DNA of 64,000 nt from assembly GCF_900129755.1 (NCBI RefSeq), contig NZ_FQWT01000001.1, forward strand, positions 1,302,001-1,366,000, in the 5' to 3' direction. Source of the stretch: Chryseobacterium oranimense (GTDB lineage Bacteria; Bacteroidota; Bacteroidia; Flavobacteriales; Weeksellaceae). Each line of letters starts with the position of its first letter. The stretch's first letter is position 1. A model generated the notes under the pieces. It made no database searches and was not told where the DNA came from. It worked only from the letters and a program-made list of their open reading frames with translations. The position numbers and the translations under genes were made by a program. Of this stretch, positions 1 through 64,000 are shown in pieces.

Positions 1-248
1 GACATTATACCATACAATATGCCGGTGGAAAGACCAGAGTGTTTTATCAGATTGGTCTTAGTGCTAATACCACCGGAATATCCGTCTATATTCTCGGTAT
101 TGATGATAAGAAATATTTAGCGGAAACGTATGGAAAAACAATAGGCAAAGCAAGCGTTACCGGATATTGCATTAAATTTAAAAAGCTGGAAGATATCAAT
201 ATTGAAATACTTGAGGCTGCTATACGGGATGGGTTTATCACGACATAG
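1..248 (+). CDS. DUF1801 (YdhG-like) protein, C-terminal part
   Basis: The gene is cut by the left edge; the reading frame is open from position 3 to the TAG at 246-248. The visible 81 residues carry the features of the end of a DUF1801/YdhG-like domain: a GGKTRVFYQIGLS stretch, an aromatic beta-strand segment, then LAETYGKTIGKAS and a lysine-rich FKKLEDIN tail. Members are small soluble proteins of poorly known function. It runs convergently into the HxlR regulator, the two stop regions overlapping by 11 bases. The start codon and total length cannot be seen. Confidence 0.75.
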   Translation, partial: HYTIQYAGGKTRVFYQIGLSANTTGISVYILGIDDKKYLAETYGKTIGKASVTGYCIKFKKLEDINIEILEAAIRDGFITT

Positions 249-615
249 GGCAAACTGATATTTCTTTACCTTCAGCATAGGTTTTTCCCCAGTCGCAAAG
301 GCTTTCCAGAATAGGAATTAAATCCAGGCCTTTATTCGTTAAAACATACTTGACTCCTGGAGGAACGGTTTCAGGAATTTCTTTCTTGACAATAATTGCG
401 TGAGTTTCCAGCTCTTTCAGCTGCCGTCCCAAAACCTGTTCGGAAATATTGGGCAACTCCTTTTTTAATAAATGAAACCTGTTATTTCCCTGTGAAATAG
501 AATAAACAATTTGCGACTTCCAACGGCCGCTAATCATTGCTACCGCTGAATTGAGCTCACAAACCTGAAATAAAAACTGTTCATTTATCGCCTGGGTTGA
601 ATTTTCTTTACGCAT
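238..615 (-). CDS. HxlR-family winged-helix transcriptional regulator
   Basis: A 125-residue protein with the HxlR winged-helix layout: the SGRWKSQIVYSI helix near residues 30-42, a recognition helix in NISEQVLGRQLKELE, and a wing in VPPGVKYVLTNKG. A cysteine sits before the domain (VCELNS, around residue 19), as in many redox- or electrophile-sensing HxlR proteins. It is transcribed away from the secreted esterase gene. The 90 bases between them contain a 9-11-9 inverted repeat that is a good candidate for its operator, so it probably controls itself and the esterase. The effector is unknown. Confidence 0.88.
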   Translation of the reverse strand: MRKENSTQAINEQFLFQVCELNSAVAMISGRWKSQIVYSISQGNNRFHLLKKELPNISEQVLGRQLKELETHAIIVKKEIPETVPPGVKYVLTNKGLDLIPILESLCDWGKTYAEGKEISVCPMS

Positions 616-640
616 AAGTCTTCATTTTTAACGGCTCACA

Positions 641-669
641 ATTTTGTTCGTTATTGTACAGAACAAAAT
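641..669. promoter_or_regulatory. Inverted repeat, candidate HxlR operator
   Basis: ATTTTGTTC at 641-649 and GAACAAAAT at 661-669 are perfect inverted 9-mers around an 11-base spacer, placed between the divergent HxlR and esterase genes. A weak -7-like GAATTTTG lies at 677-684 with a TTG 20 bases upstream, so the right arm would fall between the promoter elements of the esterase gene. That geometry suits repression by the neighbouring regulator. Confidence 0.6.
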
Positions 670-701
670 GCTTGCTGAATTTTGTAATAAAATTACACAA
701 T

Positions 702-1526
702 ATGAATAAGGTAATAAGCATTATGATCGGATTACTTACGGCAATTTCAGCCAAGGCACAGGAAAAATGGGTGATAAAATCTGACTATTTGGAAAAACCC
801 GACACAGTTCTGATTTTTAAGCCCAAAACCTATCAGAAAACAGAAAAATATCCCTTGATCTATCTTTTTCATGGTTACAGCGAAAATTATAAACAGTGGT
901 CCAAAACCACAGATTTACAGAAACTGGCCGATCAATATAACTTCATTATTGTTACGCCAGATGGTTTTACATCTTATTATATCAACAGTCCCATCAACAA
1001 AAGTTCACAGTATGAAAATTTTTTCTTTAAAGAATTGGTCCCAAAAGTACACCGTTCATTTACTGTTGACAACAGAAATATTTTCATCAGCGGTTTAAGT
1101 ATGGGAGGCTATGGAGCTTTGCGGTATTTCATTCTGCATCCGGACTATTTTAATACAGCAGGATCTACCAGCGGAGCTTTGGAAATTGACCCTTTGAATT
1201 TTAAAAAAGTAAGTCAGCACTTTTGGCAAAGCAACAGATTAATGGATGATCTGACCACTAATATCGGCGATCCGAAACATACAGACTGGACCCCATACAG
1301 TATCTCATCACTTTTGAAACAGCATCCCGATTTTAAGAAAGCTTTTATTTTTGACTGCGGAACCGAAGATATCTTATATCCGAATTCCCTGCAGCTGAAA
1401 CACCAGTCTGACAGTCTCAAAATTCCAGCTACTTTTATCAGTCAGCCGGGTGACCATAATACAGAATACTGGAACAAATCCATTGAACATCATTTTGTCT
1501 ATTTCCAACAGCATTTGAAAAAATAA
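702..1526 (+). CDS. Secreted alpha/beta-hydrolase, esterase D type
   Basis: About 274 residues from the ATG at 702, which begins a signal peptide (MNKVISIMIGLLTAISAKA) likely cut before QEKW. A TTG-started 48-base extension exists but would put a poor sequence before the signal peptide. The mature part is a PF00756-type esterase: oxyanion region LFHGYSENY, nucleophile motif GLSMGGYG with Ser near residue 133, an acidic residue in FDCGTEDILY and a His in QPGDHNTEYW. It should hydrolyse an ester in the periplasm or outside the cell. The substrate is not predictable. It is divergent from an HxlR regulator that probably controls it. Confidence 0.85.
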   Translation: MNKVISIMIGLLTAISAKAQEKWVIKSDYLEKPDTVLIFKPKTYQKTEKYPLIYLFHGYSENYKQWSKTTDLQKLADQYNFIIVTPDGFTSYYINSPINKSSQYENFFFKELVPKVHRSFTVDNRNIFISGLSMGGYGALRYFILHPDYFNTAGSTSGALEIDPLNFKKVSQHFWQSNRLMDDLTTNIGDPKHTDWTPYSISSLLKQHPDFKKAFIFDCGTEDILYPNSLQLKHQSDSLKIPATFISQPGDHNTEYWNKSIEHHFVYFQQHLKK

Positions 1527-1579
1527 AAAGGACAAAAGCCTGTGAACATTATTCTAAATCAATAAATTAAAAAGTAAAA

Positions 1580-1969
1580 TTAAATTGTTTCTTTTTCAGG
1601 AACATTGACAAATTCACCTTTTTCAACAACAAGCCGGTTGCCCCATTCTGTAATAGCGTCCAAAACAGGAATAAACGTTTTACCAAGATCAGTCAGGCTG
1701 TACACCACCTTAACAGGTGGCTTTTCGCCAAAGACTTTCCTTGACACCAAACCGTCTTTTTCCAATTGCTTTAACTGCAAACTCAGCGTCATTTCGGTCA
1801 CTGCCGCCAGCTCTTTCCGAAGTTCACTGTACCTTTTAGCTTCTTCTTTCAGATGATAAAGGATAACTGCTTTCCATTTCCCGCCTACCAGATCCATGGT
1901 AAGACTTACGGTACAGGGATATATTTTCCCTTTTAATTTTATATGGTCACCAATGCACTCTGTTTTCAT
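1580..1969 (-). CDS. HxlR-family winged-helix transcriptional regulator
   Basis: A 129-residue HxlR protein with a cysteine in YPCTVSLTMDLVGGKWK, helix-turn-helix in LRKELAAVTEMTLSLQLKQLE and wing KPPVKVVYSLTDLG. It is clearly related to, but not a recent copy of, the regulator at 238-615. It is divergent from the NAD(P)H oxidoreductase gene that begins at 2071. HxlR regulators paired with such quinone or aldehyde-reducing enzymes usually sense electrophiles, which is the inferred role here. A 7-bp inverted repeat spanning the oxidoreductase promoter is its likely binding site. Confidence 0.88.
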   Translation of the reverse strand: MKTECIGDHIKLKGKIYPCTVSLTMDLVGGKWKAVILYHLKEEAKRYSELRKELAAVTEMTLSLQLKQLEKDGLVSRKVFGEKPPVKVVYSLTDLGKTFIPVLDAITEWGNRLVVEKGEFVNVPEKETI

Positions 1970-2017
1970 TTTAAATTTATTTTGGCCTATCGGTTTAGAT
2001 AGTTATTGCAGATGTAG

Positions 2018-2058
2018 TGTACTAAAAATAATTTTGTAACTAAAATAATTATAGTACA
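2018..2058 (+). promoter_or_regulatory. Oxidoreductase promoter within a candidate HxlR operator
   Basis: A TAATTTTG -7 box (2029-2036) with ATTG about 20 bases upstream (2005-2008) points toward the oxidoreductase gene. TGTACTA at 2018-2024 and TAGTACA at 2052-2058 form a perfect inverted repeat around it. One arm lies between the -33 and -7 elements and the other just past the start site, which is a repressing layout. Confidence 0.6.
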
Positions 2059-2070
2059 AATTTAAAGAAA

Positions 2071-2723
2071 ATGAAAATACTTATTGTTCTTGCACATCCG
2101 GAAGAAAAAAGTTTTAATGCGGCCATGTTCAACACTGCAGTCAGGACTTTAGAAAAAGAAGGCCACGAAGTAAAAACCACCGACTTGTATAAAGAAAATT
2201 ACCAGCCGGTCAGTGGAAAAGAAAACTTCACCCAATTAAAAAATGCAGATTACTTTAAACAGCAGAATGAAGAATTATTCGCCTTAGAGCATTCTACTTT
2301 TACCCCCGATATTGTATCGGAACAGGAAAAGATTGAGTGGTGCGATATGATGATCTGGCAGTTTCCGCTGTATTGGTTTTCGGCTCCGGCTATTTTAAAA
2401 GGCTGGATCGATAAAGTTTTTACAATGGGAAAGTTTTATGATAACGGTAAAATTTTTGATAACGGATTTTCTGTTGGGAAAAAAGCAATGCTGTCTGTAA
2501 CGGCCGGTGGCCCTGAAAAAATTATACAAAGGACAAATACGGTGATATAAACTCAATTTTGTTTCCGATACATCGTGGAATTCTGGAATTTCTCGGTTTT
2601 TCAGTTTTACAGCCGGAATTTATTTATTCTGTGGAACGGCTTACTGACGAAGAAAGAAAAGCAGTATTAAACAACTGGTCAGAAAGATTGATCAATATTG
2701 AAAAAGAAATCATGAAAAGCTAA
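2071..2723 (+). pseudogene. Flavodoxin-fold NAD(P)H oxidoreductase, frameshifted
   Basis: The first frame runs from ATG 2071 to TAA 2550 and encodes a KefF/MdaB/NQO-type enzyme: LIVLAHPEEKSFN for FMN phosphate binding, then IWQFPLYWFSAPAILKGWIDKVF, and a TAGGPE loop. Just after GGPEK the frame shifts by one base at an A6 run (2516-2521). The family's C-terminal part continues in frame 3 to TAA 2721-2723, including KYGDINSILFPIHRG and EFLGFSVLQPEF. Restoring one A would give about 217 residues, the normal family length. The conservation of both halves suggests a recent mutation or a sequencing error in a homopolymer. Such enzymes reduce quinones or other electrophiles with FMN or FAD. Confidence 0.85.
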
Positions 2724-2898
2724 TGACTAATGATTGGAATATAATTATCCTGAAAATGGAAAAGGTAGAGATCCGAAAACTTATTTCCTGAAAAAACATC
2801 AAATTAGTAATGCAAATTTTGACTGCTTTCCAAAAAGTTAGATTAATTTTGGAAACAAGGAAAACCAACAGATCTCTTACCATAAACCTTCCGTAAAA

Positions 2899-4020
2899 TT
2901 GAAAAATACATTAAGCTTAATTGCTTTATTTCTAACCTGCATCCATTTATACTCTCAGAACACCTATGTCTTTTTCGGCTCATTCAACCGTGATAAAGCA
3001 ACCGAAGGACTGTATGTATATCAGCTGGATACCATTAAAGGCAAATTAACCAAAGTAAATTCTCTGAAAGGAATTTTAAATCCTTCATTTCTTACCCTGT
3101 CTCCCAACGGAAAGTACGTTTTTGCCTGTACAGAAAGTAAAACACAGGGTGCAGGAAGTGTAAGCAGCTTCAAATTCAAACCTGAAGATGGAAAACTGAC
3201 TTTTATCAACAGTCAAAAAAGTGGTGGTGAAAATCCTGTTTATGTAACGGCCCATAAAAACGGTAAATGGCTGGTTAATGCCAATTACACTGAAGGCAGC
3301 GTTTCCGTATATCCCTTATCCGAAGACGGAACCATATATCCATACGTACAGAATTTACATTTTTCGGAGGGCAGTGTCAATAAAAACAGACAGGACAGAT
3401 CACATGTTCATGCAGCTGTCTTTTCACCGGATTTCAGTCAGCTATTTCTAACGGATCTCGGTGCCGATAAAATCAGGTCCTATATGTTTGACAGTACCGC
3501 AAACGAGCCTTTACAACCTGCAAAACCTCCTTATCTGTCAACTACTTCAGGAGGCGGACCAAGGCATTTCACCTTTCATCCGAACGGAAAGTTTGCCTAC
3601 TCCATCGAAGAAATGGGAGGTGCCGTGAATGTGTACAAATATGAAAATTCCCAACTGGAAAGCATCCAAAGGATAGATACACATAATGATCAGCACAAAG
3701 AAGAATTTGAAAGCTCGGATATTCACATTTCCCCGGACGGTAAATTTTTATACGCGTCTAATCGTGGGTACGAAAATAATATTGCTATTTTTTCGATTCT
3801 TCAGCACGGAACATTAAAAAATATCGGGTACCAGCCCACTTTTGGCAAGCAATTAAGGGTTTTTGATATGGACGAAACAGGAAAATTTTTAATTGTAGCC
3901 AATGCTGCCAGCGGAGATGCTTTCGTATTCAGGCGTAATCCTGAAACCGGTTTATTGAAAAAGGCAGGAAAAAGAACAAAAATTAAGGGAGTTTCTTGTG
4001 TGAAAATAAAAAAATATTGA
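2899..4020 (+). CDS. Secreted lactonase-family beta-propeller (6-phosphogluconolactonase type)
   Basis: 373 residues with a signal peptide (LSLIALFLTCIHLYS) and a seven-bladed propeller of the PF10282 type. Repeated blade motifs include FLTLSPNGKYVFA, HVHAAVFSPDFSQLFLTDLGADKI, PRHFTFHPNGKFAYSIEEMGG and IHISPDGKFLYASNRG. No ATG lies in frame upstream, so translation must start at the TTG at 2899, directly before Lys-Asn. A TAATTTTG -7 box is at 2844-2851. Cytosolic relatives hydrolyse 6-phosphogluconolactone; an exported copy with a signal peptide more probably acts on another lactone or sugar. The substrate is unresolved. Confidence 0.82.
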   Translation: MKNTLSLIALFLTCIHLYSQNTYVFFGSFNRDKATEGLYVYQLDTIKGKLTKVNSLKGILNPSFLTLSPNGKYVFACTESKTQGAGSVSSFKFKPEDGKLTFINSQKSGGENPVYVTAHKNGKWLVNANYTEGSVSVYPLSEDGTIYPYVQNLHFSEGSVNKNRQDRSHVHAAVFSPDFSQLFLTDLGADKIRSYMFDSTANEPLQPAKPPYLSTTSGGGPRHFTFHPNGKFAYSIEEMGGAVNVYKYENSQLESIQRIDTHNDQHKEEFESSDIHISPDGKFLYASNRGYENNIAIFSILQHGTLKNIGYQPTFGKQLRVFDMDETGKFLIVANAASGDAFVFRRNPETGLLKKAGKRTKIKGVSCVKIKKY

Positions 4021-4055
4021 TTTACTTTTCACCCAGCAAAAAATTTTTTAAAAAA

Positions 4056-4082
4056 ATAAGATATCCTAGCAAAGTATCTTAT
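4056..4082. promoter_or_regulatory. Inverted repeat upstream of the tRNA-linked gene
   Basis: ATAAGATA (4056-4063) and TATCTTAT (4075-4082) are perfect inverted 8-mers with an 11-base spacer. They lie 8 bases before a TAACTTTA -7-like box (4090-4097) that precedes the ATG at 4103. The position and size fit an operator for a dimeric regulator. No regulator gene lies next to it. Confidence 0.55.
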
Positions 4083-4102
4083 AATTGCATAACTTTAGTT
4101 TT

Positions 4103-5413
4103 ATGACAACCATTGAACAGCTCTATAAAACCTTAGATGAGCGCAGACGTCCGGAAGATGTTGCGGAGATGATTGTTGAATTAATGAAAAATGATCTGAA
4201 CCGTCATGAACTTTCTGTTTTGGAAAAAGCTGCTCAGGGCTCATTGAAAAGAAGTCTGTATGGGTATACTTCAATGCTCGAAACTTTCGGAACTGCAGTT
4301 GGAGCCGAAAAACAGATCAAAAAAGCAATTGAAATCTTTAAAATCAGTCAAAGTGAAACTTCCAATTATCACTATATTGAAAATATTGAAACCTTTTTAA
4401 CAGAAACATCTCCTTTGATCCATAAATCAATAGGAAAGAATGATTTTCGTAGCGACAGGCTTAATAAAATTCAGAGAAAAGAAGCAGGACTGGATCTTTC
4501 CAAAAGGAGCTACAATAAAAAATGGCGTCTTCTGAAGCGTATTGAAAAAAGACTATACAAGTGTATCCAGGAGTCCAAAAAGATTGAGTTCCAGAAAATA
4601 GCAAAACATGGATTGGCACACACCATCAGTCCTGAAGATTTTAATGCAGATCTTAATACCGCCTGTTTTATTGCCTATTTCAATGCACGGAGTAATGTAA
4701 GAAGTACATTTACCAATCAAAGTCAGGAAAGGCCGTTTGATGAAATCTGTGAAATGTTATTCAACAGATGCAAAGGAAATGCTGACAAAACCAACTGGCA
4801 GGCTGTTTCATATATCTATACCAATGAAGAAGCTTTGCACTATCTTGCTGACGAACAGAAAGGAAGACTATTGGGAAAATGGAGTAAAATCCTGCAGGAA
4901 ATTGCTGAATTCCTGGAAAAATTGTGGACAGATAATGACATCAACAGGAAAACTATGGCTGTAAAAAAAGGCAATGATTCCACTACATGGAACAATACGG
5001 CCGGAGCCTGGAATAAAGCAAGAGACAACTGGATGAATTTGATCTATGCACTAGGCATGGAGTATATTCTCGATGATATCTGCTTCGGAAAAGTGATGCG
5101 ACTGATGGCGGCCGACGTCATTGCATGGCATTTATCCAGTGGTGGAAAACTCGACCCTAACACAGAAGTCTGGAATATACTACCTTTGCCCTGGGAGGTT
5201 TTTCAGGAAAAACAATTCTGCAATAAAAAAATGATTATACAGGCTTGCAGAAAAGCCGGTATTGATCCTGAAAAATCAGGCTGGATTGCTCCGAAAACTC
5301 AACAGGTAAGCCAGTTTAAACCAACGCCTGAACTGGTACATGGAGTGACCGTTTCAAACCCTTTTCTTGCATCTGTCTTAAGAAAAAACAAATATTTTTC
5401 AGGCAAAATCTGA
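4103..5413 (+). CDS. Unknown protein upstream of two tRNA-like genes
   Basis: About 436 residues from ATG 4103 (a TTG 18 bases earlier is in frame but overlaps the -7 box). I do not recognise the family. The sequence is mostly helical and charged, with a basic middle (RSYNKKWRLLKRIEKRLYKC near residues 135-160). A conserved-looking C-terminal block contains LMAADVIAWHLSSGGKLDP, then WNILPLPWEVF and AGIDPEKSGW. There is no signal peptide or membrane segment, so it should be cytoplasmic. It is preceded by an 8-11-8 inverted repeat and followed after 15 bases by two tRNA-like genes with no promoter visible between. The linkage suggests a role with tRNA or RNA, but that is inference. Confidence 0.8.
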   Translation: MTTIEQLYKTLDERRRPEDVAEMIVELMKNDLNRHELSVLEKAAQGSLKRSLYGYTSMLETFGTAVGAEKQIKKAIEIFKISQSETSNYHYIENIETFLTETSPLIHKSIGKNDFRSDRLNKIQRKEAGLDLSKRSYNKKWRLLKRIEKRLYKCIQESKKIEFQKIAKHGLAHTISPEDFNADLNTACFIAYFNARSNVRSTFTNQSQERPFDEICEMLFNRCKGNADKTNWQAVSYIYTNEEALHYLADEQKGRLLGKWSKILQEIAEFLEKLWTDNDINRKTMAVKKGNDSTTWNNTAGAWNKARDNWMNLIYALGMEYILDDICFGKVMRLMAADVIAWHLSSGGKLDPNTEVWNILPLPWEVFQEKQFCNKKMIIQACRKAGIDPEKSGWIAPKTQQVSQFKPTPELVHGVTVSNPFLASVLRKNKYFSGKI

Positions 5414-5428
5414 AAACAATAAAATAAC

Positions 5429-5503
5429 GGATAGGTTAATTCAGTGGTAGAATTCCCGGCTCTTCATCCGGGTTGACGCAGGTTCGAGCCCTGCACCTAT
5501 CCA
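5429..5503 (+). tRNA. tRNA-like gene A with an 8-nt anticodon loop
   Basis: The cloverleaf is complete. An 8-bp acceptor GGATAGGT (5429-5436) pairs with ACCTATCC (5495-5502), followed by A5503. The D stem is ATTC/GAAT with loop AGTGGTA. The anticodon stem is CCCGG (5455-5459)/CCGGG (5468-5472), the variable region TTGAC, and the T arm GCAGG-TTCGAGC-CCTGC. The anticodon loop is CTCTTCAT (5460-5467), eight bases rather than seven. Reading from U33 gives CUU (Lys); aligning from the 3' side gives UUC (Glu). The extra acceptor pair resembles the G-1:C73 pair of tRNA-His. CCA is not encoded in full. It may be a working non-standard tRNA, a tRNA mimic or a decaying copy. Confidence 0.75.
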
Positions 5504-5506
5504 ACT

Positions 5507-5578
5507 TCTGATATAGCTCAGTGGCAGAGCACCCGGCTCTGGACCGGGAGGACACAGGTTCGAGCCCTGTTATCAGAG
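5507..5578 (+). tRNA. tRNA-like gene B, anticodon CUG (Gln)
   Basis: A canonical 72-nt cloverleaf: acceptor TCTGATA (5507-5513)/TATCAGA (5571-5577), D arm GCTC-AGTGGCA-GAGC, anticodon arm CCCGG-CTCTGGA-CCGGG, variable AGGAC, T arm ACAGG-TTCGAGC-CCTGT and discriminator G5578. The anticodon at 5539-5541 is CTG, read as Gln. The U1-A72 pair and G73 agree with glutamine identity in Escherichia coli. G at position 37 is unusual for tRNA-Gln. CCA is not encoded. It starts 3 bases after gene A and shares its anticodon stem, T loop and most of its T stem, so the two look like diverged duplicates expressed together. Confidence 0.8.
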
Positions 5579-5629
5579 CAATAATAAAGAAAATAGTGTA
5601 ATCTTTAACCCAATTTAAAAACTACCATC

Positions 5630-5830
5630 ATGTTACTTGCTATTCTCCTTCCTTTTCTCTCCTTTATGGTCCGTGGGAAAATACTTACAGGCATTGTCTG
5701 TCTCATTTTACAGATTACCCTCATCGGTTGGCTTCCTGCTGCGATCTGGGCGGTTTTATCCCTGAACAATGCCAGGGCAGAACGAAGAAATGACAAACTG
5801 ATCCGGGCCATGAAAGAAAATGGAAGATAA
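5630..5830 (+). CDS. YqaE/Pmp3-family small membrane protein
   Basis: A 66-residue protein with two hydrophobic segments, LLAILLPFLSFMV and LTGIVCLILQITLIGWLPAAIWAVLSL, the second with the IGWLPA motif of YqaE/Pmp3 (UPF0057). A charged tail (NNARAERRNDKLIRAMKENG) follows. Relatives are stress-induced inner-membrane proteins, and the yeast member affects membrane potential. It lies 51 bases after tRNA-like gene B; whether it is part of the same transcript is not clear. Confidence 0.8.
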   Translation: MLLAILLPFLSFMVRGKILTGIVCLILQITLIGWLPAAIWAVLSLNNARAERRNDKLIRAMKENGR

Positions 5831-5895
5831 GGAGGTTTGAAAAAATTCAAGTAAAAACTCAATATGAAAATCGCATTTAGAGATTAATCACTGGA

Positions 5896-6350
5896 ATGAA
5901 AATTACCACATCAAAAGGATGGAATCTTGAATTTAACGAACTGAGGAAGGATGGCAAAGCGACAGAAACCTGACAGGTAATGACGCAACCTCTGTCACTA
6001 AAAATCCTTGTTTCATCTTTCCGGATTGCCTGTATCAGGAATATTCCGAGGATAACGATTTTGAAAATGATCTCGGACAGTTCATTGATTTCTATCTGGA
6101 CAACCGGTACACTATACTCTCTCAAACAAAAGTGGCTGTTAATGCTATTACGCAACACAATCATGATTTCGCAGCCGATGATGATGTGAATTATATCATA
6201 TCCTACATTGAGATTTCTTACCTTAAACGATATGAATTCAAAATTAATTTTGTGTTTATGTACGGGTATGCTTTCTACGATATCTTTTATCAGGTTATAT
6301 CGCCTGAACATTTCATCATTAATAAGGTAGAGCGGCTTTTAAATTATTGA
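5896..6350 (+). pseudogene. Frameshifted gene of unknown function
   Basis: ATG 5896 opens a frame (MKITTSKGWNLEFNELRKDG) that ends at TGA 5971. A second, protein-like frame continues from about 5960 to TGA 6348-6350. It encodes NPCFIFPDCLYQEYSEDND, a Leu/Tyr-rich helix, FAADDDVNYIISYIEIS and a hydrophobic-aromatic end (FVFMYGYAFYDIFYQ). A one-base deletion near 5955-5970 would join the two. The product would have been about 150 residues. No family was recognised. Nothing shows whether the break is natural or a sequencing error. Confidence 0.6.
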
Positions 6351-6572
6351 TGCCATTCCATTTATTGTGATGTAAAAGAAACAAGAAATAAAAAAATACC
6401 ATCACAGAACTTGAAATCATTCATTAAATTAATATTAGTGTGTGAAAGAATAATGGTTAAGTTGATCAATCATAAAAGGATTAAACATCCACTGCATAAC
6501 ATTTTTACTTATTTTCATTACATATTTTGTATCTTTAGTTACCATTTGGAAAAGACATGTGGTATACAAGCA

Positions 6573-7193
6573 ATGGCAGAAGAACTTTTTTTCATCAAAA
6601 CGAATCCTAATGTTGCCAAAATCAATTTGTACAATAAACTGTGCCGTGATGAGGAAAAAATCATCGGCTTTCTGCAGTCCGATGCTAAAGTAAGCCTTGA
6701 AATCATTAAAAATAAAGTAAAAGATTCTGTAGAAAATCTTTCCAAAGAGGAACTTTCAAGTATTTTCCAATGGTTCAGCAATGCTTATCCTGCAGACCGG
6801 GAAGAAGCTAAAACCCAGCTTTTCATTCACGGGCTGGATCTTTTTTATGAAATTCCAAAAGAACAGCATGTAAAAAGTTTTCAGGAAATCCTGGCTGATT
6901 ATGAAAAATATTCCAAGCAGAACCTGGATTTTATGGTAGATGCCCAAAACTTCAATCAATTCCTAATTTACGGTTTATTTTTTACTGATATTGCCCTGCA
7001 AGAAAAAGGAAATGACACTATTCTTTCTCATTATTTAAAATCAGATTACCCTTCTCTATATACGCTTGCAGAAGAACAGTTCCGCGCCAACGGACCAGGT
7101 AAAGGCAATGACTCCGACCTTCATCACTATTTCGGGGAACTGTATGACCTGACAAAGTTTTATAAAGGCTCCATCATCAAACTGGATCAATAA
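6573..7193 (+). CDS. Hypothetical alpha-helical protein
   Basis: About 206 residues from ATG 6573 (MAEELFFIKTNPNVAK). The frame is open further upstream only through AT-rich sequence holding a TATCTTTA -7-like box, so the later ATG is preferred. The protein is acidic, soluble and helical, with FQWFSNAYPADREEAKTQLFIHGLDLFYE in the middle and GKGNDSDLHHYFGELYDLTKFYKG near the end. I do not recognise it. The neighbours (a pseudogene and a small membrane protein on the other strand) give no hint of function. Confidence 0.7.
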   Translation: MAEELFFIKTNPNVAKINLYNKLCRDEEKIIGFLQSDAKVSLEIIKNKVKDSVENLSKEELSSIFQWFSNAYPADREEAKTQLFIHGLDLFYEIPKEQHVKSFQEILADYEKYSKQNLDFMVDAQNFNQFLIYGLFFTDIALQEKGNDTILSHYLKSDYPSLYTLAEEQFRANGPGKGNDSDLHHYFGELYDLTKFYKGSIIKLDQ

Positions 7194-7197
7194 TTGT

Positions 7198-7551
7198 TTA
7201 TTTATACATAAGAATACGTTTGTGGAAATAGTAAAGCAGACCTCCTAACAGATAAGCTGCAACATCCAGAATATCCCCGGTAAATTTTCCTGAAAGCATC
7301 GGGCAGATAACTTCAAAAAGCAATGACAGATAAAGAATTGAGCTCAGAATAAACTTAATATCCGGTTTCCACTGATATTTCAGCACATTATTCATCAGAT
7401 ATTCTATCAGGTAAGCATACATCGGAACTGTAATGAAATCTGTCAGGTGATTACTGATTACCGGAATAAAAATTCCCTTCTTTCTCAGAAAAACAACAAT
7501 TAGCCAGATCATAAGGCCCAGCAGAAACCAGTATGAAATTTTGCTCTTCAT
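7198..7551 (-). CDS. Small four-segment membrane protein, VanZ-like size
   Basis: 117 residues with about four hydrophobic segments, an N-terminal KSKISYWFLLGLMIWLIVVFL and a C-terminal DILDVAAYLLGGLLYYFHKR. The DxxD-A-LGG arrangement near the end resembles small membrane proteins annotated in flavobacteria as VanZ-like or, without evidence, as magnesium citrate transporters. The function is unknown. Its ATG (7551-7549) overlaps the stop of the 44-codon gene upstream (TAATG), which indicates translational coupling. It converges on the hypothetical gene ending at 7193. Confidence 0.72.
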   Translation of the reverse strand: MKSKISYWFLLGLMIWLIVVFLRKKGIFIPVISNHLTDFITVPMYAYLIEYLMNNVLKYQWKPDIKFILSSILYLSLLFEVICPMLSGKFTGDILDVAAYLLGGLLYYFHKRILMYK

Positions 7552-7685
7552 TACATATGAAGTACGGCCATGATGAAGCCTACAATGATCTGCAAAATTT
7601 TCACGAAGATTTCCCGTGTATCTTTTTCTTTTTTAGAATCCTGATTTTCAAATGATTCGTAATTGAACATTTCTTTCCCTTTCAT
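7551..7685 (-). CDS. Very small protein with one hydrophobic segment
   Basis: A 44-residue reading frame begins at ATG 7685 (MKGKEMFNYESFENQ) and ends at TAA 7551. It has a charged N-terminal half (QDSKKEKDTREIF) and a single hydrophobic C-terminal helix (VKILQIIVGFIMAVLHM). Its stop overlaps the start of the next membrane gene by one base, the best evidence that it is real. A second ATG at codon 6 could also be the start. It could act with the membrane protein it is coupled to. Confidence 0.6.
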   Translation of the reverse strand: MKGKEMFNYESFENQDSKKEKDTREIFVKILQIIVGFIMAVLHM

Positions 7686-7715
7686 TCTTATTGATTTGAG
7701 AAAACAAATATATTA

Positions 7716-7742
7716 AAAATTAGAACAAATGTTCTAATTTTG
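7716..7742 (+). promoter_or_regulatory. TetR operator and -7 box
   Basis: AAAATTAGAAC (7716-7726) and GTTCTAATTTT (7731-7741) form a perfect 11-bp inverted repeat with a 4-base spacer. The right arm contains the -7 box TAATTTTG (7735-7742) of the TetR gene that starts at 7775, so binding would block transcription. The site also lies 31 bases upstream of the divergent small-protein pair. Confidence 0.75.
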
Positions 7743-7774
7743 AAATATGATTTAAACTCTCTTATATTTGAACA

Positions 7775-8401
7775 ATGAAAACAAAGGACAAGATACTTTC
7801 AAAAGCAATGGAGCTGTTTAATGAAAAGGGCTACAACAATATCACTACAAGGCACATTGCGGCAGAACTGAACATTAGTGCCGGAAATCTGCACTATCAT
7901 TTTAAACACTCGGAAGACATTATCAAGATCCTTTTTTCTGAGCTGGTCCTTAAAATGGATGACCTGCTGAACAATCTGCAGAAAATAGAGAATAAGACCC
8001 TGGAAGATCTGTATCACTTTACATTTTCCACTTATGATGTTTTTTATTCCTTCCGCTTTATCTTCATGAATTTCTTTGATATCCTGAAACATATTCCGGC
8101 TATAGAATCCCAGTATGAGTCTATTAACATCAGCAGGAAAGATGAGTTTCAGGAAATTTTCAAAGGTTTTCAAAAGAATAACATTTTTAGAGAAGACATC
8201 CCGGATTTTATACTCAGAGGCCTTACTACCCAGATTTTCATTATTGCAGACAACTGGATCATCCATAACAACCTTGCTTTTAAACTTGAAAAAGATGAAG
8301 CGATAAAGCATTATGCTTTGATACAGATGAACCTGTTTTATCCGTTACTGACTGAGGAACAGCAGAAACTGTATATAGCCAAATATATCTGTGAACCATG
8401 A
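7775..8401 (+). CDS. TetR/AcrR-family transcriptional regulator
   Basis: 208 residues with an N-terminal TetR helix-turn-helix: AMELFNEKGYNNITTRHIAAELNIS followed by the GNLHYHFKHSEDII signature. The C-terminal domain is a helical ligand-binding region rich in aromatic residues. A palindrome overlapping its own promoter indicates autorepression and possibly control of the divergent membrane genes. The next gene, an acetyltransferase, starts inside its stop codon (ATGA at 8398-8401), so the two are co-translated. The ligand is unknown. Confidence 0.9.
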   Translation: MKTKDKILSKAMELFNEKGYNNITTRHIAAELNISAGNLHYHFKHSEDIIKILFSELVLKMDDLLNNLQKIENKTLEDLYHFTFSTYDVFYSFRFIFMNFFDILKHIPAIESQYESINISRKDEFQEIFKGFQKNNIFREDIPDFILRGLTTQIFIIADNWIIHNNLAFKLEKDEAIKHYALIQMNLFYPLLTEEQQKLYIAKYICEP

Positions 8402-8859
8402 TCATCAGGAAAGGAACCAGCACCGACCTTCCGGAAATGAAACAGCTTTTTACAGAAACCATTACGTGTGTCTGCAAAAAAGATTATGATAATGATCAGA
8501 TCAGTGCCTGGAAATCGGGAGCCGGCAATGAGGAGAGATGGAACAACGTTATAGAAAACCAGTTGGTGTTCATTGCAGAAGTTAATAAACAGATCGCCGG
8601 GTTCTGCACCCTGGATGGAAATAATATTGACCTTTTATTCGTTCATAAAAATTTCCAGCGCCAGGGAATCGCAAAAAATTTGTATACCTTTATAGAACAG
8701 GAGGCCAGAAATCAGAAGCAAAAATTCCTGACTGCCGATGTAAGCAAAACTGCCAGACCTTTCTTTGAAAATGCAGGTTTTAAGATGATAAAAGAACAAA
8801 CCGTCAATGTAAAAGGAACTGATCTTATCAACTATAAAATGGAGAAAATATTAAATTAA
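8398..8859 (+). CDS. GNAT-family N-acetyltransferase
   Basis: 153 residues with the GNAT fold: VFIAEVNKQIAGFCTLDGN on beta strands 2-4, then the acetyl-CoA loop LLFVHKNFQRQGIAKNLYTFIE (Q/RxxGxG/A type) and a C-terminal PFFENAGFKMIKE. It resembles the YjaB/ElaA-like group of small-molecule or protein acetyltransferases. It overlaps the TetR gene by four bases and lies 8 bases before the AraC-type regulator, so the three probably form an operon. Confidence 0.85.
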   Translation: MIIRKGTSTDLPEMKQLFTETITCVCKKDYDNDQISAWKSGAGNEERWNNVIENQLVFIAEVNKQIAGFCTLDGNNIDLLFVHKNFQRQGIAKNLYTFIEQEARNQKQKFLTADVSKTARPFFENAGFKMIKEQTVNVKGTDLINYKMEKILN

Positions 8860-8867
8860 ATCATCCT

Positions 8868-9689
8868 ATGCAGGAACTACATCCGGAATACCGCCAGCTT
8901 AAAATCCCGGTTCCCAAAGAGTTTGAGAGCATATTCACGTATTTTTATTACGCAGAAAACAGTTCGCCCGATCCGGTTACAAAAACCCTCCTCCCCTCTT
9001 ATCAGACTATTATGCTGTTTTGTTTTGGTGAAAATGCCTTTATGACAACTCAGGAAAAGAATACGATTGAGGTCAATCAGTGCATTGTTTTGGGCCCCGT
9101 ACGTCAGGCTTTTGATTATACTTTGCCGGCAGGAACTTCTATTCTGGTAGCTAATTTTAAAGATGATGCTTTCTACAGGTTCTTTGGCAAAGCCATTGTG
9201 ACGGCAAATGGAACACACCCCAACGAAATTCTTCATGATAATTGCTTTACAGAGCTCTGGCATCAGATCTCCGTTTTTCCGTCTCCGGAAGAGAAAACCA
9301 ATCACGTTCTTGAGTTCTGCAGACCCTACCTTCAAAATCAGGATGAGATCATCCGCCTGCTCAATCAATTTGAGGATCCCGGATTGAATCCTATTAAAGC
9401 GATTGCCAGCCAAACCAACCAGAGTGAAAGAACCATTCAGCTGAAACATAAAACACAGTTCGGGTATTCATCCAAAGAGCTTATCCGCTATAACCGTTTT
9501 CTCAAGGCCATTACCATTATTGAAAAAGAACTGATTCACCAGAAAAAAATTGAGTGGTTCAGTATAATTGATGAATGCGGATATTATGATCAGAGCCAGC
9601 TTATCCGCGATTTTAAACACTTTATCAATCTTTCACCGTCCCGGTATCTGAAATTCCAGGATGACATCTGCCGTTCCGGATCAGCATAA
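8868..9689 (+). CDS. AraC-family transcriptional regulator
   Basis: 273 residues with an N-terminal cupin-like sensing region (LLPSYQTIMLFCFGENAF, then GPVRQAFDYTLPAGTSILVANFK) and a C-terminal double helix-turn-helix. The DNA-binding part includes PIKAIASQTNQSERTIQLKHKTQFGYSSKELIRYNRFLKA and ECGYYDQSQLIRDFKHFINLSPSRY, the AraC signature. It is 8 bases after the acetyltransferase and 76 bases before an NAD(P)H oxidoreductase that is its likely target. Confidence 0.88.
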   Translation: MQELHPEYRQLKIPVPKEFESIFTYFYYAENSSPDPVTKTLLPSYQTIMLFCFGENAFMTTQEKNTIEVNQCIVLGPVRQAFDYTLPAGTSILVANFKDDAFYRFFGKAIVTANGTHPNEILHDNCFTELWHQISVFPSPEEKTNHVLEFCRPYLQNQDEIIRLLNQFEDPGLNPIKAIASQTNQSERTIQLKHKTQFGYSSKELIRYNRFLKAITIIEKELIHQKKIEWFSIIDECGYYDQSQLIRDFKHFINLSPSRYLKFQDDICRSGSA

Positions 9690-9765
9690 TACCTTTCGTT
9701 TTCTTACAATTTTTGCGGGATGTATTCCCCGACATTTGTCTCATAAAATTTAAAAACAAAAAGCA

Positions 9766-10386
9766 ATGAGACACTTAATCATTTACGCGCATCCTAACGA
9801 AAACAGTTTAAACAGCAACCTTCTTCAAACGGTAGTTGAAAGTCTGGAAAAAGGTAATCATGAAATAGAAATCAGGGACCTCAACAAAATCGGGTTTGAT
9901 CCTGTCCTTTCATTGGCAGATATGCAGGGCCAGCGTGCAGGAAAGGTTTCAGATGATGTAAAAACGGAACAGGATTTCATTTCCAGAGCAGAATTTATCA
10001 CATTCATTTATCCGATTTGGTGGACCGGAATGCCAGCCATTATGAAAGGCTATATCGACCGGGTTTTCAGCTATAATTTTGCCTACCGGTATGATCAGGG
10101 AGTTCAGAAAGGACTTTTAAAAGGTAAACAAGCAGTCATTATAAACACCCACGGAAAGTCCCATGAAGAATATGAGCGTATGGGAATGGATAAAGCACTC
10201 ACCTTAACCTCGGACAACGGAATTTTCCTGTACAGTGGTTTTGAAATCATACAGCACTTCTTTTTTGACAGGGCAGACAAAGCCTCTCAGGAAGACCTCA
10301 ACATCTGGAAAGAGCAGATCAGAAATACCTATTCGCAGCGTGTATTCGATCTTGAAACGGATAGACAATACACAAATGAGCATTGA
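9766..10386 (+). CDS. NAD(P)H oxidoreductase, flavodoxin-like fold
   Basis: 206 residues of the KefF/MdaB/NQO family (PF02525). The FMN-binding start is LIIYAHPNENSLNSNLL, followed by FIYPIWWTGMPAIMKGYIDRVFSYNFAY, which holds the family's PxxWxxxPAxxKGxxDRV signature. A NTHGKSHEEYERMG loop lies near residue 130. It should be a cytosolic, flavin-dependent quinone or electrophile reductase. It is a second member of the family in this window, complete, unlike the frameshifted one at 2071. It follows the AraC regulator. Confidence 0.88.
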   Translation: MRHLIIYAHPNENSLNSNLLQTVVESLEKGNHEIEIRDLNKIGFDPVLSLADMQGQRAGKVSDDVKTEQDFISRAEFITFIYPIWWTGMPAIMKGYIDRVFSYNFAYRYDQGVQKGLLKGKQAVIINTHGKSHEEYERMGMDKALTLTSDNGIFLYSGFEIIQHFFFDRADKASQEDLNIWKEQIRNTYSQRVFDLETDRQYTNEH

Positions 10387-10612
10387 TCGTTTAAAGATAT
10401 GCTGTAAAATAATCTTTAATAAAGCATTCTTATGACAGTTCTCAGTTTTTACCTGTAAAGGATTTATGGCATGAAATTAGCTGCAAAAGCGCTAAGTAAA
10501 ATTGTTTTGAAAACCTTTATTTTAAACCATTAAGATTAATCAACTGTCGAGAACAGTGAGTTTAAAACTCAGCTGATATGGAACTTTACAGCAGATCTTA
10601 GTGGTTTAAATA
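10387..10612. other. Intergenic stretch before the tyrS leader
   Basis: No coding frame of note. A short hairpin ACTGT-CGAGA-ACAGT lies around 10544-10558, but it is not followed by a T run. I see no other structure here. The leader region of tyrS starts after it. Confidence 0.5.
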
Positions 10613-10643
10613 TTGGATTTATCTCAGTTTTTTTCTACATTTA
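10613..10643 (+). promoter_or_regulatory. Promoter of the tyrS leader
   Basis: TTG at 10613-10615 is followed, after 20 bases, by TACATTTA (10636-10643), a one-mismatch match to the Bacteroidota TANNTTTG -7 box. The spacing is right for the family. The leader peptide ATG is only 8 bases further on, so the transcript may have almost no 5' untranslated region. Confidence 0.6.
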
Positions 10644-10651
10644 CACTATCA

Positions 10652-10747
10652 ATGAAACATTTAAACAGCATATTGCGTCTTCCTTTCTTTAATGAGTATT
10701 ACTCCCCGGCGAACCGTTCGGGAAGACTTTCTATATCTGTAATCTAA
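10652..10747 (+). CDS. Leader peptide with tandem Tyr codons, tyrS attenuator
   Basis: A 31-codon frame (MKHLNSILRLPFFNEYYSPA at its start) contains two Phe and, at codons 16-17 (10697-10702), adjacent Tyr codons TAT TAC. Directly after them CCCGG (10705-10709) can pair with TCGGG (10718-10722). Part of that second arm, TTCGGG (10717-10722), can instead pair with CCCGGA (10776-10781), the left arm of the terminator. A ribosome stalled at the Tyr codons would cover CCCGG, freeing TTCGGG to break the terminator and let tyrS be transcribed. This is the layout of ribosome-mediated attenuation. Expression is not shown. Confidence 0.7.
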   Translation: MKHLNSILRLPFFNEYYSPANRSGRLSISVI

Positions 10748-10773
10748 ACAAGAATAACATCCAAATAATATAG

Positions 10774-10803
10774 AGCCCGGACAGTATTGTCCGGGCTTTT
10801 TTT
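10774..10803 (+). terminator. Attenuator terminator before tyrS
   Basis: AGCCCGGACA (10774-10783), loop GTAT, TGTCCGGGCT (10788-10797) and a T run to 10803: a perfect 10-bp GC-rich stem. It stands only 19 bases before the tyrS ATG and after the leader peptide, so it must be read through for tyrS expression. Confidence 0.85.
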
Positions 10804-10822
10804 AATTTAAAAACCAATAAAA

Positions 10823-12022
10823 ATGATCAGCACACTAAAAGAAAACACAGCCATTATTCTCCCGGAAAACGGTCTGGAAGAAAAACTGAAACAGGCTGAA
10901 AAGGAAAACAGGAAATTAATTATTAAGCTGGGATTTGATCCTACGGCTCCGGATCTGCATCTGGGCCATGCCGTGTTGCTCAAAAAACTGAAACAATTTC
11001 AGGAGCTTGGGCATCAGGTTGTGATCGTAGTAGGAAGCTTCACAGCAAGAATCGGTGATCCGACAGGGAAAAACAAGGCACGGAAACCTTTAAGTGCCGA
11101 AGATGTCAGTCATAATGCACAGACCTACATCAACCAGCTTTCAAAAGTAATTGATGTAGAAAAAACCAAAATTGTTTTTAATTCCGATTGGCTGGATAAA
11201 CTCAGTTTTCCGGAAGTTATTCAGCTGATGTCGAAAGTTACCGTCGCCCAGCTGATGCACCGGAACGATTTCAATAAAAGATTTACAGAAAATACGCCGA
11301 TCGCAATGCATGAGCTCGTTTACCCTATCCTCCAGGGTTTTGATTCTGTACAGATTAAATGCGACATTGAAATGGGCGGAACAGACCAGCTTTTCAACTG
11401 TACGATGGGAAGACAGCTTCAGGAAGCCCATCTGATGCCGGCACAGATTGTTATGTGTATGCCGCTGCTTAAAGGTCTTGACGGTAAAGAAAAAATGAGC
11501 AAATCCCTGAACAATATTATCGGACTTACCGATGAACCCAATGAGATGTTCGGGAAAACCATGTCGATTCCGGACAGCCTTATTGATGAGTTTATCGATC
11601 TGGCTTCAGATTTTTCTGATGAAGAAAAAAGAGGTTTACAACTAAAATTACAAAATGGTGAAAACCCTATGAATATTAAAAAGCTGATTGCTAAAAATAT
11701 TATTTGCCAATACCATGATAAAGCTGCAGCAGAACTTGCAGAAAGTTTTTTCAGCAGTCAGTTTCAAAGCAAAAATCATGAAGAAAAAGTCTATGAACCT
11801 GTTTCTTTAAATTCTTTGTCTCATACAGGCAACCTGATAACATTAGTGGAACTCTGCAGTAAGCTTAAAAATGATCTCAGTAAATCGTCAGTCCGAAGAA
11901 TGATTCATAGCGGAGGCATCAGGATTAACCATATCAAAATAACAGATCCTGATAAAGAGATTGAATTATTCCCGCAAACAAAGATAAAAATCGGGAAAAG
12001 AGATTTTTTTGAACTGATATAA
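10823..12022 (+). CDS. tyrS: Tyrosyl-tRNA synthetase
   Basis: 399 residues that charge tRNA-Tyr with tyrosine in the cytosol. The class I signatures are present: HLGH at residues 46-49 in FDPTAPDLHLGH and KMSKS at 224-228. The Tyr-binding region includes IGDPTGK and GGTDQLFN. A C-terminal S4-type RNA-binding domain covers roughly residues 335-399 (SSVRRMIHSGGIRIN). Length and the FDPTAPDLHLGH form fit the shorter TyrZ-like type. It may therefore be a second, regulated enzyme rather than the only TyrRS, but the genome would have to be checked. Expression is likely controlled by the attenuator upstream. Confidence 0.95.
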   Translation: MISTLKENTAIILPENGLEEKLKQAEKENRKLIIKLGFDPTAPDLHLGHAVLLKKLKQFQELGHQVVIVVGSFTARIGDPTGKNKARKPLSAEDVSHNAQTYINQLSKVIDVEKTKIVFNSDWLDKLSFPEVIQLMSKVTVAQLMHRNDFNKRFTENTPIAMHELVYPILQGFDSVQIKCDIEMGGTDQLFNCTMGRQLQEAHLMPAQIVMCMPLLKGLDGKEKMSKSLNNIIGLTDEPNEMFGKTMSIPDSLIDEFIDLASDFSDEEKRGLQLKLQNGENPMNIKKLIAKNIICQYHDKAAAELAESFFSSQFQSKNHEEKVYEPVSLNSLSHTGNLITLVELCSKLKNDLSKSSVRRMIHSGGIRINHIKITDPDKEIELFPQTKIKIGKRDFFELI

Positions 12023-12065
12023 GTAGAGGTGTTTTTAATATATTTGTTTTGGTGAATAAAACTGC

Positions 12066-12608
12066 ATGACCACAAAAGAAATTTTCGATATAATAGAAGA
12101 CGAACTCTATCTCACGGTGCCTGATTTTGAGATTGAGGAAGACCGGATTTTCTGGAAAGATGCCTTCGGGGCAGAAATTGAAATAAGCAGACACAGCACA
12201 GCAATCAATGATCAGGGGATTTTTGCATGGTGGCAAAGCAATGAAGTGGGACATGAACTGGTAAGAATAAAAATAAACAAAGATATCATCATCAATTGGC
12301 GGCCTCCTATTAATACGATGGGACAGCCTTCATCAGGGGGACATTTACAGTTTTTTGAAAATTTTCTTATTGCCCTATATCAGGATAAACACAGACAGCG
12401 GCTTTTTGTTTTCAATATTGATACCCTAAAAGCAGAAGAAGTTGTTACGAAAGGCTTCAGCAAGAAAGTAAAATTAAATGGTAATGAACTGTTCATCGCA
12501 GACAGCTTCGAAAATGAATTTATAAAAATTACCCTATATCCTGACCGCATGGAAAGAGAAGAAATTGACGAAGAATATATGAACAGCAGAAATATAAAAT
12601 TTGATTAG
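12066..12608 (+). CDS. Hypothetical acidic protein
   Basis: 180 residues, soluble and acidic, with no signal peptide. Features include VPDFEIEEDRIFWKDAFGAE, a Trp pair in GIFAWWQSNEVGHE and a tail EREEIDEEYMNSRN. No family is recognised. It is separated from the DEDD exonuclease by only three bases, so the two are probably translated from one mRNA. That leaves open a role in RNA turnover or as a partner of the nuclease. Confidence 0.7.
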   Translation: MTTKEIFDIIEDELYLTVPDFEIEEDRIFWKDAFGAEIEISRHSTAINDQGIFAWWQSNEVGHELVRIKINKDIIINWRPPINTMGQPSSGGHLQFFENFLIALYQDKHRQRLFVFNIDTLKAEEVVTKGFSKKVKLNGNELFIADSFENEFIKITLYPDRMEREEIDEEYMNSRNIKFD

Positions 12609-12611
12609 GCA

Positions 12612-13133
12612 ATGAGCTATTTTATGGTTGATATTGAATCGGATGGCCCGATTCCGGGAGATTTTTCAATGATCTGCTTCGGAGCAGTTCTGGTCAATGA
12701 AGAACTGGAGACTACTTTTTACGGAAAGCTAAAACCTGTTTCTGAAAAATTCAATTCTGATGCTTTGGCGGTTTCAGGATTCAGCAGGGAAGAAACAATG
12801 GGTTTCGATGATCCTGAAGAAGTGATGCTCGGTTTTGAGGAATGGATTAAAGAAAATTCCAAAGGAAGACCTATATTCATCAGTGATAACAACGGTTTCG
12901 ACTGGATGTTCATCTGCTGGTATTTTCATCATTTTATCAAAAGAAACCCTTTCGGATATTCTTCAAGAAGGTTGTCTGACCTGTATTGCGGACTGGAAAA
13001 AGATACTTTCGCCCAATGGAAGCATCTGCGCAAAACAAAGCATACACACCATCCCGTAGATGATGCAAGAGGAAACGCAGAAGTTCTGCTGCATATGAAA
13101 AAGGAAATGGGACTGGAAATAGATTTGAAATAA
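12612..13133 (+). CDS. DEDD-type 3'-5' exonuclease, Rv2179c-like
   Basis: 173 residues with an RNase-T-like exonuclease fold. Exo I is VDIESDGPIPGD (Asp7, Glu9), Exo II is FISDNNGFDWMFICWYF, and Exo III is HHPVDDARGNAEVLLHM, giving a DEDDh set of metal ligands. The short length and the opening match the Rv2179c-like exoribonuclease group (PF16473). The likely substrate is RNA or single-stranded DNA with a free 3' end. It sits between two unknown genes in a tight cluster. Confidence 0.82.
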   Translation: MSYFMVDIESDGPIPGDFSMICFGAVLVNEELETTFYGKLKPVSEKFNSDALAVSGFSREETMGFDDPEEVMLGFEEWIKENSKGRPIFISDNNGFDWMFICWYFHHFIKRNPFGYSSRRLSDLYCGLEKDTFAQWKHLRKTKHTHHPVDDARGNAEVLLHMKKEMGLEIDLK

Positions 13134-13147
13134 TTCAGATCAAACAG

Positions 13148-13924
13148 ATGGGAAGAAATACGGAAATCTATATGTTCGATAAGGAGAAGGCATCTGCTCA
13201 TCTTTATGAGGATCTGAAGCATACTACATTCCACAAGAGAACCTTTAAAACCTATCTTGAAGACCGGAAAAAAGAATTGAGCGGTACTGATTTCGAAGTC
13301 GGGTTTGAAGAAATTTTAAATACAATCAAAAATGACATTAATGCCATAACTCCTGATGAGCTGTTTGAAATCAATCTATTCCTTAGTGAAGAAATACATT
13401 CAAAATTTTCAGCTGAGGGTTATCCGGTAATAGAAAAACATCTTCAGAACTTAAATGACCGGTTTGGGATCATCCTGCTTTATGAACTTCCTACTTCAAC
13501 CGTCTGTACAAGTTATATGTTTCAGTATGGAAATTATACTCATTATTTCCCTATTTATGACATGCCCTCTAAAGATGGAGGGACCAATCTGGATTCGAAA
13601 GACTTTCTCCACTTTAATGATTATATGATCCTGCTGACAAAAATGATCCTTGACAACAAGCTGGATGGTTATGAGTATACATTTACAAAAGATGAGGAAG
13701 AAATCATTCATCATATAACGGAAGAAAATCAGAACCATCTGATCCTGTTTAAAGAAGTCGAAAATGAGTATGAATTTCTTAAAAATGCAATATCCACTGA
13801 TACCAATGGCCCCAACGCGCAAACCATCTACTATGCCTATACTTTCTTTAAACAATCTCTGGAAATGAAATCAAGGATTCAGACAGAAAAGAATCCAAGA
13901 ATTGTTATCTTAGATTCCTATTAG
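13148..13924 (+). CDS. Hypothetical protein following the exonuclease
   Basis: 258 residues, soluble, mixed helix and strand, with no recognised domain. The N-terminus is MGRNTEIYMFDKEKASAHLYED, the middle holds EELNEINLFLSEE-like acidic helices, and the C-terminus is rich in Tyr and Phe (AQTIYYAYTFFKQSLEM). It begins 14 bases after the exonuclease stop and is probably in the same operon. It may belong to a contact-dependent or immunity-like protein set, but nothing in the sequence proves this. Confidence 0.65.
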   Translation: MGRNTEIYMFDKEKASAHLYEDLKHTTFHKRTFKTYLEDRKKELSGTDFEVGFEEILNTIKNDINAITPDELFEINLFLSEEIHSKFSAEGYPVIEKHLQNLNDRFGIILLYELPTSTVCTSYMFQYGNYTHYFPIYDMPSKDGGTNLDSKDFLHFNDYMILLTKMILDNKLDGYEYTFTKDEEEIIHHITEENQNHLILFKEVENEYEFLKNAISTDTNGPNAQTIYYAYTFFKQSLEMKSRIQTEKNPRIVILDSY

Positions 13925-13969
13925 TAGAAAAGGCAAAATAAAGCTTAAACCAGGATCTCACAATAAGTT

Positions 13970-14410
13970 ATGAATACTACAGTTACCTATAGAAAAGCCT
14001 CTGACCAAGATATTAATTACCTGCTCGACCTGAGAACAAAAACCATGAATCCGCATTATGTGGACTCAGGACTTCCGACGGACAGGGAATCTACACTCCA
14101 GAGAATTCTGTATCAGTTCGACAAGGCCCATATCATCCTCTTCAACAATGAGCCCGCAGGACTGCTGAAGATCAGTAAAAATGATGATAAAACAGAAGTA
14201 CTACAGCTCCAGATTGATCCGGATCTGCAGGGAAAGGGACTTGGGAGAAGTATTTTAACTGATATTCTGAAGGAAGCTTCTACGGAAAGAAAAACAGTAG
14301 CTTTAAGCGTATTAAAAACAAATAAAGCCCAGCATTTATACACAAGTTTAGGTTTTAAAACTGTAGGTGAAGATGATCATTCCTATTTTATGGAATTTCT
14401 TGAAAGATAA
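13970..14410 (+). CDS. GNAT-family N-acetyltransferase
   Basis: 146 residues with a typical GNAT core: AHIILFNNEPAGLLKI on the central strands, then the acetyl-CoA loop LQLQIDPDLQGKGLGRSIL (QGKGLG) and a final GFKTVGEDDHSYFMEF strand. Substrate unknown. It is 45 bases after the previous gene on the same strand and may be last in that transcript. It converges on the Ter-cluster kinase gene. Confidence 0.87.
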   Translation: MNTTVTYRKASDQDINYLLDLRTKTMNPHYVDSGLPTDRESTLQRILYQFDKAHIILFNNEPAGLLKISKNDDKTEVLQLQIDPDLQGKGLGRSILTDILKEASTERKTVALSVLKTNKAQHLYTSLGFKTVGEDDHSYFMEFLER

Positions 14411-14472
14411 GTATTTACTTAGGTTCTAAAAAAACTAAATTTCCTTATTGGTTTATCATTTGTTGAGGAATT

Positions 14473-14511
14473 CCCCTCATCCGGAGGGGTGGCGAAAATT
14501 CAAAGAATTTT
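14473..14511. repeat. Two short palindromes, probable dispersed repeat
   Basis: CCCCTC (14473-14478)/GAGGGG (14484-14489) and AAAATTC (14495-14501)/GAATTTT (14505-14511) stand side by side in the 126-base gap between convergent genes. The text resembles a palindromic unit I recall from flavobacterial intergenic regions; the copy number was not checked. It may also act as a terminator between the convergent genes. Confidence 0.4.
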
Positions 14512-14536
14512 TGACGGGGTGGTCCAATCCCGCATC

Positions 14537-16048
14537 CTACTGATTGGCCATCGTCACCAATATCAGCCTTCCACCTTCTTCCGCAGACAAAAGTATTTTT
14601 TTCCCATCCGTCAGCTCAACCATAGATCCCGTCGGAATTTCTTTCTGCTCAGTAACATCTTTCATAGAAGTTAGGCTCTGATTTACGAATACCCATTTCC
14701 CTTGATGAAAAGTAAAATAACCTACCGGCATTTTATCCTGCATGGTAAGGTTTTCATTTCTGATCACTTTTCTGGATACATGCCATTTGAATAAATATTG
14801 ATTGTTATAGACCATCAACCTGTGGTTTTCCGGTTTCCATACATCGCCATCGAATTTAAAATACAGATCCAGTACCGGAAGTGTTCCCCGGTGGGGTGTT
14901 CCGCAGAAAGGACATTTCGGGTTGCTGCTGTTATCAAATACATACCATTTTTCCGTACATTCCTGGTTGTGGCAAGGCTGTATCAGATCTGCGGTCTTCA
15001 GCAGCGCAGTTTCCCATTCATTGGCGGTAGGACGGCGGATAGGATCGTGAAGGCCATCTACGAACGCTTTTTTAAATAGCTCGGAAAGATAAGGGCCCGC
15101 TGCCGTGAACGGAATTTTTTGCGGATCGCCCCAGAAAGCATCCCATTTTCTCAGATGATCCGCTTTTACCTGATTGGACGGGTCTGTAGGATGTTCCACG
15201 AACAGGGCTTTTTCGCCCATAGAAATAATCTCATCTTTTTCGGAATCCAGATCCCAGATTTTTCCTCCCCTCAAAGGGTGTCTCCTGAACAAATACATAT
15301 AAATGAGTACAGCCAGTGCATGAAGGTCCGTTTTCTGGTCAGGAAGGTGTCTTCCGGGGTCCTGCATATTCAGATGTTTGGTCTTCAAGACTTCGGGAGC
15401 AATAAAATCCGCCGTCCCGATTACTTCCGGGGGGAATAATTTTGGAACCACCAGGCCGTCTATGTCGATAATGCAAGCCGATTTTGTAACCGGATCGATC
15501 AAAATATTGTTATACGAAAGATCCGAATGAGCCAGCCCCATCTGGTGAAGCTTTTTTACTCCCCTGCTGATATTAATCGTGATCTGGAAATAGCTGAGCC
15601 AATCCCCGAGTTCAGAATCATCCAGCCTTAAAGGATACTGCCGGTTCCTGAACATGGGAGCCGTAAACCATTTCCCTACTTTATCCTGTCCCTGAATATT
15701 ATCCGAACCTACATATCCTTTTGCAAAAAAGAACTTTTGGTGGTAAATGGGAACCACAATTCCTGTCAATTTGCCTTTTTCCACAATATCATATGGCCAT
15801 CTGAATATTTCGTTCAGAAAATAATCTGCCGAATTTCCGTTTTTAATATTCCCGAGATAGGTGGAAACAATTCTCATAATACGCTCCTTCTGCCCGGTAT
15901 CCAGAGGATTCCGGTAAAAAGCAACTACATATTCCCTGTCCGGCGAAAAGTAAACATCTTTCACCCCGCCCCGAATAGGGCTTTCGTCCACATATTCGTA
16001 GAATATGTCTGGGTCAAGAACTGAGGTAACTTTAACGGTTTTTTTCAT
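14537..16048 (-). CDS. Protein kinase-like protein of the TerY-P type, with zinc ribbon
   Basis: 503 residues. A kinase-like domain covers about residues 20-350. The catalytic loop HSDLSYNN (174-181) holds the Asp and Asn, and the metal loop is DIDG (195-198) instead of DFG. An APE-like APEV lies around 217. The N-lobe has VVAFYR where a VAIK lysine is expected, so the ATP-anchoring Lys is unclear. A CxxxxC...CxxC zinc ribbon (CHNQEC, CPFCG) follows near 365-390, then a C-terminal strand-rich domain. It is the last gene of the Ter signalling operon and pairs with the upstream phosphatase. Confidence 0.82.
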   Translation of the reverse strand: MKKTVKVTSVLDPDIFYEYVDESPIRGGVKDVYFSPDREYVVAFYRNPLDTGQKERIMRIVSTYLGNIKNGNSADYFLNEIFRWPYDIVEKGKLTGIVVPIYHQKFFFAKGYVGSDNIQGQDKVGKWFTAPMFRNRQYPLRLDDSELGDWLSYFQITINISRGVKKLHQMGLAHSDLSYNNILIDPVTKSACIIDIDGLVVPKLFPPEVIGTADFIAPEVLKTKHLNMQDPGRHLPDQKTDLHALAVLIYMYLFRRHPLRGGKIWDLDSEKDEIISMGEKALFVEHPTDPSNQVKADHLRKWDAFWGDPQKIPFTAAGPYLSELFKKAFVDGLHDPIRRPTANEWETALLKTADLIQPCHNQECTEKWYVFDNSSNPKCPFCGTPHRGTLPVLDLYFKFDGDVWKPENHRLMVYNNQYLFKWHVSRKVIRNENLTMQDKMPVGYFTFHQGKWVFVNQSLTSMKDVTEQKEIPTGSMVELTDGKKILLSAEEGGRLILVTMANQ

Positions 16049-16050
16049 GT

Positions 16051-17280
16051 TTAATAAATTATGGCCAGTGTTCTGTCATCATGATTTCCCCGGCTCCAGA
16101 AATCGGTCCAGAGAAGAAGCTGCTCATCAATATCGGTATCATTAATGAAATCTACCTTAGCCCGGTCGTCATTATTCCCGCCAAGGTCATTAAAAAAAGT
16201 TTTCCAGCTTTCTATGTCTTCAAGCCGGCTTTCCGTCATGAATTTCGGATCATAGATGCCATCTGTCATCAATACCAAATAAGAAAAATCGTTAACGCAG
16301 GTGATCGTAAACCTTGAGGCTACATTATCATCATTAAAGATCTCTTTCATGGTCACAAAACGGGTTCCGCCTCCAAATTCTCCTACATCCATATGATTCA
16401 GAAGCTTTACTTCAGAAAAATCAGGATTAATCAGGCTTACCGGGCAATCTCCCACTCCAAAACTAAGGATTACATACCCAAAATCGAATTTTTTAGTTAA
16501 TGTAAATACCAGGGTGGTATGGAAATCTTTGATAGAAAAAGAATTTTCTGCTGCGGTTTTATCTAGCACATGGTAAACATGATAAACACCTTCATACAAA
16601 AGCCGGATAACCTTTTCTCCGGCTTCGGACTTCATTTCTTTTGAGGACTGAAAGGAATAAATATTTTTAATATTTCTTTCGATATTATTTAAAATATCTT
16701 CAGAGTCGAAAAAGCGGTTAACTGAACTAACAGCCAGTCTGGAGCCTTCTCTTGCCAGAACCGCGGAACCTGCCCCATCTGCAACAGAGACAATAAACCA
16801 ACCCCCGGGAAGAGCTTTCACAGCAAAATCATCATCCCTGAATTTTCCTTCATGAGCATGAGAACGTCCCCTTTTGGATACGACCGTGATTTTTTTATCT
16901 AAAAAATTTCCTTTGTAGGAATTTTCGTCGGGTTTATGATAGATATCGTCTGTATCACTTGGAATATTTTTCCAGAGGTCTTTGGGATCAGCATTAATGA
17001 ACAGATGTATTTTCTTAATCTCCGTACTGCTTTCGTCATGGATATGATAGAATTCAATATCCAGGTCATGAACATTATTAACATACGGCGTTCCTGATAT
17101 TTTATTATTTTCGAAGGTAAGTCCTGTATCGTGAAGATTAGCAATATTTCTGATCCTTATGTTTGGAAAATCATCAAGCTCAAAACTGAACTCGTAAAAC
17201 TGATTGGAGCTGGCATTTTTAAGCACCAGATGAAAGTCTTTAAACTCTTCTTTTTCTCTGTAAATTACAGCTTTTTCCAT
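16051..17280 (-). CDS. PP2C-like protein phosphatase with N-terminal Ig-like domain
   Basis: 409 residues. About 110 N-terminal residues look like a strand-rich adaptor domain (FYEFSFELDDFPNIRIRN, KISGTPYVN). A PP2C/PPM domain follows with metal-binding motifs in SHAHEGKFRDDDFAV, VSVADGAGSAVLAREGS (DG), LVLMTDGIYDP and SRGNHDDRTLAIIY. It should remove phosphate from Ser/Thr, presumably on targets of the adjacent kinase-like protein. Its stop lies 2 bases from the kinase start, and it begins 27 bases after the vWA protein's stop. Kinase, phosphatase and vWA together match the TerY-P triad described for Ter systems. Confidence 0.85.
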   Translation of the reverse strand: MEKAVIYREKEEFKDFHLVLKNASSNQFYEFSFELDDFPNIRIRNIANLHDTGLTFENNKISGTPYVNNVHDLDIEFYHIHDESSTEIKKIHLFINADPKDLWKNIPSDTDDIYHKPDENSYKGNFLDKKITVVSKRGRSHAHEGKFRDDDFAVKALPGGWFIVSVADGAGSAVLAREGSRLAVSSVNRFFDSEDILNNIERNIKNIYSFQSSKEMKSEAGEKVIRLLYEGVYHVYHVLDKTAAENSFSIKDFHTTLVFTLTKKFDFGYVILSFGVGDCPVSLINPDFSEVKLLNHMDVGEFGGGTRFVTMKEIFNDDNVASRFTITCVNDFSYLVLMTDGIYDPKFMTESRLEDIESWKTFFNDLGGNNDDRAKVDFINDTDIDEQLLLWTDFWSRGNHDDRTLAIIY

Positions 17281-17307
17281 GGTTTATTTCCTTCGGGATA
17301 AACTTCC

Positions 17308-18351
17308 TTACCCTAATGTTCTGTTAATATCAAACCCTTCGCTGGAAAACCCATAATAATCTGAAGTTCCGCACCACGGGCACTTATTGTAGCCTTCTCC
17401 CCGCAGGCAATGGATCCCGCCACATGAACAGGTTGCCAATGCAATGGGATTGGCACAGTGAGGGCATGACGTGCCTCCCTGAAGTTCTTCAATAGAAATT
17501 TTAAGATTATTTTTCTGGGAAGAGGAAAGTCTCATATATGCTTTTTCATCAATTTTATAGGCTCCGTCCAGTCTGTAATACCTTGTAGACATCCCCGGTA
17601 TGCTTGATTCCGCGAATGTTTTTTTGAACTTCATTAAATACAGCTTTTCTGTTTCTGAACATTTACCGTTCAGAACCACAAAATTATTATCCGGAAATTT
17701 CTGCTCCAGTTCCGGGTTTACTTTTTCCAGAATAATGGAATCTATCTTGGAGAGGTTAATTCCTTCTTTATTGGCTTCGGTAACACTCTGGCTGGTTGTT
17801 TTAATGGAATCCGTCACCCATTTGAAAAATTCCCTGTAAGAATTCTCATCCGAATTGTTGAACAATAGAACATTGTCAGATAAAGTTCCCAGGAGTTTAT
17901 AGTTCGTGTTCTCCCCGATAGAAACAGCTATGGTATTGGACTTCCCATGATATTTATTATTCCATCTTTCAATCGCTTTGGTAGCATCATCGGTAGGAAC
18001 TCCATCTGTAAAGAGAAAAACGATAGGCTTCCAGTCGCCTTTCCTTTCATAGGTTGTTTTCACAATATCCCTGTCTATGCAGTCCATCACTTTGATCAGC
18101 CCCTGAGACAAAGATGTTCCACTTCCGATAGGGATTTTCGGAGGATAAAAGCTGATAATATCCTGAAGCGGCGTTATTACCTCAGCTTCTCCTGCAAAAC
18201 CGATAATGGAGATATAAACCGTTTCCAGCGAATATGGGTCTTTTTTAAGCTCTTTAATGATATTGGCGATACCTTCCTGTACCTGCTCAATAGGGTCTCC
18301 CACCATAGATTCGGAGACATCAACTAAAAAATAAATGGGCAGTCTTCTCAT
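17308..18351 (-). CDS. TerY-like vWA protein with C-terminal metal-binding domain
   Basis: 347 residues. A von Willebrand A domain fills the first 200 residues with an intact MIDAS motif DVSES in YFLVDVSESMVGDPIE and the later VFLFTDGVPTDD. The C-terminal part ends in a cysteine-rich zinc domain, CPHC...CSCGGIHCLRG...CPWCG, as in TerY proteins with a TerY-C domain. It is likely a cytosolic scaffold that binds divalent metal and TerD partners. It is 21 bases downstream of a second, shorter vWA gene. Confidence 0.87.
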   Translation of the reverse strand: MRRLPIYFLVDVSESMVGDPIEQVQEGIANIIKELKKDPYSLETVYISIIGFAGEAEVITPLQDIISFYPPKIPIGSGTSLSQGLIKVMDCIDRDIVKTTYERKGDWKPIVFLFTDGVPTDDATKAIERWNNKYHGKSNTIAVSIGENTNYKLLGTLSDNVLLFNNSDENSYREFFKWVTDSIKTTSQSVTEANKEGINLSKIDSIILEKVNPELEQKFPDNNFVVLNGKCSETEKLYLMKFKKTFAESSIPGMSTRYYRLDGAYKIDEKAYMRLSSSQKNNLKISIEELQGGTSCPHCANPIALATCSCGGIHCLRGEGYNKCPWCGTSDYYGFSSEGFDINRTLG

Positions 18352-18372
18352 GATTTATAAAGACAAAGTGAT

Positions 18373-19011
18373 TTAGATAATAATATTAAGCTCGGAAGGA
18401 GGAGGAGGCAGCGGAATATTTTCTTCGGTCCCCTGTGATTTTCCGCCCATGGTGATGGATGAACTTACCCACTTGAAAAACGAAGAAAGGGTGATCGCAT
18501 CGGTAGTATCCAGTTTTACCACGTGGTCGGTAAGCTCTTTTAAGAACTGTTCGTCTGCTTTAGGACCTGCCGCACAGCCTACAATAGCCCCGAATTCCAT
18601 CTCTCTGATCACCGGGATCATCTGACGGTATTTCTGGATATCGGATGGCTTCCCGTCTGTAAATATAAACAGCAGCGGCCTCCAGTCATTTTTTCCATCT
18701 GAAGAACCTCTGATCAGTTCTTTCTTCACCAGTTCCGAAACCATTTCCAATGCCGCCCCGGTATGGGTAGGGCCACTGTCCGGGCAAGTGATCTCCATAG
18801 GATAAAAACTTGTCAGATCAGTTAAAGGAATAATGTTTTTCACCTCACGGTCAAAGGTGATCACACTCAGATGAAGGCTGTCCATGGCCTGGGGATCTGC
18901 ACGAAGCATGCTTATCAGCCCGTTAAATCCGTTATTGAGTGCCTGGATAGGCTCACCGTTCATGGAACCTGAAGTATCCAGTAAAAAGTATGCTAATAAT
19001 CTCCTGCTCAT
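18373..19011 (-). CDS. terY: TerY-like vWA protein
   Basis: 212 residues, essentially one vWA domain with the MIDAS motif DTSGS (LLDTSGSMNGEPIQALN), a Thr in SGPTHTGAALEM and LFIFTDGKPSD. It is the short TerY form, without a zinc domain, and probably forms a complex with TerD proteins and the longer vWA paralogue. A proline-rich tail (PLPPPPSELN) ends it. It is 80 bases from the TerD gene upstream. Confidence 0.88.
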   Translation of the reverse strand: MSRRLLAYFLLDTSGSMNGEPIQALNNGFNGLISMLRADPQAMDSLHLSVITFDREVKNIIPLTDLTSFYPMEITCPDSGPTHTGAALEMVSELVKKELIRGSSDGKNDWRPLLFIFTDGKPSDIQKYRQMIPVIREMEFGAIVGCAAGPKADEQFLKELTDHVVKLDTTDAITLSSFFKWVSSSITMGGKSQGTEENIPLPPPPSELNIII

Positions 19012-19091
19012 TGGTAAGATAATAGTATTTCTGAAGCCGGCAGCGGAAGTTGAAAACTTCCCTGCCGGCTGTTAGGTTTGGTAAAATTTGC

Positions 19092-19763
19092 TTAATTGCT
19101 GTATGCGTACTGCTTCAGGATCTCAATAAAATTATCGGTCTGGTGAGGTTCTCCTAAGGCACGGAACTTCCAGTCACCGTTGTGACGGTAGGCTTCGGCA
19201 AAAACCATCGCACATTTTCCGTTCATACTGGCATCACCTGAAAGGCTGTATTTTGTAATTTCTTTTCCTTTGGCATCTACTGCACGGATAAAGGCATTCT
19301 CTATCATCCCGAAATGCTGGTTATTTTGTTTTCCCTGGTAAATTGTCACCAGGAATAATATTTTCTGATAACTTTGATCAAGCTGGTCAAGCTTCACAAT
19401 GATCTGTTCATCATCACCATCTCCGGCTCCGGTTCTGTTATCTCCGGTCAGCCAGATATTTCCGCTCGGATGCTGCATAGAATTGAAGAAAACCACATCA
19501 CCCTGATAGAGCGCGATCTGTCTTCCGTCGTTGGTCTGTACTGTTCTTCCCAGGTTGGCTACTTTTCCGTTTCCATCCAAGAGAAATGCTACCGCATCAA
19601 GATCGTATTCCGCTTCTTTATTGAACAGTTTTCCAAAAAAACCACCCTGTTTTCTTACGTCCCATCCTAAACCGATCGTTACTTTTGAAAGGTCATAAAC
19701 ACTTTCTCCGCGGTCGTTTTTTCTTAAATCAATGGTTTGACCTTTCTGTAAATTAATTGCCAT
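19092..19763 (-). CDS. terD: TerD-family protein, longer form
   Basis: 223 residues with the TerD fold: MAINLQKGQTIDL, VTIGLGWDV, YDLDAVAFLLD and GDNRTGAGDGDDEQIIVKLDQL, the acidic calcium-binding loops of the family. Compared with the upstream copy it carries an extra loop at residues 30-55 (RKQGGFFGKLFNKEAEYD). TerD proteins bind Ca2+ and act in stress and phage-defence-linked Ter systems rather than acting directly on tellurite. It follows the other TerD gene after 29 bases. Confidence 0.9.
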   Translation of the reverse strand: MAINLQKGQTIDLRKNDRGESVYDLSKVTIGLGWDVRKQGGFFGKLFNKEAEYDLDAVAFLLDGNGKVANLGRTVQTNDGRQIALYQGDVVFFNSMQHPSGNIWLTGDNRTGAGDGDDEQIIVKLDQLDQSYQKILFLVTIYQGKQNNQHFGMIENAFIRAVDAKGKEITKYSLSGDASMNGKCAMVFAEAYRHNGDWKFRALGEPHQTDNFIEILKQYAYSN

Positions 19764-19792
19764 AGTTATAGTTTTGTGTATTTGAAATATAA

Positions 19793-20368
19793 TTATTTAA
19801 TGATCTGTCCTTTGTAATATTTCTCAAGGAAGAAAGCAAGGTCTGCCCTGTATCCTATTCCTGAAGCTTCAAACTTCCAGCTTCCGTTTCTTTTGTATAG
19901 CCTTCCGAATTCCACTCCGGTTTCAATAGAGAAATCTTCATCCAGCTCATATTTTGCGATCTCCTGACCGGTATTATTATCTACAATTCTGATGTATGAA
20001 TTTCTTACCTGTCCGAAATTCTGCTTTCTTCTTTCAAAGTCTTCTATAGTTACTACGAAAAGAATTTCTTCTGCTCTGGGGTCCACTTTTTCAAGATCTA
20101 CAATAATCGCTTCATCATCGTCGCCATCACTGTTTTTACCGCTAGGATCATCTCCTGTATGGATAAGGGCTCCATCGGGAGACTGCAGGTTATTATAGAA
20201 AACAAAACATTCTTCAGTTATTAATTTTCTGTCGGAATCAATCATGATGGCAGAAGCATCCAGATCAAAATCAAAACCGGTACCTTCATTCGGGTCCCAG
20301 CCCAGCCCTATCGTCATTTTTGTAAGTCCGATCTCTATTTTTTGTCCTTTCTGTAAATTAATTGCCAT
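19793..20368 (-). CDS. terD: TerD-family protein
   Basis: 191 residues, a standard-length TerD: MAINLQKGQKIEIGLTKMTIGLGWDP, DFDLDASAIMID, then the Ca2+-binding loop HTGDDPSGKNSDGDDDEAIIVD and a C-terminal WKFEASGIGY. It is the first gene of the six-gene minus-strand operon. A TAAATTTG -7 box on the minus strand lies at 20424-20431, about 55 bases upstream of the ATG, with no clear -33 element. Confidence 0.92.
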   Translation of the reverse strand: MAINLQKGQKIEIGLTKMTIGLGWDPNEGTGFDFDLDASAIMIDSDRKLITEECFVFYNNLQSPDGALIHTGDDPSGKNSDGDDDEAIIVDLEKVDPRAEEILFVVTIEDFERRKQNFGQVRNSYIRIVDNNTGQEIAKYELDEDFSIETGVEFGRLYKRNGSWKFEASGIGYRADLAFFLEKYYKGQIIK

Positions 20369-20567
20369 AGTGTATTAGTTTAAAATTATTTTTGTTTAAT
20401 ATAAATTTGATTTGTGAGCTGACCAAATTTATCGATAAAAAAATAAATGGCATATCAGGAATGAGATAAATATTACATTTTATGAAGGTTTTAACATACT
20501 CATGAACAGCAGAAATTAATGTTTTCTTTGTGATTGGATTAAAGTATCAGCTTTAGGTTTTCTATAT

Positions 20568-20596
20568 AAAAAAGGCCCAATTAAAAAATCGGACCT
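20568..20596 (-). terminator. Terminator after the flippase-like gene
   Basis: On the minus strand AGGTCC (20596-20591) pairs with GGGCCT (20578-20573), 12-base loop, then a T run. It ends the panD/flippase transcript 26 bases past the stop and isolates it from the Ter operon. Confidence 0.7.
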
Positions 20597-20621
20597 GTAT
20601 ATTTAAAAGCTATATTTATTT

Positions 20622-21650
20622 TTACTCATGAAATTCTTTGCCGGAAACTGCCTTTTCTCTTGCTTTTGCCAGCATTGGAATGGAAATCAGTCCCATGACC
20701 AGCATAATGGTGATCTGCAATGGAAGTGAAATAAAGGAATAGGTCAGCCCCATTTCGCCACCCAGATCTGCACTTTTCCCCATTGAGATAAACAAAGCCA
20801 TGAATCCGTACTTCATTGCCAGATTAAATGCGCCGATGCCGCCACTTGCAGGAATAATCATTCCCAGGGTACCGACTACAATGATAAAAAAGCCGTCGGC
20901 TATAGTAAAATTCGAGGTTTCGGGAAGTGCAAAGCAAACAAGATAAGCTGCAAAATAATAGCATATCCAGATTCCTAATGTATAAAGGATGAATTTCCCT
21001 TTCTCTTTTAATTTGAATATAGTGGTTAAGCCCTGGAAAATACCGTCAATAAAATTCACGATCTTCCCTAGAAACGGAATATTTGCCAGCTTCTTTTTGA
21101 AAACAAAAAACAAGACGGTTCCTACTGCCAGAATCAGAATAATTAAAAGGATCTTATTCGGATTAAAGTTAACACCTGAATTTTTATAAAAAGACAGGAT
21201 CGCGTCGTATTTGAATAAAAGGGTCAGTCCCAAAAACCCAAGCATACAGATAAGATCCACTACTCTTTCCAGAATGATTGTCCCGAAAGATTGATCCACC
21301 GGAACTTTTTCCACACCATATAAAGCGGTGGCTCTTGCCACTTCTCCACTTCTGGGAATGGTAAGGTTCATCAGATAGCCAAAAGATATGGACCAGAGCG
21401 AATTCGAATTGGAAATGCTGTGTCCCATCGGCTCCAGCATTAAATTCCAGCGCACAGCCCTGAACCAGTAAGCCAGAAGCCCAAAAACAGCTGCAAATAG
21501 TACCCAAAGATAATTCGCTTTAGCCAGGGATGCCTTTATAACTTTAAAATCAAGTCCTTTTAATGCAAGCCATAAAAAAAAGCCTGCAAAAGCAAGCGAG
21601 ATTACTATTGTTAGTATTGATTTTATGGGACTCTTCGATTCCTTCTCCAT
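20622..21650 (-). CDS. Flippase-like membrane protein (UPF0104/LPG synthase TM)
   Basis: 342 residues with about eight membrane helices and the PF03706 pattern: RAVRWNLMLEPMG, a DQSFGTIILERVVDL loop, and GIGAFNLAMKYGF near the end. The family is related to the flippase half of lysylphosphatidylglycerol synthases and to putative glycolipid exporters. No synthase domain is fused, so a role in lipid or polymer translocation is the most that can be inferred. It starts 3 bases after panD and shares its mRNA. Confidence 0.85.
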   Translation of the reverse strand: MEKESKSPIKSILTIVISLAFAGFFLWLALKGLDFKVIKASLAKANYLWVLFAAVFGLLAYWFRAVRWNLMLEPMGHSISNSNSLWSISFGYLMNLTIPRSGEVARATALYGVEKVPVDQSFGTIILERVVDLICMLGFLGLTLLFKYDAILSFYKNSGVNFNPNKILLIILILAVGTVLFFVFKKKLANIPFLGKIVNFIDGIFQGLTTIFKLKEKGKFILYTLGIWICYYFAAYLVCFALPETSNFTIADGFFIIVVGTLGMIIPASGGIGAFNLAMKYGFMALFISMGKSADLGGEMGLTYSFISLPLQITIMLVMGLISIPMLAKAREKAVSGKEFHE

Positions 21651-21653
21651 AGA

Positions 21654-22004
21654 TTAAGTTAGAAGATTTGTTTTTTCGTCCGGGAAAACGATTTTCGGCT
21701 GGAAGACTTTTGCTTCTTCTGGCGTCATCTGTGCATAGGCAATGATAATTATGATATCATCTTTCTGAACTTTTCTTGCAGCAGGCCCGTTCAAACATAC
21801 TTCCCCGGATTTTCTTTTCCCCTTGATAACATAGGTATCAAAACGTTCTCCGTTATTCACATTGACGATATAGACTCTTTCGCCCACTACCAGACCGGCA
21901 GCTTCTATAAGATCTTCGTCGATCGTTATACTCCCAATATAATTAAGGTCTGAGGCCGTAACCCTTACCCTGTGGATCTTAGACTTGAAAACTTCTATTA
22001 ACAT
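21654..22004 (-). CDS. panD: Aspartate 1-decarboxylase
   Basis: 116 residues, the pro-enzyme that makes beta-alanine from L-aspartate for pantothenate and coenzyme A. The self-cleavage site is Gly24-Ser25 in NYIGSITID; cleavage turns Ser25 into the pyruvoyl cofactor. Other conserved parts are [12 protein letters not shown] and [14 protein letters not shown] minus-strand TAAATTTG (22016-22009) ends four bases before the ATG, so the mRNA may be leaderless. It heads a two-gene operon. Confidence 0.95.
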
Positions 22005-22339
22005 TCTGCAAATTTATTAATAAAAATTAATAAATCGAGTGTTTGAAATCATTTTAAAACTCCCACAGACCCAGCCATTTAATTTTACTTTAAACAAGTT
22101 TTCAAGACTTTGTTTATAAAATCAGCAAACATATCCATAAAAATATTAATACTTTATACGTAATTCAGGATTTAATAAATACAGTAAATAATATTAATTT
22201 TTTGCTAAAGTCAATACTCATAAGCATTTGGCATGATTTTAGTGAGCCGTAACGTAGATTTTACGTGAAAAGTGAAATTATCATATTTTAACTGTTTTCA
22301 GCAAAAACCAAAAAAGTTTTATAACTTTTAATAAAATAA
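22005..22339. other. AT-rich gap between panD and the HU gene
   Basis: About 335 bases between divergent genes. It holds the panD -7 box at its left end and a small palindrome ACGTA-GATTT-TACGT near 22254-22268. I see no coding frame or RNA structure beyond that. Confidence 0.5.
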
Positions 22340-22369
22340 TTGCACAATTAGAAAATAGTATTATATTTG
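22340..22369 (+). promoter_or_regulatory. Strong promoter of the HU gene
   Basis: TTG (22340-22342), 19-base spacer and a perfect TATATTTG -7 box (22362-22369). This is the best promoter match in the window, as expected for an abundant nucleoid protein. The ATG is at 22403. Confidence 0.8.
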
Positions 22370-22402
22370 CTATAATTACGAACTAACTTAATATTAAAAA
22401 TT

Positions 22403-22693
22403 ATGAACAAGTCTGAATTAATCGACGCAATCGCAAAAGATGCAGGAATCACTAAAGTTGCAGCTAAAGCTGCTTTAGAATCATTCATTGGTAACGTAAC
22501 TACTACTTTAAAGAAAAAAGACGGAAAAGTTTCTTTAGTAGGATTCGGTACTTTCTCAGTAGCTGAGAGAGCAGCTAGACAAGGGATCAACCCTGCAACA
22601 AAAAAACCAATCAAAATTGCTGCTAAAAAAGTTGCTAAATTCAAGGCAGGAGCTGATTTATCAAATGCAGTTTCTGGTGCTAAGAAAAAATAA
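22403..22693 (+). CDS. HU-family nucleoid DNA-binding protein
   Basis: 96 residues with the full HU/IHF fold: NKSELIDAIAKDAGITKVAAKAAL, the GFGTFSVAERAAR strand, and the DNA-intercalating arm GINPATKKPIKIAAKKV. The C-terminus is lysine-rich (VSGAKKK). It bends and compacts DNA without sequence specificity. It is preceded by a strong promoter and followed by a clear terminator, so it is monocistronic and highly expressed. Codon use is biased to AT-ending favourites, as in other abundant proteins. Confidence 0.95.
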   Translation: MNKSELIDAIAKDAGITKVAAKAALESFIGNVTTTLKKKDGKVSLVGFGTFSVAERAARQGINPATKKPIKIAAKKVAKFKAGADLSNAVSGAKKK

Positions 22694-22714
22694 TCATTCA
22701 GATTAGAAAATTCA

Positions 22715-22745
22715 AGACCGTTTCTCAGGAAACGGTCTTTTTTTT
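22715..22745 (+). terminator. Terminator after the HU gene
   Basis: AGACCGTTTC (22715-22724), loop TCAG, GAAACGGTCT (22729-22738) and a long T run: a perfect 10-bp stem. Confidence 0.9.
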
Positions 22746-22852
22746 GGGCTATTACGCAAAAGCGGGCCAAAGCCTGCTCTATTGATTTTACATTCAAATA
22801 ATTTTGTAGAACTTGTTTTAAATTAATCAAATTTTAATTCAAAACATGAACC

Positions 22853-23494
22853 TTATGGTGCCAGTCGGGAAATTTTCCAGTCCAGATCTTCAAGCTGATA
22901 AATAATCCTGTCATGGAGCCGGTTGGGTCTTCCCTGCCAAAATTCTATTTCGTAGGGCTTTGCAATATACCCTCCCCAGTTGGCCGGTCTTGGTACTTCG
23001 CTGTTTTCATATTCTTTTTCCAAAGCTTTTAATCTTTCCTCCAGGAACTCTCTATCAGGAATTTCCTGACTCTGCGGTGAAACAACAGCTCCCAGCTGGC
23101 TTCCTTTAGGCCTTGAATGGAAATAGCCGTCGCTGAGGTTTTCAGCAATTTTTTCAAGGTTGGCTTTTATGATGATCTGTCTCTCCAGGTTGGGCCAGAA
23201 AAAATGAAGACAGGCTTTATGATTGCTTTCTATAGACTTTCCTTTCCGGCTGTTGTAGTTTGTATAGAAAATAAATCCTTCATACGTATATTCTTTCAGC
23301 AGTACCATTCTTGTCCTTGGGCATCCATCTTCCTCCAAGGTAGAAACCGCCATGGCATTGGCTTCAGAGACTCCAGGAGTATTACTGGCATCCAGAAACC
23401 AGTCCCTGAACTGTTCAATGGGATTTTGTTTTATCTCACTTTCAATAAGTTGGGATTTCTCATACACTTTTCTTTTGTTGTGCAGGTTTTCCAT
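22853..23494 (-). CDS. pdxH: Pyridoxamine 5'-phosphate oxidase
   Basis: 213 residues. It oxidises pyridoxamine or pyridoxine 5'-phosphate to pyridoxal phosphate with FMN and O2. FMN-binding motifs are TRMVLLKEYTYEGFIFYTNYNSRKG, and PLP-side residues are in HSRPKGSQLGAVVSPQSQ. The family end is EFWQGRPNRLHDRIIY...WKISRLAP. Length is normal. It is divergent from yqgE, the two ATGs being 24 bases apart, so their promoters overlap. Confidence 0.95.
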   Translation of the reverse strand: MENLHNKRKVYEKSQLIESEIKQNPIEQFRDWFLDASNTPGVSEANAMAVSTLEEDGCPRTRMVLLKEYTYEGFIFYTNYNSRKGKSIESNHKACLHFFWPNLERQIIIKANLEKIAENLSDGYFHSRPKGSQLGAVVSPQSQEIPDREFLEERLKALEKEYENSEVPRPANWGGYIAKPYEIEFWQGRPNRLHDRIIYQLEDLDWKISRLAP

Positions 23495-23518
23495 AAATAT
23501 TTTTTATTAAATTTGAGT

Positions 23519-24067
23519 ATGAATTACTCATACAAAGGTAAAATATTAATTTCCACACCTGACATTTCCGGCGATATTTTTTCGAGATCGGTGGTGTTGA
23601 TCGTTGAGCATAACGAAAGCGGTGCATTTGGTTTGATATTGAACAAGAAAAACGGCCAGATGAGTAGTAAGTTCAAAAACTTTTTTGATTTCAAAATAGA
23701 GGTCTATGACGGCGGTCCCGTCGAAAATGACAAGGTCTTTTTTATTGTTAAGAATAAAAAGGTGACTGAGGTCTATTCTGAGATTAACAAAGACTTTTAT
23801 ATCACAGAAGACATCGAAAGCATCATTAGCGCTGTCCTTAATAAGGAACTGAGCATCCATGATGTGAAAATCTTCTCAGGATACTCAGGATGGTCTGCCG
23901 AGCAGCTTGATAACGAGGTACAAAGAAAGATGTGGACTGTGGTGGATATCTACAATCTGGATTATACTCTTCCCAATGACCAGACGCTCTGGAAGTCGAT
24001 TATGCAGAACCTGGGCGGAGAATACCTGCTGTGGGCCAACTCACCTGAGGACATCTCTCTTAACTAA
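23519..24067 (+). CDS. yqgE: YqgE/AlgH-family protein
   Basis: 182 residues from ATG 23519 (MNYSYKGKILISTPDISGD). Family motifs are VLIVEHNESGAFGLILNKK, YDGGPVENDKVFFI and FSGYSGWSAEQLDNEV. YqgE proteins are compact alpha/beta proteins of uncertain function, linked in other bacteria to regulation. A perfect TAAATTTG -7 box (23508-23515) stands only three bases before the ATG, so the transcript may start at the start codon. The frame is open far upstream through the pdxH gene, but family alignment supports this start. Confidence 0.9.
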   Translation: MNYSYKGKILISTPDISGDIFSRSVVLIVEHNESGAFGLILNKKNGQMSSKFKNFFDFKIEVYDGGPVENDKVFFIVKNKKVTEVYSEINKDFYITEDIESIISAVLNKELSIHDVKIFSGYSGWSAEQLDNEVQRKMWTVVDIYNLDYTLPNDQTLWKSIMQNLGGEYLLWANSPEDISLN

Positions 24068-24173
24068 CTGAATTTCTATCTGATACGCTTTAAAAACATT
24101 AACAAATTTTAAGATTATGTTAACCAATTTTATAGAAAGAATTTCCGTTATTTGAAAAACCAAAATCACTGAA

Positions 24174-24755
24174 ATGAAAGGAATCAAACTACTTGCTTTA
24201 GGAGCCTTTTCCGCCTCATTTTTATCATTTACTCCCATCAACAAAAAATATATCGTTATTGATGCCGGACACGGCGGAAATGACATGGGAACGGTTTTTG
24301 AAAAATTCTCTGAAAAAGAGATCACCATTAATATCGCCAAACAGATCCAGAAACTGAATGAGAACCAGGATCAGTATGAAGTGGTATTAACAAGAGATTC
24401 GGATACTTATCCAAGCCTTCAGGAGAGAACTGATATGATCAACAAGCTGAATCCTGAAATGGTAATTTCCCTTCATATGAATAACAGCCCGCAAAAGGAA
24501 ACTCCCAAACAGGGCACTGAAGTATATATTCAGAATACTGAAAATTCAAAAAAACTTGCTGAAAAAATCTCCAAAAAATTTGATGTCCGCAAAATTGAAG
24601 AAAAAAATCTTCATATGCTGAGAGAAACAAAATCACCTGCAGTACTGGTAGAGCTTGGCTTCATCAACAATACTAAGGACAGGGAATATGTCACGAGTGA
24701 AAACGGACAGAAAGAAATCGCACAAAAATTCACAGAAATTATCCGTGAATATTAG
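24174..24755 (+). CDS. N-acetylmuramoyl-L-alanine amidase
   Basis: 193 residues: a signal-like N-terminus (KLLALGAFSASFLSF) and an Amidase_3 zinc domain. Zinc ligands are His33 in IDAGHGGND, a Glu in FSEKEITIN and the His of VISLHMNN. The catalytic Glu is in VLVELGFINN. It cleaves the bond between MurNAc and the stem peptide, for cell separation or wall turnover. It has only the catalytic core, shorter than AmiC-like enzymes. A terminator follows. Confidence 0.92.
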   Translation: MKGIKLLALGAFSASFLSFTPINKKYIVIDAGHGGNDMGTVFEKFSEKEITINIAKQIQKLNENQDQYEVVLTRDSDTYPSLQERTDMINKLNPEMVISLHMNNSPQKETPKQGTEVYIQNTENSKKLAEKISKKFDVRKIEEKNLHMLRETKSPAVLVELGFINNTKDREYVTSENGQKEIAQKFTEIIREY

Positions 24756-24787
24756 ATAAAGAAACAATTTCTGATTTAATCAGAATA

Positions 24788-24841
24788 AAACCCGGTAAAG
24801 GACTTGGGTACTTTGTTGTTTACCGGGTTTGTCAATTTTTT
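24788..24841 (+). terminator. Terminator after the amidase gene
   Basis: AAACCCGGTAAA (24788-24799 region) pairs with TTTACCGGGTTT (24819-24830), followed by GTCAA and a T run to 24841. It lies between convergent genes and probably serves both. Confidence 0.75.
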
Positions 24842-25651
24842 TTAAAAACTATTTTTCCAGCTTTCCACCATTTCTTTAAAACGGGAGCTTTCAAAAGTTT
24901 TATTTCTTATTTTACCTACAGAAAATATGCCTTTCTCGTCGGAGATCATCAGAATCTCTTCGGCTTTTTGTGATTCAAAGGCAATAATTTCATGTTCCTG
25001 AATATCTGCCAGGTTATTTTTATGTAAAAAAGTAACGAAGTTTTCCATTAAGGGAGAGATGTATGCTCCTTCGGACTGCTTTGGAACTTTAATAACGTTC
25101 CCTTCCAGAAATAAAAGGTTTCCGGAAGTGGTACGTGCGATCCGTTTGTTGGGATTCAGCAGGATCACATCATCCAGATCATTCTCTTCTGCATAAATAC
25201 TTCCGTAGATATTTTCCGGGCAATGAACCCTGATATTGCTCAACAGGTTATTATTGACATTGATTTCCTTGATGAGATCCATTTCTAACGGTCTGTGATG
25301 AACCGCAAGCACATCTTCCGATTCCGTTACTTCATAAAAATAGGATACAGAAGACTTTGAAACCGTTACTGCATCATCATTCCTGAAAACCTGAAAGTTG
25401 ATAATCCCGTTTTTTATTCCTTTACCATCGATAACATCTTTATGAAAAAGGGTCTGGAAAAACTCCAATGTATAGGTAAGCGGAATATTCAGCCTCATTT
25501 TCCTCATGGAAGCCATTAAGAAGAAATAGCATTCTTCATCCATGATCAGCTCACCATTTCTCACAAAGAAAGAAACCTTCACTGCGTCGCCCAAAAGAAA
25601 CGCTCTGTTCTTTACATTTAATCCGTCTGATGTAAAATATTGATTTTCCAA
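24842..25651 (-). CDS. Aminotransferase class IV-like protein lacking the PLP lysine
   Basis: 269 residues of fold-type IV (PabC/IlvE/D-amino-acid aminotransferase). The family C-terminal motif is visible as DVILLNPNKRIARTTSGNLLFLEGN. At the place where the PLP lysine is expected (K-x-x-N before the LL helix) the sequence is EINVNNNLLSN, with Asn. It may therefore not form the usual Schiff base, unless another Lys serves. No ATG is available; translation must start at TTG 25651. The partner metabolite (aminodeoxychorismate or an amino acid) cannot be told. It stands 78 bases after the START-like gene. Confidence 0.78.
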   Translation of the reverse strand: MENQYFTSDGLNVKNRAFLLGDAVKVSFFVRNGELIMDEECYFFLMASMRKMRLNIPLTYTLEFFQTLFHKDVIDGKGIKNGIINFQVFRNDDAVTVSKSSVSYFYEVTESEDVLAVHHRPLEMDLIKEINVNNNLLSNIRVHCPENIYGSIYAEENDLDDVILLNPNKRIARTTSGNLLFLEGNVIKVPKQSEGAYISPLMENFVTFLHKNNLADIQEHEIIAFESQKAEEILMISDEKGIFSVGKIRNKTFESSRFKEMVESWKNSF

Positions 25652-25728
25652 TTTTTGATGTGATTTATTTATAAAAAAATAATGAACGATAAATCGTTCA
25701 TCAGTTTTACCATGTCATAGTATCCGGC

Positions 25729-26115
25729 CTATGCCGCACCTAATTTTATTCTAAGGTTTTCTATAAGGTTTTCCCAATACAGTGCATTCTCCTGCTCGTC
25801 ACCTTCTTCACAGAAATCTGTAATATTCAGAGCCAGGTCTTCTGTAATATCATCTATTGTAATCGTCATTTCAAAGAAGTTTTTAGTCCCTTCATCTTCT
25901 TCCCATCTAAAACGTACGAAACCTTCCGGCTTATATCTAATCAAAGTGGCCTTTTCGGCAGGTCCTCCGCCCCAGCTAAAAAAGAAGTCATCGCCTTTTT
26001 CTGTTACCTCATCCGCAAACCATTCAGATAAACCCTCCGCCGTCGCCAGATATTCGTATAAAATCTCTGATAAACAATGCATTGGAAATTCGTAATGGAC
26101 TTTATGTTTCGCCAT
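25729..26115 (-). CDS. START-like/SRPBCC domain protein
   Basis: 128 residues from ATG 26115 (MAKHKVHYEFPM); a TTG nine codons upstream is less likely. The sequence follows the AHA1/SRPBCC helix-grip fold: EYLATAEGLSEWFADEVTEKGDDFFFSWGG, FVRFRWEEDEGTKNFFEMTIT, and a C-terminal helix ALYWENLIENLRIKL. Such proteins bind a hydrophobic ligand or a partner protein. It is common in Chryseobacterium-like genomes, but I know of no assigned function. Confidence 0.8.
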   Translation of the reverse strand: MAKHKVHYEFPMHCLSEILYEYLATAEGLSEWFADEVTEKGDDFFFSWGGGPAEKATLIRYKPEGFVRFRWEEDEGTKNFFEMTITIDDITEDLALNITDFCEEGDEQENALYWENLIENLRIKLGAA

Positions 26116-26270
26116 ATAATCTTTGTTTTTATCGTCCCGCAATATATAAATTAATTTTTTTATTACACTAAAAAGCGGTTATTTTTTTAAACAATCTTCA
26201 TGATATTTATCACAGATTTTAAATCTATATTGAATCTAATTTCAGAGCCTGAAACTACCATGCAACCCAT

Positions 26271-26294
26271 AAAAAAACTCCCCGTTAAGGAGAG
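26271..26294 (-). terminator. Terminator after the class III aminotransferase
   Basis: On the minus strand CTCTCC (26294-26289), loop TTAAC, GGGGAG (26283-26278), then seven T. It lies 10 bases beyond the stop codon. Confidence 0.8.
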
Positions 26295-26303
26295 ATTTTT
26301 TAT

Positions 26304-27485
26304 TTATTTTTCGTTTAAGACATCAAGAATAATCTGGCAACCTTGTCTGATTTCGTCCATAGAAATGGTAAGGGGCGGCGAGATTCTCATATACTCGTTT
26401 CTGTAGAGCTGCCAGAATACAATAAGACCTTTTTCCATGCATTTTTTAGCTGCTTCCAGGGTATATTCAGGTGTTCCCAGATTAACTGCAAGCATAAGCC
26501 CTTTTCCGTTGATATTTTTGATTTTGGGATGTACCAGAAGTTCCCTGAACAGCTTTTCCTTTTCAGCGGTTTCATCCATCAGCCCGCTTTCCAGGACTTC
26601 TTTCAAAGTAGCATAACTGGCTGCTGCAATCAGAGGATTCCCTCCGAATGTTGTAATATGTCCTAATTTAGGGGAATGCGACAATGTTTCCATAATTTCC
26701 CTGGAGCTCATAAAAGCACCCACAGGGACTCCGCCGCCCATTCCCTTCCCCATAACAAGGATATCAGGAACAATTCCGAAATGCTCGAAAGAGAATAATT
26801 TACCGGTTCTTCCAAAGCCGGGCTGGATTTCATCAAGGATCAGGAGTGCTCCTACTTCTTCACATCTTTTTTTAAGCTTAATTAAATAATCACCTTCCGG
26901 AACCAGGAATCCTGCAGCTCCCTGTATGGTTTCAAGAATTACGCAGGCGGTCTTATCCGTAATTTTATCCAGATCATTTTCGTTGTTGAATTCTATGAAG
27001 CTGACCATTGGCAGCAATGGGCGGAATTCTCTTTTATGGGTTTCATTACCGGATACACTCAGGGCTCCGTGGGTATTCCCGTGGTAAGAATTTTTAAAGG
27101 AAACAATTTCTTCTCTTCCTGTATACCGTTTGGCCAGCTTAAGGCTTCCATCGATCGCTTCTGCACCACTGTTAACCAGATAAGTAATTTCAAGCGGATC
27201 CGGAGTAGCTTCTGCCAGAAGTTTACATAATGCGATTGGTTTTTCCTGTGCATATTCCCCGTAAACCATTACATGGAGGTATTTTTCTGCCTGTTCTTTG
27301 ATGGCGCCCACCACTTTAGGATGTGAATGGCCTAAAGTATTGGCAGAAACGCCTGCTACAAAATCCAGATATCTTTTGCCGTCTGTTCCATAGATATAGC
27401 TCCCTTCTGCTTTTTCAACTTCAAAACCTGCTGCAAATTTTGTGGTCTGTGCCTGATATATAAAAAAGTCTTTATGCATTTCCAT
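26304..27485 (-). CDS. Class III aminotransferase (ornithine/acetylornithine type)
   Basis: About 393 residues from ATG 27485. A TAGCTTTG -7 box on the minus strand (27511-27504) overlaps the longer frame and rules out an earlier start. PLP motifs are GAEAIDGSLKLAKRYTGREEI, ILDEIQPGFGRTGKLF, and the active Lys in ILVMGKGMGGGVPVGAF. It transfers the amino group of an omega-amine such as ornithine or acetylornithine to 2-oxoglutarate. The aspartate aminotransferase family name is a loose label. Monocistronic, with its own terminator. Confidence 0.88.
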   Translation of the reverse strand: MEMHKDFFIYQAQTTKFAAGFEVEKAEGSYIYGTDGKRYLDFVAGVSANTLGHSHPKVVGAIKEQAEKYLHVMVYGEYAQEKPIALCKLLAEATPDPLEITYLVNSGAEAIDGSLKLAKRYTGREEIVSFKNSYHGNTHGALSVSGNETHKREFRPLLPMVSFIEFNNENDLDKITDKTACVILETIQGAAGFLVPEGDYLIKLKKRCEEVGALLILDEIQPGFGRTGKLFSFEHFGIVPDILVMGKGMGGGVPVGAFMSSREIMETLSHSPKLGHITTFGGNPLIAAASYATLKEVLESGLMDETAEKEKLFRELLVHPKIKNINGKGLMLAVNLGTPEYTLEAAKKCMEKGLIVFWQLYRNEYMRISPPLTISMDEIRQGCQIILDVLNEK

Positions 27486-27550
27486 TGTCTCGAAAATTTT
27501 AAGCAAAGCTAAAAAAGATTCAGCACATGCCGAAATTATCAGTCCTGAAT

Positions 27551-27580
27551 AAAAAATTGCCCTCAGAATTCTAAGGGCAA
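27551..27580 (-). terminator. Terminator of the secreted-protein operon
   Basis: On the minus strand TTGCCCT (27580-27574), loop with AGAATTCT, AGGGCAA (27563-27557), then a T run. It is 23 bases past the last stop of the three-gene operon. Confidence 0.85.
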
Positions 27581-27603
27581 TAGTATTAAAATCAATATCT
27601 TAT

Positions 27604-28380
27604 CTAAAGTACTTTTTCAACTGTTACGTAGCTATTGTTTATTACGTTATAGGCAGTTGTTCCCCCTACTTCAGAAATCGCCTCCAGTGTAATATATTGT
27701 CCCTGAACGGCATACACTGAAAAATCCAGGCTTATTTTTCTGACTGTACCGTCAAAATTCACAGCATTTTCCAAAAGTTGGAATCTCTTGGCATCGTTAA
27801 CGTATAAGCTTGCTCCTAATCTGCTGCTAAATGTACCTGCAGCACCTGTAAAGTTCAGGCTTACATTAATTCTGTATAAACCGCTCTGACGGATATAAAG
27901 CCTGTTCAGATCTGCCCCTGTTGTCGGAACATTTGTTTTAAGCTTTAACGGATCGGCTAAAAAGTTAGGCTTATCAATTAAGGAATTAATAGGAAGCATT
28001 ACAGCACCTGAAGTAGTATTCACGGGATTTATCGTAAATCTGGAAACATTATCAGATTCCACCTCAAAGGCTTTGCTCCACACAAGTCCGTCAAATACCA
28101 TTGCCTGACCTGTACTTTTCACAAATATGAGCATACCTCTTAAAACGTCTATCCTTGTGGCAGGAGCATTTATACCGGTATAGGGCAAGTCGGTGTCGGT
28201 TTCTACAGCGGGTAAACCAAAACCTTTAACTCCGGTCGCTTCATTTGTATTTGTTATGTACATCATTACCTGATCGTTACTGGTAGCATTAGAATCAGGG
28301 TTGGGTATGTTTGTAAAATTAACTTGCGCACTGTATATGTTTAATGCAAACAAGAACAGGCAGAATATATATTTTTTCAT
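27604..28380 (-). CDS. Secreted protein, probable jelly-roll C-terminal domain (third of three)
   Basis: 258 residues from ATG 28380, with a GTG directly upstream (28383) that overlaps the previous stop. Signal peptide MKKYIFCLFLFALNIYSAQ. The N-terminal part reads PDSNATSNDQVMMYITNTNEATGVKGFGLP and resembles a stalk. The C-terminal part has LYIRQSGLYRINVSLNFTGAAG and a YVTVEKVL end, the pattern of C1q/TNF-like beta sandwiches. It shares domain order with the two genes upstream and is co-translated with the second. Function unknown, surface or secreted. Confidence 0.7.
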   Translation of the reverse strand: MKKYIFCLFLFALNIYSAQVNFTNIPNPDSNATSNDQVMMYITNTNEATGVKGFGLPAVETDTDLPYTGINAPATRIDVLRGMLIFVKSTGQAMVFDGLVWSKAFEVESDNVSRFTINPVNTTSGAVMLPINSLIDKPNFLADPLKLKTNVPTTGADLNRLYIRQSGLYRINVSLNFTGAAGTFSSRLGASLYVNDAKRFQLLENAVNFDGTVRKISLDFSVYAVQGQYITLEAISEVGGTTAYNVINNSYVTVEKVL

Positions 28381-28382
28381 CA

Positions 28383-29210
28383 CTAATAGGTTTTAATTAA
28401 ACGTGCTCCAATATATGAGTTGATAGAACTGCTATCCGTTCCGTATGCAGCAAGAGATCCTCCGGACCCTCCGATAGTTGTTATCGTTGGAACAACTCTC
28501 AGTTCTGCACCGGCAGGTAAGGATATGGTCTGGGAGAAACTGGATGTTTTACTTCCCTGAGTATCAATGATAAATATTATAGAATAATTACTCTTGGTAA
28601 CAACAGTTTCCCAGGCCGAAGCCGGAGTATATTTAACCTGCAATGTCAGTTTAAATTCTGTAACACCTATCTGGGCTCCTACACTGCCCCCGGTAAAGCC
28701 AAGAGCTGCTGCTACGTCATACATCCCATTCTGTTTTATAGTTACCGAACTTGCATTTTTCAGAAGAAGGTTATCAACAAGAACCTGGCTTTTGTCATCC
28801 GGCGCAAGATACTGGGGAGATCCTAAGGAAAGGCATATTCCAAGACCAAAAGCCAGACATGGTATCGTAATTCCTGAAGAAATTCCCAACCTTGAACCTT
28901 TGGGCTGAAAGATTCCCTGTATTTGTCTTGCCGGGTTCCAGGCATAGCCATCGTATTTATAATACTGGTCATCGGCTTTGTTATAGATAAGCCCTCCTAC
29001 AAGATTAGGATAATCACTAAATAGATCCGTTGATGCAGCATCGTATTTAGGGAACGAAGTATAAATATTGGAATAAGGTAGTATCACCCCTCTTGTTCCA
29101 TCCTTTATTTTTAATATATTCTGATTGCTGGCAACATTGTCTCCAATCACTACTTGTGCATTTAAACCATATTGAAATAAAAGCACTAGAATTAACATTA
29201 TCTTTTTCAT
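28383..29210 (-). CDS. Secreted protein, probable jelly-roll C-terminal domain (second of three)
   Basis: 275 residues with signal peptide MKKIMLILVLLFQYGLNAQ. It has NQNILKIKDGTRGVILPYSNIYTSF, GGLIYNKADDQYYKYDGYAWNPAR, and a C-terminal domain with VTIKQNGMYDVAAALGFTGGSVG. The middle motif (GxIYN...YYKYDG.AW) is frequent in flavobacterial surface proteins that precede a C1q-like domain. Its stop is 2 bases from the ATG of the third gene, and its start is 1 base past the first gene's stop. Function unknown. Confidence 0.7.
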   Translation of the reverse strand: MKKIMLILVLLFQYGLNAQVVIGDNVASNQNILKIKDGTRGVILPYSNIYTSFPKYDAASTDLFSDYPNLVGGLIYNKADDQYYKYDGYAWNPARQIQGIFQPKGSRLGISSGITIPCLAFGLGICLSLGSPQYLAPDDKSQVLVDNLLLKNASSVTIKQNGMYDVAAALGFTGGSVGAQIGVTEFKLTLQVKYTPASAWETVVTKSNYSIIFIIDTQGSKTSSFSQTISLPAGAELRVVPTITTIGGSGGSLAAYGTDSSSINSYIGARLIKTY

Positions 29211-29211
29211 C

Positions 29212-30135
29212 TTATTGCATATTTATTTTTTCAACAATAATTTCTGATACCCCATTTCCTGTGGTATTCATTGAAAAAGACATTACATTCCCTCCAATGA
29301 CACCGGTACAAACCCCTGTTCCAATATTCTGGTTTCCGTAAAATCTAAGTCTTAAATTATCACCTGCCTCAAAACTTCCAACATAAGTAAGAACTAATGA
29401 CTGTCCCACATCAATGGCTGTAGGATTTAGACTTCCCAAGGATAATGCGCCGCTGGTAGAGCTGGTCGTATTATTGGTAATCGGCCGCCAGGTAGTAGGA
29501 GCTGCGGCAGTGCTTGTTTCCAGGTCAACCTTTGAGTAAAGATTAATTGTAACTCCCACGCATAAAGCCGGTGTTTTAACATCTATAGCACCGCTTTTGA
29601 AAGAAATTTTATACAAACCTCTTGTCTTGATATTAATGACATTACTTGTAGCCGATGCAAGGGAAACGTCTGACGAGATATCATTATAACTGGGGCTGGC
29701 AGTTGTAAAAGGAACATCCATGGCTCCTCCCCCGGTAGGACAAAGCCTGTTTACTCCACCACATCCCAATCCGCACGTTCCGCAGTCTGCCGTCACTACA
29801 GCACTTCTTATAAAACGCGCCATTTTGTTGTTTTTCAGAGCCGTTACAATAGGATCTGAGATTTTCCATGCTGTACCATCATTCTGAACAATACTTCCGG
29901 TTTCCCTGTTGAAAATAACAGAACCCTGGGTTCCGTTTCCTGTAGTACCGGTAGCAGACACAGGCAGCGCTGAAGCTGTGTTCGCCCTAGGCATCCTGGC
30001 TGCGTTGTCATCTTGTTTTACATGTAAAAGTGTTCTAGTGTCAGGTTGAAAACCGGGAGCTTTCGCAATCCCAACCTGTGCGATGACTCTTATAAAGCAA
30101 AAAATAAGAGCCAAGAGGAAATACTTGATTTTCAT
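29212..30135 (-). CDS. Secreted protein, probable jelly-roll C-terminal domain (first of three)
   Basis: 307 residues with signal peptide MKIKYFLLALIFCFIRVIAQ. The N-terminal part has DTRTLLHVKQDDNAARMPRA and GSVIFNRETGSIVQNDGTAWK; then a cysteine-rich insert CGTCGLGCGGVNRLCP (residues 115-130), and a sandwich domain with TRGLYKISFKSGAIDV and MNTTGNGVSEIIVEKINMQ. It leads a three-gene cassette of like-built proteins. The cysteine insert is unique to this member. Function unknown. Confidence 0.7.
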   Translation of the reverse strand: MKIKYFLLALIFCFIRVIAQVGIAKAPGFQPDTRTLLHVKQDDNAARMPRANTASALPVSATGTTGNGTQGSVIFNRETGSIVQNDGTAWKISDPIVTALKNNKMARFIRSAVVTADCGTCGLGCGGVNRLCPTGGGAMDVPFTTASPSYNDISSDVSLASATSNVINIKTRGLYKISFKSGAIDVKTPALCVGVTINLYSKVDLETSTAAAPTTWRPITNNTTSSTSGALSLGSLNPTAIDVGQSLVLTYVGSFEAGDNLRLRFYGNQNIGTGVCTGVIGGNVMSFSMNTTGNGVSEIIVEKINMQ

Positions 30136-30340
30136 TTCTAAATTTTTTTATCATTCTTGGTGTAATAAATTTAGAAATAATTCTAATTCAAAATCTATCA
30201 ACTGCTGAAAAATAATGTTAAATAAAAAATGAAATAACAGAAACGTAGATTTAAAGCGGGATTCAGATGATAACAAACCTGATTATCAAGCCAAAAAAAT
30301 CGTTTTTTTTACACTTTTTTAGTCATTTTTATGGCTTTTT

Positions 30341-30385
30341 AAAAATAATAATTCACCATTTACTACATGAAAAATGGTGAATTAT
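30341..30385 (-). terminator. Terminator after the OstA-like gene
   Basis: A 14-bp stem, ATAATTCACCATTT (30348-30361) with AAATGGTGAATTAT (30372-30385), followed on the minus strand by a T-rich stretch. It lies 25 bases past the OstA stop. Confidence 0.7.
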
Positions 30386-30409
30386 CGTTTTCTCTGAAAA
30401 AATATGATT

Positions 30410-32143
30410 TTATTTTCTTACCCTTTTAGGTTTTTTCGCTTCTTCTTTGGCTCTTTCTTTGTCTATCGCTTCCTGCGCCTGATTAAACAGCTCATTATCA
30501 GCAGAATACTTTATTTCTTCATAATTAGGGCTGTCAACAAGAATATCCTGCCATTTCCTGATCCGGTCTTTGGTATTCCAGTTAAAATCTGAGAATTTCC
30601 TTTTCTCAGGCTCTATCTTACTCATGGGATAGGTATCAGAGTTGGCCGCAATACTGCAGGATATGATTTGTAAAGTTCTTTGCTCAAATAAAGCTCCTAT
30701 AATCCCACAGGTTGAAAGAGTAATTCCAATTCTCTGAGGCTGTTTTGTTTCCTGGTCTACATCATCCACATAAACAATGGACTGCGCATTTCCTACGACT
30801 CTGGCTTCTTTAATATCATTATTCTCATAATATACTGTCATGAATTTTCCCTTTACCTGGTTAAATTCATCTTTGAGGTTTAATGAGTCTACTTTACTGA
30901 TAGCTAAGGCGTTTCCAATGACTTTAAGCGAATCTATATTTTCAGTTTTGGTATTAAAATATGCCTCAACTTTATCACCGGTTACCTGTTTCTCACCGCT
31001 CCAGAGAATGGGATGGGTATACATATGCATAATTCCGTCCGTTTCATTGAAAGCAATAGAATCTGCTCTTCCCTGTGCATTGGATTTATAGATTCTTGCT
31101 TTTCTGTAAGCTCTTAAAAAACTTTTCTTTACCGTTATGTCTGTTGGATCGGGTTTTTGATAGGACAGGATTTTTTCTGCAGCAAAATAAATGGAATCTT
31201 TTTCCATGATTTTAACGGCATACGGGCCTTTGGTCATCATGGCAGAATCTTTCTTCTGAAAAACTTCTCCGTAACCGCCTTTGATATATCTTTTTTCCAG
31301 AGGATCATCCAATGTAACGTTTCCGGTTGCTGTCCCGAATCCTGTTATATTATTGAAGTACATATCATCCCCTGTAAGAATTTTATCATTATAAAAAATC
31401 TTGGAATTCTTATTGAGGAAGGCTTCTTTCGAATCCATTTTATAAGTTCCTCTTTCAGTATAAATACGATTTTTAGGATTGGCCCGGTTGGTGATTGTTG
31501 TAGGTCCAAAGAACTCCGCCACCTTTGTATTCTGGTTTTGCTTGATGTTGGGACCTTCTATGATATAATCAGGATTATCAATTTTCACATTCCCGACAAA
31601 ATCTATCATTTTGGTATTGAGGAAATAGGTAGCAGATTTGGTATACATTACATTCTGCCCATCAGAAATTGTTCCTCCGGTATTGAAGTATGCCTGATTA
31701 GCCAACCTGTCATAGTACAGAATGTCTGTTTTAATGGTCTGCTTAGGATCGGTAAGAACCACATCTTTTTTGGCAACCCCTTTCTGGGTAACCCCGTTGT
31801 ACTCCATTTCATTAGCCGTGATCACGGAACCGTCTGCATTCTGAAGCTTTGCATTACCGATAGCTTTTACAAGACTCTGGTCATTGTAAAGGATTACCTC
31901 ATCAGCATAGAGAACTGATCCCTGATGCTCTATCTGAACATGCCCTACCATGTACTGGTTTCCCTCATACTTGGTATCTTTCCTGAATTCATCAGCATGA
32001 ATGATCTTTACCTTGTCTTCAGGTCTTACAGCAGGTGAAGCTTTTCCTTTATTTTGGATATAAGGATCCATCTGCGTGGTTTTATTGTCCTGTGCGGAGC
32101 TTAACGCAGAAATAAAAATTAACAGAAAAAGGATTATTCTCAT
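30410..32143 (-). CDS. OstA/LptA-like LPS transport protein
   Basis: 577 residues with signal peptide IILFLLIFISALSSAQ. Repeated LptA/OstA beta-jellyroll strands fill it (QYMVGHVQIEHQGSVLYADEVILYN, IGNAKLQNADGSVITANEMEYNG, KDVVLTDPKQTIKTDILYYDR). This is the large OstA_2 type of Bacteroidota, thought to bridge LPS across the periplasm. A basic, glutamine-poor tail AKEEAKKPKRVRK ends the protein. It begins 3 bases after the Fur-family regulator gene, so the two are in one operon. Confidence 0.85.
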   Translation of the reverse strand: MRIILFLLIFISALSSAQDNKTTQMDPYIQNKGKASPAVRPEDKVKIIHADEFRKDTKYEGNQYMVGHVQIEHQGSVLYADEVILYNDQSLVKAIGNAKLQNADGSVITANEMEYNGVTQKGVAKKDVVLTDPKQTIKTDILYYDRLANQAYFNTGGTISDGQNVMYTKSATYFLNTKMIDFVGNVKIDNPDYIIEGPNIKQNQNTKVAEFFGPTTITNRANPKNRIYTERGTYKMDSKEAFLNKNSKIFYNDKILTGDDMYFNNITGFGTATGNVTLDDPLEKRYIKGGYGEVFQKKDSAMMTKGPYAVKIMEKDSIYFAAEKILSYQKPDPTDITVKKSFLRAYRKARIYKSNAQGRADSIAFNETDGIMHMYTHPILWSGEKQVTGDKVEAYFNTKTENIDSLKVIGNALAISKVDSLNLKDEFNQVKGKFMTVYYENNDIKEARVVGNAQSIVYVDDVDQETKQPQRIGITLSTCGIIGALFEQRTLQIISCSIAANSDTYPMSKIEPEKRKFSDFNWNTKDRIRKWQDILVDSPNYEEIKYSADNELFNQAQEAIDKERAKEEAKKPKRVRK

Positions 32144-32146
32144 TGA

Positions 32147-32620
32147 TTAATCATTCTTGGTACCATAGAAATACAGCGAATGCGAATCAATATTTACGCC
32201 AAATGCTTCTTCAATTGCTTCTTTGATTCCCTGAATTCTCGGATCACAGAATTCGATAATTTCTTCAATTTCTTTATCCGAGTCTTTTTTGTAGATCACC
32301 AGGTGGTCATGCTGTTTGTCAAAATAAGACTTTTCATAAGATGAAGAGGTCAATGTTTTTTCTCCAAACTGATGCTTACGGATCAAGCCTGCATCAAGGA
32401 AAATTTCAATAGTGTTGTAAATAGTTGCTTTTGAAACATGATATTTCTTCTGCATCATAAGAAGGTAGAGATCATCCACATTGAAGTGATGATCCATACT
32501 GTAAATCTCTTCTAATATCGTATATCGTTCAGGTGTGTTTCTGAAACCCTTCTCTAAAAGGTAATTTCTTAAAACATCCTTGATCAAAGCAATATTCTTT
32601 TCTTTTTGTACTGTATCCAT
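32147..32620 (-). CDS. Fur-family transcriptional regulator without zinc cysteines
   Basis: 157 residues from ATG 32620. The winged helix is GFRNTPERYTILEEIYSM and the recognition part is VSKATIYNTIEIFLDAGLIRKH. Dimer-domain motifs HDHLVIY and HSLYFYG are present, but the CxxC structural zinc site of Fur is replaced by YKKDSDKE. Metal binding may rest on His/Asp/Glu only, as in some Bacteroidota Fur paralogues. It could respond to iron, zinc or peroxide. A TAAATTTG box (minus, 32643-32636) precedes it. It is 3 bases from the OstA-like gene. Confidence 0.82.
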   Translation of the reverse strand: MDTVQKEKNIALIKDVLRNYLLEKGFRNTPERYTILEEIYSMDHHFNVDDLYLLMMQKKYHVSKATIYNTIEIFLDAGLIRKHQFGEKTLTSSSYEKSYFDKQHDHLVIYKKDSDKEIEEIIEFCDPRIQGIKEAIEEAFGVNIDSHSLYFYGTKND

Positions 32621-32689
32621 CAAAAAAATTATCTACAAATTTATTGATTTTTATTTAAATAAACCTTATGGTATGATGCAGATACTTTT

Positions 32690-34684
32690 TTATGAATTAT
32701 GACGGAAGAAGCCGGATTGCTCAATCTTACTGTCATAAACCGTAAGCTCGGTAATAGGTGCAGATTCCACTTCTACGTTGTGTGAAGAGACTCCCCACGC
32801 TTTGAAATCATCGCTTCCGATGTACTTCACGAAGTTGTAGATATTAAGGGTAATCTTCTGTTTAACAGTTAAAAGTATATCGTTAATATATGTATTATCT
32901 ATAATTACATACTTCAGATCCGGTGGTATATTATGGGCTCTGAGAGACGGGTGGCTGCTTCTTGAAGGAATGGTTCCCTCTGCCATAAGATCTTTCAGCA
33001 CCATATTGAAATAGTCATTGATCCTACGGTCTACTTTAAATCCTAAAAGGAAATTGATTTTGTACACTGTGCCCGGCAGAATTTCATCTACTGTATACTT
33101 GAAAGTATATGGATCTTCCTGGTTAACAATGCTTAATATAAAATAATGATCTGCTCTTTTCGGCTGTTTCTTGATGATGGAATAGATAATTTTTGATTCT
33201 ACCTCATCATTTCTTTTGGCTCTGCTCAGATAAGCAAGATTGGTTGCATATTTCGGAATGCTTTCGTCCAGTTTCATATCTTTCAGAATGGAAACATATT
33301 TTTCTATTTTCACAAATTGAATAAATCTGGTTTTTATCAGTCTACCATTATACCATGCATACATAGAGATCCCGATAGAACCAGCAAGCACAACTGTAAT
33401 CCATCCGCCTTCCATGAATTTGATAATATTCGCACTGAAAAATCCTAATTCAATAGCCATATATACTAATGCGAAAAATACAATTAATACTTTGCTGACT
33501 CTGTGTTTCAATAGCCAGAAAACCAATAGAACGGTTGTCATCAGCATGGTTACTGTAATAGAAAGTCCGTAAGCGGCTTCCATTTTCCCTGATTCCCTGA
33601 AGTGAAGCACAACAATGATACAAAGAATAAGAAGTCCCCAGTTGATTCTTGGAATGTACATTTGCCCTTTAACCCCGGAAGGATAATCAATTTTCTGATT
33701 TGGCCATAAATTAAGGGACATTGCTTCGGAGAAAATGGTGAATGAACCTGTAATCAAGGCCTGGCTTGCAATAATTGCAGCTGCAGTAGCTAAAATTACT
33801 CCCGGTACGATCATCCACTCTTCCATAATTCCAAAAAATGGATTCACTACAGAAAAACCAGGTTTCCCATGGTTGGTTAAAAGCCAGGCTCCCTGTCCCA
33901 GGTAGTTTAAAATAAGCATGATTTTAACGAATCCCCAGCTTACTCTTATATTTTTGGCACCACAATGCCCTAAGTCTGAATAAAGGGCTTCTGCTCCCGT
34001 TGTACAAAGGAAAACAGCACCAAGTATAACAATTGCACTTGGAGAGTTCACAATAAGCTTGTAGGCATAGTAAGGATTGAAAGATCTCAAAATTTCAAGA
34101 TTTTCACTTAAATGCATCATTCCCAAACCACCTAAAACTAAAAACCATACCACCATTACGGGTCCGAAAAACTTCCCGATGAAACTGGTTCCGAATTGCT
34201 GTACCACAAAAATAACAATCAGAATTCCAATGGTAATAGGCACTACAGGTGTGTGAGGGTTATATATCTCAAGACCTTCAATAGCCGACATTACGGTAAG
34301 CGATGGCGTAATTACCCCGTCTGCAATAAGTGCGGCAGCCCCAATGATAGCAATAAGATACAGCCATCCTTTTTTAAGGTTTTTGACCAGCGAGAATAAA
34401 GCTAAAATACCTCCTTCCCCTTTGTTATCTGCTCTTAAAGCAATGATCACATATTTTATGGTAGTCTGAAGGGTAAGAGTCCAGATAATGCAGGATAAAG
34501 CTCCTTCAATATACTCGTTAAAGGGCATATTACTGCCTGCATCTTTTGCATTCACAATCGCTTTCATTACGTAAAGCGGTGATGTTCCGATATCCCCGAA
34601 CACAATTCCTAGAGAGACTAAAACTCCAATAAAAGAAAGTTTTTTTATATCAAAATGATAACCATCTTCAGTAACGTCTGCCAT
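32690..34684 (-). CDS. kup: KUP-family potassium uptake permease
   Basis: 664 residues with about 12 membrane helices in the first 430 and a cytosolic C-terminal domain. The KUP signature GVLVSLGIVFGDIGTSPLYVMKA opens the protein; ADGVITPSLTVMSAIEGL and GTTGAEALYSDLGHCG follow. It is a proton/K+ symporter of the inner membrane. A TAAATTTG box (minus, 34717-34710) is 25 bases upstream. It stands alone between terminator-like sequences. Confidence 0.95.
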   Translation of the reverse strand: MADVTEDGYHFDIKKLSFIGVLVSLGIVFGDIGTSPLYVMKAIVNAKDAGSNMPFNEYIEGALSCIIWTLTLQTTIKYVIIALRADNKGEGGILALFSLVKNLKKGWLYLIAIIGAAALIADGVITPSLTVMSAIEGLEIYNPHTPVVPITIGILIVIFVVQQFGTSFIGKFFGPVMVVWFLVLGGLGMMHLSENLEILRSFNPYYAYKLIVNSPSAIVILGAVFLCTTGAEALYSDLGHCGAKNIRVSWGFVKIMLILNYLGQGAWLLTNHGKPGFSVVNPFFGIMEEWMIVPGVILATAAAIIASQALITGSFTIFSEAMSLNLWPNQKIDYPSGVKGQMYIPRINWGLLILCIIVVLHFRESGKMEAAYGLSITVTMLMTTVLLVFWLLKHRVSKVLIVFFALVYMAIELGFFSANIIKFMEGGWITVVLAGSIGISMYAWYNGRLIKTRFIQFVKIEKYVSILKDMKLDESIPKYATNLAYLSRAKRNDEVESKIIYSIIKKQPKRADHYFILSIVNQEDPYTFKYTVDEILPGTVYKINFLLGFKVDRRINDYFNMVLKDLMAEGTIPSRSSHPSLRAHNIPPDLKYVIIDNTYINDILLTVKQKITLNIYNFVKYIGSDDFKAWGVSSHNVEVESAPITELTVYDSKIEQSGFFRHNS

Positions 34685-34765
34685 GTCAGCTTATTTTATT
34701 TTAAACGCGCAAATTTATACTAATTTTATGACGTCAAAAACTATTCTTCATGAATATAATAAATG

Positions 34766-34790
34766 AAAAAACTTCCTTTCGGAAGTTTTT
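34766..34790 (-). terminator. Terminator after pdhB
   Basis: AAAAAACTTCC (34766-34776), loop TTTC and GGAAGTTTTT (34781-34790). The symmetric A/T flanks make it work on either strand; it is 11 bases past the pdhB stop. Confidence 0.8.
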
Positions 34791-34801
34791 CTCTATAATA
34801 G

Positions 34802-35782
34802 TTATTTTACGTACATCGCTTTTTTGATTTCCTCTTTCACTTTCTCAAGCTTAGGGAACCATTCTGCAAATAATGCAGCTGAGTATGGTGCAGGCGCATC
34901 AGGAGTCGTAATTCTCTTGATTGGTGCATCCAGATAATCAAATGCTTTTTGCTGTACCATATAAGTAATTTCGGAAGATACGGAACCAAACGGCCACGCT
35001 TCTTCAAGGATTACCAGTCTGTTTGTTTTTTTAACAGAAGCTAAAACGGTATCAAAATCAAGAGGACGAACGGTTCTAAGATCGATTACTTCTACAGAGA
35101 TTCCTTCTTTAGCCATATCTTCAGCAGCCTGAATAGCCAGCTTCATGATTTTACCGAAAGAAACCAAAGTAACGTCTGTACCTTCTCTCTTAATATCTGC
35201 TTTACCTATTGGAAGGTAATATTCTTCTTCAGGAATTTCCATTTTATCACCATACATCTGCTCAGATTCCATGAAAATAACCGGATCATTATCCTGGATT
35301 GCTGTTTTCAATAATCCTTTTGCATCATATGGATTGGAAGGAACTACAACTTTTAAGCCCGGACAGTTGGCAAACCATCCTTCAAAAGCCTGGGAGTGCG
35401 TTGCTCCCAACTGGCCTGCAGAAGCTGTAGGACCACGGAAAACGATCGGGCAGTTCCACTGTCCACCACTCATCTGACGTATTTTTGCTGCGTTGTTGAT
35501 AATCTGATCAATTCCTACCAAAGAGAAATTGAATGTCATAAATTCTACGATAGGCCTGTTACCGTTCATTGCCGCACCTACAGAGATTCCAGTGAAACCA
35601 AGTTCAGCAATGGGTGTATCGATTATTCTTTTAGGACCAAATTCATCCAGCATTCCTTTAGAGGCTTTGTATGCACCGTTATATTCTGCAACTTCCTCCC
35701 CCATCAGGTAGATAGATTCGTCTTTACGCATTTCCTCGCTCATTGCCTGTGCAATTACCTCACGAAAAGTATATTCTGCCAT
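34802..35782 (-). CDS. pdhB: Pyruvate dehydrogenase E1 component, beta subunit
   Basis: 326 residues, the transketolase-like C-terminal half of E1. Motifs: MSEEMRKDESIYLMGEEVAEYNGAY for thiamine diphosphate, TPIAELGFTGISVGAAMNG, and EFMTFNFSLVGIDQIINNAAK. With E1 alpha it decarboxylates pyruvate and passes acetyl to lipoate of E2. E1 alpha is not in this window, so the subunits are not clustered here. A branched-chain 2-oxoacid dehydrogenase beta subunit is a less likely alternative. TATTTTTG (minus, 35813-35806) is its -7 box. Confidence 0.9.
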   Translation of the reverse strand: MAEYTFREVIAQAMSEEMRKDESIYLMGEEVAEYNGAYKASKGMLDEFGPKRIIDTPIAELGFTGISVGAAMNGNRPIVEFMTFNFSLVGIDQIINNAAKIRQMSGGQWNCPIVFRGPTASAGQLGATHSQAFEGWFANCPGLKVVVPSNPYDAKGLLKTAIQDNDPVIFMESEQMYGDKMEIPEEEYYLPIGKADIKREGTDVTLVSFGKIMKLAIQAAEDMAKEGISVEVIDLRTVRPLDFDTVLASVKKTNRLVILEEAWPFGSVSSEITYMVQQKAFDYLDAPIKRITTPDAPAPYSAALFAEWFPKLEKVKEEIKKAMYVK

Positions 35783-36003
35783 ATTTTCTTGAAAAATTTA
35801 GACTACAAAAATAGTGTTTTTTTATTATACACATAACAAAAAAGCGATCTCATTGAATGAGGAACCTTAATTAATTTAACTGAAAAGGTTTTTCTTCTGC
35901 CGATCCATTTGTTTATACCTTTTCTATGGCTGAATATTATTTTAAAAAACAAAAACGATATTTCATTGCTGAAATACCGCTTTACAATTTTATTTAAACT
36001 TAA

Positions 36004-36423
36004 CTAGTTTACTTTGTCCCAGATCTGGGTTCTTCCCAATATAGAAACTCCCATATATCCTCTTACATTCAGCTTGTCACCGCTTTTTGTAATGGTACAT
36101 TTGTAGGTTTTACCTGTTTTAGGATCTGTAATGGTTCCCCCGGTAAATTCGTCACCATCTTTTTTAAGTCCTCTGATAATCTCCATTCCTAATATTGGCT
36201 TTCCTTTTCTGTCGTCCTTACAACCTGTACAGTTGGGATCCGCCGGCTTTATAAGCAACTGGGAAACTTTTCCGTAATATTTTCCGTCGGACTTTTTATA
36301 GATCTCAACGATAGATTTTGCCTGCTTGGTTTCATCATCTATAGTCTTCCACTTGCCTTCAATCTGTGCAAACGATAATACGCCAAACAGAGAGAGCACG
36401 AATGTTAATAATACTTTTTTCAT
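36004..36423 (-). CDS. DUF2147-family secreted protein
   Basis: 139 residues with signal peptide KKVLLTFVLSLFGVLSFAQ. The DUF2147 domain is plain: IEGKWKTIDDETKQAKSIVEIYKKSDGKYYGKV, a disulphide-like CTGC, ILGMEIIRGLKKDGDEFTGGTITDPKTGKTY, and YMGVSILGRTQIW. The family is a lipocalin-like periplasmic barrel of unknown ligand. It is monocistronic, between gaps of about 150 and 220 bases. Confidence 0.92.
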   Translation of the reverse strand: MKKVLLTFVLSLFGVLSFAQIEGKWKTIDDETKQAKSIVEIYKKSDGKYYGKVSQLLIKPADPNCTGCKDDRKGKPILGMEIIRGLKKDGDEFTGGTITDPKTGKTYKCTITKSGDKLNVRGYMGVSILGRTQIWDKVN

Positions 36424-36576
36424 ATTTTTTATAGTTTTAATTCCAATAAAAGATTTCTGCTGTCTATTTACTGCTAAAAATATAAATTAATTTTAAACAA
36501 ACAAAAACTTTTATTATCCTTCGCATGGTATAACAACACTTATACCAAAATCAATGATTTAAACATTTACTAAACA

Positions 36577-38505
36577 TCAGTTAAGCTTCCTGTTGATTAC
36601 CCTGTCCATATAATCCTGGTACCATGCCTTTGCCGTCTGCATTTCCTTGTCTGTTTCCGGAGTTTTTACCTTCCCCATCAGATTGTTGGTAAACCCAAGG
36701 TCATTCTTTTCATACATTCCTGTGATTTCCTTACCATCGAAACGGTACATATGGTTCCCAATGATAAACTGCTCTGTGCTGCCATCGGAATTAACAATAA
36801 TAGAAGGATATTGTTTATCGCTTACCAGACTTCTCCCCCAGCTTCTGATCCTCTTATTATATCCGATAAGGTCTGCCAGTGTAGGATAAATATCTATCTG
36901 CTGGGCTACTTCTGGGTTTACACCTTTAAGGTTGTATTGCGGATTTGGAGAATAAAATATCAATGGAACTGCAAAACGGTTCATGGCTTTTTCGTATTCA
37001 CCGTAAGCGATCTGGTTGGTGTGGTCGCCTGTGAAAACAAAGATGGTATTATTGAACCACGGTTCTTTTTTAGCAGTTTCAAAATATTTTTTGATGGCAT
37101 AATCCGTGTATTGGATCGGTTCATGCATTTCTATGGTTCCTTTTTTAAATTTACCCTTATATTTTTCAGGAATTTTGAACGGGTGATGTGATGAAGCCGT
37201 AAAAACCGTTGTCATAAAAGGCTGTGTTTTTCCCACGTTTTTTGCAAAATACTGAAGAAACGGTTCATCCCATATGGCCCACATTCCGTCGAAATCCTCA
37301 TCATGATTGTATTCGTTTTTCCCGAAATAGTGCTTAAAGCCTAAAATATTTCCAAATCCGAGGAATCCCATGGAACCATTCGGCGCGCCATGATAAAAAG
37401 AGGTGTCATAACCCAGGTCGTTACACACCGAAACAATAGACTGGATTTTCTGATTGGAATACGGAGAGCTGGTAAAAGCATCCGTAAGGCTCGGAATTCC
37501 TGCCAAAACACTGCTCATCCCATGGATAGACTGCCTCCCATTGGCAAATGTATTGGGAAAGATCAGACTCTGGCTGGCAAGACTGTCTATAAATGGGGTA
37601 TAAGAAACATAGCCGTTTATATTTTTATATTTATTAAAAGCACCTGAATATTCCCTGCCAAAAGATTCAACGATAAAAATGACAATATTGGGGCGGTTTT
37701 CCACTTTCCTGTCGTATATTTTATAAGGCTGAACATTCTCAGTAATATATTTTTCGTCTACAAAATGAACTTCTTTAAAATTATTGGTCCCCAAAGTCCT
37801 GAAAAAAGAGAAAGTACTGTTCAGTACAATATTCCCCTGAAGCGGATTAACTACAAAACGGTTGGCGTCCACCAAATTTATGGGTCTTGTACTGTGTTTG
37901 AAGTCACCACGGATTCCCCCGACAACAAGGACGGCCGTCCCGCAGAGAACAAGTATAGACCAGATAAAGTATGGAATAAGTTTTACCGGTTTCTGTTCCG
38001 TAATTTTCACTTTTTTGTACAGGAAAACCCAAAGAGCCATTAAAACAACGAACCATATAAGCACAAAAGGATGTTGCCCAATGGAAACTGTAAACACTTT
38101 AAAAATATTGGATTCATGCTTGGCAACCTGCAATGCGGTAGAGGTCAGCCTTGCCTGGGCAAATTTATAGTAAACAAAATCACCGAAATTCATAGCATAG
38201 GCAATACCGTTGGTGATGAAATACAGCCAGAACAAAACGGTCTGGTAGCCTTTCTTTGTATTGATCACAACCGGGACAAGGCTTAACAAAATGAACAGGG
38301 CATTAACATATAAGATTGCCGTGGTATCAAAGGCTGTTCCATGAAATGCCAGGCTGAAATAATCTGAAACGGAATCCACTTTGATGAGTTCTTTATTGAA
38401 ATACCAAAACAAAAGGCGGGCAATCTGATAAAAAACATATGCTAAAAAAATCCGGTAAAAAAGGACCAGAACTTCTTGTTTTCTAAATTCTTTAAAAAAT
38501 TTCAT
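36577..38505 (-). CDS. LTA synthase-like sulfatase-fold membrane enzyme
   Basis: 642 residues: five membrane helices in the first 230, then a periplasmic sulfatase/alkaline-phosphatase domain. Metal and nucleophile motifs are NIVIFIVESFGREYSGAF, FANGRQSIHGMSSV (Thr/Ser nucleophile region), and VFTGDHTNQ. This is the MdoB/LtaS group, which transfers phosphoglycerol or phosphoethanolamine to envelope polymers or lipid A. Bacteroidota lack lipoteichoic acid, so the acceptor differs. A minus-strand TAAATTTG (38517-38510) is four bases before the ATG. Confidence 0.85.
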   Translation of the reverse strand: MKFFKEFRKQEVLVLFYRIFLAYVFYQIARLLFWYFNKELIKVDSVSDYFSLAFHGTAFDTTAILYVNALFILLSLVPVVINTKKGYQTVLFWLYFITNGIAYAMNFGDFVYYKFAQARLTSTALQVAKHESNIFKVFTVSIGQHPFVLIWFVVLMALWVFLYKKVKITEQKPVKLIPYFIWSILVLCGTAVLVVGGIRGDFKHSTRPINLVDANRFVVNPLQGNIVLNSTFSFFRTLGTNNFKEVHFVDEKYITENVQPYKIYDRKVENRPNIVIFIVESFGREYSGAFNKYKNINGYVSYTPFIDSLASQSLIFPNTFANGRQSIHGMSSVLAGIPSLTDAFTSSPYSNQKIQSIVSVCNDLGYDTSFYHGAPNGSMGFLGFGNILGFKHYFGKNEYNHDEDFDGMWAIWDEPFLQYFAKNVGKTQPFMTTVFTASSHHPFKIPEKYKGKFKKGTIEMHEPIQYTDYAIKKYFETAKKEPWFNNTIFVFTGDHTNQIAYGEYEKAMNRFAVPLIFYSPNPQYNLKGVNPEVAQQIDIYPTLADLIGYNKRIRSWGRSLVSDKQYPSIIVNSDGSTEQFIIGNHMYRFDGKEITGMYEKNDLGFTNNLMGKVKTPETDKEMQTAKAWYQDYMDRVINRKLN

Positions 38506-38594
38506 TCGGCAAATTTACATCAAAATCGTATTAATGTATTTTTTCCTTCATAATATTTCAGGTTAAAATTCTGAAAAACCCTACTTTTGCTGGT

Positions 38595-39308
38595 ATGAAT
38601 TTCATGAAAAACAATCTTGCCAATCTGCTGACGCTTGCCAATTTATTTGCAGGCTGCGTAGGAGCAATCCATCTTATCCTGGGAGATTATCAGACTACGG
38701 CAATCTGCCTTATCCTCTCCTCTGTTTTTGATTTTTTTGACGGGTTTGTAGCCAGGGCTTTAAAGTCGAATTCCAATCTGGGGCTTCAGCTGGACTCCCT
38801 TGCGGACATGGTAAGTTTTGGGTTGATCCCGGGGCTTACAATGTACAAAGCACTGGAGCCGTTCGGAAATGAAATTCTGGGAATGCATCTTCCTTTTGCC
38901 ATCAGCTACCTCGGTATTTTTGTGACGGTTTTTTCATGCCTCAGACTGGCTATCTTTAACCTGGATGAAGAGCAGCGTTATTATTTCAAAGGGCTGAATA
39001 CACCTACCAATACCGTTTTGCTGTTTGGATTGTATTATGCCTTTAAAGAAACAGGAACATTTGCATTTTTATTTGAAAATTCATTGTTTCTCATCTTACT
39101 GACCGCTATCACTTCATGGCTTCTGATCAGCCCTATCAAAATGATGGCAATGAAATTCAAATCCAAAAAACTTCAGGATAATTATCCGAAAATTATTTTA
39201 TTAGGCGGTGGAATTGCTATTCTGATCCTGTTTCAGATCGTTGGCATTCCGATGCTTGTTATTTATTATATCATCGTGTCGCTGGTTTTTCAGAAACAGC
39301 TGGGTTAG
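38595..39308 (+). CDS. pssA: CDP-diacylglycerol-serine O-phosphatidyltransferase
   Basis: 237 residues (234 from the second ATG at 38604) with about seven membrane helices. The CDP-alcohol phosphotransferase signature is DFFDGFVARALKSNSNLGLQLDSLAD, giving the D-x2-DG-x2-AR-x8-G-x3-D-x3-D motif. It makes phosphatidylserine, the precursor of phosphatidylethanolamine. A perfect TACTTTTG -7 box (38582-38589) lies five bases before the first ATG; the second ATG may be the real start. Confidence 0.9.
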   Translation: MNFMKNNLANLLTLANLFAGCVGAIHLILGDYQTTAICLILSSVFDFFDGFVARALKSNSNLGLQLDSLADMVSFGLIPGLTMYKALEPFGNEILGMHLPFAISYLGIFVTVFSCLRLAIFNLDEEQRYYFKGLNTPTNTVLLFGLYYAFKETGTFAFLFENSLFLILLTAITSWLLISPIKMMAMKFKSKKLQDNYPKIILLGGGIAILILFQIVGIPMLVIYYIIVSLVFQKQLG

Positions 39309-39394
39309 ATTTCAGATGCCAGACATCAGACTTTAAAACTTAGAAATCAGCACATTTTCAAATTAACACATTATCAAATTTTCAAATTAAAAAA

Positions 39395-40159
39395 ATGAAT
39401 TTAAAGCTCCATAAACCCCTTTGCATTTTTGATCTTGAAACTACAGGAACGAACATCGGAAAGGACAGAATTGTAGAGATCTGTATTTTAAAAGTAAATC
39501 CGGACGCCTCCAGAGAAAGCAAAACCTGGCGTGTGAACCCGGAAATGCCTATTCCACAGGAATGCAGCGAAATCCACGGAATTTATGATGAAGATGTAAA
39601 GGATGCTCCGACATTCAGGGAAATTGCACCTAAAATTATGGAAATGCTTTCAGGAAGTGATCTGGGAGGATTCAATTCCAACAGATTCGATGTTCCGCTT
39701 TTGGCAGAAGAGCTTTTAAGAGTGGAAATGGATTTTGATCTGAGCAAATTCAAACTGGTGGATGCACAGACTATTTTCCATAAAAAGGAACCCAGAAACT
39801 TAGGGGCTGCCTATCAGTTTTATTGTGGAAAAATTCTGGAAAACGCTCACTCTGCCGAAGCTGATGTGATGGCTACCTTCGAGGTGCTGGATGCGCAGGT
39901 TGGAAAATATGATGATATTCCCAATGAGATCGCTCCTTTAAGTGAATTCAGTTTTCATAATAAAAATGCTGATCTTGCAGGATTTATCGGATATAACGAT
40001 AAGTCGGAGGCTGTTTTCAATTTTGGAAAGTATAAAGGACAGGTTGTAAAAGCTGTTTTCCAGAAGGATCTGGGATATTACGGATGGCTTCAGAATGCAG
40101 ATTTCCCGTTATATACCAAGAAAATTTTTACAAAAATCCAACTTTCAAGTAAATTCTAG
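39395..40159 (+). CDS. DnaQ-like 3'-5' exonuclease
   Basis: 254 residues. Exo I FDLETTGTNIGKD (Asp, Glu), Exo II SDLGGFNSNRFDVPLLAEEL and Exo III HSAEADVMATFEVL give a DEDDh exonuclease of the Pol III epsilon type. A C-terminal extension (VFNFGKYKGQVVKAVFQKDLGYYGWLQ, about residues 205-235) matches the small DUF3820-like domain often fused to such enzymes. Probably proofreading or repair rather than the replicative epsilon. It is followed by a DUF2007 gene after 3 bases. Confidence 0.88.
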   Translation: MNLKLHKPLCIFDLETTGTNIGKDRIVEICILKVNPDASRESKTWRVNPEMPIPQECSEIHGIYDEDVKDAPTFREIAPKIMEMLSGSDLGGFNSNRFDVPLLAEELLRVEMDFDLSKFKLVDAQTIFHKKEPRNLGAAYQFYCGKILENAHSAEADVMATFEVLDAQVGKYDDIPNEIAPLSEFSFHNKNADLAGFIGYNDKSEAVFNFGKYKGQVVKAVFQKDLGYYGWLQNADFPLYTKKIFTKIQLSSKF

Positions 40160-40162
40160 AAC

Positions 40163-40561
40163 ATGTCGAATCTGGTCCGCTTTAAATTTTATGAATCAGC
40201 TCTTGAGGCCAACAGGGATAAGCAAATCCTTGCTGAAAACGGAGTGAACAGCTTTATTGCCAACGAACAGCTGATTCAGTCGGACTGGCTGCTTTCTCAG
40301 GCTGTTGGCGGCATTCAGCTTCAGGTTTTTGAAGACGATCTGGAAAAGGCAAAAGAGATTCTGAAGAACTATAATGATAATGAAGCCTATTCTCTGGAAG
40401 TGGAACATACCATCACTAATCCTGAATTTGACTTTGTATGTCCGAAATGTGGTTCCAATCATATTTACAGGGATGACAGTGCCACAAGTTTCTTTGGTAT
40501 TTCTTTCCTGACGAGCCATCAATTCAAATGTTATTATTGCGGAAATGAATTTATTCATTAG
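40163..40561 (+). CDS. DUF2007-domain protein with zinc ribbon
   Basis: 132 residues: an N-terminal DUF2007 ferredoxin-like domain (VRFKFYESALEANRDKQILAENGVNSFIANEQ, AVGGIQLQVFEDDLEKAKEIL) and a C-terminal ribbon with CPKCG and CYYCG. DUF2007 is named a putative signal-transducing domain, but its role is not settled. Coupled by position with the exonuclease upstream. Confidence 0.85.
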   Translation: MSNLVRFKFYESALEANRDKQILAENGVNSFIANEQLIQSDWLLSQAVGGIQLQVFEDDLEKAKEILKNYNDNEAYSLEVEHTITNPEFDFVCPKCGSNHIYRDDSATSFFGISFLTSHQFKCYYCGNEFIH

Positions 40562-40597
40562 CTAAATTCATAATTCAAGAATAGTAAATAGTATAAA

Positions 40598-40632
40598 AGA
40601 TTGCTTCGTCATTACATTCCTCGCAATGACGG
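40598..40632. repeat. Short palindromic repeat, probably dispersed
   Basis: ATTGCTTCGTCATT, six bases, CTCGCAATGACGG: a compact imperfect hairpin of a form found scattered in many bacterial genomes. It lies in the gap before the FAH gene. Copy number in this genome was not checked; only one copy was noticed in the window. Confidence 0.4.
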
Positions 40633-40660
40633 ACTCATAAAACATAAATAATTAAGCATT

Positions 40661-41266
40661 ATGAAAATCATCTGCATAGGAAGAAACTACAGCGAACATG
40701 CAAAAGAATTGGGAAATGAAATTCCTGAAAAACCGGTTATTTTTATGAAACCCGACACAGCGGTCTTAAAGGGAAATGATTTTTATATCCCTGAATTCTC
40801 CAATGATATTCATTATGAGCTGGAAGTGGTTTTGAAAATTTCAAAAGGAGGAAAATACATCCGGAAAGAAGCGGCCAGCAAACATTATGAAGAAATCAGC
40901 CTTGGAATAGATTTTACAGCAAGGGATCTTCAGAGCGAGCTTAAATCCAAAGGTCTTCCGTGGGAACTGGCTAAAGGATTTGACGGTTCTGCTGTGGTAG
41001 GAAACTTCTTCAGAAAAGAGGATTTTGATCTTCAGGGACTGGAGTTCTCTTTATTGAAAAATAAGGAAGAGGTGCAGAATGGTAATACAAAAGACATGAT
41101 CTTCAGTTTTGATGATATCATTGCTTTCGCTTCACAATATTTTACACTGAGGGTGGGTGATCTTATTTTTACCGGAACCCCAAAAGGAGTTGGAAAGGTT
41201 GATGAAAATGATATTCTTGAAGCTTATCTGAAAGATGATAAAATTCTTGATATTCGAATATTATAA
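40661..41266 (+). CDS. Fumarylacetoacetate hydrolase-family protein
   Basis: 201 residues with the FAH fold: KIICIGRNYSEHAKELG, PVIFMKPDTAVLKG, the metal-binding HYELEVVLKIS and a FTARDLQSELKSKGLPWELAKGFDGSA core, then GDLIFTGTPKGVGKV. Such enzymes hydrolyse or decarboxylate diketo acids; the short single-domain type resembles acylpyruvases and 2-hydroxyhepta-2,4-diene-1,7-dioate isomerases. Substrate not determined. Confidence 0.9.
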   Translation: MKIICIGRNYSEHAKELGNEIPEKPVIFMKPDTAVLKGNDFYIPEFSNDIHYELEVVLKISKGGKYIRKEAASKHYEEISLGIDFTARDLQSELKSKGLPWELAKGFDGSAVVGNFFRKEDFDLQGLEFSLLKNKEEVQNGNTKDMIFSFDDIIAFASQYFTLRVGDLIFTGTPKGVGKVDENDILEAYLKDDKILDIRIL

Positions 41267-41324
41267 GTATTTAACATAAAAATCCGGCAATTTTTCTTAT
41301 CTTTAGAATACAAAATTAAAGGTC

Positions 41325-41762
41325 ATGATAAATATTGTACTACCCGTAGATTTTGGGGACAAAACAGAACAGCTTGTAGACGGAGCCGTAAAATTTGCAA
41401 AACAGTTGAACGGCAGAATTTTTCTGATTCACGTAGCGCCTTCAGATATAGGTTTTGCTATCGGTGATATGGGATATCAATATTTTCCTGAAGTAGAAGC
41501 GAACGAGATCAGAGATGAGCTGATACAGCTGAATAAGATCGAGCAGAGAATCCTTGCCCATGATGTGGACTGTGAGCATCTCTTAAAACAGGGAATCGCC
41601 AAGGACACTATCCTGGAGTATGCAAAAGCTAAAAATGCAGATTATATCGTTATGGGATCACACGGAAGAAGCGGAATTTATGATGTTTTTGTAGGCAGCC
41701 TTACAAAAGGGCTTACGAAAGATTCTCATATTCCGGTACTGGTACTTCCCATCCACGACTAG
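41325..41762 (+). CDS. Universal stress protein
   Basis: 145 residues, one Usp domain: NIVLPVDFGDKTEQLVDGAVKFAK at the start and the ATP-binding motif VMGSHGRSGIYDVFVGSLTKGL (G-x2-G-x9-G-S/T) at the end. Cytosolic, likely ATP-binding, with roles in survival under stress. A TATCTTTA box precedes it and a strong terminator follows, so it is monocistronic. Confidence 0.93.
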   Translation: MINIVLPVDFGDKTEQLVDGAVKFAKQLNGRIFLIHVAPSDIGFAIGDMGYQYFPEVEANEIRDELIQLNKIEQRILAHDVDCEHLLKQGIAKDTILEYAKAKNADYIVMGSHGRSGIYDVFVGSLTKGLTKDSHIPVLVLPIHD

Positions 41763-41785
41763 AAAAGTAAATTTTAATCGTTAAT

Positions 41786-41822
41786 AAAAAAACCGATCAG
41801 ACTAATGTCCGATCGGTTTTTT
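41786..41822 (+). terminator. Terminator after the Usp gene
   Basis: AAAAAACCGATC, loop, GATCGGTTTTTT (41811-41822). Symmetric, so it can also end the minus-strand DUF6341-like transcript. Confidence 0.85.
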
Positions 41823-41839
41823 ACTATATAACCAATTAA

Positions 41840-42073
41840 TTAACCTTCTTTTTTATAGATCTTAGGATCGTAGTAAGGGTGCTTACCCTCAGTTGGAGAA
41901 TAATAGTCTTTGTCTTTATCACCACTTAGTTTTACCACCAATACATAGCACCAGTAAGTAAATAACGTACAGCAAACGATAAATAGAATCCAGTTTAGAA
42001 CATTTCCAAATGTATCAAAAAAACCAAATGTAAATTTGAAAACTTTACTTAAGAATAACCAGAAAGACGTCAT
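41840..42073 (-). CDS. Small membrane protein, DUF6341-like
   Basis: 77 residues with one long hydrophobic region (FGNVLNWILFIVCCTLFTYWCYVLVVKL) and a polar tail DYYSPTEGKHPYYDPKIYKKEG. It resembles a short flavobacterial membrane protein family, DUF6341, that often sits next to DUF6427 genes, as here. Function unknown. It is divergent from the DUF6427 gene, and their -7 boxes are two bases apart. Confidence 0.65.
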   Translation of the reverse strand: MTSFWLFLSKVFKFTFGFFDTFGNVLNWILFIVCCTLFTYWCYVLVVKLSGDKDKDYYSPTEGKHPYYDPKIYKKEG

Positions 42074-42091
42074 TATTTTCCTTTTTTAAAT

Positions 42092-42109
42092 TAACTTTGT
42101 ACAAATTTA
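42092..42109. promoter_or_regulatory. Overlapping divergent promoters
   Basis: A plus-strand TAACTTTG (42092-42099) and a minus-strand TAAATTTG (42109-42102) stand two bases apart in a 42-base gap. They would start transcription of the DUF6427 and DUF6341-like genes in opposite directions and probably compete. Confidence 0.6.
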
Positions 42110-42115
42110 TAAAAA

Positions 42116-43021
42116 ATGTTTAAATTACTTTCAAAAGAAAGCAATATTTTTTCAATTCCTGTTTATATTGGTTTTCTTCTTTTAGTAGTCGTAATATTTA
42201 ACATACTGAATTTCAACACCTACGAAGCCATTATCGCCGGAATAACTTTTCTTGGGATTGCTTTGGGATATTTTTGTTTTCACAGTATTGCCCTTAATTA
42301 CCAGACGCATCTGCCGCTGTTTTTATATACATTTTTTATTTTTGGGTTATATCCGGGAAACCTGGACATCGGAATTGCCGTTTCGCTGCTTACCAATTCC
42401 TTTCTTCTACTGCTTCTGACGAGCGCTGATGAAGATGTAAGGAAGAAATCCTACGTCCTGGTAGGCGCCATTGTTGCGCTTAACTTTATTTTCCTGCCCA
42501 CCACCTGGCCCATGGCTCTTTTCGTGATTGTTCACGTGATTGCCACTTCCCAGAAAATAAGTTTAAATCTCTTCAGGTTCCTTTTGGGAATGGTAATGAT
42601 CGCATTCAGTTATTTTTCCATTATGTTCTTTTTCCGCTTCACTACATGGAATATTGATTATTTCCCGTTTGGAAAGATGAGGCCTATGACGGATTATACG
42701 GACCTGCTGCCTTTGCTTCCCGTTCTGCTGATGCTTATTTATGCCGTGTACGACCATTTTAAAAACTATAATAAGAAAAGCCCGATAAGCAGGTACAAAT
42801 ATACCTTCCTGCTTGTTTTTTCGCTGGCCCAGCTGGTAACCATTATTCTATACATGAATAAAAACTATGAATATTTACTGCTTCTGGCATTCCCATCGAG
42901 CATTATCCTGAGCAGGATGATGAGATTTTTGCCTAAATACTGGATGCAGGAGGTAAGCCTGTGGCTTATCATTATGAGTATGATTGCTTTTAAAGCAGGT
43001 ACGTATTTTAATTTATTTTAA
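42116..43021 (+). CDS. DUF6427-family membrane protein
   Basis: 301 residues with around ten membrane helices. The N-terminus is MFKLLSKESNIFSIPVYIGF, and ASADEDVRKKSYVLVG-like and TTWNIDYFPFGKMRPMTDYTDLLPLLP loops follow. It matches my memory of DUF6427 proteins of flavobacteria, which often neighbour phosphoribosyltransferase and DUF3109 genes. No enzyme function is known. Six bases separate it from the DUF3109 gene. Confidence 0.75.
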   Translation: MFKLLSKESNIFSIPVYIGFLLLVVVIFNILNFNTYEAIIAGITFLGIALGYFCFHSIALNYQTHLPLFLYTFFIFGLYPGNLDIGIAVSLLTNSFLLLLLTSADEDVRKKSYVLVGAIVALNFIFLPTTWPMALFVIVHVIATSQKISLNLFRFLLGMVMIAFSYFSIMFFFRFTTWNIDYFPFGKMRPMTDYTDLLPLLPVLLMLIYAVYDHFKNYNKKSPISRYKYTFLLVFSLAQLVTIILYMNKNYEYLLLLAFPSSIILSRMMRFLPKYWMQEVSLWLIIMSMIAFKAGTYFNLF

Positions 43022-43026
43022 AGATT

Positions 43027-43611
43027 ATGATTCAGATAGACGATAAATTGATTTCAGAGGATGTATTTTCCGAAGAATTTGTTTGCAACCTTTCGAAATG
43101 TAAGGGTGCATGCTGTGTGGAAGGAGATGTAGGTGCTCCGCTAGACAAGGATGAACTTGAGATTTTAGACAGTATTTTTGATAAAATAAAGCCTTATCTT
43201 ACCCAGGAAGGCATCAAAGCCCTTGAAGAACAAGGCACATGGACCACTGATCCTATGGACGGAATGTACGTTACCCCTATGGTGGAGGACCGCGAATGTG
43301 CTTATGTAACTTTTGATGAAAAAGGGATCACGAAATGCGGTATTGAGAAAGCCTATGAAGATGGTGCCGTAGACTGGCAAAAGCCTATTTCCTGCCACCT
43401 CTACCCGATCCGTGTTACGGAATACTCTACTTTTACAGCCCTGAACTACCACGAGTGGAGCGTATGCAGCGATGCTTGTACACTTGGAAAAGAATTGCAG
43501 GTTCCTGTCTATAAATTCCTTAAAACCCCGCTGATCAGAAAATACGGCGAGGATTTCTACGATGTTTTATGTGAAGCCGCCGATGAATGGAAAGCCGCTT
43601 ATGGCTCTTAA
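43027..43611 (+). CDS. DUF3109-family cysteine-rich protein
   Basis: 194 residues. The cysteine motif CNLSKCKGACCVEGDVGAPLDKDE near residue 22, the later CAYVTFDEKGITKCGIEKAY and SCHLYPIR with CSDAC identify DUF3109, a close relative of the YkgJ/FliB zinc- or iron-sulphur-binding group. Soluble. Role unknown; a metal site is likely. Confidence 0.9.
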   Translation: MIQIDDKLISEDVFSEEFVCNLSKCKGACCVEGDVGAPLDKDELEILDSIFDKIKPYLTQEGIKALEEQGTWTTDPMDGMYVTPMVEDRECAYVTFDEKGITKCGIEKAYEDGAVDWQKPISCHLYPIRVTEYSTFTALNYHEWSVCSDACTLGKELQVPVYKFLKTPLIRKYGEDFYDVLCEAADEWKAAYGS

Positions 43612-43617
43612 ATAAAC

Positions 43618-43646
43618 AAAACCGCAGATTCGATCTGCGGTTTTTT
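43618..43646 (+). terminator. Terminator after the DUF3109 gene
   Basis: AAAACCGCAGAT, loop TCG, ATCTGCGGTTTT and more T: a 12-bp perfect stem six bases past the stop. Confidence 0.9.
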
Positions 43647-43676
43647 AGTTAAAGTTGAGTTAAAATTATTTTTCCA

Positions 43677-43700
43677 TAAAAAAGCCGGAAAATATCCGGC
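43677..43700 (-). terminator. Terminator of the LolA-like gene
   Basis: On the minus strand GCCGGA...TCCGGC (43700-43684) followed by seven T; 26 bases past the stop. Confidence 0.8.
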
Positions 43701-43726
43701 CTATATTTCATTAAAAATATCAGTTT

Positions 43727-44413
43727 TTATTTGAAATCTGCATCAGAAACGCCTGTATTTAAAACAACCTTTGTTGTTTTTATTGTTACTTTCTGGCCTT
43801 TTCCGTCAATATCCACTTCAGAAGGGAATTTTATGTCTTCCACCGTCATGTAATTTTTCACGGTCACACTTCCTTCTCCTACAGAAGATTTGTATAAAAG
43901 TCCTGTAGCAGCATCAAAGTAAAACTTACCTTTGTCTGAAGATAATACGTTATAGTCTTTGCCATCGAGCTTTTCTGCTGTCACATCCTTAAAGTTTGAA
44001 GGATTAAAAGCCAATGCTTCAATAGTAGTCCCTTTTTTCAGTTCAGCGATATTATCAGCCGGGAAATCGGTTTTCTGGCCTGCTCTTTCTATATATCCTT
44101 TTTCACCGTCAAATACCTGGGAAACTTTCTGGCCCATAGCAGTTTGTACAGATTTAAATTTATTGCCCTGCTTCATCGTGCTCATGGTAATATCCATACC
44201 CTGAACATTAAGTGTATTATCAATAATTGTGGACTTTACTGCTTCCAGCTTACTTTTACCTCCTAAAGCTTTAAAGTAATTATCTACAACATCTTTTGGG
44301 GTCAGTTTGGATTTTACGACTTCCGTCTTTGCGGGAGCTGCACTGGTCTTCTGAGCTGTTGCCGGAACTGAGAACAGTACGGCACAAAAAAACGGAATGA
44401 TGATCTTTTTCAT
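43727..44413 (-). CDS. Periplasmic LolA/outer-membrane lipoprotein-sorting-like protein
   Basis: 228 residues from ATG 44413; the signal peptide KKIIIPFFCAVLFSVPATAQ supports this start over an upstream TTG. The mature part is a LolA-like half-barrel: DVVDNYFKALGGKSKLEAVKSTIIDNTLNVQG, VSQVFDGEKGYIERAG, DYNVLSSDKGKFYFDAATGLLYKS. It resembles the sorting-protein-like domain that occurs free or fused to M16 peptidases in Chryseobacterium. It may carry lipids or lipoproteins. Confidence 0.8.
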   Translation of the reverse strand: MKKIIIPFFCAVLFSVPATAQKTSAAPAKTEVVKSKLTPKDVVDNYFKALGGKSKLEAVKSTIIDNTLNVQGMDITMSTMKQGNKFKSVQTAMGQKVSQVFDGEKGYIERAGQKTDFPADNIAELKKGTTIEALAFNPSNFKDVTAEKLDGKDYNVLSSDKGKFYFDAATGLLYKSSVGEGSVTVKNYMTVEDIKFPSEVDIDGKGQKVTIKTTKVVLNTGVSDADFK

Positions 44414-44540
44414 ATCTCTATATAATAAGTTTAAGGTGTAAATATAGGAATAATGACCACACAAAAATAAACACCGTGAATTTATGTGAAATACGTGGTG
44501 ATTACGTCCCTAATTCATTAAGATTTTTTAAGAATATCGG

Positions 44541-44572
44541 AAAAAACAAAACCTCCGATCGCTCGGAGGTTT
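44541..44572 (-). terminator. Terminator after tig
   Basis: AAACCTCCGA, loop TCGC, TCGGAGGTTT (44549-44572); on the minus strand it is followed by TTGTTTTTT. It is 22 bases past the tig stop. Confidence 0.85.
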
Positions 44573-44594
44573 CAAATATTTATATCGGAATAGA

Positions 44595-45929
44595 TTATTT
44601 CTTAAGTTCTTCCAAAAACTCGTCGTGAGAAATTTTAGTTTCTTTTTTAGACGCTTTTTCAAGAATTACATCTTTCAGTTTAGCCATAGCTACTTCAGAA
44701 GAAATTTGTCTTACCTGCTCCTGGTCTTTCAACATTTCAACAGCATATTTCTGGATTTCTTCGTCACCTAGGTGGTGGATTCCGTAGATTGCCAACTGGT
44801 TTCTTACCAACTGCTCAGCCTGTGCCAATACATCAGCATAGTCTAATTTGATCTCGTTGTCAGTCATTAATTTACCTTCAATGATCTGGTATCTTAGCTG
44901 GCTCTTCTCTGCATTAAGGATTTCTTTAGCCTGCTCTTCAGACTGGATGTTCTGGTTAGAGAACATTAACCATTTCACAAGGAAGTTTTCCGGAAGTTTT
45001 ACTTCTTCTTTTTCAGTAACCTGCTCCAATACTTTATTCACATAGTGAACATCAGCATTTTGCTGGAAGTACTCATCCAACTCAGATTTTACTTTTTCTT
45101 TAAGCTCTTCTTCAGATTTGATTGTTCCTTCTCCGTATACTTTGTCGAATAAATCCTGATTAAGCTCAGCCAGGTTCAATGAATAGAAATCTTTTACTTT
45201 AACTTCTACTTCAGCGTGGTGTAAGTGCTCAACTTCTTCTTTAGAGAAACCTAATTCTTTAGCCAGTTCTTCATCACCTGCAAGAGTTTCTTTAGATACT
45301 TTTACAGAACCGTCCATTTTTAAAGATTTTACCAATTTGAAAGCTTCTTTGTTTTCAGCAGTAATGGTAACGTTCTTTGGATGGTGGTGGTGCTCTCCTT
45401 CAGCATCTTCTTCTACAACCTGAGAAACTTCTAAAGCTATATAAGAATCTTTAGTGATTTTATCCTGAGGAACCTGCTCTGCAAAACGTCTCTGCATGTT
45501 CTCAATGCTCTTCGTGATTTCTTTGTCAGAAGCTTCTACTTTATAATGAGGCGCTTCATATTTAGCTAAATCTATAGTGAATTCAGGCTCATATCCTACC
45601 TCGAAAGCAACTTCAATTTTGTCAGCGTTGTAATCTAGTTCGTTTACTGGCTGAGGAACAGGCTGACCAACTAATCTTAGTTTGTTTTCGTTAACATAGT
45701 TGTTCAATGCGTCAGAAACCTGTCTGTTGATTTCTTCGAATGCAATACCTGCTTCATATTGTTTTTTAACCATACTCAAAGGCACTTTCCCTTTTCTGAA
45801 ACCAGGAACTTGCGCATTTTTAGCATAATTAATCAACTGCTTTTCTACTTTTTCTTTGTAGTCAGATTTTTCCAATGTCACTGTAAGTAATGCACTTACG
45901 TCATCATGGTTTTGTGCGGTAACCTTCAT
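44595..45929 (-). CDS. tig: Trigger factor (ribosome-bound chaperone, PPIase)
   Basis: 444 residues. The ribosome-binding domain has the signature GFRKGKVPLSMVKKQY (residues 43-58). The central FKBP-type region is short and divergent, with a His4 insert (EGEHHHHPKN), and the C-terminal arms follow (ENFLVKWLMFSNQN, QLVRNQLAIYGIHHLGDEEIQKYAVEML). It binds nascent chains at the exit tunnel. TATTTTTG (minus, 45959-45952) is a good -7 box 22 bases before the ATG. Monocistronic. Confidence 0.95.
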   Translation of the reverse strand: MKVTAQNHDDVSALLTVTLEKSDYKEKVEKQLINYAKNAQVPGFRKGKVPLSMVKKQYEAGIAFEEINRQVSDALNNYVNENKLRLVGQPVPQPVNELDYNADKIEVAFEVGYEPEFTIDLAKYEAPHYKVEASDKEITKSIENMQRRFAEQVPQDKITKDSYIALEVSQVVEEDAEGEHHHHPKNVTITAENKEAFKLVKSLKMDGSVKVSKETLAGDEELAKELGFSKEEVEHLHHAEVEVKVKDFYSLNLAELNQDLFDKVYGEGTIKSEEELKEKVKSELDEYFQQNADVHYVNKVLEQVTEKEEVKLPENFLVKWLMFSNQNIQSEEQAKEILNAEKSQLRYQIIEGKLMTDNEIKLDYADVLAQAEQLVRNQLAIYGIHHLGDEEIQKYAVEMLKDQEQVRQISSEVAMAKLKDVILEKASKKETKISHDEFLEELKK

Positions 45930-46012
45930 TATTGATTAAAATTTTAGGTTGCAAAAATATGAAATTTTTATGAGAATTACCCACTTCTCATCAATTCTTA
46001 GTGTTCAAATAT

Positions 46013-46230
46013 TTATAAAGATGATATCTTCAGAAATTTAGCTTCAAAATCTTCAATTGTATGGGTTATTTTAATGATCATCAACAAAACTTTCCCCGGT
46101 TTATAAGCAGAGAGAGATTAGTATGACAGATTTTGTCTGAATATTCTAAACCATCAACAGCATTTTCAACAACTTCATGACTTTCTGACGTAAAATATGA
46201 ATATAATTCACAAAAATAACCTTTTGCATA
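46013..46230 (-). pseudogene. Gene remnant of unknown family, frameshifted
   Basis: In the 343-base gap after tig the minus strand holds a protein-like stretch without a start codon: FCELYSYFTSESHEVV, then DGLEYSDKICHTNLSLLIN and RGK. Shifting one base near 46100 continues as VLLMIIKITHTIEDFEAKFL to the TAA at 46015-46013. The join gives about 70 plausible residues. The N-terminal part seems lost. No family is recognised. Confidence 0.45.
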
Positions 46231-46272
46231 TCAATTGATTGAAATTTAAAACCAATCTTTAAAAACATTACA

Positions 46273-46803
46273 ATGCTTAAAAAAAATGATTTTCTTAATA
46301 TTCTGGAGTGGTCCTGCTGCCTTTATGTTTCTGGAATTATGATTTTGTTTGGTGCAGGTAAATATTCGCAGTTCAATCATTCTGTAAATGAAAAGTTTAA
46401 AGGAATGAAAATAATGTGGGAATTTTATTCTTACTCCAAGCCATTTGTTGTAACCTTAGGAATCTTTGAGATATTGGGAGCCCTTTTACTGTTCATCCCA
46501 AAAACAAGGATTATCGGATGCCTGTTTTTAACTTCCCTTCTTATCAATGTCATTTTACAGGATTATTTTTATGAAGTTCCGGCAATTTTTGGCGCCCTTA
46601 CATTACAGTTAATTGTTTTTTTTATTTTATGGTTAAACCGTACCCCATTAATTAATGGTATCAGAGCTTTTACAACAGTTTCAAAAAGAATTAATTCCGG
46701 CAATCAGATTAAGCAAATCATATACATTGTCTTAGGTGCTTTATTAATTTTTGTAATCATGTTTTATCTGATTGCTTTTTTACTTAATGCTTTTATACTT
46801 TAA
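46273..46803 (+). CDS. DoxX-like membrane protein
   Basis: 176 residues with four to five membrane helices: VSGIMILFGAGKYSQFN, FVVTLGIFEILGALLLFIPKTRIIGCLFLTSLLINVILQDYF, TLQLIVFFILWLN and a last IVLGALLIFVIMFYLIAFLL. The fold resembles DoxX/SURF4 proteins, whose roles range from electron-transfer partners to unknown. Monocistronic, with a terminator. Confidence 0.72.
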   Translation: MLKKNDFLNILEWSCCLYVSGIMILFGAGKYSQFNHSVNEKFKGMKIMWEFYSYSKPFVVTLGIFEILGALLLFIPKTRIIGCLFLTSLLINVILQDYFYEVPAIFGALTLQLIVFFILWLNRTPLINGIRAFTTVSKRINSGNQIKQIIYIVLGALLIFVIMFYLIAFLLNAFIL

Positions 46804-46810
46804 TACAATA

Positions 46811-46838
46811 AAAAACCGCTGAATATTTCAGCGGTTTT
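46811..46838. terminator. Bidirectional terminator
   Basis: AAAACCGCTGAA, loop TAT, TTCAGCGGTTTT: it separates the convergent DoxX-like and lipoprotein genes and has A/T tracts on both sides. Confidence 0.85.
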
Positions 46839-46857
46839 ACTATTCACATCAACTATT

Positions 46858-47430
46858 TTAATTGCTTAAATTATAGGTAGCTTCAGCATCTGTTTCTCCA
46901 CCTACAACGCTTCCCCAGGCTGTTCCTGCTTTAGCATCATTTACACTTTCAGGTGAATGGATCAGGGTCAGTTTCAGGAAAGGAGAAGTTCCGTCAACGG
47001 CCTGTACTACATCCCATTTTGTTTTTAACCCTACTCTTTTGCCGTCGTTTCTCAGGTCATTACCATCCAGTCTGGTAATGTTGATCTTTGATTTTGGAAA
47101 GTCAAAAATAAGGAAATGCTCATTTTTAGCATCAATAATTTCTCCTGTAGCATCTTCATTCCCGTTTCTGAATTTCGCTTCAACGGTATAAGATTTCCCG
47201 TCTTTCAAAGGAATGGTAGGAATTCCTCCTGCCCCGATGCTGTAATTATATTCGATAGCCGTAGATCCCGGGGTATCTTCTTTTACCAATAAAATAATAT
47301 TCGTGAGCTCTTCCTGAGGAAGGTCATCTTCTGCCACCGAGCCGTCTCTCTGGCATGAAATAACTGTAACCGTGATGAATAAAAGTGCTAATAATCTGAA
47401 AATATTTTTAGTATTGAATAATTTGTTCAT
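46858..47430 (-). CDS. Lipoprotein next to the TonB receptor
   Basis: 190 residues with a lipoprotein signal, LALLFITVTVISCQRDGS (lipobox VISC, Cys near residue 26). The mature part is acidic with GKSYTVEAKFRNGNEDATGEIID and LIFDFPKSKINITRL. It is 43 bases downstream of the TonB receptor on the same strand and is probably its surface-lipoprotein partner. The family is unknown. A substrate-binding or metal-capturing role is inferred from position only. Confidence 0.75.
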   Translation of the reverse strand: MNKLFNTKNIFRLLALLFITVTVISCQRDGSVAEDDLPQEELTNIILLVKEDTPGSTAIEYNYSIGAGGIPTIPLKDGKSYTVEAKFRNGNEDATGEIIDAKNEHFLIFDFPKSKINITRLDGNDLRNDGKRVGLKTKWDVVQAVDGTSPFLKLTLIHSPESVNDAKAGTAWGSVVGGETDAEATYNLSN

Positions 47431-47473
47431 TGTAAGAATTTTAAAGTTGTAAAATTTAATTGTTCTGAAATCT

Positions 47474-49858
47474 TTAGAATCTGTATCTAAAGTTTAAAAT
47501 AAAGTTTCTTCCTGCCTCATCCGCAAAGAATCTCAAACGGTTCAGATATTCTCTGTACGAAGTATTGAAAATATTGTTTACGATAAGTCCTGCAGAAAGA
47601 TTTTTGCTGATATTGATTCCTGTCTGGATATTCCAGAGTGAATAACCGCTGGGCGGTGTACTGAAATCAATCATTTTATCCACCAGCTCGCCATCTACAT
47701 AAATTTCCAGCGGAGCATTGCGGATCGGGAATCTGGTCTGTTTTAAAAACGTCTGGTTTTCAAGAGTAAAATAGAAGTTATTCCATTTTTCTTTTTTAAA
47801 CTGTAATGCATTGGAAAAATTCGGTGGCATCATTAAAATCAGAGGTTCATTGTTCGTATCATCCTGTCCGTACACATAAGCCCCTCTTCCCACATAGGTA
47901 AGCTCATCGGTAAGCTTCCAGTTAACATCCAGATCTACCCCATACATTTTGGCGTCGATCTGCTGGTAAGCCCATTCTGGAAATACGCCTCTGATGGTTC
48001 CTTTAATTCCTACCGGCACCTGATTGATAAAGTTTTTAGTGATAAAGAAGTAGGGATTCACAGAAATATTCAGTCCCTTCAAAACATTGATTTTTGAATC
48101 TACCGTTAAGTTGAACTGATGTCCCTGCTCATTTTTCAAGCCCATATCACCTGTTTCAATCACCCCTGCGGAATGATGCAGCCCGTCTGAAAACAATTCG
48201 GCAATATTCGGGGACCTGCCCACTTTTGCATAATTAAATTTCAAATCAAAACTTGAGCTCGGGCGGTATTCCAGGCCTGCATTGAAGGAAACATTATTAT
48301 AGTTAAGCTTAGGACGCGTCAACACCCTGTTTTCATCCTGTTTTACATAAAACTGAGGAAAAGTGTTTGCATACAATTTGTCCCAGTCACTTTTGTCATA
48401 CCATTTCGTAACATCATAACGGGTGAAATCATATCGTGCTCCCGCCTCAAAATTAAATTCGTGGGAAATCTTATATTTAAAAACAGAATATATTCCGGCA
48501 GAATATTTATCGTAATTAGGGATCAAACGTCTTGCTTTAGTGGCAGGATCTGAATAATTGTTTTGAAAACCTGCATCAATTCCCGTTTCCAGAGACCACT
48601 TTTCCCTTTCCAGAAGATCGTTGATATTAAACTGATGCGTCATCAGCTCAAGATCAAGAGAAGGTGTATCCTTTAATTCCCCTCTTCTGATATCATATTC
48701 CTGTCTGTGGTTATACTGATAACTATAGGTTGCCGAAAGTTTTCCGATATTTTCAAACCTTTTAAAAGCTGAAACTTTCGCAATATGATGCTCGATAACC
48801 TGTCTCGGATTATCAATATCATAACTGAATTTCCCTGAATAAACAGGTGGATTGGCATTCATTGCCCTGTCATAATCCCCCGAAGTGGAAACATGGGAAT
48901 CTCTTAAAATCCCTATATTCTGGTTAGTCAGATAATAATCAAAGGAGATTCCTTTTTCATAGCTGTTGTTCTGAACCGTAAAATTAAAAGAAGAGAAATC
49001 CATTCCCGTATTCTTCAGGTTATAATCCGGAGCGCTCTGGTCGCCCAGCTTTTTGATGCTTCCACCGGACTTTACCGCCCAGCCGTTTTTCCAGACTCTG
49101 GCGACATCTACATCCAGCCCAAGCCCTCTTCCGTTGGAAATCCCGGTAAGACCAACAGAACCTTTAATGGTATCCTTTTTAGGGAAAATTTCAGGTTCCA
49201 TTACCACAACACCTCCAATGGCATCGCTTCCGTACTTTAATGCAGAAGCCCCTTTTATGACATCGATGTGCTGAAAATTATTAATATCAACATTGGGAGC
49301 ATGCTCTACGCCCCATTCCTGCTCGGCCAGCTTCACTCCATTATTTAAAATAGAGATGCGGCTTCCGTATAACCCGTGAATCACAGGTTTTGAAATATTA
49401 TTCCCGGTTTTTAAGGTAGTAACTCCGGATATTTTTGATAATAAATTACCGAGGTTATCCGTAGAGTTTCTCTGGATCTCGGATTTATCGAGTGTTTTAA
49501 TGATTAAAGAGCCATTGGATTTATGACTTCCATGGATCGTCACCGTCTCGATATCCTTAACGTGGTGCTCCAGTGTAATGGCCAGATGCATATCCTGATC
49601 TACTCCTATATTTTCAGTATAATCATCACAATCAGGATGTTTAGCAATGAGAATATATTTTCCCGCAGGAATTTTATTGAATATAAACTTACCGGTACGG
49701 TCTGTTTTGGCTGTAAATTCTCCGATTTTCACTACAGCGTTTTCCAATGCTGCTTTATCATGAAAATCATGAACAGATCCTTCCACAGTATAAGTTTTCT
49801 GTGCATTTATCAATGTCAGTCCGCAAAGAACCAACATCAGGCTATATATCAATTTCAT
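47474..49858 (-). CDS. TonB-dependent outer-membrane receptor, probably metal
   Basis: 794 residues: signal peptide (LIYSLMLVLCGLTLINA), a carboxypeptidase-regulatory-like domain (residues 20-100, KTDRTGKFIFNKIPAGKYIL), plug (VIHGLYGSRISILNNGVKLAEQEWG, VIKGASALKYGSDAIGGVVVMEP) and a beta barrel ending in aromatic RNFILNFRYRF. It is built like ZnuD-type zinc receptors; a His-rich small exported protein upstream and the lipoprotein downstream support a metal substrate. Energised by TonB-ExbBD elsewhere. The ligand is not proven. Confidence 0.88.
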   Translation of the reverse strand: MKLIYSLMLVLCGLTLINAQKTYTVEGSVHDFHDKAALENAVVKIGEFTAKTDRTGKFIFNKIPAGKYILIAKHPDCDDYTENIGVDQDMHLAITLEHHVKDIETVTIHGSHKSNGSLIIKTLDKSEIQRNSTDNLGNLLSKISGVTTLKTGNNISKPVIHGLYGSRISILNNGVKLAEQEWGVEHAPNVDINNFQHIDVIKGASALKYGSDAIGGVVVMEPEIFPKKDTIKGSVGLTGISNGRGLGLDVDVARVWKNGWAVKSGGSIKKLGDQSAPDYNLKNTGMDFSSFNFTVQNNSYEKGISFDYYLTNQNIGILRDSHVSTSGDYDRAMNANPPVYSGKFSYDIDNPRQVIEHHIAKVSAFKRFENIGKLSATYSYQYNHRQEYDIRRGELKDTPSLDLELMTHQFNINDLLEREKWSLETGIDAGFQNNYSDPATKARRLIPNYDKYSAGIYSVFKYKISHEFNFEAGARYDFTRYDVTKWYDKSDWDKLYANTFPQFYVKQDENRVLTRPKLNYNNVSFNAGLEYRPSSSFDLKFNYAKVGRSPNIAELFSDGLHHSAGVIETGDMGLKNEQGHQFNLTVDSKINVLKGLNISVNPYFFITKNFINQVPVGIKGTIRGVFPEWAYQQIDAKMYGVDLDVNWKLTDELTYVGRGAYVYGQDDTNNEPLILMMPPNFSNALQFKKEKWNNFYFTLENQTFLKQTRFPIRNAPLEIYVDGELVDKMIDFSTPPSGYSLWNIQTGINISKNLSAGLIVNNIFNTSYREYLNRLRFFADEAGRNFILNFRYRF

Positions 49859-50157
49859 TGTCTATAGATTGATTGCGTACCATTTTCAGGTACATTTTTT
49901 CGTAAAAATTTGTTGAATGGGACTATTTTTTCATTGTAAAATGTATAATGTATTAATGATGATAGATGCGGTCTGAATATAAAAGTAATGAGAGGTATAC
50001 AATTAATTACACCTGAAAACTTCTAATATCATGTATCACAAACCCCGAATCCCGAATCCCGTAACTTAAATCTGAACCACGTAAAACCGGCTATCAGCAA
50101 ATACTAATCCCAAATATTGAACTTTAAAACGAATTAAAGCCAATAAAAAATAAATGA

Positions 50158-50514
50158 TTATGCAACTGCGGGAGGCCCCCGGAGCTGAAAAGTAAACTTG
50201 GTCTGAGACCATATTTTTTCCTGAACGGTAATGGTCTGCTTTACCTGATGCGTAAAATGCTCAAATGTAAAGCTGAATTCGTCAGGAACCAAAGTATGTC
50301 CTGTAGCCAGGAAATGACAGGCCAGACAGTCGCCCGGCTTTTCTTTGGCTGAAGTTTTAGCGATGGAGTTTTCTGCCTTTTTAAGATTGAAGATCTTAAA
50401 GTTATCGACAGCATCGTGGTGGTGAAAACTCTGGGAAAACAGCGCAATGAAGTAGATCCCAAACAAAAGTTTGGAGATAAAACTCTTCAGATTTCTGCTT
50501 TCCTTAAAAATCAT
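50158..50514 (-). CDS. Small exported protein with His and Cys clusters
   Basis: 118 residues with a signal-anchor-like segment (FISKLLFGIYFIALFSQSF) followed by HHHD, a CLACHFLATGH motif near residue 83 and an RGPPAVA end. The layout recalls small secreted proteins placed before metal-linked TonB receptors. A CxxCH motif could bind haem or a soft metal. It lies about 300 bases upstream of the TonB receptor, same strand. Function unknown. Confidence 0.65.
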   Translation of the reverse strand: MIFKESRNLKSFISKLLFGIYFIALFSQSFHHHDAVDNFKIFNLKKAENSIAKTSAKEKPGDCLACHFLATGHTLVPDEFSFTFEHFTHQVKQTITVQEKIWSQTKFTFQLRGPPAVA

Positions 50515-50632
50515 CCTGTAAAATTATAAAAATAATTTAAAGTTTTTAATTAAGTTTTTATTAAACTGCTCAATACGTCGCAAAAAGTCTTTTTTTGTTA
50601 CAAAAAAGAACCTCGACAAGTATATTTATTTA

Positions 50633-50717
50633 AAATCCTTCGACTTCGCTCAGGATGACACGTTAAAATTACACCGTTAGTATTAGAAATGTCATCCTGA
50701 GCGGAGCCGAAGGATTT
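50633..50717. repeat. Large inverted repeat of a dispersed type
   Basis: A 28-base arm at 50633-50660 (AAATCCTTCGACTTCGCTCA...) and its imperfect reverse complement at 50690-50717 with only a few mismatches enclose a 29-base loop. The arm text is of a kind repeated in many bacterial genomes. It stands just past the stop of the ABC-F gene and could work as a transcription barrier. Only this pair is seen in the window. Confidence 0.7.
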
Positions 50718-50739
50718 ATTTATTATTTAATTCAAAAAT

Positions 50740-52668
50740 TTAAGCAAGTTGAGATCCCAGATGCTCCCATTCCTGCAAAGCAACATCTAATTCCTCTTTG
50801 GCTTTATTGTACTTTTCCAAAGTTTCTTCAGAAGGGTTTTCTTTGGCAAAGGAAGCTTCCATGGTTTCAATTTCGGCTTCAAGTTCAGAGATTTTCTCTT
50901 CTACTTTCTTTAGTTTATTCTGAATATTTTTTTGCTCTTTGCTTACAATGGTTGATGATTTATCTTCCACTTTCACCTCTTTCGGAGCAGGTTTTTCTTC
51001 AACTTTCACATCATCTCCGTGAAGTTTTGCTTTTTCAGCAGATATTTCGCGAAGCGTTTCTTTTTGTCTGTATTCAAGGTACTCACCTACGCTTCCAAGG
51101 AATTCTTTCATTCTCCCGTCACGGAATTCGTAGATTTTATCACAAAGACCATCCAGGAATTCTCTGTCGTGAGAGATGACGATCAGGGTGCCTTCAAAAT
51201 TCTGTAAAGCCAGTTTGATAATTTCTTTAGACTGAATATCAAGGTGGTTGGTAGGCTCATCCATAATCAACGTGTTGAACGGACGAAGTAATAATTTACA
51301 AAGTGCCAGACGGTTTCTTTCTCCCCCGGAAAGCACTTTTGTTTTCTTGGTTACGGCGTCTCCCTGGAAAAGGAAAGATCCCAGAAGGTCTCTTACTCTT
51401 GGTCTGGTTTCTTCCGTAGCAGCATCTTCTGCCTCTTCCAGAACAGTTTTATTAGGAGTCAGAACTTCTTCCTGGTTTTGGGCAAAGTATCCGATGTTCA
51501 CATTATGTCCAAGGTTCCAGGTTCCTGTATAATCTTTGATGTCTCCGGCAAGAATTTTGGCTAAAGTAGTTTTCCCCTGTCCGTTCTGTCCTAAAAGAGC
51601 AATTCTGTCTCCTCTCTGAACAATAAAATCTACTTTATCAAAAATCTGTTTGTTGCCGTAAGCCTTTCCTAGGTTTTCTGCCTCGAAAATAACTTTTCCG
51701 GGAACCATAGACTGCACGAAACGGATATTGAATTTGGAAACGTCTTCGTTATCCACTTCAATACGTTCGATCTTATCTAATTTTTTAATAAGCGACTGCG
51801 CGAAAGACGCTTTTGTAGCACTTGCACGGAACTTATTAATGTTGTCTTCCATCTGCTTGATCTCCGCATCCTGATTCTTTTTAGCCTGAATCAGTTTTTC
51901 ACGGCGCTCTTCACGCATAACCAGATATTTGGAATAGTTGGCTTTATAGTCGTCAACTTTTTTATTGTTGATATCAAAAGTCCTGTTGCAGACAGCCGTC
52001 ATGAACTGTTTATCGTGGCTCACCAGAACAATGGCTCCGGGATAATCTTTCAGAAAGTTCTCCAGCCAGATAATGGATTCCATATCAAGGTGGTTGGTAG
52101 GCTCATCGAGAAGCATGATATCGTTCTTCTGAAGAAGCAGCTTGGCCAGCTCAATTCTCATTCTCCATCCTCCTGAAAATTCATCGGTAATTTTATGGAA
52201 ATCATCTGCTTTAAAACCCAGACCGAATAATATCTTCTCCATATCGCCTTCCAGATTGTAGGCATCATGGTTCATCAGAAGATCATTCAGTTCCGTCATT
52301 TTATTGATCAGATCTGTATAGGAATCACTTTCATAATCGGTTCTTGTTGCCAATTGGTGATTAACTTCTTCCAGTTCACTTTTCCATGCATTAATCTGCT
52401 CAAAAGCCTGCATTGTTTCATTCCAAACGGTTCTTCCTTTTACGAAATCAAGATCCTGTTTCAGGAAACCGATGGTTACATTTCCTTCAGGGACAACACT
52501 TCCTTCGTAGAAATTAATTTCTCCGGAAAGCATTTTCAATAAAGTAGATTTTCCTGCTCCGTTTTTTCCAACGAGTCCCACTTTATCATCCTTTTTGATG
52601 GTGAAATTTGTATTTTGAAACAGATAGTTTCCTGAATGATGTAATCCTAAACCTTGAACCGAAAGCAT
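50740..52668 (-). CDS. ABC-F ATPase (ribosome-associated)
   Basis: 642 residues with two ATP-binding domains and no membrane part. Walker A: GKNGAGKST and GQNGQGKTT; signatures FSGGWRMR and LSGGERNR; DEPTNHLD twice. The linker (about residues 240-320) is charged and helical, as in ABC-F factors that work in the ribosomal E site. A C-terminal coiled coil (QKNIQNKLKKVEEKISELEAE) resembles Uup. Likely role: ribosome rescue or translation control, possibly antibiotic protection. Confidence 0.92.
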   Translation of the reverse strand: MLSVQGLGLHHSGNYLFQNTNFTIKKDDKVGLVGKNGAGKSTLLKMLSGEINFYEGSVVPEGNVTIGFLKQDLDFVKGRTVWNETMQAFEQINAWKSELEEVNHQLATRTDYESDSYTDLINKMTELNDLLMNHDAYNLEGDMEKILFGLGFKADDFHKITDEFSGGWRMRIELAKLLLQKNDIMLLDEPTNHLDMESIIWLENFLKDYPGAIVLVSHDKQFMTAVCNRTFDINNKKVDDYKANYSKYLVMREERREKLIQAKKNQDAEIKQMEDNINKFRASATKASFAQSLIKKLDKIERIEVDNEDVSKFNIRFVQSMVPGKVIFEAENLGKAYGNKQIFDKVDFIVQRGDRIALLGQNGQGKTTLAKILAGDIKDYTGTWNLGHNVNIGYFAQNQEEVLTPNKTVLEEAEDAATEETRPRVRDLLGSFLFQGDAVTKKTKVLSGGERNRLALCKLLLRPFNTLIMDEPTNHLDIQSKEIIKLALQNFEGTLIVISHDREFLDGLCDKIYEFRDGRMKEFLGSVGEYLEYRQKETLREISAEKAKLHGDDVKVEEKPAPKEVKVEDKSSTIVSKEQKNIQNKLKKVEEKISELEAEIETMEASFAKENPSEETLEKYNKAKEELDVALQEWEHLGSQLA

Positions 52669-52901
52669 TTTATTAAATAAAAATTAAGTGAATGAATAAT
52701 GAATTTTCGGGTGCAAAAGTACGGAAAAAGAAATGAATAGTGAGAATAACTGAAAGATGAAGAGACAGAGGGGTAAAATCGCGGAAAGGTAAAAGGCAAA
52801 ACGGCTAAGAAAATCAGTAATTAATGAGATGTGTACTTGCTATTTTCTTGTTTATATTTTTGCTGATAACCATTAAGGTTTTGCTATTTTGCATTTTTGC
52901 T
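52669..52901. other. Gap between the ABC-F and DUF2235 genes
   Basis: About 230 bases with no clear gene. A frame from ATG 52824 is short and has no support. The terminator of the DUF2235 gene lies at its right end. Confidence 0.5.
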
Positions 52902-52931
52902 AAAAAAGGAGTGCCTATACAGACACCCCTT
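52902..52931 (-). terminator. Terminator of the DUF2235 gene
   Basis: On the minus strand AAGGGGTG (52931-52924) pairs with CACTCCTT (52913-52906) including one G-U pair, then TTTTTA. Confidence 0.65.
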
Positions 52932-52969
52932 CGCAACCTAAATTTAAAACTGAAAAGTACTTGTATGAT

Positions 52970-54313
52970 CTATTTAACTCTGTTTGAAACAAATGATTTT
53001 ATCCCGATAGAACGGCTCCAGATATCATTGTTGGGAACGTTGGTCCCATACATAAAATCTACGACAAAACTATCCTCAGGAAGATGCAGTTCGGTAAGAA
53101 ATCTGGTCTGTATGCCCTGGTCTACGGATGTGCTGCTGGGTACATTCAGCCCGATGTTGATAAGCTCTGCTTCTATTTCACCGGCCGACTTCTGCAATAC
53201 ATCATGGTGGTACATTCCGAAGTTAGCTGAAATATGGGTATAGTCTGCAAAACCGGCATAATCATAATGAGGTTTCAGAGCCGGTAAAAAGCTTTTGACA
53301 TACGCTGTGAGATCTGCCTCAAAATCTGCCAGAAAAGGATCATCCACAATCTCAAGTCCGGAATTGGCAAGATCTGTACTGAAAATTCCCGGCGTTGCAT
53401 TATTGGTTTCAGTCAGCATGATTCTTCCGTATACAAACGGCAACGTATTCAGGACCAGTTCCCTGGAAACATAAGCCTGGGACAGTACAAGTCCTTTTTC
53501 TACCTGAAAATCTGAAAGCAGAGCGTCCCATATTTTGTTTCCTTCAGCGTCCGTTTTTGTATTTCTTACGTCTGAAACATAATTCTGTAAATCATCTGCA
53601 TTAATAAAATCTGTAGAAACATATACAGACTGAGGTGCCTGCAAGTACCCACCCCCCACATCAGCATGGGCTCCCGGAACAAAGATTTCTTTCCATATGG
53701 CTCCTCCCGTTTCTGTTTGGGTATCCTGCATATTCTTTGAGTTTTCAAAAAAACCGGTGAGCGGGAAAAAGAACCGGCATTCATTCACGGCACATATATG
53801 AAGGGCATTTTCTACCTGCTGAGGCAGAGCCATATCATAGGTATTGAAAGGCTTTGATTCAACGGTATCGAAAACACCCAGAAACTTTATGGTAACATTT
53901 GCTGTGGGATAATTCGTGACAAGCTGGTTGCAAAATTCTCTTGCCAGCATACTTCCCCTGCTGAATCCGTAGATATAAAAATGATAATCAGTATTTTTAT
54001 CAGTCACCAGATTTTCTACGAAAGCATTGGCTTTCTGAAGTTTGTCATCGGAAGAATATCCCTGGGAATCCGGAGGATTTACGCAGGTAGCCATAGCAAA
54101 ATTGCTGTCTTCACTGCCTGTGACTGTTCCTATTCCTTCGATATATATTTTATGGTTCCCGTTGAATATATTAAACAGTTTGTAAACATTCGTCGGGGCT
54201 CCTTTATAGCTCTCATTATTGGCGGGCGGCCTGGTTGCCGAACCTGCATTGATTCCGTTATTTCCGGTTCCGTCAAAAAAAATCCCGACAGGTAATAGGG
54301 TATCATTTTCCAT
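52970..54313 (-). CDS. DUF2235/Tle1-like phospholipase-type hydrolase
   Basis: 447 residues. The alpha/beta hydrolase motifs are VGIFFDGTGNN, the nucleophile elbow YGFSRGSMLAREF, an Asp in FLGVFDTVES, and the catalytic His in VPGAHADVGGGY. This is the PF09994 domain of T6SS Tle1 phospholipase effectors, but no signal peptide or T6SS gene is near. It could be a cytosolic lipase or an effector with distant secretion genes. It is in the same direction as a two-component system 150 bases upstream, which may control it. Confidence 0.85.
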   Translation of the reverse strand: MENDTLLPVGIFFDGTGNNGINAGSATRPPANNESYKGAPTNVYKLFNIFNGNHKIYIEGIGTVTGSEDSNFAMATCVNPPDSQGYSSDDKLQKANAFVENLVTDKNTDYHFYIYGFSRGSMLAREFCNQLVTNYPTANVTIKFLGVFDTVESKPFNTYDMALPQQVENALHICAVNECRFFFPLTGFFENSKNMQDTQTETGGAIWKEIFVPGAHADVGGGYLQAPQSVYVSTDFINADDLQNYVSDVRNTKTDAEGNKIWDALLSDFQVEKGLVLSQAYVSRELVLNTLPFVYGRIMLTETNNATPGIFSTDLANSGLEIVDDPFLADFEADLTAYVKSFLPALKPHYDYAGFADYTHISANFGMYHHDVLQKSAGEIEAELINIGLNVPSSTSVDQGIQTRFLTELHLPEDSFVVDFMYGTNVPNNDIWSRSIGIKSFVSNRVK

Positions 54314-54435
54314 CGCTGTGTTTTGCTTTAATTATTGAAAGTTTTTTGTAAAAGCTTCATTTTGTGATTCTGCCATAAAAACTTATCTCCAAATTAACGG
54401 AAGAAGGAAAAGCAATACTAGCGTGAAAAATACCA

Positions 54436-54464
54436 AATAAAAAATTCCGTATTTCTACGGAATT
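54436..54464 (-). terminator. Terminator at the response-regulator stop codon
   Basis: AATTCCGTA (54443-54451), loop TTTC, TACGGAATT (54456-54464). On the minus strand a T run follows. The outer stem base lies within the stop codon of the gene. Confidence 0.8.
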
Positions 54465-55140
54465 ACATTTTATCAAGAGAATATATATTGTTTACTACGG
54501 CATAGATAACGATACCCACTGTATTTTTGGCACCTATTTTTTCCAGGATGCGCTGCCGATGGCTTTCTACTGTTCTCGGACTGATGAATAGCTTTTCTCC
54601 GATCTCATTATTGGTATATTCCTGGCAGATCAGCTTCACCACGTCTTTTTCCCGTTCGGAAAGCTCGTCTTCCATTTCAAAAAGAGATTTCTTTTTTGCG
54701 GAGCTGTTCATGTAGGTAAAAAGCATCTGGTGATCTTCTGCCGTAAAGAAAACTCCATTTTTATACACCATGGTAATGGCTTCGATGAAGGTTTTCCTGT
54801 CCGAATTTTTAGGGAGAAAAGCAGAAACACCTAATTTTACCATATATCCCAGAATGGAGGTTTTATAATGGGAAGAAAGAATAATAATCCGGAGGTCAGG
54901 ATATTTTTCTTTGAGTACTTCCACCAGCTCAAAACCGTTCATGGGCTGCATCTGTACATCTACAAGGGCTATGTGTGGGAATTCATCTTCAGAAAGGGTT
55001 CCGAGCTTTTCAATAAAATCCGGGCCGTTGTTGGAGGTAAGACATACGGATATGTTTTTTTCGTTGGAAAGCAGCATTTTCACCCCTTCAAGGATCAGCT
55101 GTTCATCATCAATTAAGGCTATTTTTATTTGGGAGTTCAT
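54463..55140 (-). CDS. NarL/LuxR-family response regulator
   Basis: 225 residues. The receiver has acidic DD in ALIDDEQLIL, phospho-Asp in HIALVDVQMQPMNG and Lys in PKNSDRKTF. A LuxR helix-turn-helix follows: LSEREKDVVKLICQEYTNNEIGEKLFISPRTVESHRQRIL. It is activated by the sensor kinase next to it and binds DNA. Its start overlaps the kinase gene by 32 bases, so the two are translationally coupled. Confidence 0.93.
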   Translation of the reverse strand: MNSQIKIALIDDEQLILEGVKMLLSNEKNISVCLTSNNGPDFIEKLGTLSEDEFPHIALVDVQMQPMNGFELVEVLKEKYPDLRIIILSSHYKTSILGYMVKLGVSAFLPKNSDRKTFIEAITMVYKNGVFFTAEDHQMLFTYMNSSAKKKSLFEMEDELSEREKDVVKLICQEYTNNEIGEKLFISPRTVESHRQRILEKIGAKNTVGIVIYAVVNNIYSLDKM

Positions 55141-55927
55141 GGTTTCTTGGAATTAAAATAATTAGACGGCTTCCCTTATTCGGGGCACTTTTCCATTTAT
55201 GTAAAGCATTCATGGATTTTATCCTGGATTCGATGTTTTTGATGCCCATTCCTTTTTTCACGAGATCATAATCAAATCCCTGTCCGTTATCAGAAATAAC
55301 AACAGCCATGTGCCGGGGATAATCTTTGATGTAAATCCAAAGGTCTGTAGCGGTGGAATGTCTGATTACATTGGTTGTAAATTCCTGAATGATCCGGTAC
55401 AGCTGCACTTCTACAAAGATATCTTTTTTCTCATATCCGGGCATGACCTTCATGGAAATACTGATCTTATGAGAAAGATTGGCAATAAGCTCTTCCACAT
55501 AAAGAACAAAGCCCACAGACTCCAGGTTGACAGGATATAAGGAATGGGAAATGCTCCGGGCCGCATCAATTAATGAAGACATCTGGCTGTAAATATTCTT
55601 TTTAATGACTTCATCTCCCTGTGTATCGAGGTTGTTCAGCCACAGGGAAAGGATATTGAGCCGGTTCCCGATATCATCATGGATCATGACGGCTATTCTT
55701 TTTCTTTCTTCTTCCTGGGCTTTGATATTTTCGAGCACGAGGTTTTTCTGATGAAGAACTTCGGCTTCATGCTGGGCATTTTTTTCTTTAATGATCCTGC
55801 TGATGAAGGATCTGTAAGCCAAGAGAATAAACGAAACTATAACGGTTATGGTAACAATTATAAGGATCAGCAGGCTAATATTTAAGGTTACTTCTTTAAT
55901 TTGATGAAGGTATATAAAAATGAACAA
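55109..55927 (-). CDS. Sensor histidine kinase of the NarX/DegS type
   Basis: 272 residues. One N-terminal membrane helix (ISLLILIIVTITVIVSFILLAY), a coiled coil, and HisKA_3 with IHDDIGNRLNILSLWL (phospho-His near residue 80). The HATPase part has FTTNVIRHS and ISDNGQGFDYDL. It lacks a periplasmic sensor domain. No ATG suits the start; TTG 55927 is the best choice, overlapping the upstream membrane gene by 40 bases. That gene may supply the sensing part. It acts with the response regulator. Confidence 0.88.
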   Translation of the reverse strand: MFIFIYLHQIKEVTLNISLLILIIVTITVIVSFILLAYRSFISRIIKEKNAQHEAEVLHQKNLVLENIKAQEEERKRIAVMIHDDIGNRLNILSLWLNNLDTQGDEVIKKNIYSQMSSLIDAARSISHSLYPVNLESVGFVLYVEELIANLSHKISISMKVMPGYEKKDIFVEVQLYRIIQEFTTNVIRHSTATDLWIYIKDYPRHMAVVISDNGQGFDYDLVKKGMGIKNIESRIKSMNALHKWKSAPNKGSRLIILIPRNHELPNKNSLN

Positions 55928-56511
55928 TATAAGATGCCTGACAGAATATTATTAGCACTGAGAATAATATAGTAATCATCTTCTGAAAGGTCCGCAATCT
56001 GGTGCTGAATAATAAAAATAAATACAGAAACCGAATAGTAGAAAAAGATACCGGCATCTGCAAAAAGAAAACGGTTCTGTGCAGAAACGCCCCTGATTTC
56101 CCGGATCAAAGTAAACCCAGAAAGGCAGACAATGATAATATTTGATATTACCTTTACAATATCACTGTTGAACGGATAGTCAAACACATATTTAGATATC
56201 ATAAATCCACATGCCAGCAACGCTGTAATTCCCAGAAAGTATTTTGAGAGGTTCAGTTTTCTGATAAATAAAGCGGTAACCAGAAAAAATTCGCCGGCAA
56301 TGTATAAAGGGTAGAGAAACGAGGTATCATTCAGATTGAAAACATAAGGCAGAACCAGGTTCAGCAACTCAATAAAAAAAAGGAAAGCAATACAGTGAAA
56401 ATATTGCTTTTCTTTATTATTCAGTATACGGTATTTTGCTGCTCCCAAAAGTATAACGGACAGAAGCAGAGCATAATTCAGGAATAAAATGGCTTTGAAA
56501 AAATCTGTCAT
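55888..56511 (-). CDS. Membrane protein overlapping the sensor kinase gene
   Basis: 207 residues with about seven membrane helices (AILFLNYALLLSVILLGAAKY, HCIAFLFFIELLNLVLPYV, FLVTALFIRKL, IISNIIIVCLSGFTLIREI and others). No recognised family. It overlaps the kinase gene by 40 bases and is 18 bases after the gene upstream. A seven-helix protein coupled to a kinase without a sensor domain suggests it provides the signal input. This is inference. Confidence 0.72.
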   Translation of the reverse strand: MTDFFKAILFLNYALLLSVILLGAAKYRILNNKEKQYFHCIAFLFFIELLNLVLPYVFNLNDTSFLYPLYIAGEFFLVTALFIRKLNLSKYFLGITALLACGFMISKYVFDYPFNSDIVKVISNIIIVCLSGFTLIREIRGVSAQNRFLFADAGIFFYYSVSVFIFIIQHQIADLSEDDYYIILSANNILSGILYCSFLYTFIKLKK

Positions 56512-56529
56512 TCCTATTTATCCTGGTAT

Positions 56530-57267
56530 TTAAGATCCAAGTTCTGGGATACGGCATACAGGCGGACATGGCTTCGCCCAGTCGTAGGTATTGGAAATAA
56601 TGCTTTCGCTGTTTCCCTCTTGTAACATTTCATGGAAAGAGATAAAGATCAGTGTTACCAGCATTCTCTGATAAATATCGTTGTATCTGAGCCCAAAAGA
56701 GCACTTGATCCCGATCACTTCAGGATAAGGATGGGTAAGGTCCTGCATCGGAATATAGAATCTTCTGAAAACTCTTTCTCCACCGAATTCGTTGCATTCA
56801 CGGAAGAACCACTCCATTCCTTCATTTCTCCAGCGCTCAATAGCTTCTACTGCGATATCCTGGTCCAGAACCGGCTGTTCGGATACCGGGAAAGAGGTAC
56901 TGGTATTATCATCCACTTTGGTAAGGTTGCCGGAAAGAACTGCATTTTTGGTTATGGAAAATTCTTTGGTTTCCTGTAATCTCAGATCATATTTAAGCGG
57001 ACACAGAACAGTGTACTGGTATTCGGTAATACTTTTGTCAATATGCCCCTGTGAATCCAAAGGAAGGAAAATTAAAACCACTGCACCGTTATATATGCCG
57101 ACTTCTGCGCAGATGTCCACATATTTGTTTTGCTGCTTGATTTTATCAATCTGTTCTGATGAAAGTTCGAAAATGTAGTTGGTGGGAATTAAATTGGCAA
57201 TTTTGGAATAATCTGACAAGCATCTGCCCCATTCGGCAACGGCCAGTTTGTAATCGTTCTCGTTCAT
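56530..57267 (-). CDS. Hypothetical protein at the head of the two-component operon
   Basis: 245 residues, soluble, with no signal peptide. Motifs: KLAVAEWGRCLSDYSKIAN, EVGIYNGAVVLIFLPLDSQGH, ERWRNEGMEWFFRECNEFGGERVFRRFYIP and a last DWAKPCPPVCRIPELGS. No family recognised. It starts the four-gene minus-strand unit (unknown, membrane, kinase, regulator). It may be a further signalling partner or an unlinked first gene. Confidence 0.68.
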   Translation of the reverse strand: MNENDYKLAVAEWGRCLSDYSKIANLIPTNYIFELSSEQIDKIKQQNKYVDICAEVGIYNGAVVLIFLPLDSQGHIDKSITEYQYTVLCPLKYDLRLQETKEFSITKNAVLSGNLTKVDDNTSTSFPVSEQPVLDQDIAVEAIERWRNEGMEWFFRECNEFGGERVFRRFYIPMQDLTHPYPEVIGIKCSFGLRYNDIYQRMLVTLIFISFHEMLQEGNSESIISNTYDWAKPCPPVCRIPELGS

Positions 57268-57418
57268 AAGTTCATGGTTTATTTAGTTGCATAAAATTAT
57301 ACAAACTAAACATCCTGCACAAATAATCGCATCATAAATTTATTATTTGTAAGATTAATTTAATCTTAGCGATCTAAAATTTTCCAGATTACAATGAGGT
57401 TTGGGACGAGCCGGCTGC

Positions 57419-58039
57419 TTAATAATTCCTCACTGTGACGTGATAACAACTCTGCTGCTTTTCTTTAATGTAATAAATCCTGCCGGCATTTGCATAATAC
57501 TTTAAAACTTTCTCAAGTGCAGTTTCCATTTTCGGATTATACTTCAGCACATCATTAAACCTGATATAAGAAATATCAAACGAGTTTCCGTAATTGTGGG
57601 AACTAATCCCCAGCGAAGCATTGGAATTGACTCTTCTGAGCCTGCACTGGTCCTCTAATGTCCTTGTGATGGATGATACGGTAAAAGTATGGCCTTTGGT
57701 TTCCTTGCTGAATCTGGCTCCCATTTTTTCAAGAGTGGCTTTCGCTTTAGAGACCATGTAAGGTCTGCTGTAATCAAGCTTCTGGACACGATAGCCTTTC
57801 CCGCTCTTTTTTATTTTGTGAAATTTCCCGCCGGATATATATTTCTGTACTGTTTTGGAATCTTTCAGCAATTTTACATTAAAGCTTTTGGAAGCATCCA
57901 GATGCGGTTTGTAGAGGGAGGTAGGCTCTACTTTAAGTACTGTTGCAAGATCATAGCAGGGGAATGCTTTTTTTGCTGCCTGCGAATAATAAAAGCTATA
58001 CATGAAGGGCACAAAGGCTACACAAAAAAACTTTCTCAT
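57419..58039 (-). CDS. DUF5715-family secreted protein, peptidase M15-like
   Basis: 206 residues with signal peptide FFCVAFVPFMYSFYYSQ. The C-terminal half reads TVSSITRTLEDQCRLRRVNSNASLGISSHNYGNSFDISYI, close in layout to M15 (VanY-like) carboxypeptidases, where S-x-H-x6-D binds zinc, and ends in SCYHVTVR with a last His. It matches DUF5715. A peptidoglycan-trimming role is plausible, but catalysis is not established. Confidence 0.82.
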   Translation of the reverse strand: MRKFFCVAFVPFMYSFYYSQAAKKAFPCYDLATVLKVEPTSLYKPHLDASKSFNVKLLKDSKTVQKYISGGKFHKIKKSGKGYRVQKLDYSRPYMVSKAKATLEKMGARFSKETKGHTFTVSSITRTLEDQCRLRRVNSNASLGISSHNYGNSFDISYIRFNDVLKYNPKMETALEKVLKYYANAGRIYYIKEKQQSCYHVTVRNY

Positions 58040-58254
58040 TAACCACTCTTTTAAATTACTAATCGAAAGATAAACATTTATGAAACATCATTCAACTCAC
58101 GAATAATGTCTTCTTAAAAAAAATCCCAACAAACATTAAACCAAATTAATAAATGTGCAATACTATCTTAATGAATCTTAAAAGATTTTTAAATTTTATC
58201 TTTTAATTTTAAAATTTAAATTTTACATTTGAGATGCATTTAAATAATAAACAT

Positions 58255-58974
58255 ATGATAAAAAAACTTTTTGCTGAATTTTTCGGCACATTTTGGCTTG
58301 TTTTCGGGGGTTGCGGAAGTGCAGTATTTGCTGCCGGAGTTCCCGACATCGGTATTGGCCTTTTAGGGGTTGCATTAGCCTTTGGTCTTACGGTTCTTAC
58401 GATGGCATATGCTGTAGGCCATATTTCCGGCGGACATTTCAATCCGGCGGTTTCCTTCGGGCTTTTGGCAGGGGGCAGATTCTCCGCTAAAGATCTTATT
58501 CCTTACGTTGTGGCGCAATGCCTGGGAGCTCTTCTTGCAGCAGGATGCCTGTATGTTATCCTTAGCGGTTCAGGTGCTGTAGATTTTTCCAAACCGGGAG
58601 CTTTTGCAACGAATTTCTACGGAGAGGCGGTCTATAATGGGAAAGCTTTCAGCATGGGAGCAGCATTCCTTGCAGAGTTTTTACTGACAGCTTTCTTCCT
58701 GATTGTTATTATGGGAGCTACAGACAAATGGGCTAACGGTAAATTTGCAGGTATTGCAATCGGTTTAGCTCTTACCCTGATTCACCTTATTTCTATTCCT
58801 ATCACCAATACTTCGGTAAACCCGGCAAGATCACTTTCACAGGCAGTCTTCACCGGTGGGCTTGCCATGTCTCAGCTTTGGCTGTTCTGGGCGGCGCCTA
58901 TTTTAGGAGGAATTACAGGAGGTTTGATCTACAAGTTTTTACTTCAGAGAGATACTGCTGAAGTTACTGATTAA
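58255..58974 (+). CDS. aqpZ: Aquaporin Z
   Basis: 239 residues from ATG 58255 ([21 protein letters not shown]); an ATG seven codons earlier is less likely. Six membrane helices and both pore boxes, [12 protein letters not shown] and [14 protein letters not shown], with the Arg of the selectivity filter. A water channel of the inner membrane. Monocistronic with a terminator. Confidence 0.95.
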
Positions 58975-58996
58975 TATTAATTTTGATATTTATATA

Positions 58997-59024
58997 AAAT
59001 CCTGTCAGGCGGCAGGATTTTTTT
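58997..59024 (+). terminator. Terminator after aqpZ
   Basis: AAATCCTG (58997-59004), loop TCAGGCGG, CAGGATTT (59013-59020) and more T. Confidence 0.85.
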
Positions 59025-59085
59025 ATGGGCGAAAAATTATTTCTCTACCGAACTTACATTGACAGGAACAGAATGCGAAAGTTTT

Positions 59086-59631
59086 TTATTTGTTTTTTTT
59101 GATCTCAAAAGGATTTTTAAAGATAAGTTCTTCGTGCTTTCCTTTGATCTCCAATTTACGCTGCAACAGATTCAGGGCCATTTTGCGGATAAAAAGATCT
59201 TTGTCATTCAACTTCCAGTAGGAATCCTCATGGACTCTTTTAGGCTTACGGATAAGATAAAATTCGGTTTCCCAGGTATCTGCATTGTGGTAAAATTCTA
59301 TAATTCCGCAATGTTCCGGAATTACAGCATGGTCTATCATGCCCATCGGAAGAAGAAAACTGAAAGCATTGCACATATAGTCACCACATGAAATTTTATC
59401 ATGTTTCAGGAATTTCTCCCCGGTATCTTTATTGAGGTATGCTTTTTTGAAATCGTTTTTAAAATCACTTTTTGAAAGCTTGATCTCAATTTCATGACTG
59501 AATCCATCAGCATCTATGAACAGCATATCCGCTTCCCAGTCGGCCTGGAAATAGTTCGTCAGCACAATTTCTTTTTCGAAATCACAGTGGGAATGAATAT
59601 ATGCGTGAACAAGTTCTTCTATTTTCAGCAT
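59086..59631 (-). CDS. PD-(D/E)XK-like protein, MmcB-like
   Basis: 181 residues. The core EADMLFIDADGFSHEIEIKLSKSDFKNDFKK shows the D...E-x-K arrangement of PD-(D/E)XK nucleases and is similar in layout to the MmcB DNA-repair group. A C-terminal basic, helical tail (LLQRKLEIKGKHEELIFKNP) follows. There is no signal peptide. A nuclease function is inferred, not shown. It is 30 bases downstream of a LuxE-like gene. Confidence 0.6.
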   Translation of the reverse strand: MLKIEELVHAYIHSHCDFEKEIVLTNYFQADWEADMLFIDADGFSHEIEIKLSKSDFKNDFKKAYLNKDTGEKFLKHDKISCGDYMCNAFSFLLPMGMIDHAVIPEHCGIIEFYHNADTWETEFYLIRKPKRVHEDSYWKLNDKDLFIRKMALNLLQRKLEIKGKHEELIFKNPFEIKKNK

Positions 59632-59661
59632 TAGAGGTAGTATTTATGTTGTCAGCTGCTA

Positions 59662-60645
59662 TTAAGAAACCAATAAACTACATCCGCGGATATCGGAATG
59701 ATCTATCCTTCCCAATACCTGAAATTTATCTCCCGGAAGGGTTTTCCCTAAATCCTGTGTAGCAATAAAGCAGCACGAATGGATATTGGCAAGGTCTATA
59801 ATATTAATTGCCCCGGTCCGTCCCTCCTTTTCATAGGAAAAAGGATCTTCTGCATTCCGAACCAGTATTTTCATCCAGTTTGGGGATTGATATTCGTTAT
59901 TTCCCAGGGAATATGCCTGCGAAAGCAGTTCTGTCATTGAATATTCTGAATAAATCTTCTCAGTTTTAAAGCCATTCTGCAGGATTTTCAGCAACTCATC
60001 CTTGGTCATTTCTTCTTTTCTGCCTTTCATTCCACCGGTTTCGATAACGATCAGATTTTGAGATCCGGTAATTGAACGTCCCAGAGATTCAACGGAATCC
60101 AGGAAATCCAGTAAAGCAAAGGATACTCCGAAAAGAATGACCTTTTTGTCTTTTAAATCGTTCAAAAGCTGGAACAGCTCAGCATGGTTGTAAAGAAAAT
60201 ATCCGTTCTCAGGTTTTCCGGATTTTTTCATAAGATCATCTACCATGTAAATTAAAGAAGAATTCTGCTTCTCCAGGTAACTTGGCAGCAAACCCAGAAA
60301 TACAAACTCTTCGGGCTTTCCTATAAATTGTTCAAAGCTTTTAGAGATGCTTTCTTCATACAGCCCGGGATCTGCAATAAAATGCTTTGAAAGATTCATC
60401 TGGGTAGTTCCTGAGCTATGAAAATACAGATCGGCTGTTGCATTTCTGTCTAAAATCTGATGGTTTTTAAACATCTCGATGGGCAGAAAAGGAATTTTAG
60501 CCAAATCAGTCACCTCATCGGGGTTAATTTTCAGAAAATCCACAAACTTTCTATATACCTCAATATGGTCATATTGGTAACGAAAAGCTGCCAATGATGC
60601 CTCCAGAAAATCCTGTTCTGTCCGTATATCGAATATATTTTTCAA
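59662..60645 (-). CDS. LuxE/PaaK-family acyl-protein synthetase-like enzyme
   Basis: 327 residues. LuxE family (PF04443) motifs: FLPIEMFKNH, LYFHSSGTTQMNLSKHF, VFLGLLPSYLEKQNSSLIYMVDDLM, VIETGGMKGRKEEMTKDEL and EYSMTELLSQAYS. It should activate an acyl group as adenylate and pass it to an acceptor. No luxCDAB genes are near, so the role is not luminescence. The nearest Met is absent; TTG 60645 is the likely start. Related enzymes work in O-antigen and polysaccharide acyl transfer. Confidence 0.85.
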   Translation of the reverse strand: MKNIFDIRTEQDFLEASLAAFRYQYDHIEVYRKFVDFLKINPDEVTDLAKIPFLPIEMFKNHQILDRNATADLYFHSSGTTQMNLSKHFIADPGLYEESISKSFEQFIGKPEEFVFLGLLPSYLEKQNSSLIYMVDDLMKKSGKPENGYFLYNHAELFQLLNDLKDKKVILFGVSFALLDFLDSVESLGRSITGSQNLIVIETGGMKGRKEEMTKDELLKILQNGFKTEKIYSEYSMTELLSQAYSLGNNEYQSPNWMKILVRNAEDPFSYEKEGRTGAINIIDLANIHSCCFIATQDLGKTLPGDKFQVLGRIDHSDIRGCSLLVS

Positions 60646-60813
60646 TTTTTAAAGACTATTTTTAAACTAATTAAATAACTGAAAAATAGCGAGTTATTTA
60701 AAAAATGTATTTTTTTAATATTTTTTTAATCAAAGAATTCTACTTTGGTAAAGTTCTTGTAATTACTTAACCGGAATATGGATTAAAAACAAGAGTGGAC
60801 TTCGGTTCATTCG

Positions 60814-60845
60814 AAAATTACCCCGCTCAGGGGTAATTTTTTTTT
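60814..60845. terminator. Terminator overlapping the lpxH stop codon
   Basis: AAAATTACCCC (60814-60824), loop GCTCA, GGGGTAATTTT (60830-60840). The loop contains the TGA stop of lpxH (minus strand 60829-60827), so the 3' end of the coding sequence forms one stem arm. Confidence 0.8.
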
Positions 60846-61618
60846 GTCCCGTCTGCAAAAGTTTTCAGCTCGAAATCTTTTTCAAATACGCCATAGGTGA
60901 AGTAAGAGATCCAGTCGCCAAGGTTAATGTATTTTGCTTTCTGCTCCAGGTCCAGCACCATCGGGAGATGGCGGTGCCCATAGATAAAGTAATCCAACTT
61001 CTCGGACTTCAGTTTCTCTTTTGAATAAATGATAAGAAACTCTTTATCTTCACCAAGGAACGCTTTATCTTCTTCTCCGGAAATCATTTTATTTTTCTGG
61101 GAAAGATATAGAGCCACTTTCATGGCAATATCGGGATGAAGCCATTTGAAAAACCACTGTGCCACAGGATTTGTAAACAGCTTTTTCATTCTTTTATAAC
61201 CCTTATCACCTGGTCCCAGACCGTCTCCGTGAGCGAGGAGAAACTGCTTCCCTCCCATCTCAAAATACTGTTTTTTGTAAAACACGGTACATCCTATTTC
61301 TTCTTCCAGGTAGTCTTTCATCCACAAATCATGGTTTCCTACAAAAAAATAAATATGGATTCCCCTGTCTTTCAGTTCGGCGATTTTCCCGAGGACACGC
61401 ACATATCCTTTAGGAATTACGTGTTTCCATTCGTGCCAGAAATCAAACAGATCACCCATTAAAAACAAAACCTGTGCATCTTCCTTGATCTCGTCCATCC
61501 ACCGGATGAATTTCTCTTCACGCATCTTACTTTCCTTAGGATTTGGAGCGCCAAAATGCTGGTCTGAAGCGAAATAGACTTTTTTTCCAGGTTCTAAATT
61601 AATGATCGTTTTTAACAC
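60827..61618 (-). CDS. lpxH: UDP-2,3-diacylglucosamine diphosphatase (LpxH type)
   Basis: 263 residues. Calcineurin-like metal motifs: ASDQHFGAPN (Asp19, His21), FLMGDLFDFWHEW, FFVGNHDLWMKD, LAHGDGLG and YGHRHLP. It removes UMP from UDP-diacylglucosamine in lipid A synthesis. Bacteroidota use an LpxH-like enzyme. The start is GTG 61618; no ATG is suitable. It is 26 bases after queD, in one operon. Confidence 0.9.
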   Translation of the reverse strand: MLKTIINLEPGKKVYFASDQHFGAPNPKESKMREEKFIRWMDEIKEDAQVLFLMGDLFDFWHEWKHVIPKGYVRVLGKIAELKDRGIHIYFFVGNHDLWMKDYLEEEIGCTVFYKKQYFEMGGKQFLLAHGDGLGPGDKGYKRMKKLFTNPVAQWFFKWLHPDIAMKVALYLSQKNKMISGEEDKAFLGEDKEFLIIYSKEKLKSEKLDYFIYGHRHLPMVLDLEQKAKYINLGDWISYFTYGVFEKDFELKTFADGTKKNYP

Positions 61619-61644
61619 CGGTCTGAGTTTTAATGTACATACTG

Positions 61645-62091
61645 TTACTTATTGTCTTCTGCGAACCATTCTCCATAGGAGTTTTCCGTTTCGTGAAGTT
61701 TAAGATAGGCCAGAGATACCTCAGCCGGAAGTTTCGATTTTATTTTTGCTGCAATGGCATACAGCATATTTTCGCAGGTAGGCTGAAAACTGCAGTAAAT
61801 TACTTTGTGACCTTTATTTTCAAGATCTTCACCAAGTTCTTTATGGGGAGACAGTGCATTAACAAGAACCGCATGATCCCATACATCCACGATTTCAGAT
61901 TTCACGATACTTTTAATATCTCCAAAATCCACCACCATCCCGTTTTTGGGATTCTCCAAATCATTAACGGGTCTTCCTTTCACTGTTACAAACAGCTTAT
62001 AGGAATGTCCGTGCATATTTTTACATTTCCCATCGTAATTATACAGCACATGGGCTGTTTCGAATGTGAAAATTTTTGTAATCCGTATCAT
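61645..62091 (-). CDS. queD: 6-carboxytetrahydropterin synthase (QueD/PTPS family)
   Basis: 148 residues. Zinc ligands His14 (FETAH), His27 and His29 (NMHGHSY), catalytic Cys23 (GKCKN), then VVDFGDIKSIVK, DHAVLV, PTCENML and KLHETENSYGEW. It converts dihydroneopterin triphosphate to 6-carboxytetrahydropterin for queuosine; the family also includes sepiapterin-pathway enzymes. A minus-strand TATCTTTG box (62103-62096) lies four bases before the ATG. Confidence 0.92.
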   Translation of the reverse strand: MIRITKIFTFETAHVLYNYDGKCKNMHGHSYKLFVTVKGRPVNDLENPKNGMVVDFGDIKSIVKSEIVDVWDHAVLVNALSPHKELGEDLENKGHKVIYCSFQPTCENMLYAIAAKIKSKLPAEVSLAYLKLHETENSYGEWFAEDNK

Positions 62092-62152
62092 AATGCAAAG
62101 ATAAGGCTTAAGTTTGAAATTAATTATTTTAGCTTTGATTTAAAATTACAAA

Positions 62153-63592
62153 ATGGATAACGATAATATGGATGCTGAGTTCAAAAAAGCCCATCATTTT
62201 ATAAGAACCTATCTTGGAAAAGACCAGATCTATACGGATGAGGAAATTCAGGAACAGGAAAAAGCCAACAGATTTGATTATAAATTCATTCCGGATCTGG
62301 ATTTCCGTGAATATCTTGAGCATGTTTCTCTGGAAAACCATAGAAGCAATGATTTTATGGCAGCTTATCCGGTAATTGTTAAAGATGATCAGCATTTTCT
62401 TCATTTTAAAAATCAGCAACATCCTTTTTCTGTCCTGTGGGAATATCAAAATCTTCTGTATCAGGTAAATTTTAACATCAACAAATGTTCCCAGCCATTT
62501 GATCATTTTTTTGAAAAAAACTATTTTCACCTGACGGGAGTGATGGACTCTAAAAACAGCAGTATCCTGATCCTTCCGTATTTTAATGAAATAAGATATT
62601 ATAAAGAGTTCAGTGTATTTTGTGCTTCCATGTTTCCTGACAATGAGGAAGATTCGGACAATTTTATCAAAAAGCTGTTTTATTTTGACACAAAAGGGCG
62701 TTTTATAAAAGAGGAAAAAGGACACATTCCCAATCGTATCCCAGGTATTGCATTTAATGAAAAAGAGAATGTTTTCACTGAAATCAGTTTACAGTTTGCT
62801 GAGAAAATACATTCTCACACGGTTTATATCATCGAGCAGGAAAGAAGATTCAGTCTGGTTAACCATCAGAATGAATTTTTAATTGATGGGTTTTATGAAA
62901 AAATATTTGTTAATGATACTTTAGATTCTGCCTTATCTCAAAGCGAGAATAATATCTGTCTTCATTTTTTTGCTGATAAAACCAAAGTTAAAATTACAGA
63001 AGGCCAGATGGCTGATCAAAAGAACTCATGGGTACGATTTTTTGATGGTCACAAGAAATGGGGTATTTTAAATCATCATGGTATTGAGACTACCCCCGAA
63101 TATGATTATCTGGACTGGACTTATGATTCTACAAAATTAAAAGCATTTAAGGGAGATTTTTCGTGGACCTTTAGTGATGAGTTTAATGAAAATATCAGCC
63201 CCAGAATTATTGGTGACAATGAGGACCTGTATACCAGCGCCGGCCTTGAATTAGGAAAGGGCAAATGGGGAATAATCAATCTGAAATCGGAAATAATTGT
63301 TCCTTTTGAATATGAATGGATCGAGGAACTAAATCCTGAATTATATCTGGCTAACAAAAACGGGAAAGTATATAAATTCGATCTGTATAATGAGTACAGT
63401 GACTGGAAGAGACCAGAAGAATATCCGGATGAACATGCCGTAGCAGGTGGAGAATGGTATTTGCTGGACCTGCACGGAAATATCGTCAAAGAAATCAGTC
63501 TTAAGGAAGTTAAGCAGCTATATGATTCGGAAAGTACTAAAGATTTAGACGAATTTAAAGAAAACTGCGGTGTACTGGCTTATAAGTTCTGA
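62153..63592 (+). CDS. WG-repeat protein
   Basis: 479 residues with at least two WG repeats near residues 298-400 (KKWGILNHHGIETTPEYDYLDW, KWGIINLKSEIIVPFEYEWIEE) and more degenerate ones. The N-terminal 150 residues are not recognised. No signal peptide, so probably cytosolic. WG-repeat proteins are usually scaffolds. TAGCTTTG (62130-62137) is its promoter box. It is divergent from queD; a 61-base gap holds both promoters. Confidence 0.75.
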   Translation: MDNDNMDAEFKKAHHFIRTYLGKDQIYTDEEIQEQEKANRFDYKFIPDLDFREYLEHVSLENHRSNDFMAAYPVIVKDDQHFLHFKNQQHPFSVLWEYQNLLYQVNFNINKCSQPFDHFFEKNYFHLTGVMDSKNSSILILPYFNEIRYYKEFSVFCASMFPDNEEDSDNFIKKLFYFDTKGRFIKEEKGHIPNRIPGIAFNEKENVFTEISLQFAEKIHSHTVYIIEQERRFSLVNHQNEFLIDGFYEKIFVNDTLDSALSQSENNICLHFFADKTKVKITEGQMADQKNSWVRFFDGHKKWGILNHHGIETTPEYDYLDWTYDSTKLKAFKGDFSWTFSDEFNENISPRIIGDNEDLYTSAGLELGKGKWGIINLKSEIIVPFEYEWIEELNPELYLANKNGKVYKFDLYNEYSDWKRPEEYPDEHAVAGGEWYLLDLHGNIVKEISLKEVKQLYDSESTKDLDEFKENCGVLAYKF

Positions 63593-63669
63593 CTGCAATG
63601 GATCAGTCACTTAATAGGGCAATCATAATTAAATTGATAGCTTGGAAAAACAGCGGTTTCTAAGCACGA

Positions 63670-64000
63670 TTATTGTGAAAGCTTATCCAGCCAGTTACTT
63701 TCCAGTCTTTTAATCTTCTGGGTTTTCAGATCAACCAATACCCAAAGCGTATCTGAATCCACTACAAGCTGATCATTACAGTAAAACTCCACTTTTCTGG
63801 GCTGCCTGATGCCTTCAGGAGGCTTCGGATAGGTTTTAACGGTAAGTATATCTCCGAGATAGACTTGCTTTTTGTATTGAATATGATGATCAACAAGCAT
63901 CCAGATATCTTCGGGATACTCTGTTTTATCCTTTACTTTTTCCCAGTGCTCGCCTGCTATTTCTTCTACCCAATGGACATACTGCACATTATTGACATGG
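63670..64000 (-). CDS. Acyl-CoA thioesterase-like protein (4HBT), partial
   Basis: The gene runs off the right edge; about 110 C-terminal residues are seen. HVNNVQYVHWVEEIAGEHW at the cut end is the hot-dog-fold active-site segment of YbgC/FcoT-type thioesterases, followed by LVDHHIQYKKQVYLGDILTV and a tail DSDTLWVLVDLKTQKIKRL. It should hydrolyse acyl-CoA or acyl-ACP thioesters. The start and regulation are outside the window. Confidence 0.88.
   Translation of the reverse strand, partial: HVNNVQYVHWVEEIAGEHWEKVKDKTEYPEDIWMLVDHHIQYKKQVYLGDILTVKTYPKPPEGIRQPRKVEFYCNDQLVVDSDTLWVLVDLKTQKIKRLESNWLDKLSQ

What the first reader, a model, noticed from the sequence alone, without database searches (positions are those of the whole stretch)
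4056..5578. Regulated unknown gene carrying two tRNA-like genes in its 3' end
An unrecognised 436-residue protein is preceded by a perfect 8-11-8 inverted repeat. Fifteen bases after its stop come two well-folded, mutually similar tRNA-like genes that are themselves 3 bases apart. No promoter is seen between, so the RNAs are probably cut from the mRNA of the protein. Most tRNA genes are not placed behind an operator-controlled accessory gene. The unit could be a tRNA-repair, decoy or translation-reprogramming system. The function is inference; the arrangement is in the sequence.
Basis: partly seen in the sequence, partly recalled or inferred. Interest (0 to 1): 0.78.

Follow-up and report, generated by a model that had tools for sequence, protein, structure and literature searches.

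The report
Protein paired with dedicated tRNA-like RNAs
A previously undescribed protein travels through bacteria, plasmids and viral DNA with its own transfer-RNA look-alikes, which keep the shape of a tRNA but not the parts that choose a codon or an amino acid, so they probably act as partners of the protein and not as ordinary tRNAs.

Summary
The 436-residue protein matches no family in Pfam, NCBIfam, PADLOC or PHROGs and no PDB entry convincingly; AlphaFold gives a confident, mostly helical model. Relatives down to 28% identity occur in Bacteroidota, an Acidobacteria MAG, Actinomycetota plasmids and large viral contigs. In 50 of 51 loci examined, at least one tRNA-like gene of one special type lies beside the gene. 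In 296 genomes of the host family the RNA motif occurs in 23: the 22 with an intact protein plus one with an interrupted protein gene.

These RNAs keep a tRNA body with covarying stems and a GG-CUC...CC core at the anticodon. Loop length (6-14), loop sequence after CUC, acceptor stem and base 73 drift, which argues against decoding and against one fixed synthetase. Among 69 host tRNAs only four initiator-type tRNA-Met genes share the core.

Best reading: a two-part ribonucleoprotein module whose RNAs mimic the initiator-tRNA anticodon arm and either restrain the protein or sit in the ribosomal P site. The module is well shown; the mechanism is inferred. The "operator" is not conserved.

The parts
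4103..5413 (+). Gene of the partner protein, 436 aa, basic (pI about 9), mostly helical in the model, no known family
   Evidence: translation; no hits; model; pI
5430..5501 (+). tRNA-like RNA 1, anticodon loop of 8 (CTCTTCAT), base 73 at 5502
   Evidence: covariance model 90.4 bits (the sequence is in the model's training set)
5458..5469 (+). Core GG-CTC-(TTCAT)-CC of RNA 1
5507..5577 (+). tRNA-like RNA 2, anticodon loop of 7 (CTCTGGA), base 73 at 5578
   Evidence: covariance model 87.2 bits (also in the training set)
5535..5545 (+). Core GG-CTC-(TGGA)-CC of RNA 2
4056..4082 (.). 8-11-8 inverted repeat upstream of the gene; weak, not conserved, probably not part of the system

Best explanation
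This is a mobile two-part module: one protein and usually two (one to four) dedicated tRNA-like RNAs, probably made from the same transcript. SHOWN: obligate linkage across phyla, plasmids and viral contigs; a preserved tRNA body; a constant GG-CUC...CC anticodon core; drifting codon-reading positions, loop length, acceptor sequence and base 73; joint loss in three genomes. INFERRED: the protein binds its RNAs by the elbow and the GG-CUC...CC arm; the RNAs do not decode and are not charged by a fixed synthetase; they mimic the anticodon arm of initiator tRNA, the only host tRNA found with the same core. The likeliest working is that the protein acts on, or with, initiator tRNA or the ribosomal P site, and that its tRNA-likes either restrain it as decoy antitoxins or carry it to the P site, so that the module controls translation initiation, perhaps in conflicts between mobile elements and hosts.
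For: Linkage: 50 of 51 loci examined have the signature RNA beside the gene; 46 by ARAGORN and 4 more (L031, L038 hybrid, L069, L085) by sequence and covariance model. In the opposite direction, a scan of viral contigs for the RNA pattern gave 11 loci: 8 hold the protein and the other 3 are one repeated tRNA-Met. Co-occurrence in 296 genomes. Structure: 99.6% of cells paired and all 7 acceptor pairs show changes on both sides; no shuffle of 500 reaches the observed pairing or covariation score. Signature without selection for it: 58 of 58 ARAGORN genes beside cellular or plasmid copies, 25 of 32 beside viral copies; the other 7 have ordinary anticodon arms. Drift: 84 RNAs with loops 6:1, 7:16, 8:55, 9:11, 14:1; base 37 pyrimidine in 20 of 84 against 3 of 109 ordinary tRNAs; base 73 in 80 RNAs C29 A20 T18 G13. 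In 14 Chryseobacterium copies of RNA 2 the body is nearly invariant while the loop and base 73 vary. Initiator likeness: of 69 host tRNAs called by ARAGORN, 4 share G30 G31 C32 U33 C34, all tRNA-Met with a GGG/CCC stem, which I take for initiators; 0 of 65 others. Joint transcript: overlaps in 13 of 38. Joint loss: three genomes with N-terminal remnants (G191, G163, G228) lack the motif.
Against: The third G-C pair of initiator tRNA (29-41) is not conserved: it is C-G, U-G or U-A in 73 of 73. A CAU anticodon is rare, and base 1 pairs with base 72 in 71 of 73. The initiator-like core may be read by the protein alone, with no link to initiation. There is no evidence of toxicity, ribosome binding or expression. 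C. indologenes J31 (L038) keeps the protein with only one hybrid RNA whose acceptor is mispaired (4 of 7 pairs), which is awkward for an essential antitoxin. G221 keeps both RNAs without an intact protein. Loop positions are not fully random: base 38 is never G, the base after CUC is mostly U, and 12 of 20 distinct 8-nt loops match an ordinary anticodon plus base 37 (8.2 expected, p 0.012), so some mimicry of ordinary anticodons is possible.
Confidence: 0.4

Rival explanations
1. Recoding: the RNAs are true tRNAs with enlarged loops that read NNG, NNNG or NNNNG words (+1 or +2 frameshift suppressors), and the protein helps to charge, modify or deliver them.
For: U33, purine 37 in 64 of 84, tertiary-fold positions kept and 55 of 84 loops of 8 nt, as in frameshift-suppressor tRNAs; C34 constant.
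Against: Anticodons differ between close species; loops reach 14 nt; base 37 is a pyrimidine in 20 of 84; base 73 and the acceptor drift, and C73 (29 of 80) does not fit most synthetases (recalled knowledge); no aaRS-like Pfam match.
Confidence: 0.2
2. Dedicated substrate: the protein is an RNA-modifying or RNA-cutting enzyme that acts at C32-U33-C34 of its own RNAs, and the product is the active agent.
For: The constant part of the RNA is the elbow plus the 5' half of the anticodon loop; the protein is mostly basic with invariant R, D, K, H, W residues.
Against: No enzyme fold or motif recognised; why the 3' half of the loop may vary in length is unexplained.
Confidence: 0.2
3. Decoys or spare tRNAs against anticodon nucleases, as proposed for phage tRNAs with altered anticodon loops (van den Berg 2023, PMC10264068; abstract seen, a term search found none of four terms).
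For: Some copies lie among phage tRNA genes and on plasmids; loops often resemble Glu, Gln and Lys anticodons, weakly significant.
Against: Here the link to a partner protein is obligate; only the 5' part of the loop is fixed; the 30 genome-contig loci (up to 5 kb on each side) show no other tRNA genes in ARAGORN.
Confidence: 0.12
4. Chance linkage or ordinary housekeeping tRNA genes beside an accessory gene.
For: Both RNAs pass ordinary tRNA detectors.
Against: 50 of 51 loci linked, reciprocal RNA search, joint loss, 0 of 273 genomes with the motif alone.
Confidence: 0.01

Closest known systems
Initiator tRNA (tRNA-fMet)
   Same: G30-C40, G31-C39 and C32-U33-C34; only tRNA of the host that shares this core
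   Different: 29-41 is not G-C, anticodon almost never CAU, base 1 pairs with 72, loop length 6-14, tied to a protein gene
tmRNA with SmpB (recalled)
   Same: tRNA-shaped RNA with a dedicated protein partner
   Different: no tmRNA called by ARAGORN in these loci; no SmpB Pfam match
Rsr (TROVE) with tRNA-like YrlA RNA and RtcB (recalled)
   Same: RNA partner of tRNA-like shape encoded with a helical protein
   Different: no TROVE match among 36 members; no recurrent RNA-repair neighbour
PylRS/tRNA-Pyl type orthogonal pairs (recalled)
   Same: a protein and its own tRNA inherited together, also horizontally
   Different: no synthetase domain found; anticodon, acceptor and base 73 all variable
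Phage tRNAs that evade anticodon nucleases (PMC10264068, abstract)
   Same: phage location, altered anticodon loops
   Different: here one RNA family with a fixed core and an obligate protein, also on chromosomes
Giant-virus proteins A0A3G4ZSE3 (Edafosvirus) and A0A5K0U9D9 (Yasminevirus)
   Same: similar predicted fold (Foldseek E 1.1e-14 and 2.4e-12, TMq 0.67 and 0.68, rmsd 10.5 and 10.9)
   Different: 15-18% identity, larger (579 and 551 aa), uncharacterised; their RNA neighbours were not examined

Membership tests
Initiator tRNA | three consecutive G-C pairs 29-41, 30-40, 31-39 (PMC4611024, passages seen) | tested here: not met
   30-40 and 31-39 are G-C in 73 of 73 (required by the search), 29-41 is C-G 58, U-G 14, U-A 1
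Initiator tRNA | CAU anticodon | tested here: not met
   CAU-type loops are a small minority (one 7-nt and one 9-nt of 84)
Initiator tRNA | C32-U33-C34 with G30 G31 as in the host's initiator-type tRNA-Met | tested here: met
   among ARAGORN genes not selected for it, 58 of 58 beside cellular or plasmid copies and 25 of 32 beside viral copies
Ordinary elongator tRNA | stable anticodon and conserved base 73 for a synthetase | tested here: not met
Ordinary elongator tRNA | cloverleaf with tertiary positions | tested here: met
Natural frameshift-suppressor tRNA | 8-nt anticodon loop | tested here: inconclusive
   55 of 84 have 8; the rest have 6, 7, 9 or 14
TROVE/Rsr ribonucleoprotein | TROVE domain | tested here: not met
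   no TROVE match up to E 1 among 36 members scanned
RtcB RNA-repair operon | RtcB beside the gene | tested here: not met
   in the window's genome RtcB is on C10 and C13, the window on C7; other genomes only through the neighbour scan, whose list shows 25 of 70 families
Orthogonal aaRS/tRNA pair | aminoacyl-tRNA synthetase domain | tested here: not met
   no such Pfam match among 36 members; PDB fold comparison was not decisive
Toxin-antitoxin with RNA antitoxin | toxicity of the protein relieved by the RNA | not testable with these tools
   needs expression
Known anti-phage defence protein | match to PADLOC models | tested here: not met
   (window protein only)

The most novel reading that the evidence does not exclude
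A new class of ribonucleoprotein in which tRNA-shaped RNAs carrying a P-site (initiator-like) anticodon arm, with codon-reading and charging parts released from selection, are delivered or held by a novel helical protein family shared by bacteria, plasmids, large phages and giant viruses, and switch translation initiation on or off or start it at non-AUG words.
Probability: 0.22. Interest if true: 0.95.

Novelty: categorically new. Interest (0 to 1): 0.85.

Why it matters
A protein family without any annotation found here has its own family of tRNA-like RNAs, kept together across phyla, plasmids and large viral contigs. ARAGORN calls most of these RNAs undetermined or ordinary tRNAs, so the system is easily overlooked. 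If the initiator-like core means what it seems to, this would be a new way in which mobile elements act on translation initiation. If not, it is still a new protein/tRNA-like pair whose RNA needs neither a fixed anticodon nor a fixed identity base, which asks directly what else a tRNA body is used for. Both parts are small and can be tested in E. coli K-12.

Tried and rejected
Operator control: the inverted repeat is within ordinary chance (6% of shuffles, 3% of random window segments) and absent in 14 of 15 relatives. Known family: none in Pfam for 36 members (scattered weak matches only, best E 0.0027, one member), NCBIfam or PADLOC (both window protein only), PHROGs (best E 0.02 in 16 members) or PDB sequences (best E 0.69). 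Foldseek against PDB gave nothing under E 0.001, and the second look by VIA-align gave best Z 6.0, in the range of common helical arrangements; a known fold is not excluded. Conserved neighbours: 114 of the 175 neighbouring open frames listed for 24 loci were scanned; no Pfam family in more than 2 of 114, PADLOC at most 3, PHROGs at most 2. GGCUC pairing with GAGCC of the T arm: considered; the T-arm letters change (e.g. L029, L056) while GGCUC stays. Mimicry of ordinary anticodons: only weak support (p 0.012 for anticodon plus base 37, p 0.31 for five letters). Viral copies: a scan with the window protein alone found none, and INPHARED phage records gave no tblastn hit for two queries, so the viral copies rest on IMG/VR contigs found with alignments. 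PHROG matches were seen for neighbours of L067, L071 and L072, but 6 of the 10 neighbour proteins scanned had none. Rarity: in a sample of 395 genomes of the phylum only 2 matched, the window's own included. Literature: searches listed no report of this pair; listings only, apart from the two papers opened. The library holds open-licence papers only, so this does not prove that it is unpublished.

Rows dropped before counts: repeat fetches of one place (L062, L076, L078-L080, L082, L083 and the G-genome copies L001-L022) were not counted among the 51 loci; L063, a further genome's copy, and L077, a fifth plasmid, were not counted either but also carry the RNAs. The phage initiator-type tRNA at L086:37, the hybrid RNA of L038 and the truncated second RNA of L059 were left out of the loop statistics; four RNAs found by eye or ARAGORN were added. 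L073 and L075 come from two contigs but read alike. The regular expression used requires GG-CTC...CC, so the constancy of that core in those lists is by selection; one search is the unselected check. An earlier version of that check missed 18 genes through a parsing fault and is replaced. The 60 RNAs in the covariance model match it by construction.

Full report
What is there. The window lies in a 4.6-Mb genome whose nearest named relatives at this gene are Chryseobacterium. The gene at 4103-5413 encodes 436 residues. No family matched it in Pfam, NCBIfam, PADLOC or PHROGs. Two tRNA-like genes follow at 5430-5501 and 5507-5577. The upstream inverted repeat is real but not conserved and not rare by chance.

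The link is obligate. Of 296 genomes of the family, 27 gave a protein match: 22 full length, four N-terminal remnants and one weak partial match, G091. All 22 have one or two tRNA-like genes directly behind the gene. The RNA motif alone, sought in the same 296 genomes, appears in those 22 and in one more, G221, and in none of the other 273 (Fisher p 2e-32). In G221 the protein gene is interrupted after codon 39 by other genes; by eye, only its last codons remain in front of the RNAs and the acceptor stem of the second RNA shows a mispair. The other three genomes with short N-terminal remnants (G191, G163, G228) have lost the motif.

It is widespread, patchy and mobile. The scan of genome contigs gave 30 loci: Chryseobacterium, Kordia, Tenacibaculum, Aquimarina, Sphingobacterium, Paraflavitalea, Niastella, Dysgonomonas and others, plus an Acidobacteria MAG; 24 of the 30 have two tRNA-like genes by ARAGORN. 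In a sample of 395 genomes of the phylum only 2 matched, the window's own included. Seven plasmids carry it; five were opened as loci (L028-L031, L077) and all five have the RNA. Two scans with alignments found 16 distinct viral contigs, up to 436 kb, after a scan with the single protein had found none. Near-identical copies in Prevotella and Dysgonomonas, and the grouping of the Hymenobacter plasmid with the Acidobacteria copy, point to horizontal transfer. Of 51 loci examined (window, L028-L061, L064-L075, L081, L084-L086), 46 have a signature RNA called by ARAGORN. Four more have one by sequence or covariance model: L031 with a 14-nt loop, the L038 hybrid, L069 and the divergent L085. L061, which matches only residues 156-414, has none. 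In the opposite direction, 8 of 11 viral loci found by the RNA pattern hold the protein, and the other 3 are one repeated tRNA-Met.

Probably one transcript. Of 44 loci measured, 38 have RNAs downstream. In 13 of these the first RNA gene overlaps the coding end or stop codon, by 1 to 21 bases (for example L048, L058, L064-L066); in 24 it starts within 77 bases after it, and in L054 after 218. The second RNA follows after 3-10 bases in most pairs and after 18-65 in L053, L054, L068 and L071. In five viral contigs measured the RNAs lie upstream instead (L069, L070, L072, L074, L081), and L068 has them on both sides. In the window one sigma-70-like match (9 of 12) ends at 5425, just before RNA 1; the region as a whole has 4 such matches where 4.7 are expected, so this is no evidence either way.

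What the RNAs conserve. On 60 RNAs (59 distinct), 99.6% of paired cells are standard pairs and all seven acceptor pairs show changes on both sides. No shuffle of 500 reaches the pairing percentage, the number of double-change cells or the covariation score, while 17 of 500 reach the number of pairs with a double change. D-loop GG and the T-loop are kept. The core GG-CUC...CC is present in 58 of 58 ARAGORN genes beside cellular or plasmid copies and in 25 of 32 beside viral copies; the other 7 have ordinary anticodon arms. With the covariance model most members score 66-94 bits, ordinary host tRNAs at most 62.7 and ordinary tRNAs in the viral loci at most 66.9 (L074:10695). The score alone therefore does not separate all: L069 (66.4), L084, the second RNA of L086, L073 and L075, L031 and L085 fall within the range of ordinary tRNAs and rest on core and position.

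What they do not conserve. In 84 RNAs the loop is 6 (1), 7 (16), 8 (55), 9 (11) or 14 (1) long. Base 37 is a pyrimidine in 20 of 84, against 3 of 109 ordinary tRNAs of the host and of the viral loci. Base 73, scored in 80, is C 29, A 20, T 18, G 13. In 14 Chryseobacterium copies of the second RNA the body hardly changes while the 3' part of the loop and base 73 change freely. Anticodon, base 73 and acceptor are where codons and synthetases are read (established knowledge), so neither reading appears to be under strong selection. Against full freedom: base 38 is never G in 84, and some loops resemble ordinary anticodons.

The initiator clue. Among 69 host tRNAs called by ARAGORN only four combine G30 G31 with C32 U33 C34; all are tRNA-Met with a GGG/CCC stem, which I take for initiators. 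In initiator tRNA three G-C pairs mark the P-site tRNA, and pairs 29-41 and 30-40 touch 16S G1338 and A1339 (PMC4611024, passages seen). The tRNA-likes keep 30-40 and 31-39 but not 29-41, so they are not initiator tRNAs; they share part of that surface. Either the partner protein recognises this arm, or the ribosome does.

The protein. The second AlphaFold model has pLDDT 89.8 and pTM 0.88, mostly helical. No PDB match is convincing. Two uncharacterised proteins of giant viruses resemble the fold (TMq 0.67-0.68, rmsd 10.5-10.9). Of 38 members 36 have a pI of 8 or more. Residues invariant in 36 members include R200, D213, D292, S293, W296, N297, R307, K330, R333, D338, H343 and W364, which would suit an enzyme or a precise RNA-binding site.

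Judgement. The existence of a dedicated protein/tRNA-like RNA module is well supported (about 0.95). That the RNAs are not ordinary decoding tRNAs is likely (about 0.75). That the module acts through initiator tRNA or the P site is my preferred mechanism, with modest confidence (0.4); recoding and dedicated-substrate readings remain open.

Noticed in passing
L132 (G000:C10:24500-26800); tRNA at G000:C10:24760-24867, minus strand: A second RtcB gene (475 aa) in the same genome is followed by a tRNA-like gene of 108 nt with extra bases in the anticodon arm; by eye it looks like a tRNA with an intron-like insert beside an RNA ligase. Its single-strand fold is not clearly better than shuffles (z -0.81).
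   Followed up: partly
L101 (G000:C15:109600-112400): An array of 16 diverse tRNA genes in about 2.7 kb, like a phage or mobile-element array, in the window's genome.
   Followed up: no
L100 (Miltoncostaea oceani plasmid, 815 kb): The plasmid copy lies among RNA-processing genes as annotated: two RNA ligases, Thg1, two peptidyl-tRNA hydrolases, ThrRS and GluRS.
   Followed up: no
L131 (G221:C1:611600-616700): The interior of the protein gene is replaced by other genes in the opposite direction, while both tRNA-like genes remain.
   Followed up: partly
BFVD A0A3G4ZSE3 and A0A5K0U9D9: Giant-virus proteins resemble the fold; whether GGCUC-type RNAs accompany them is unknown.
   Followed up: no
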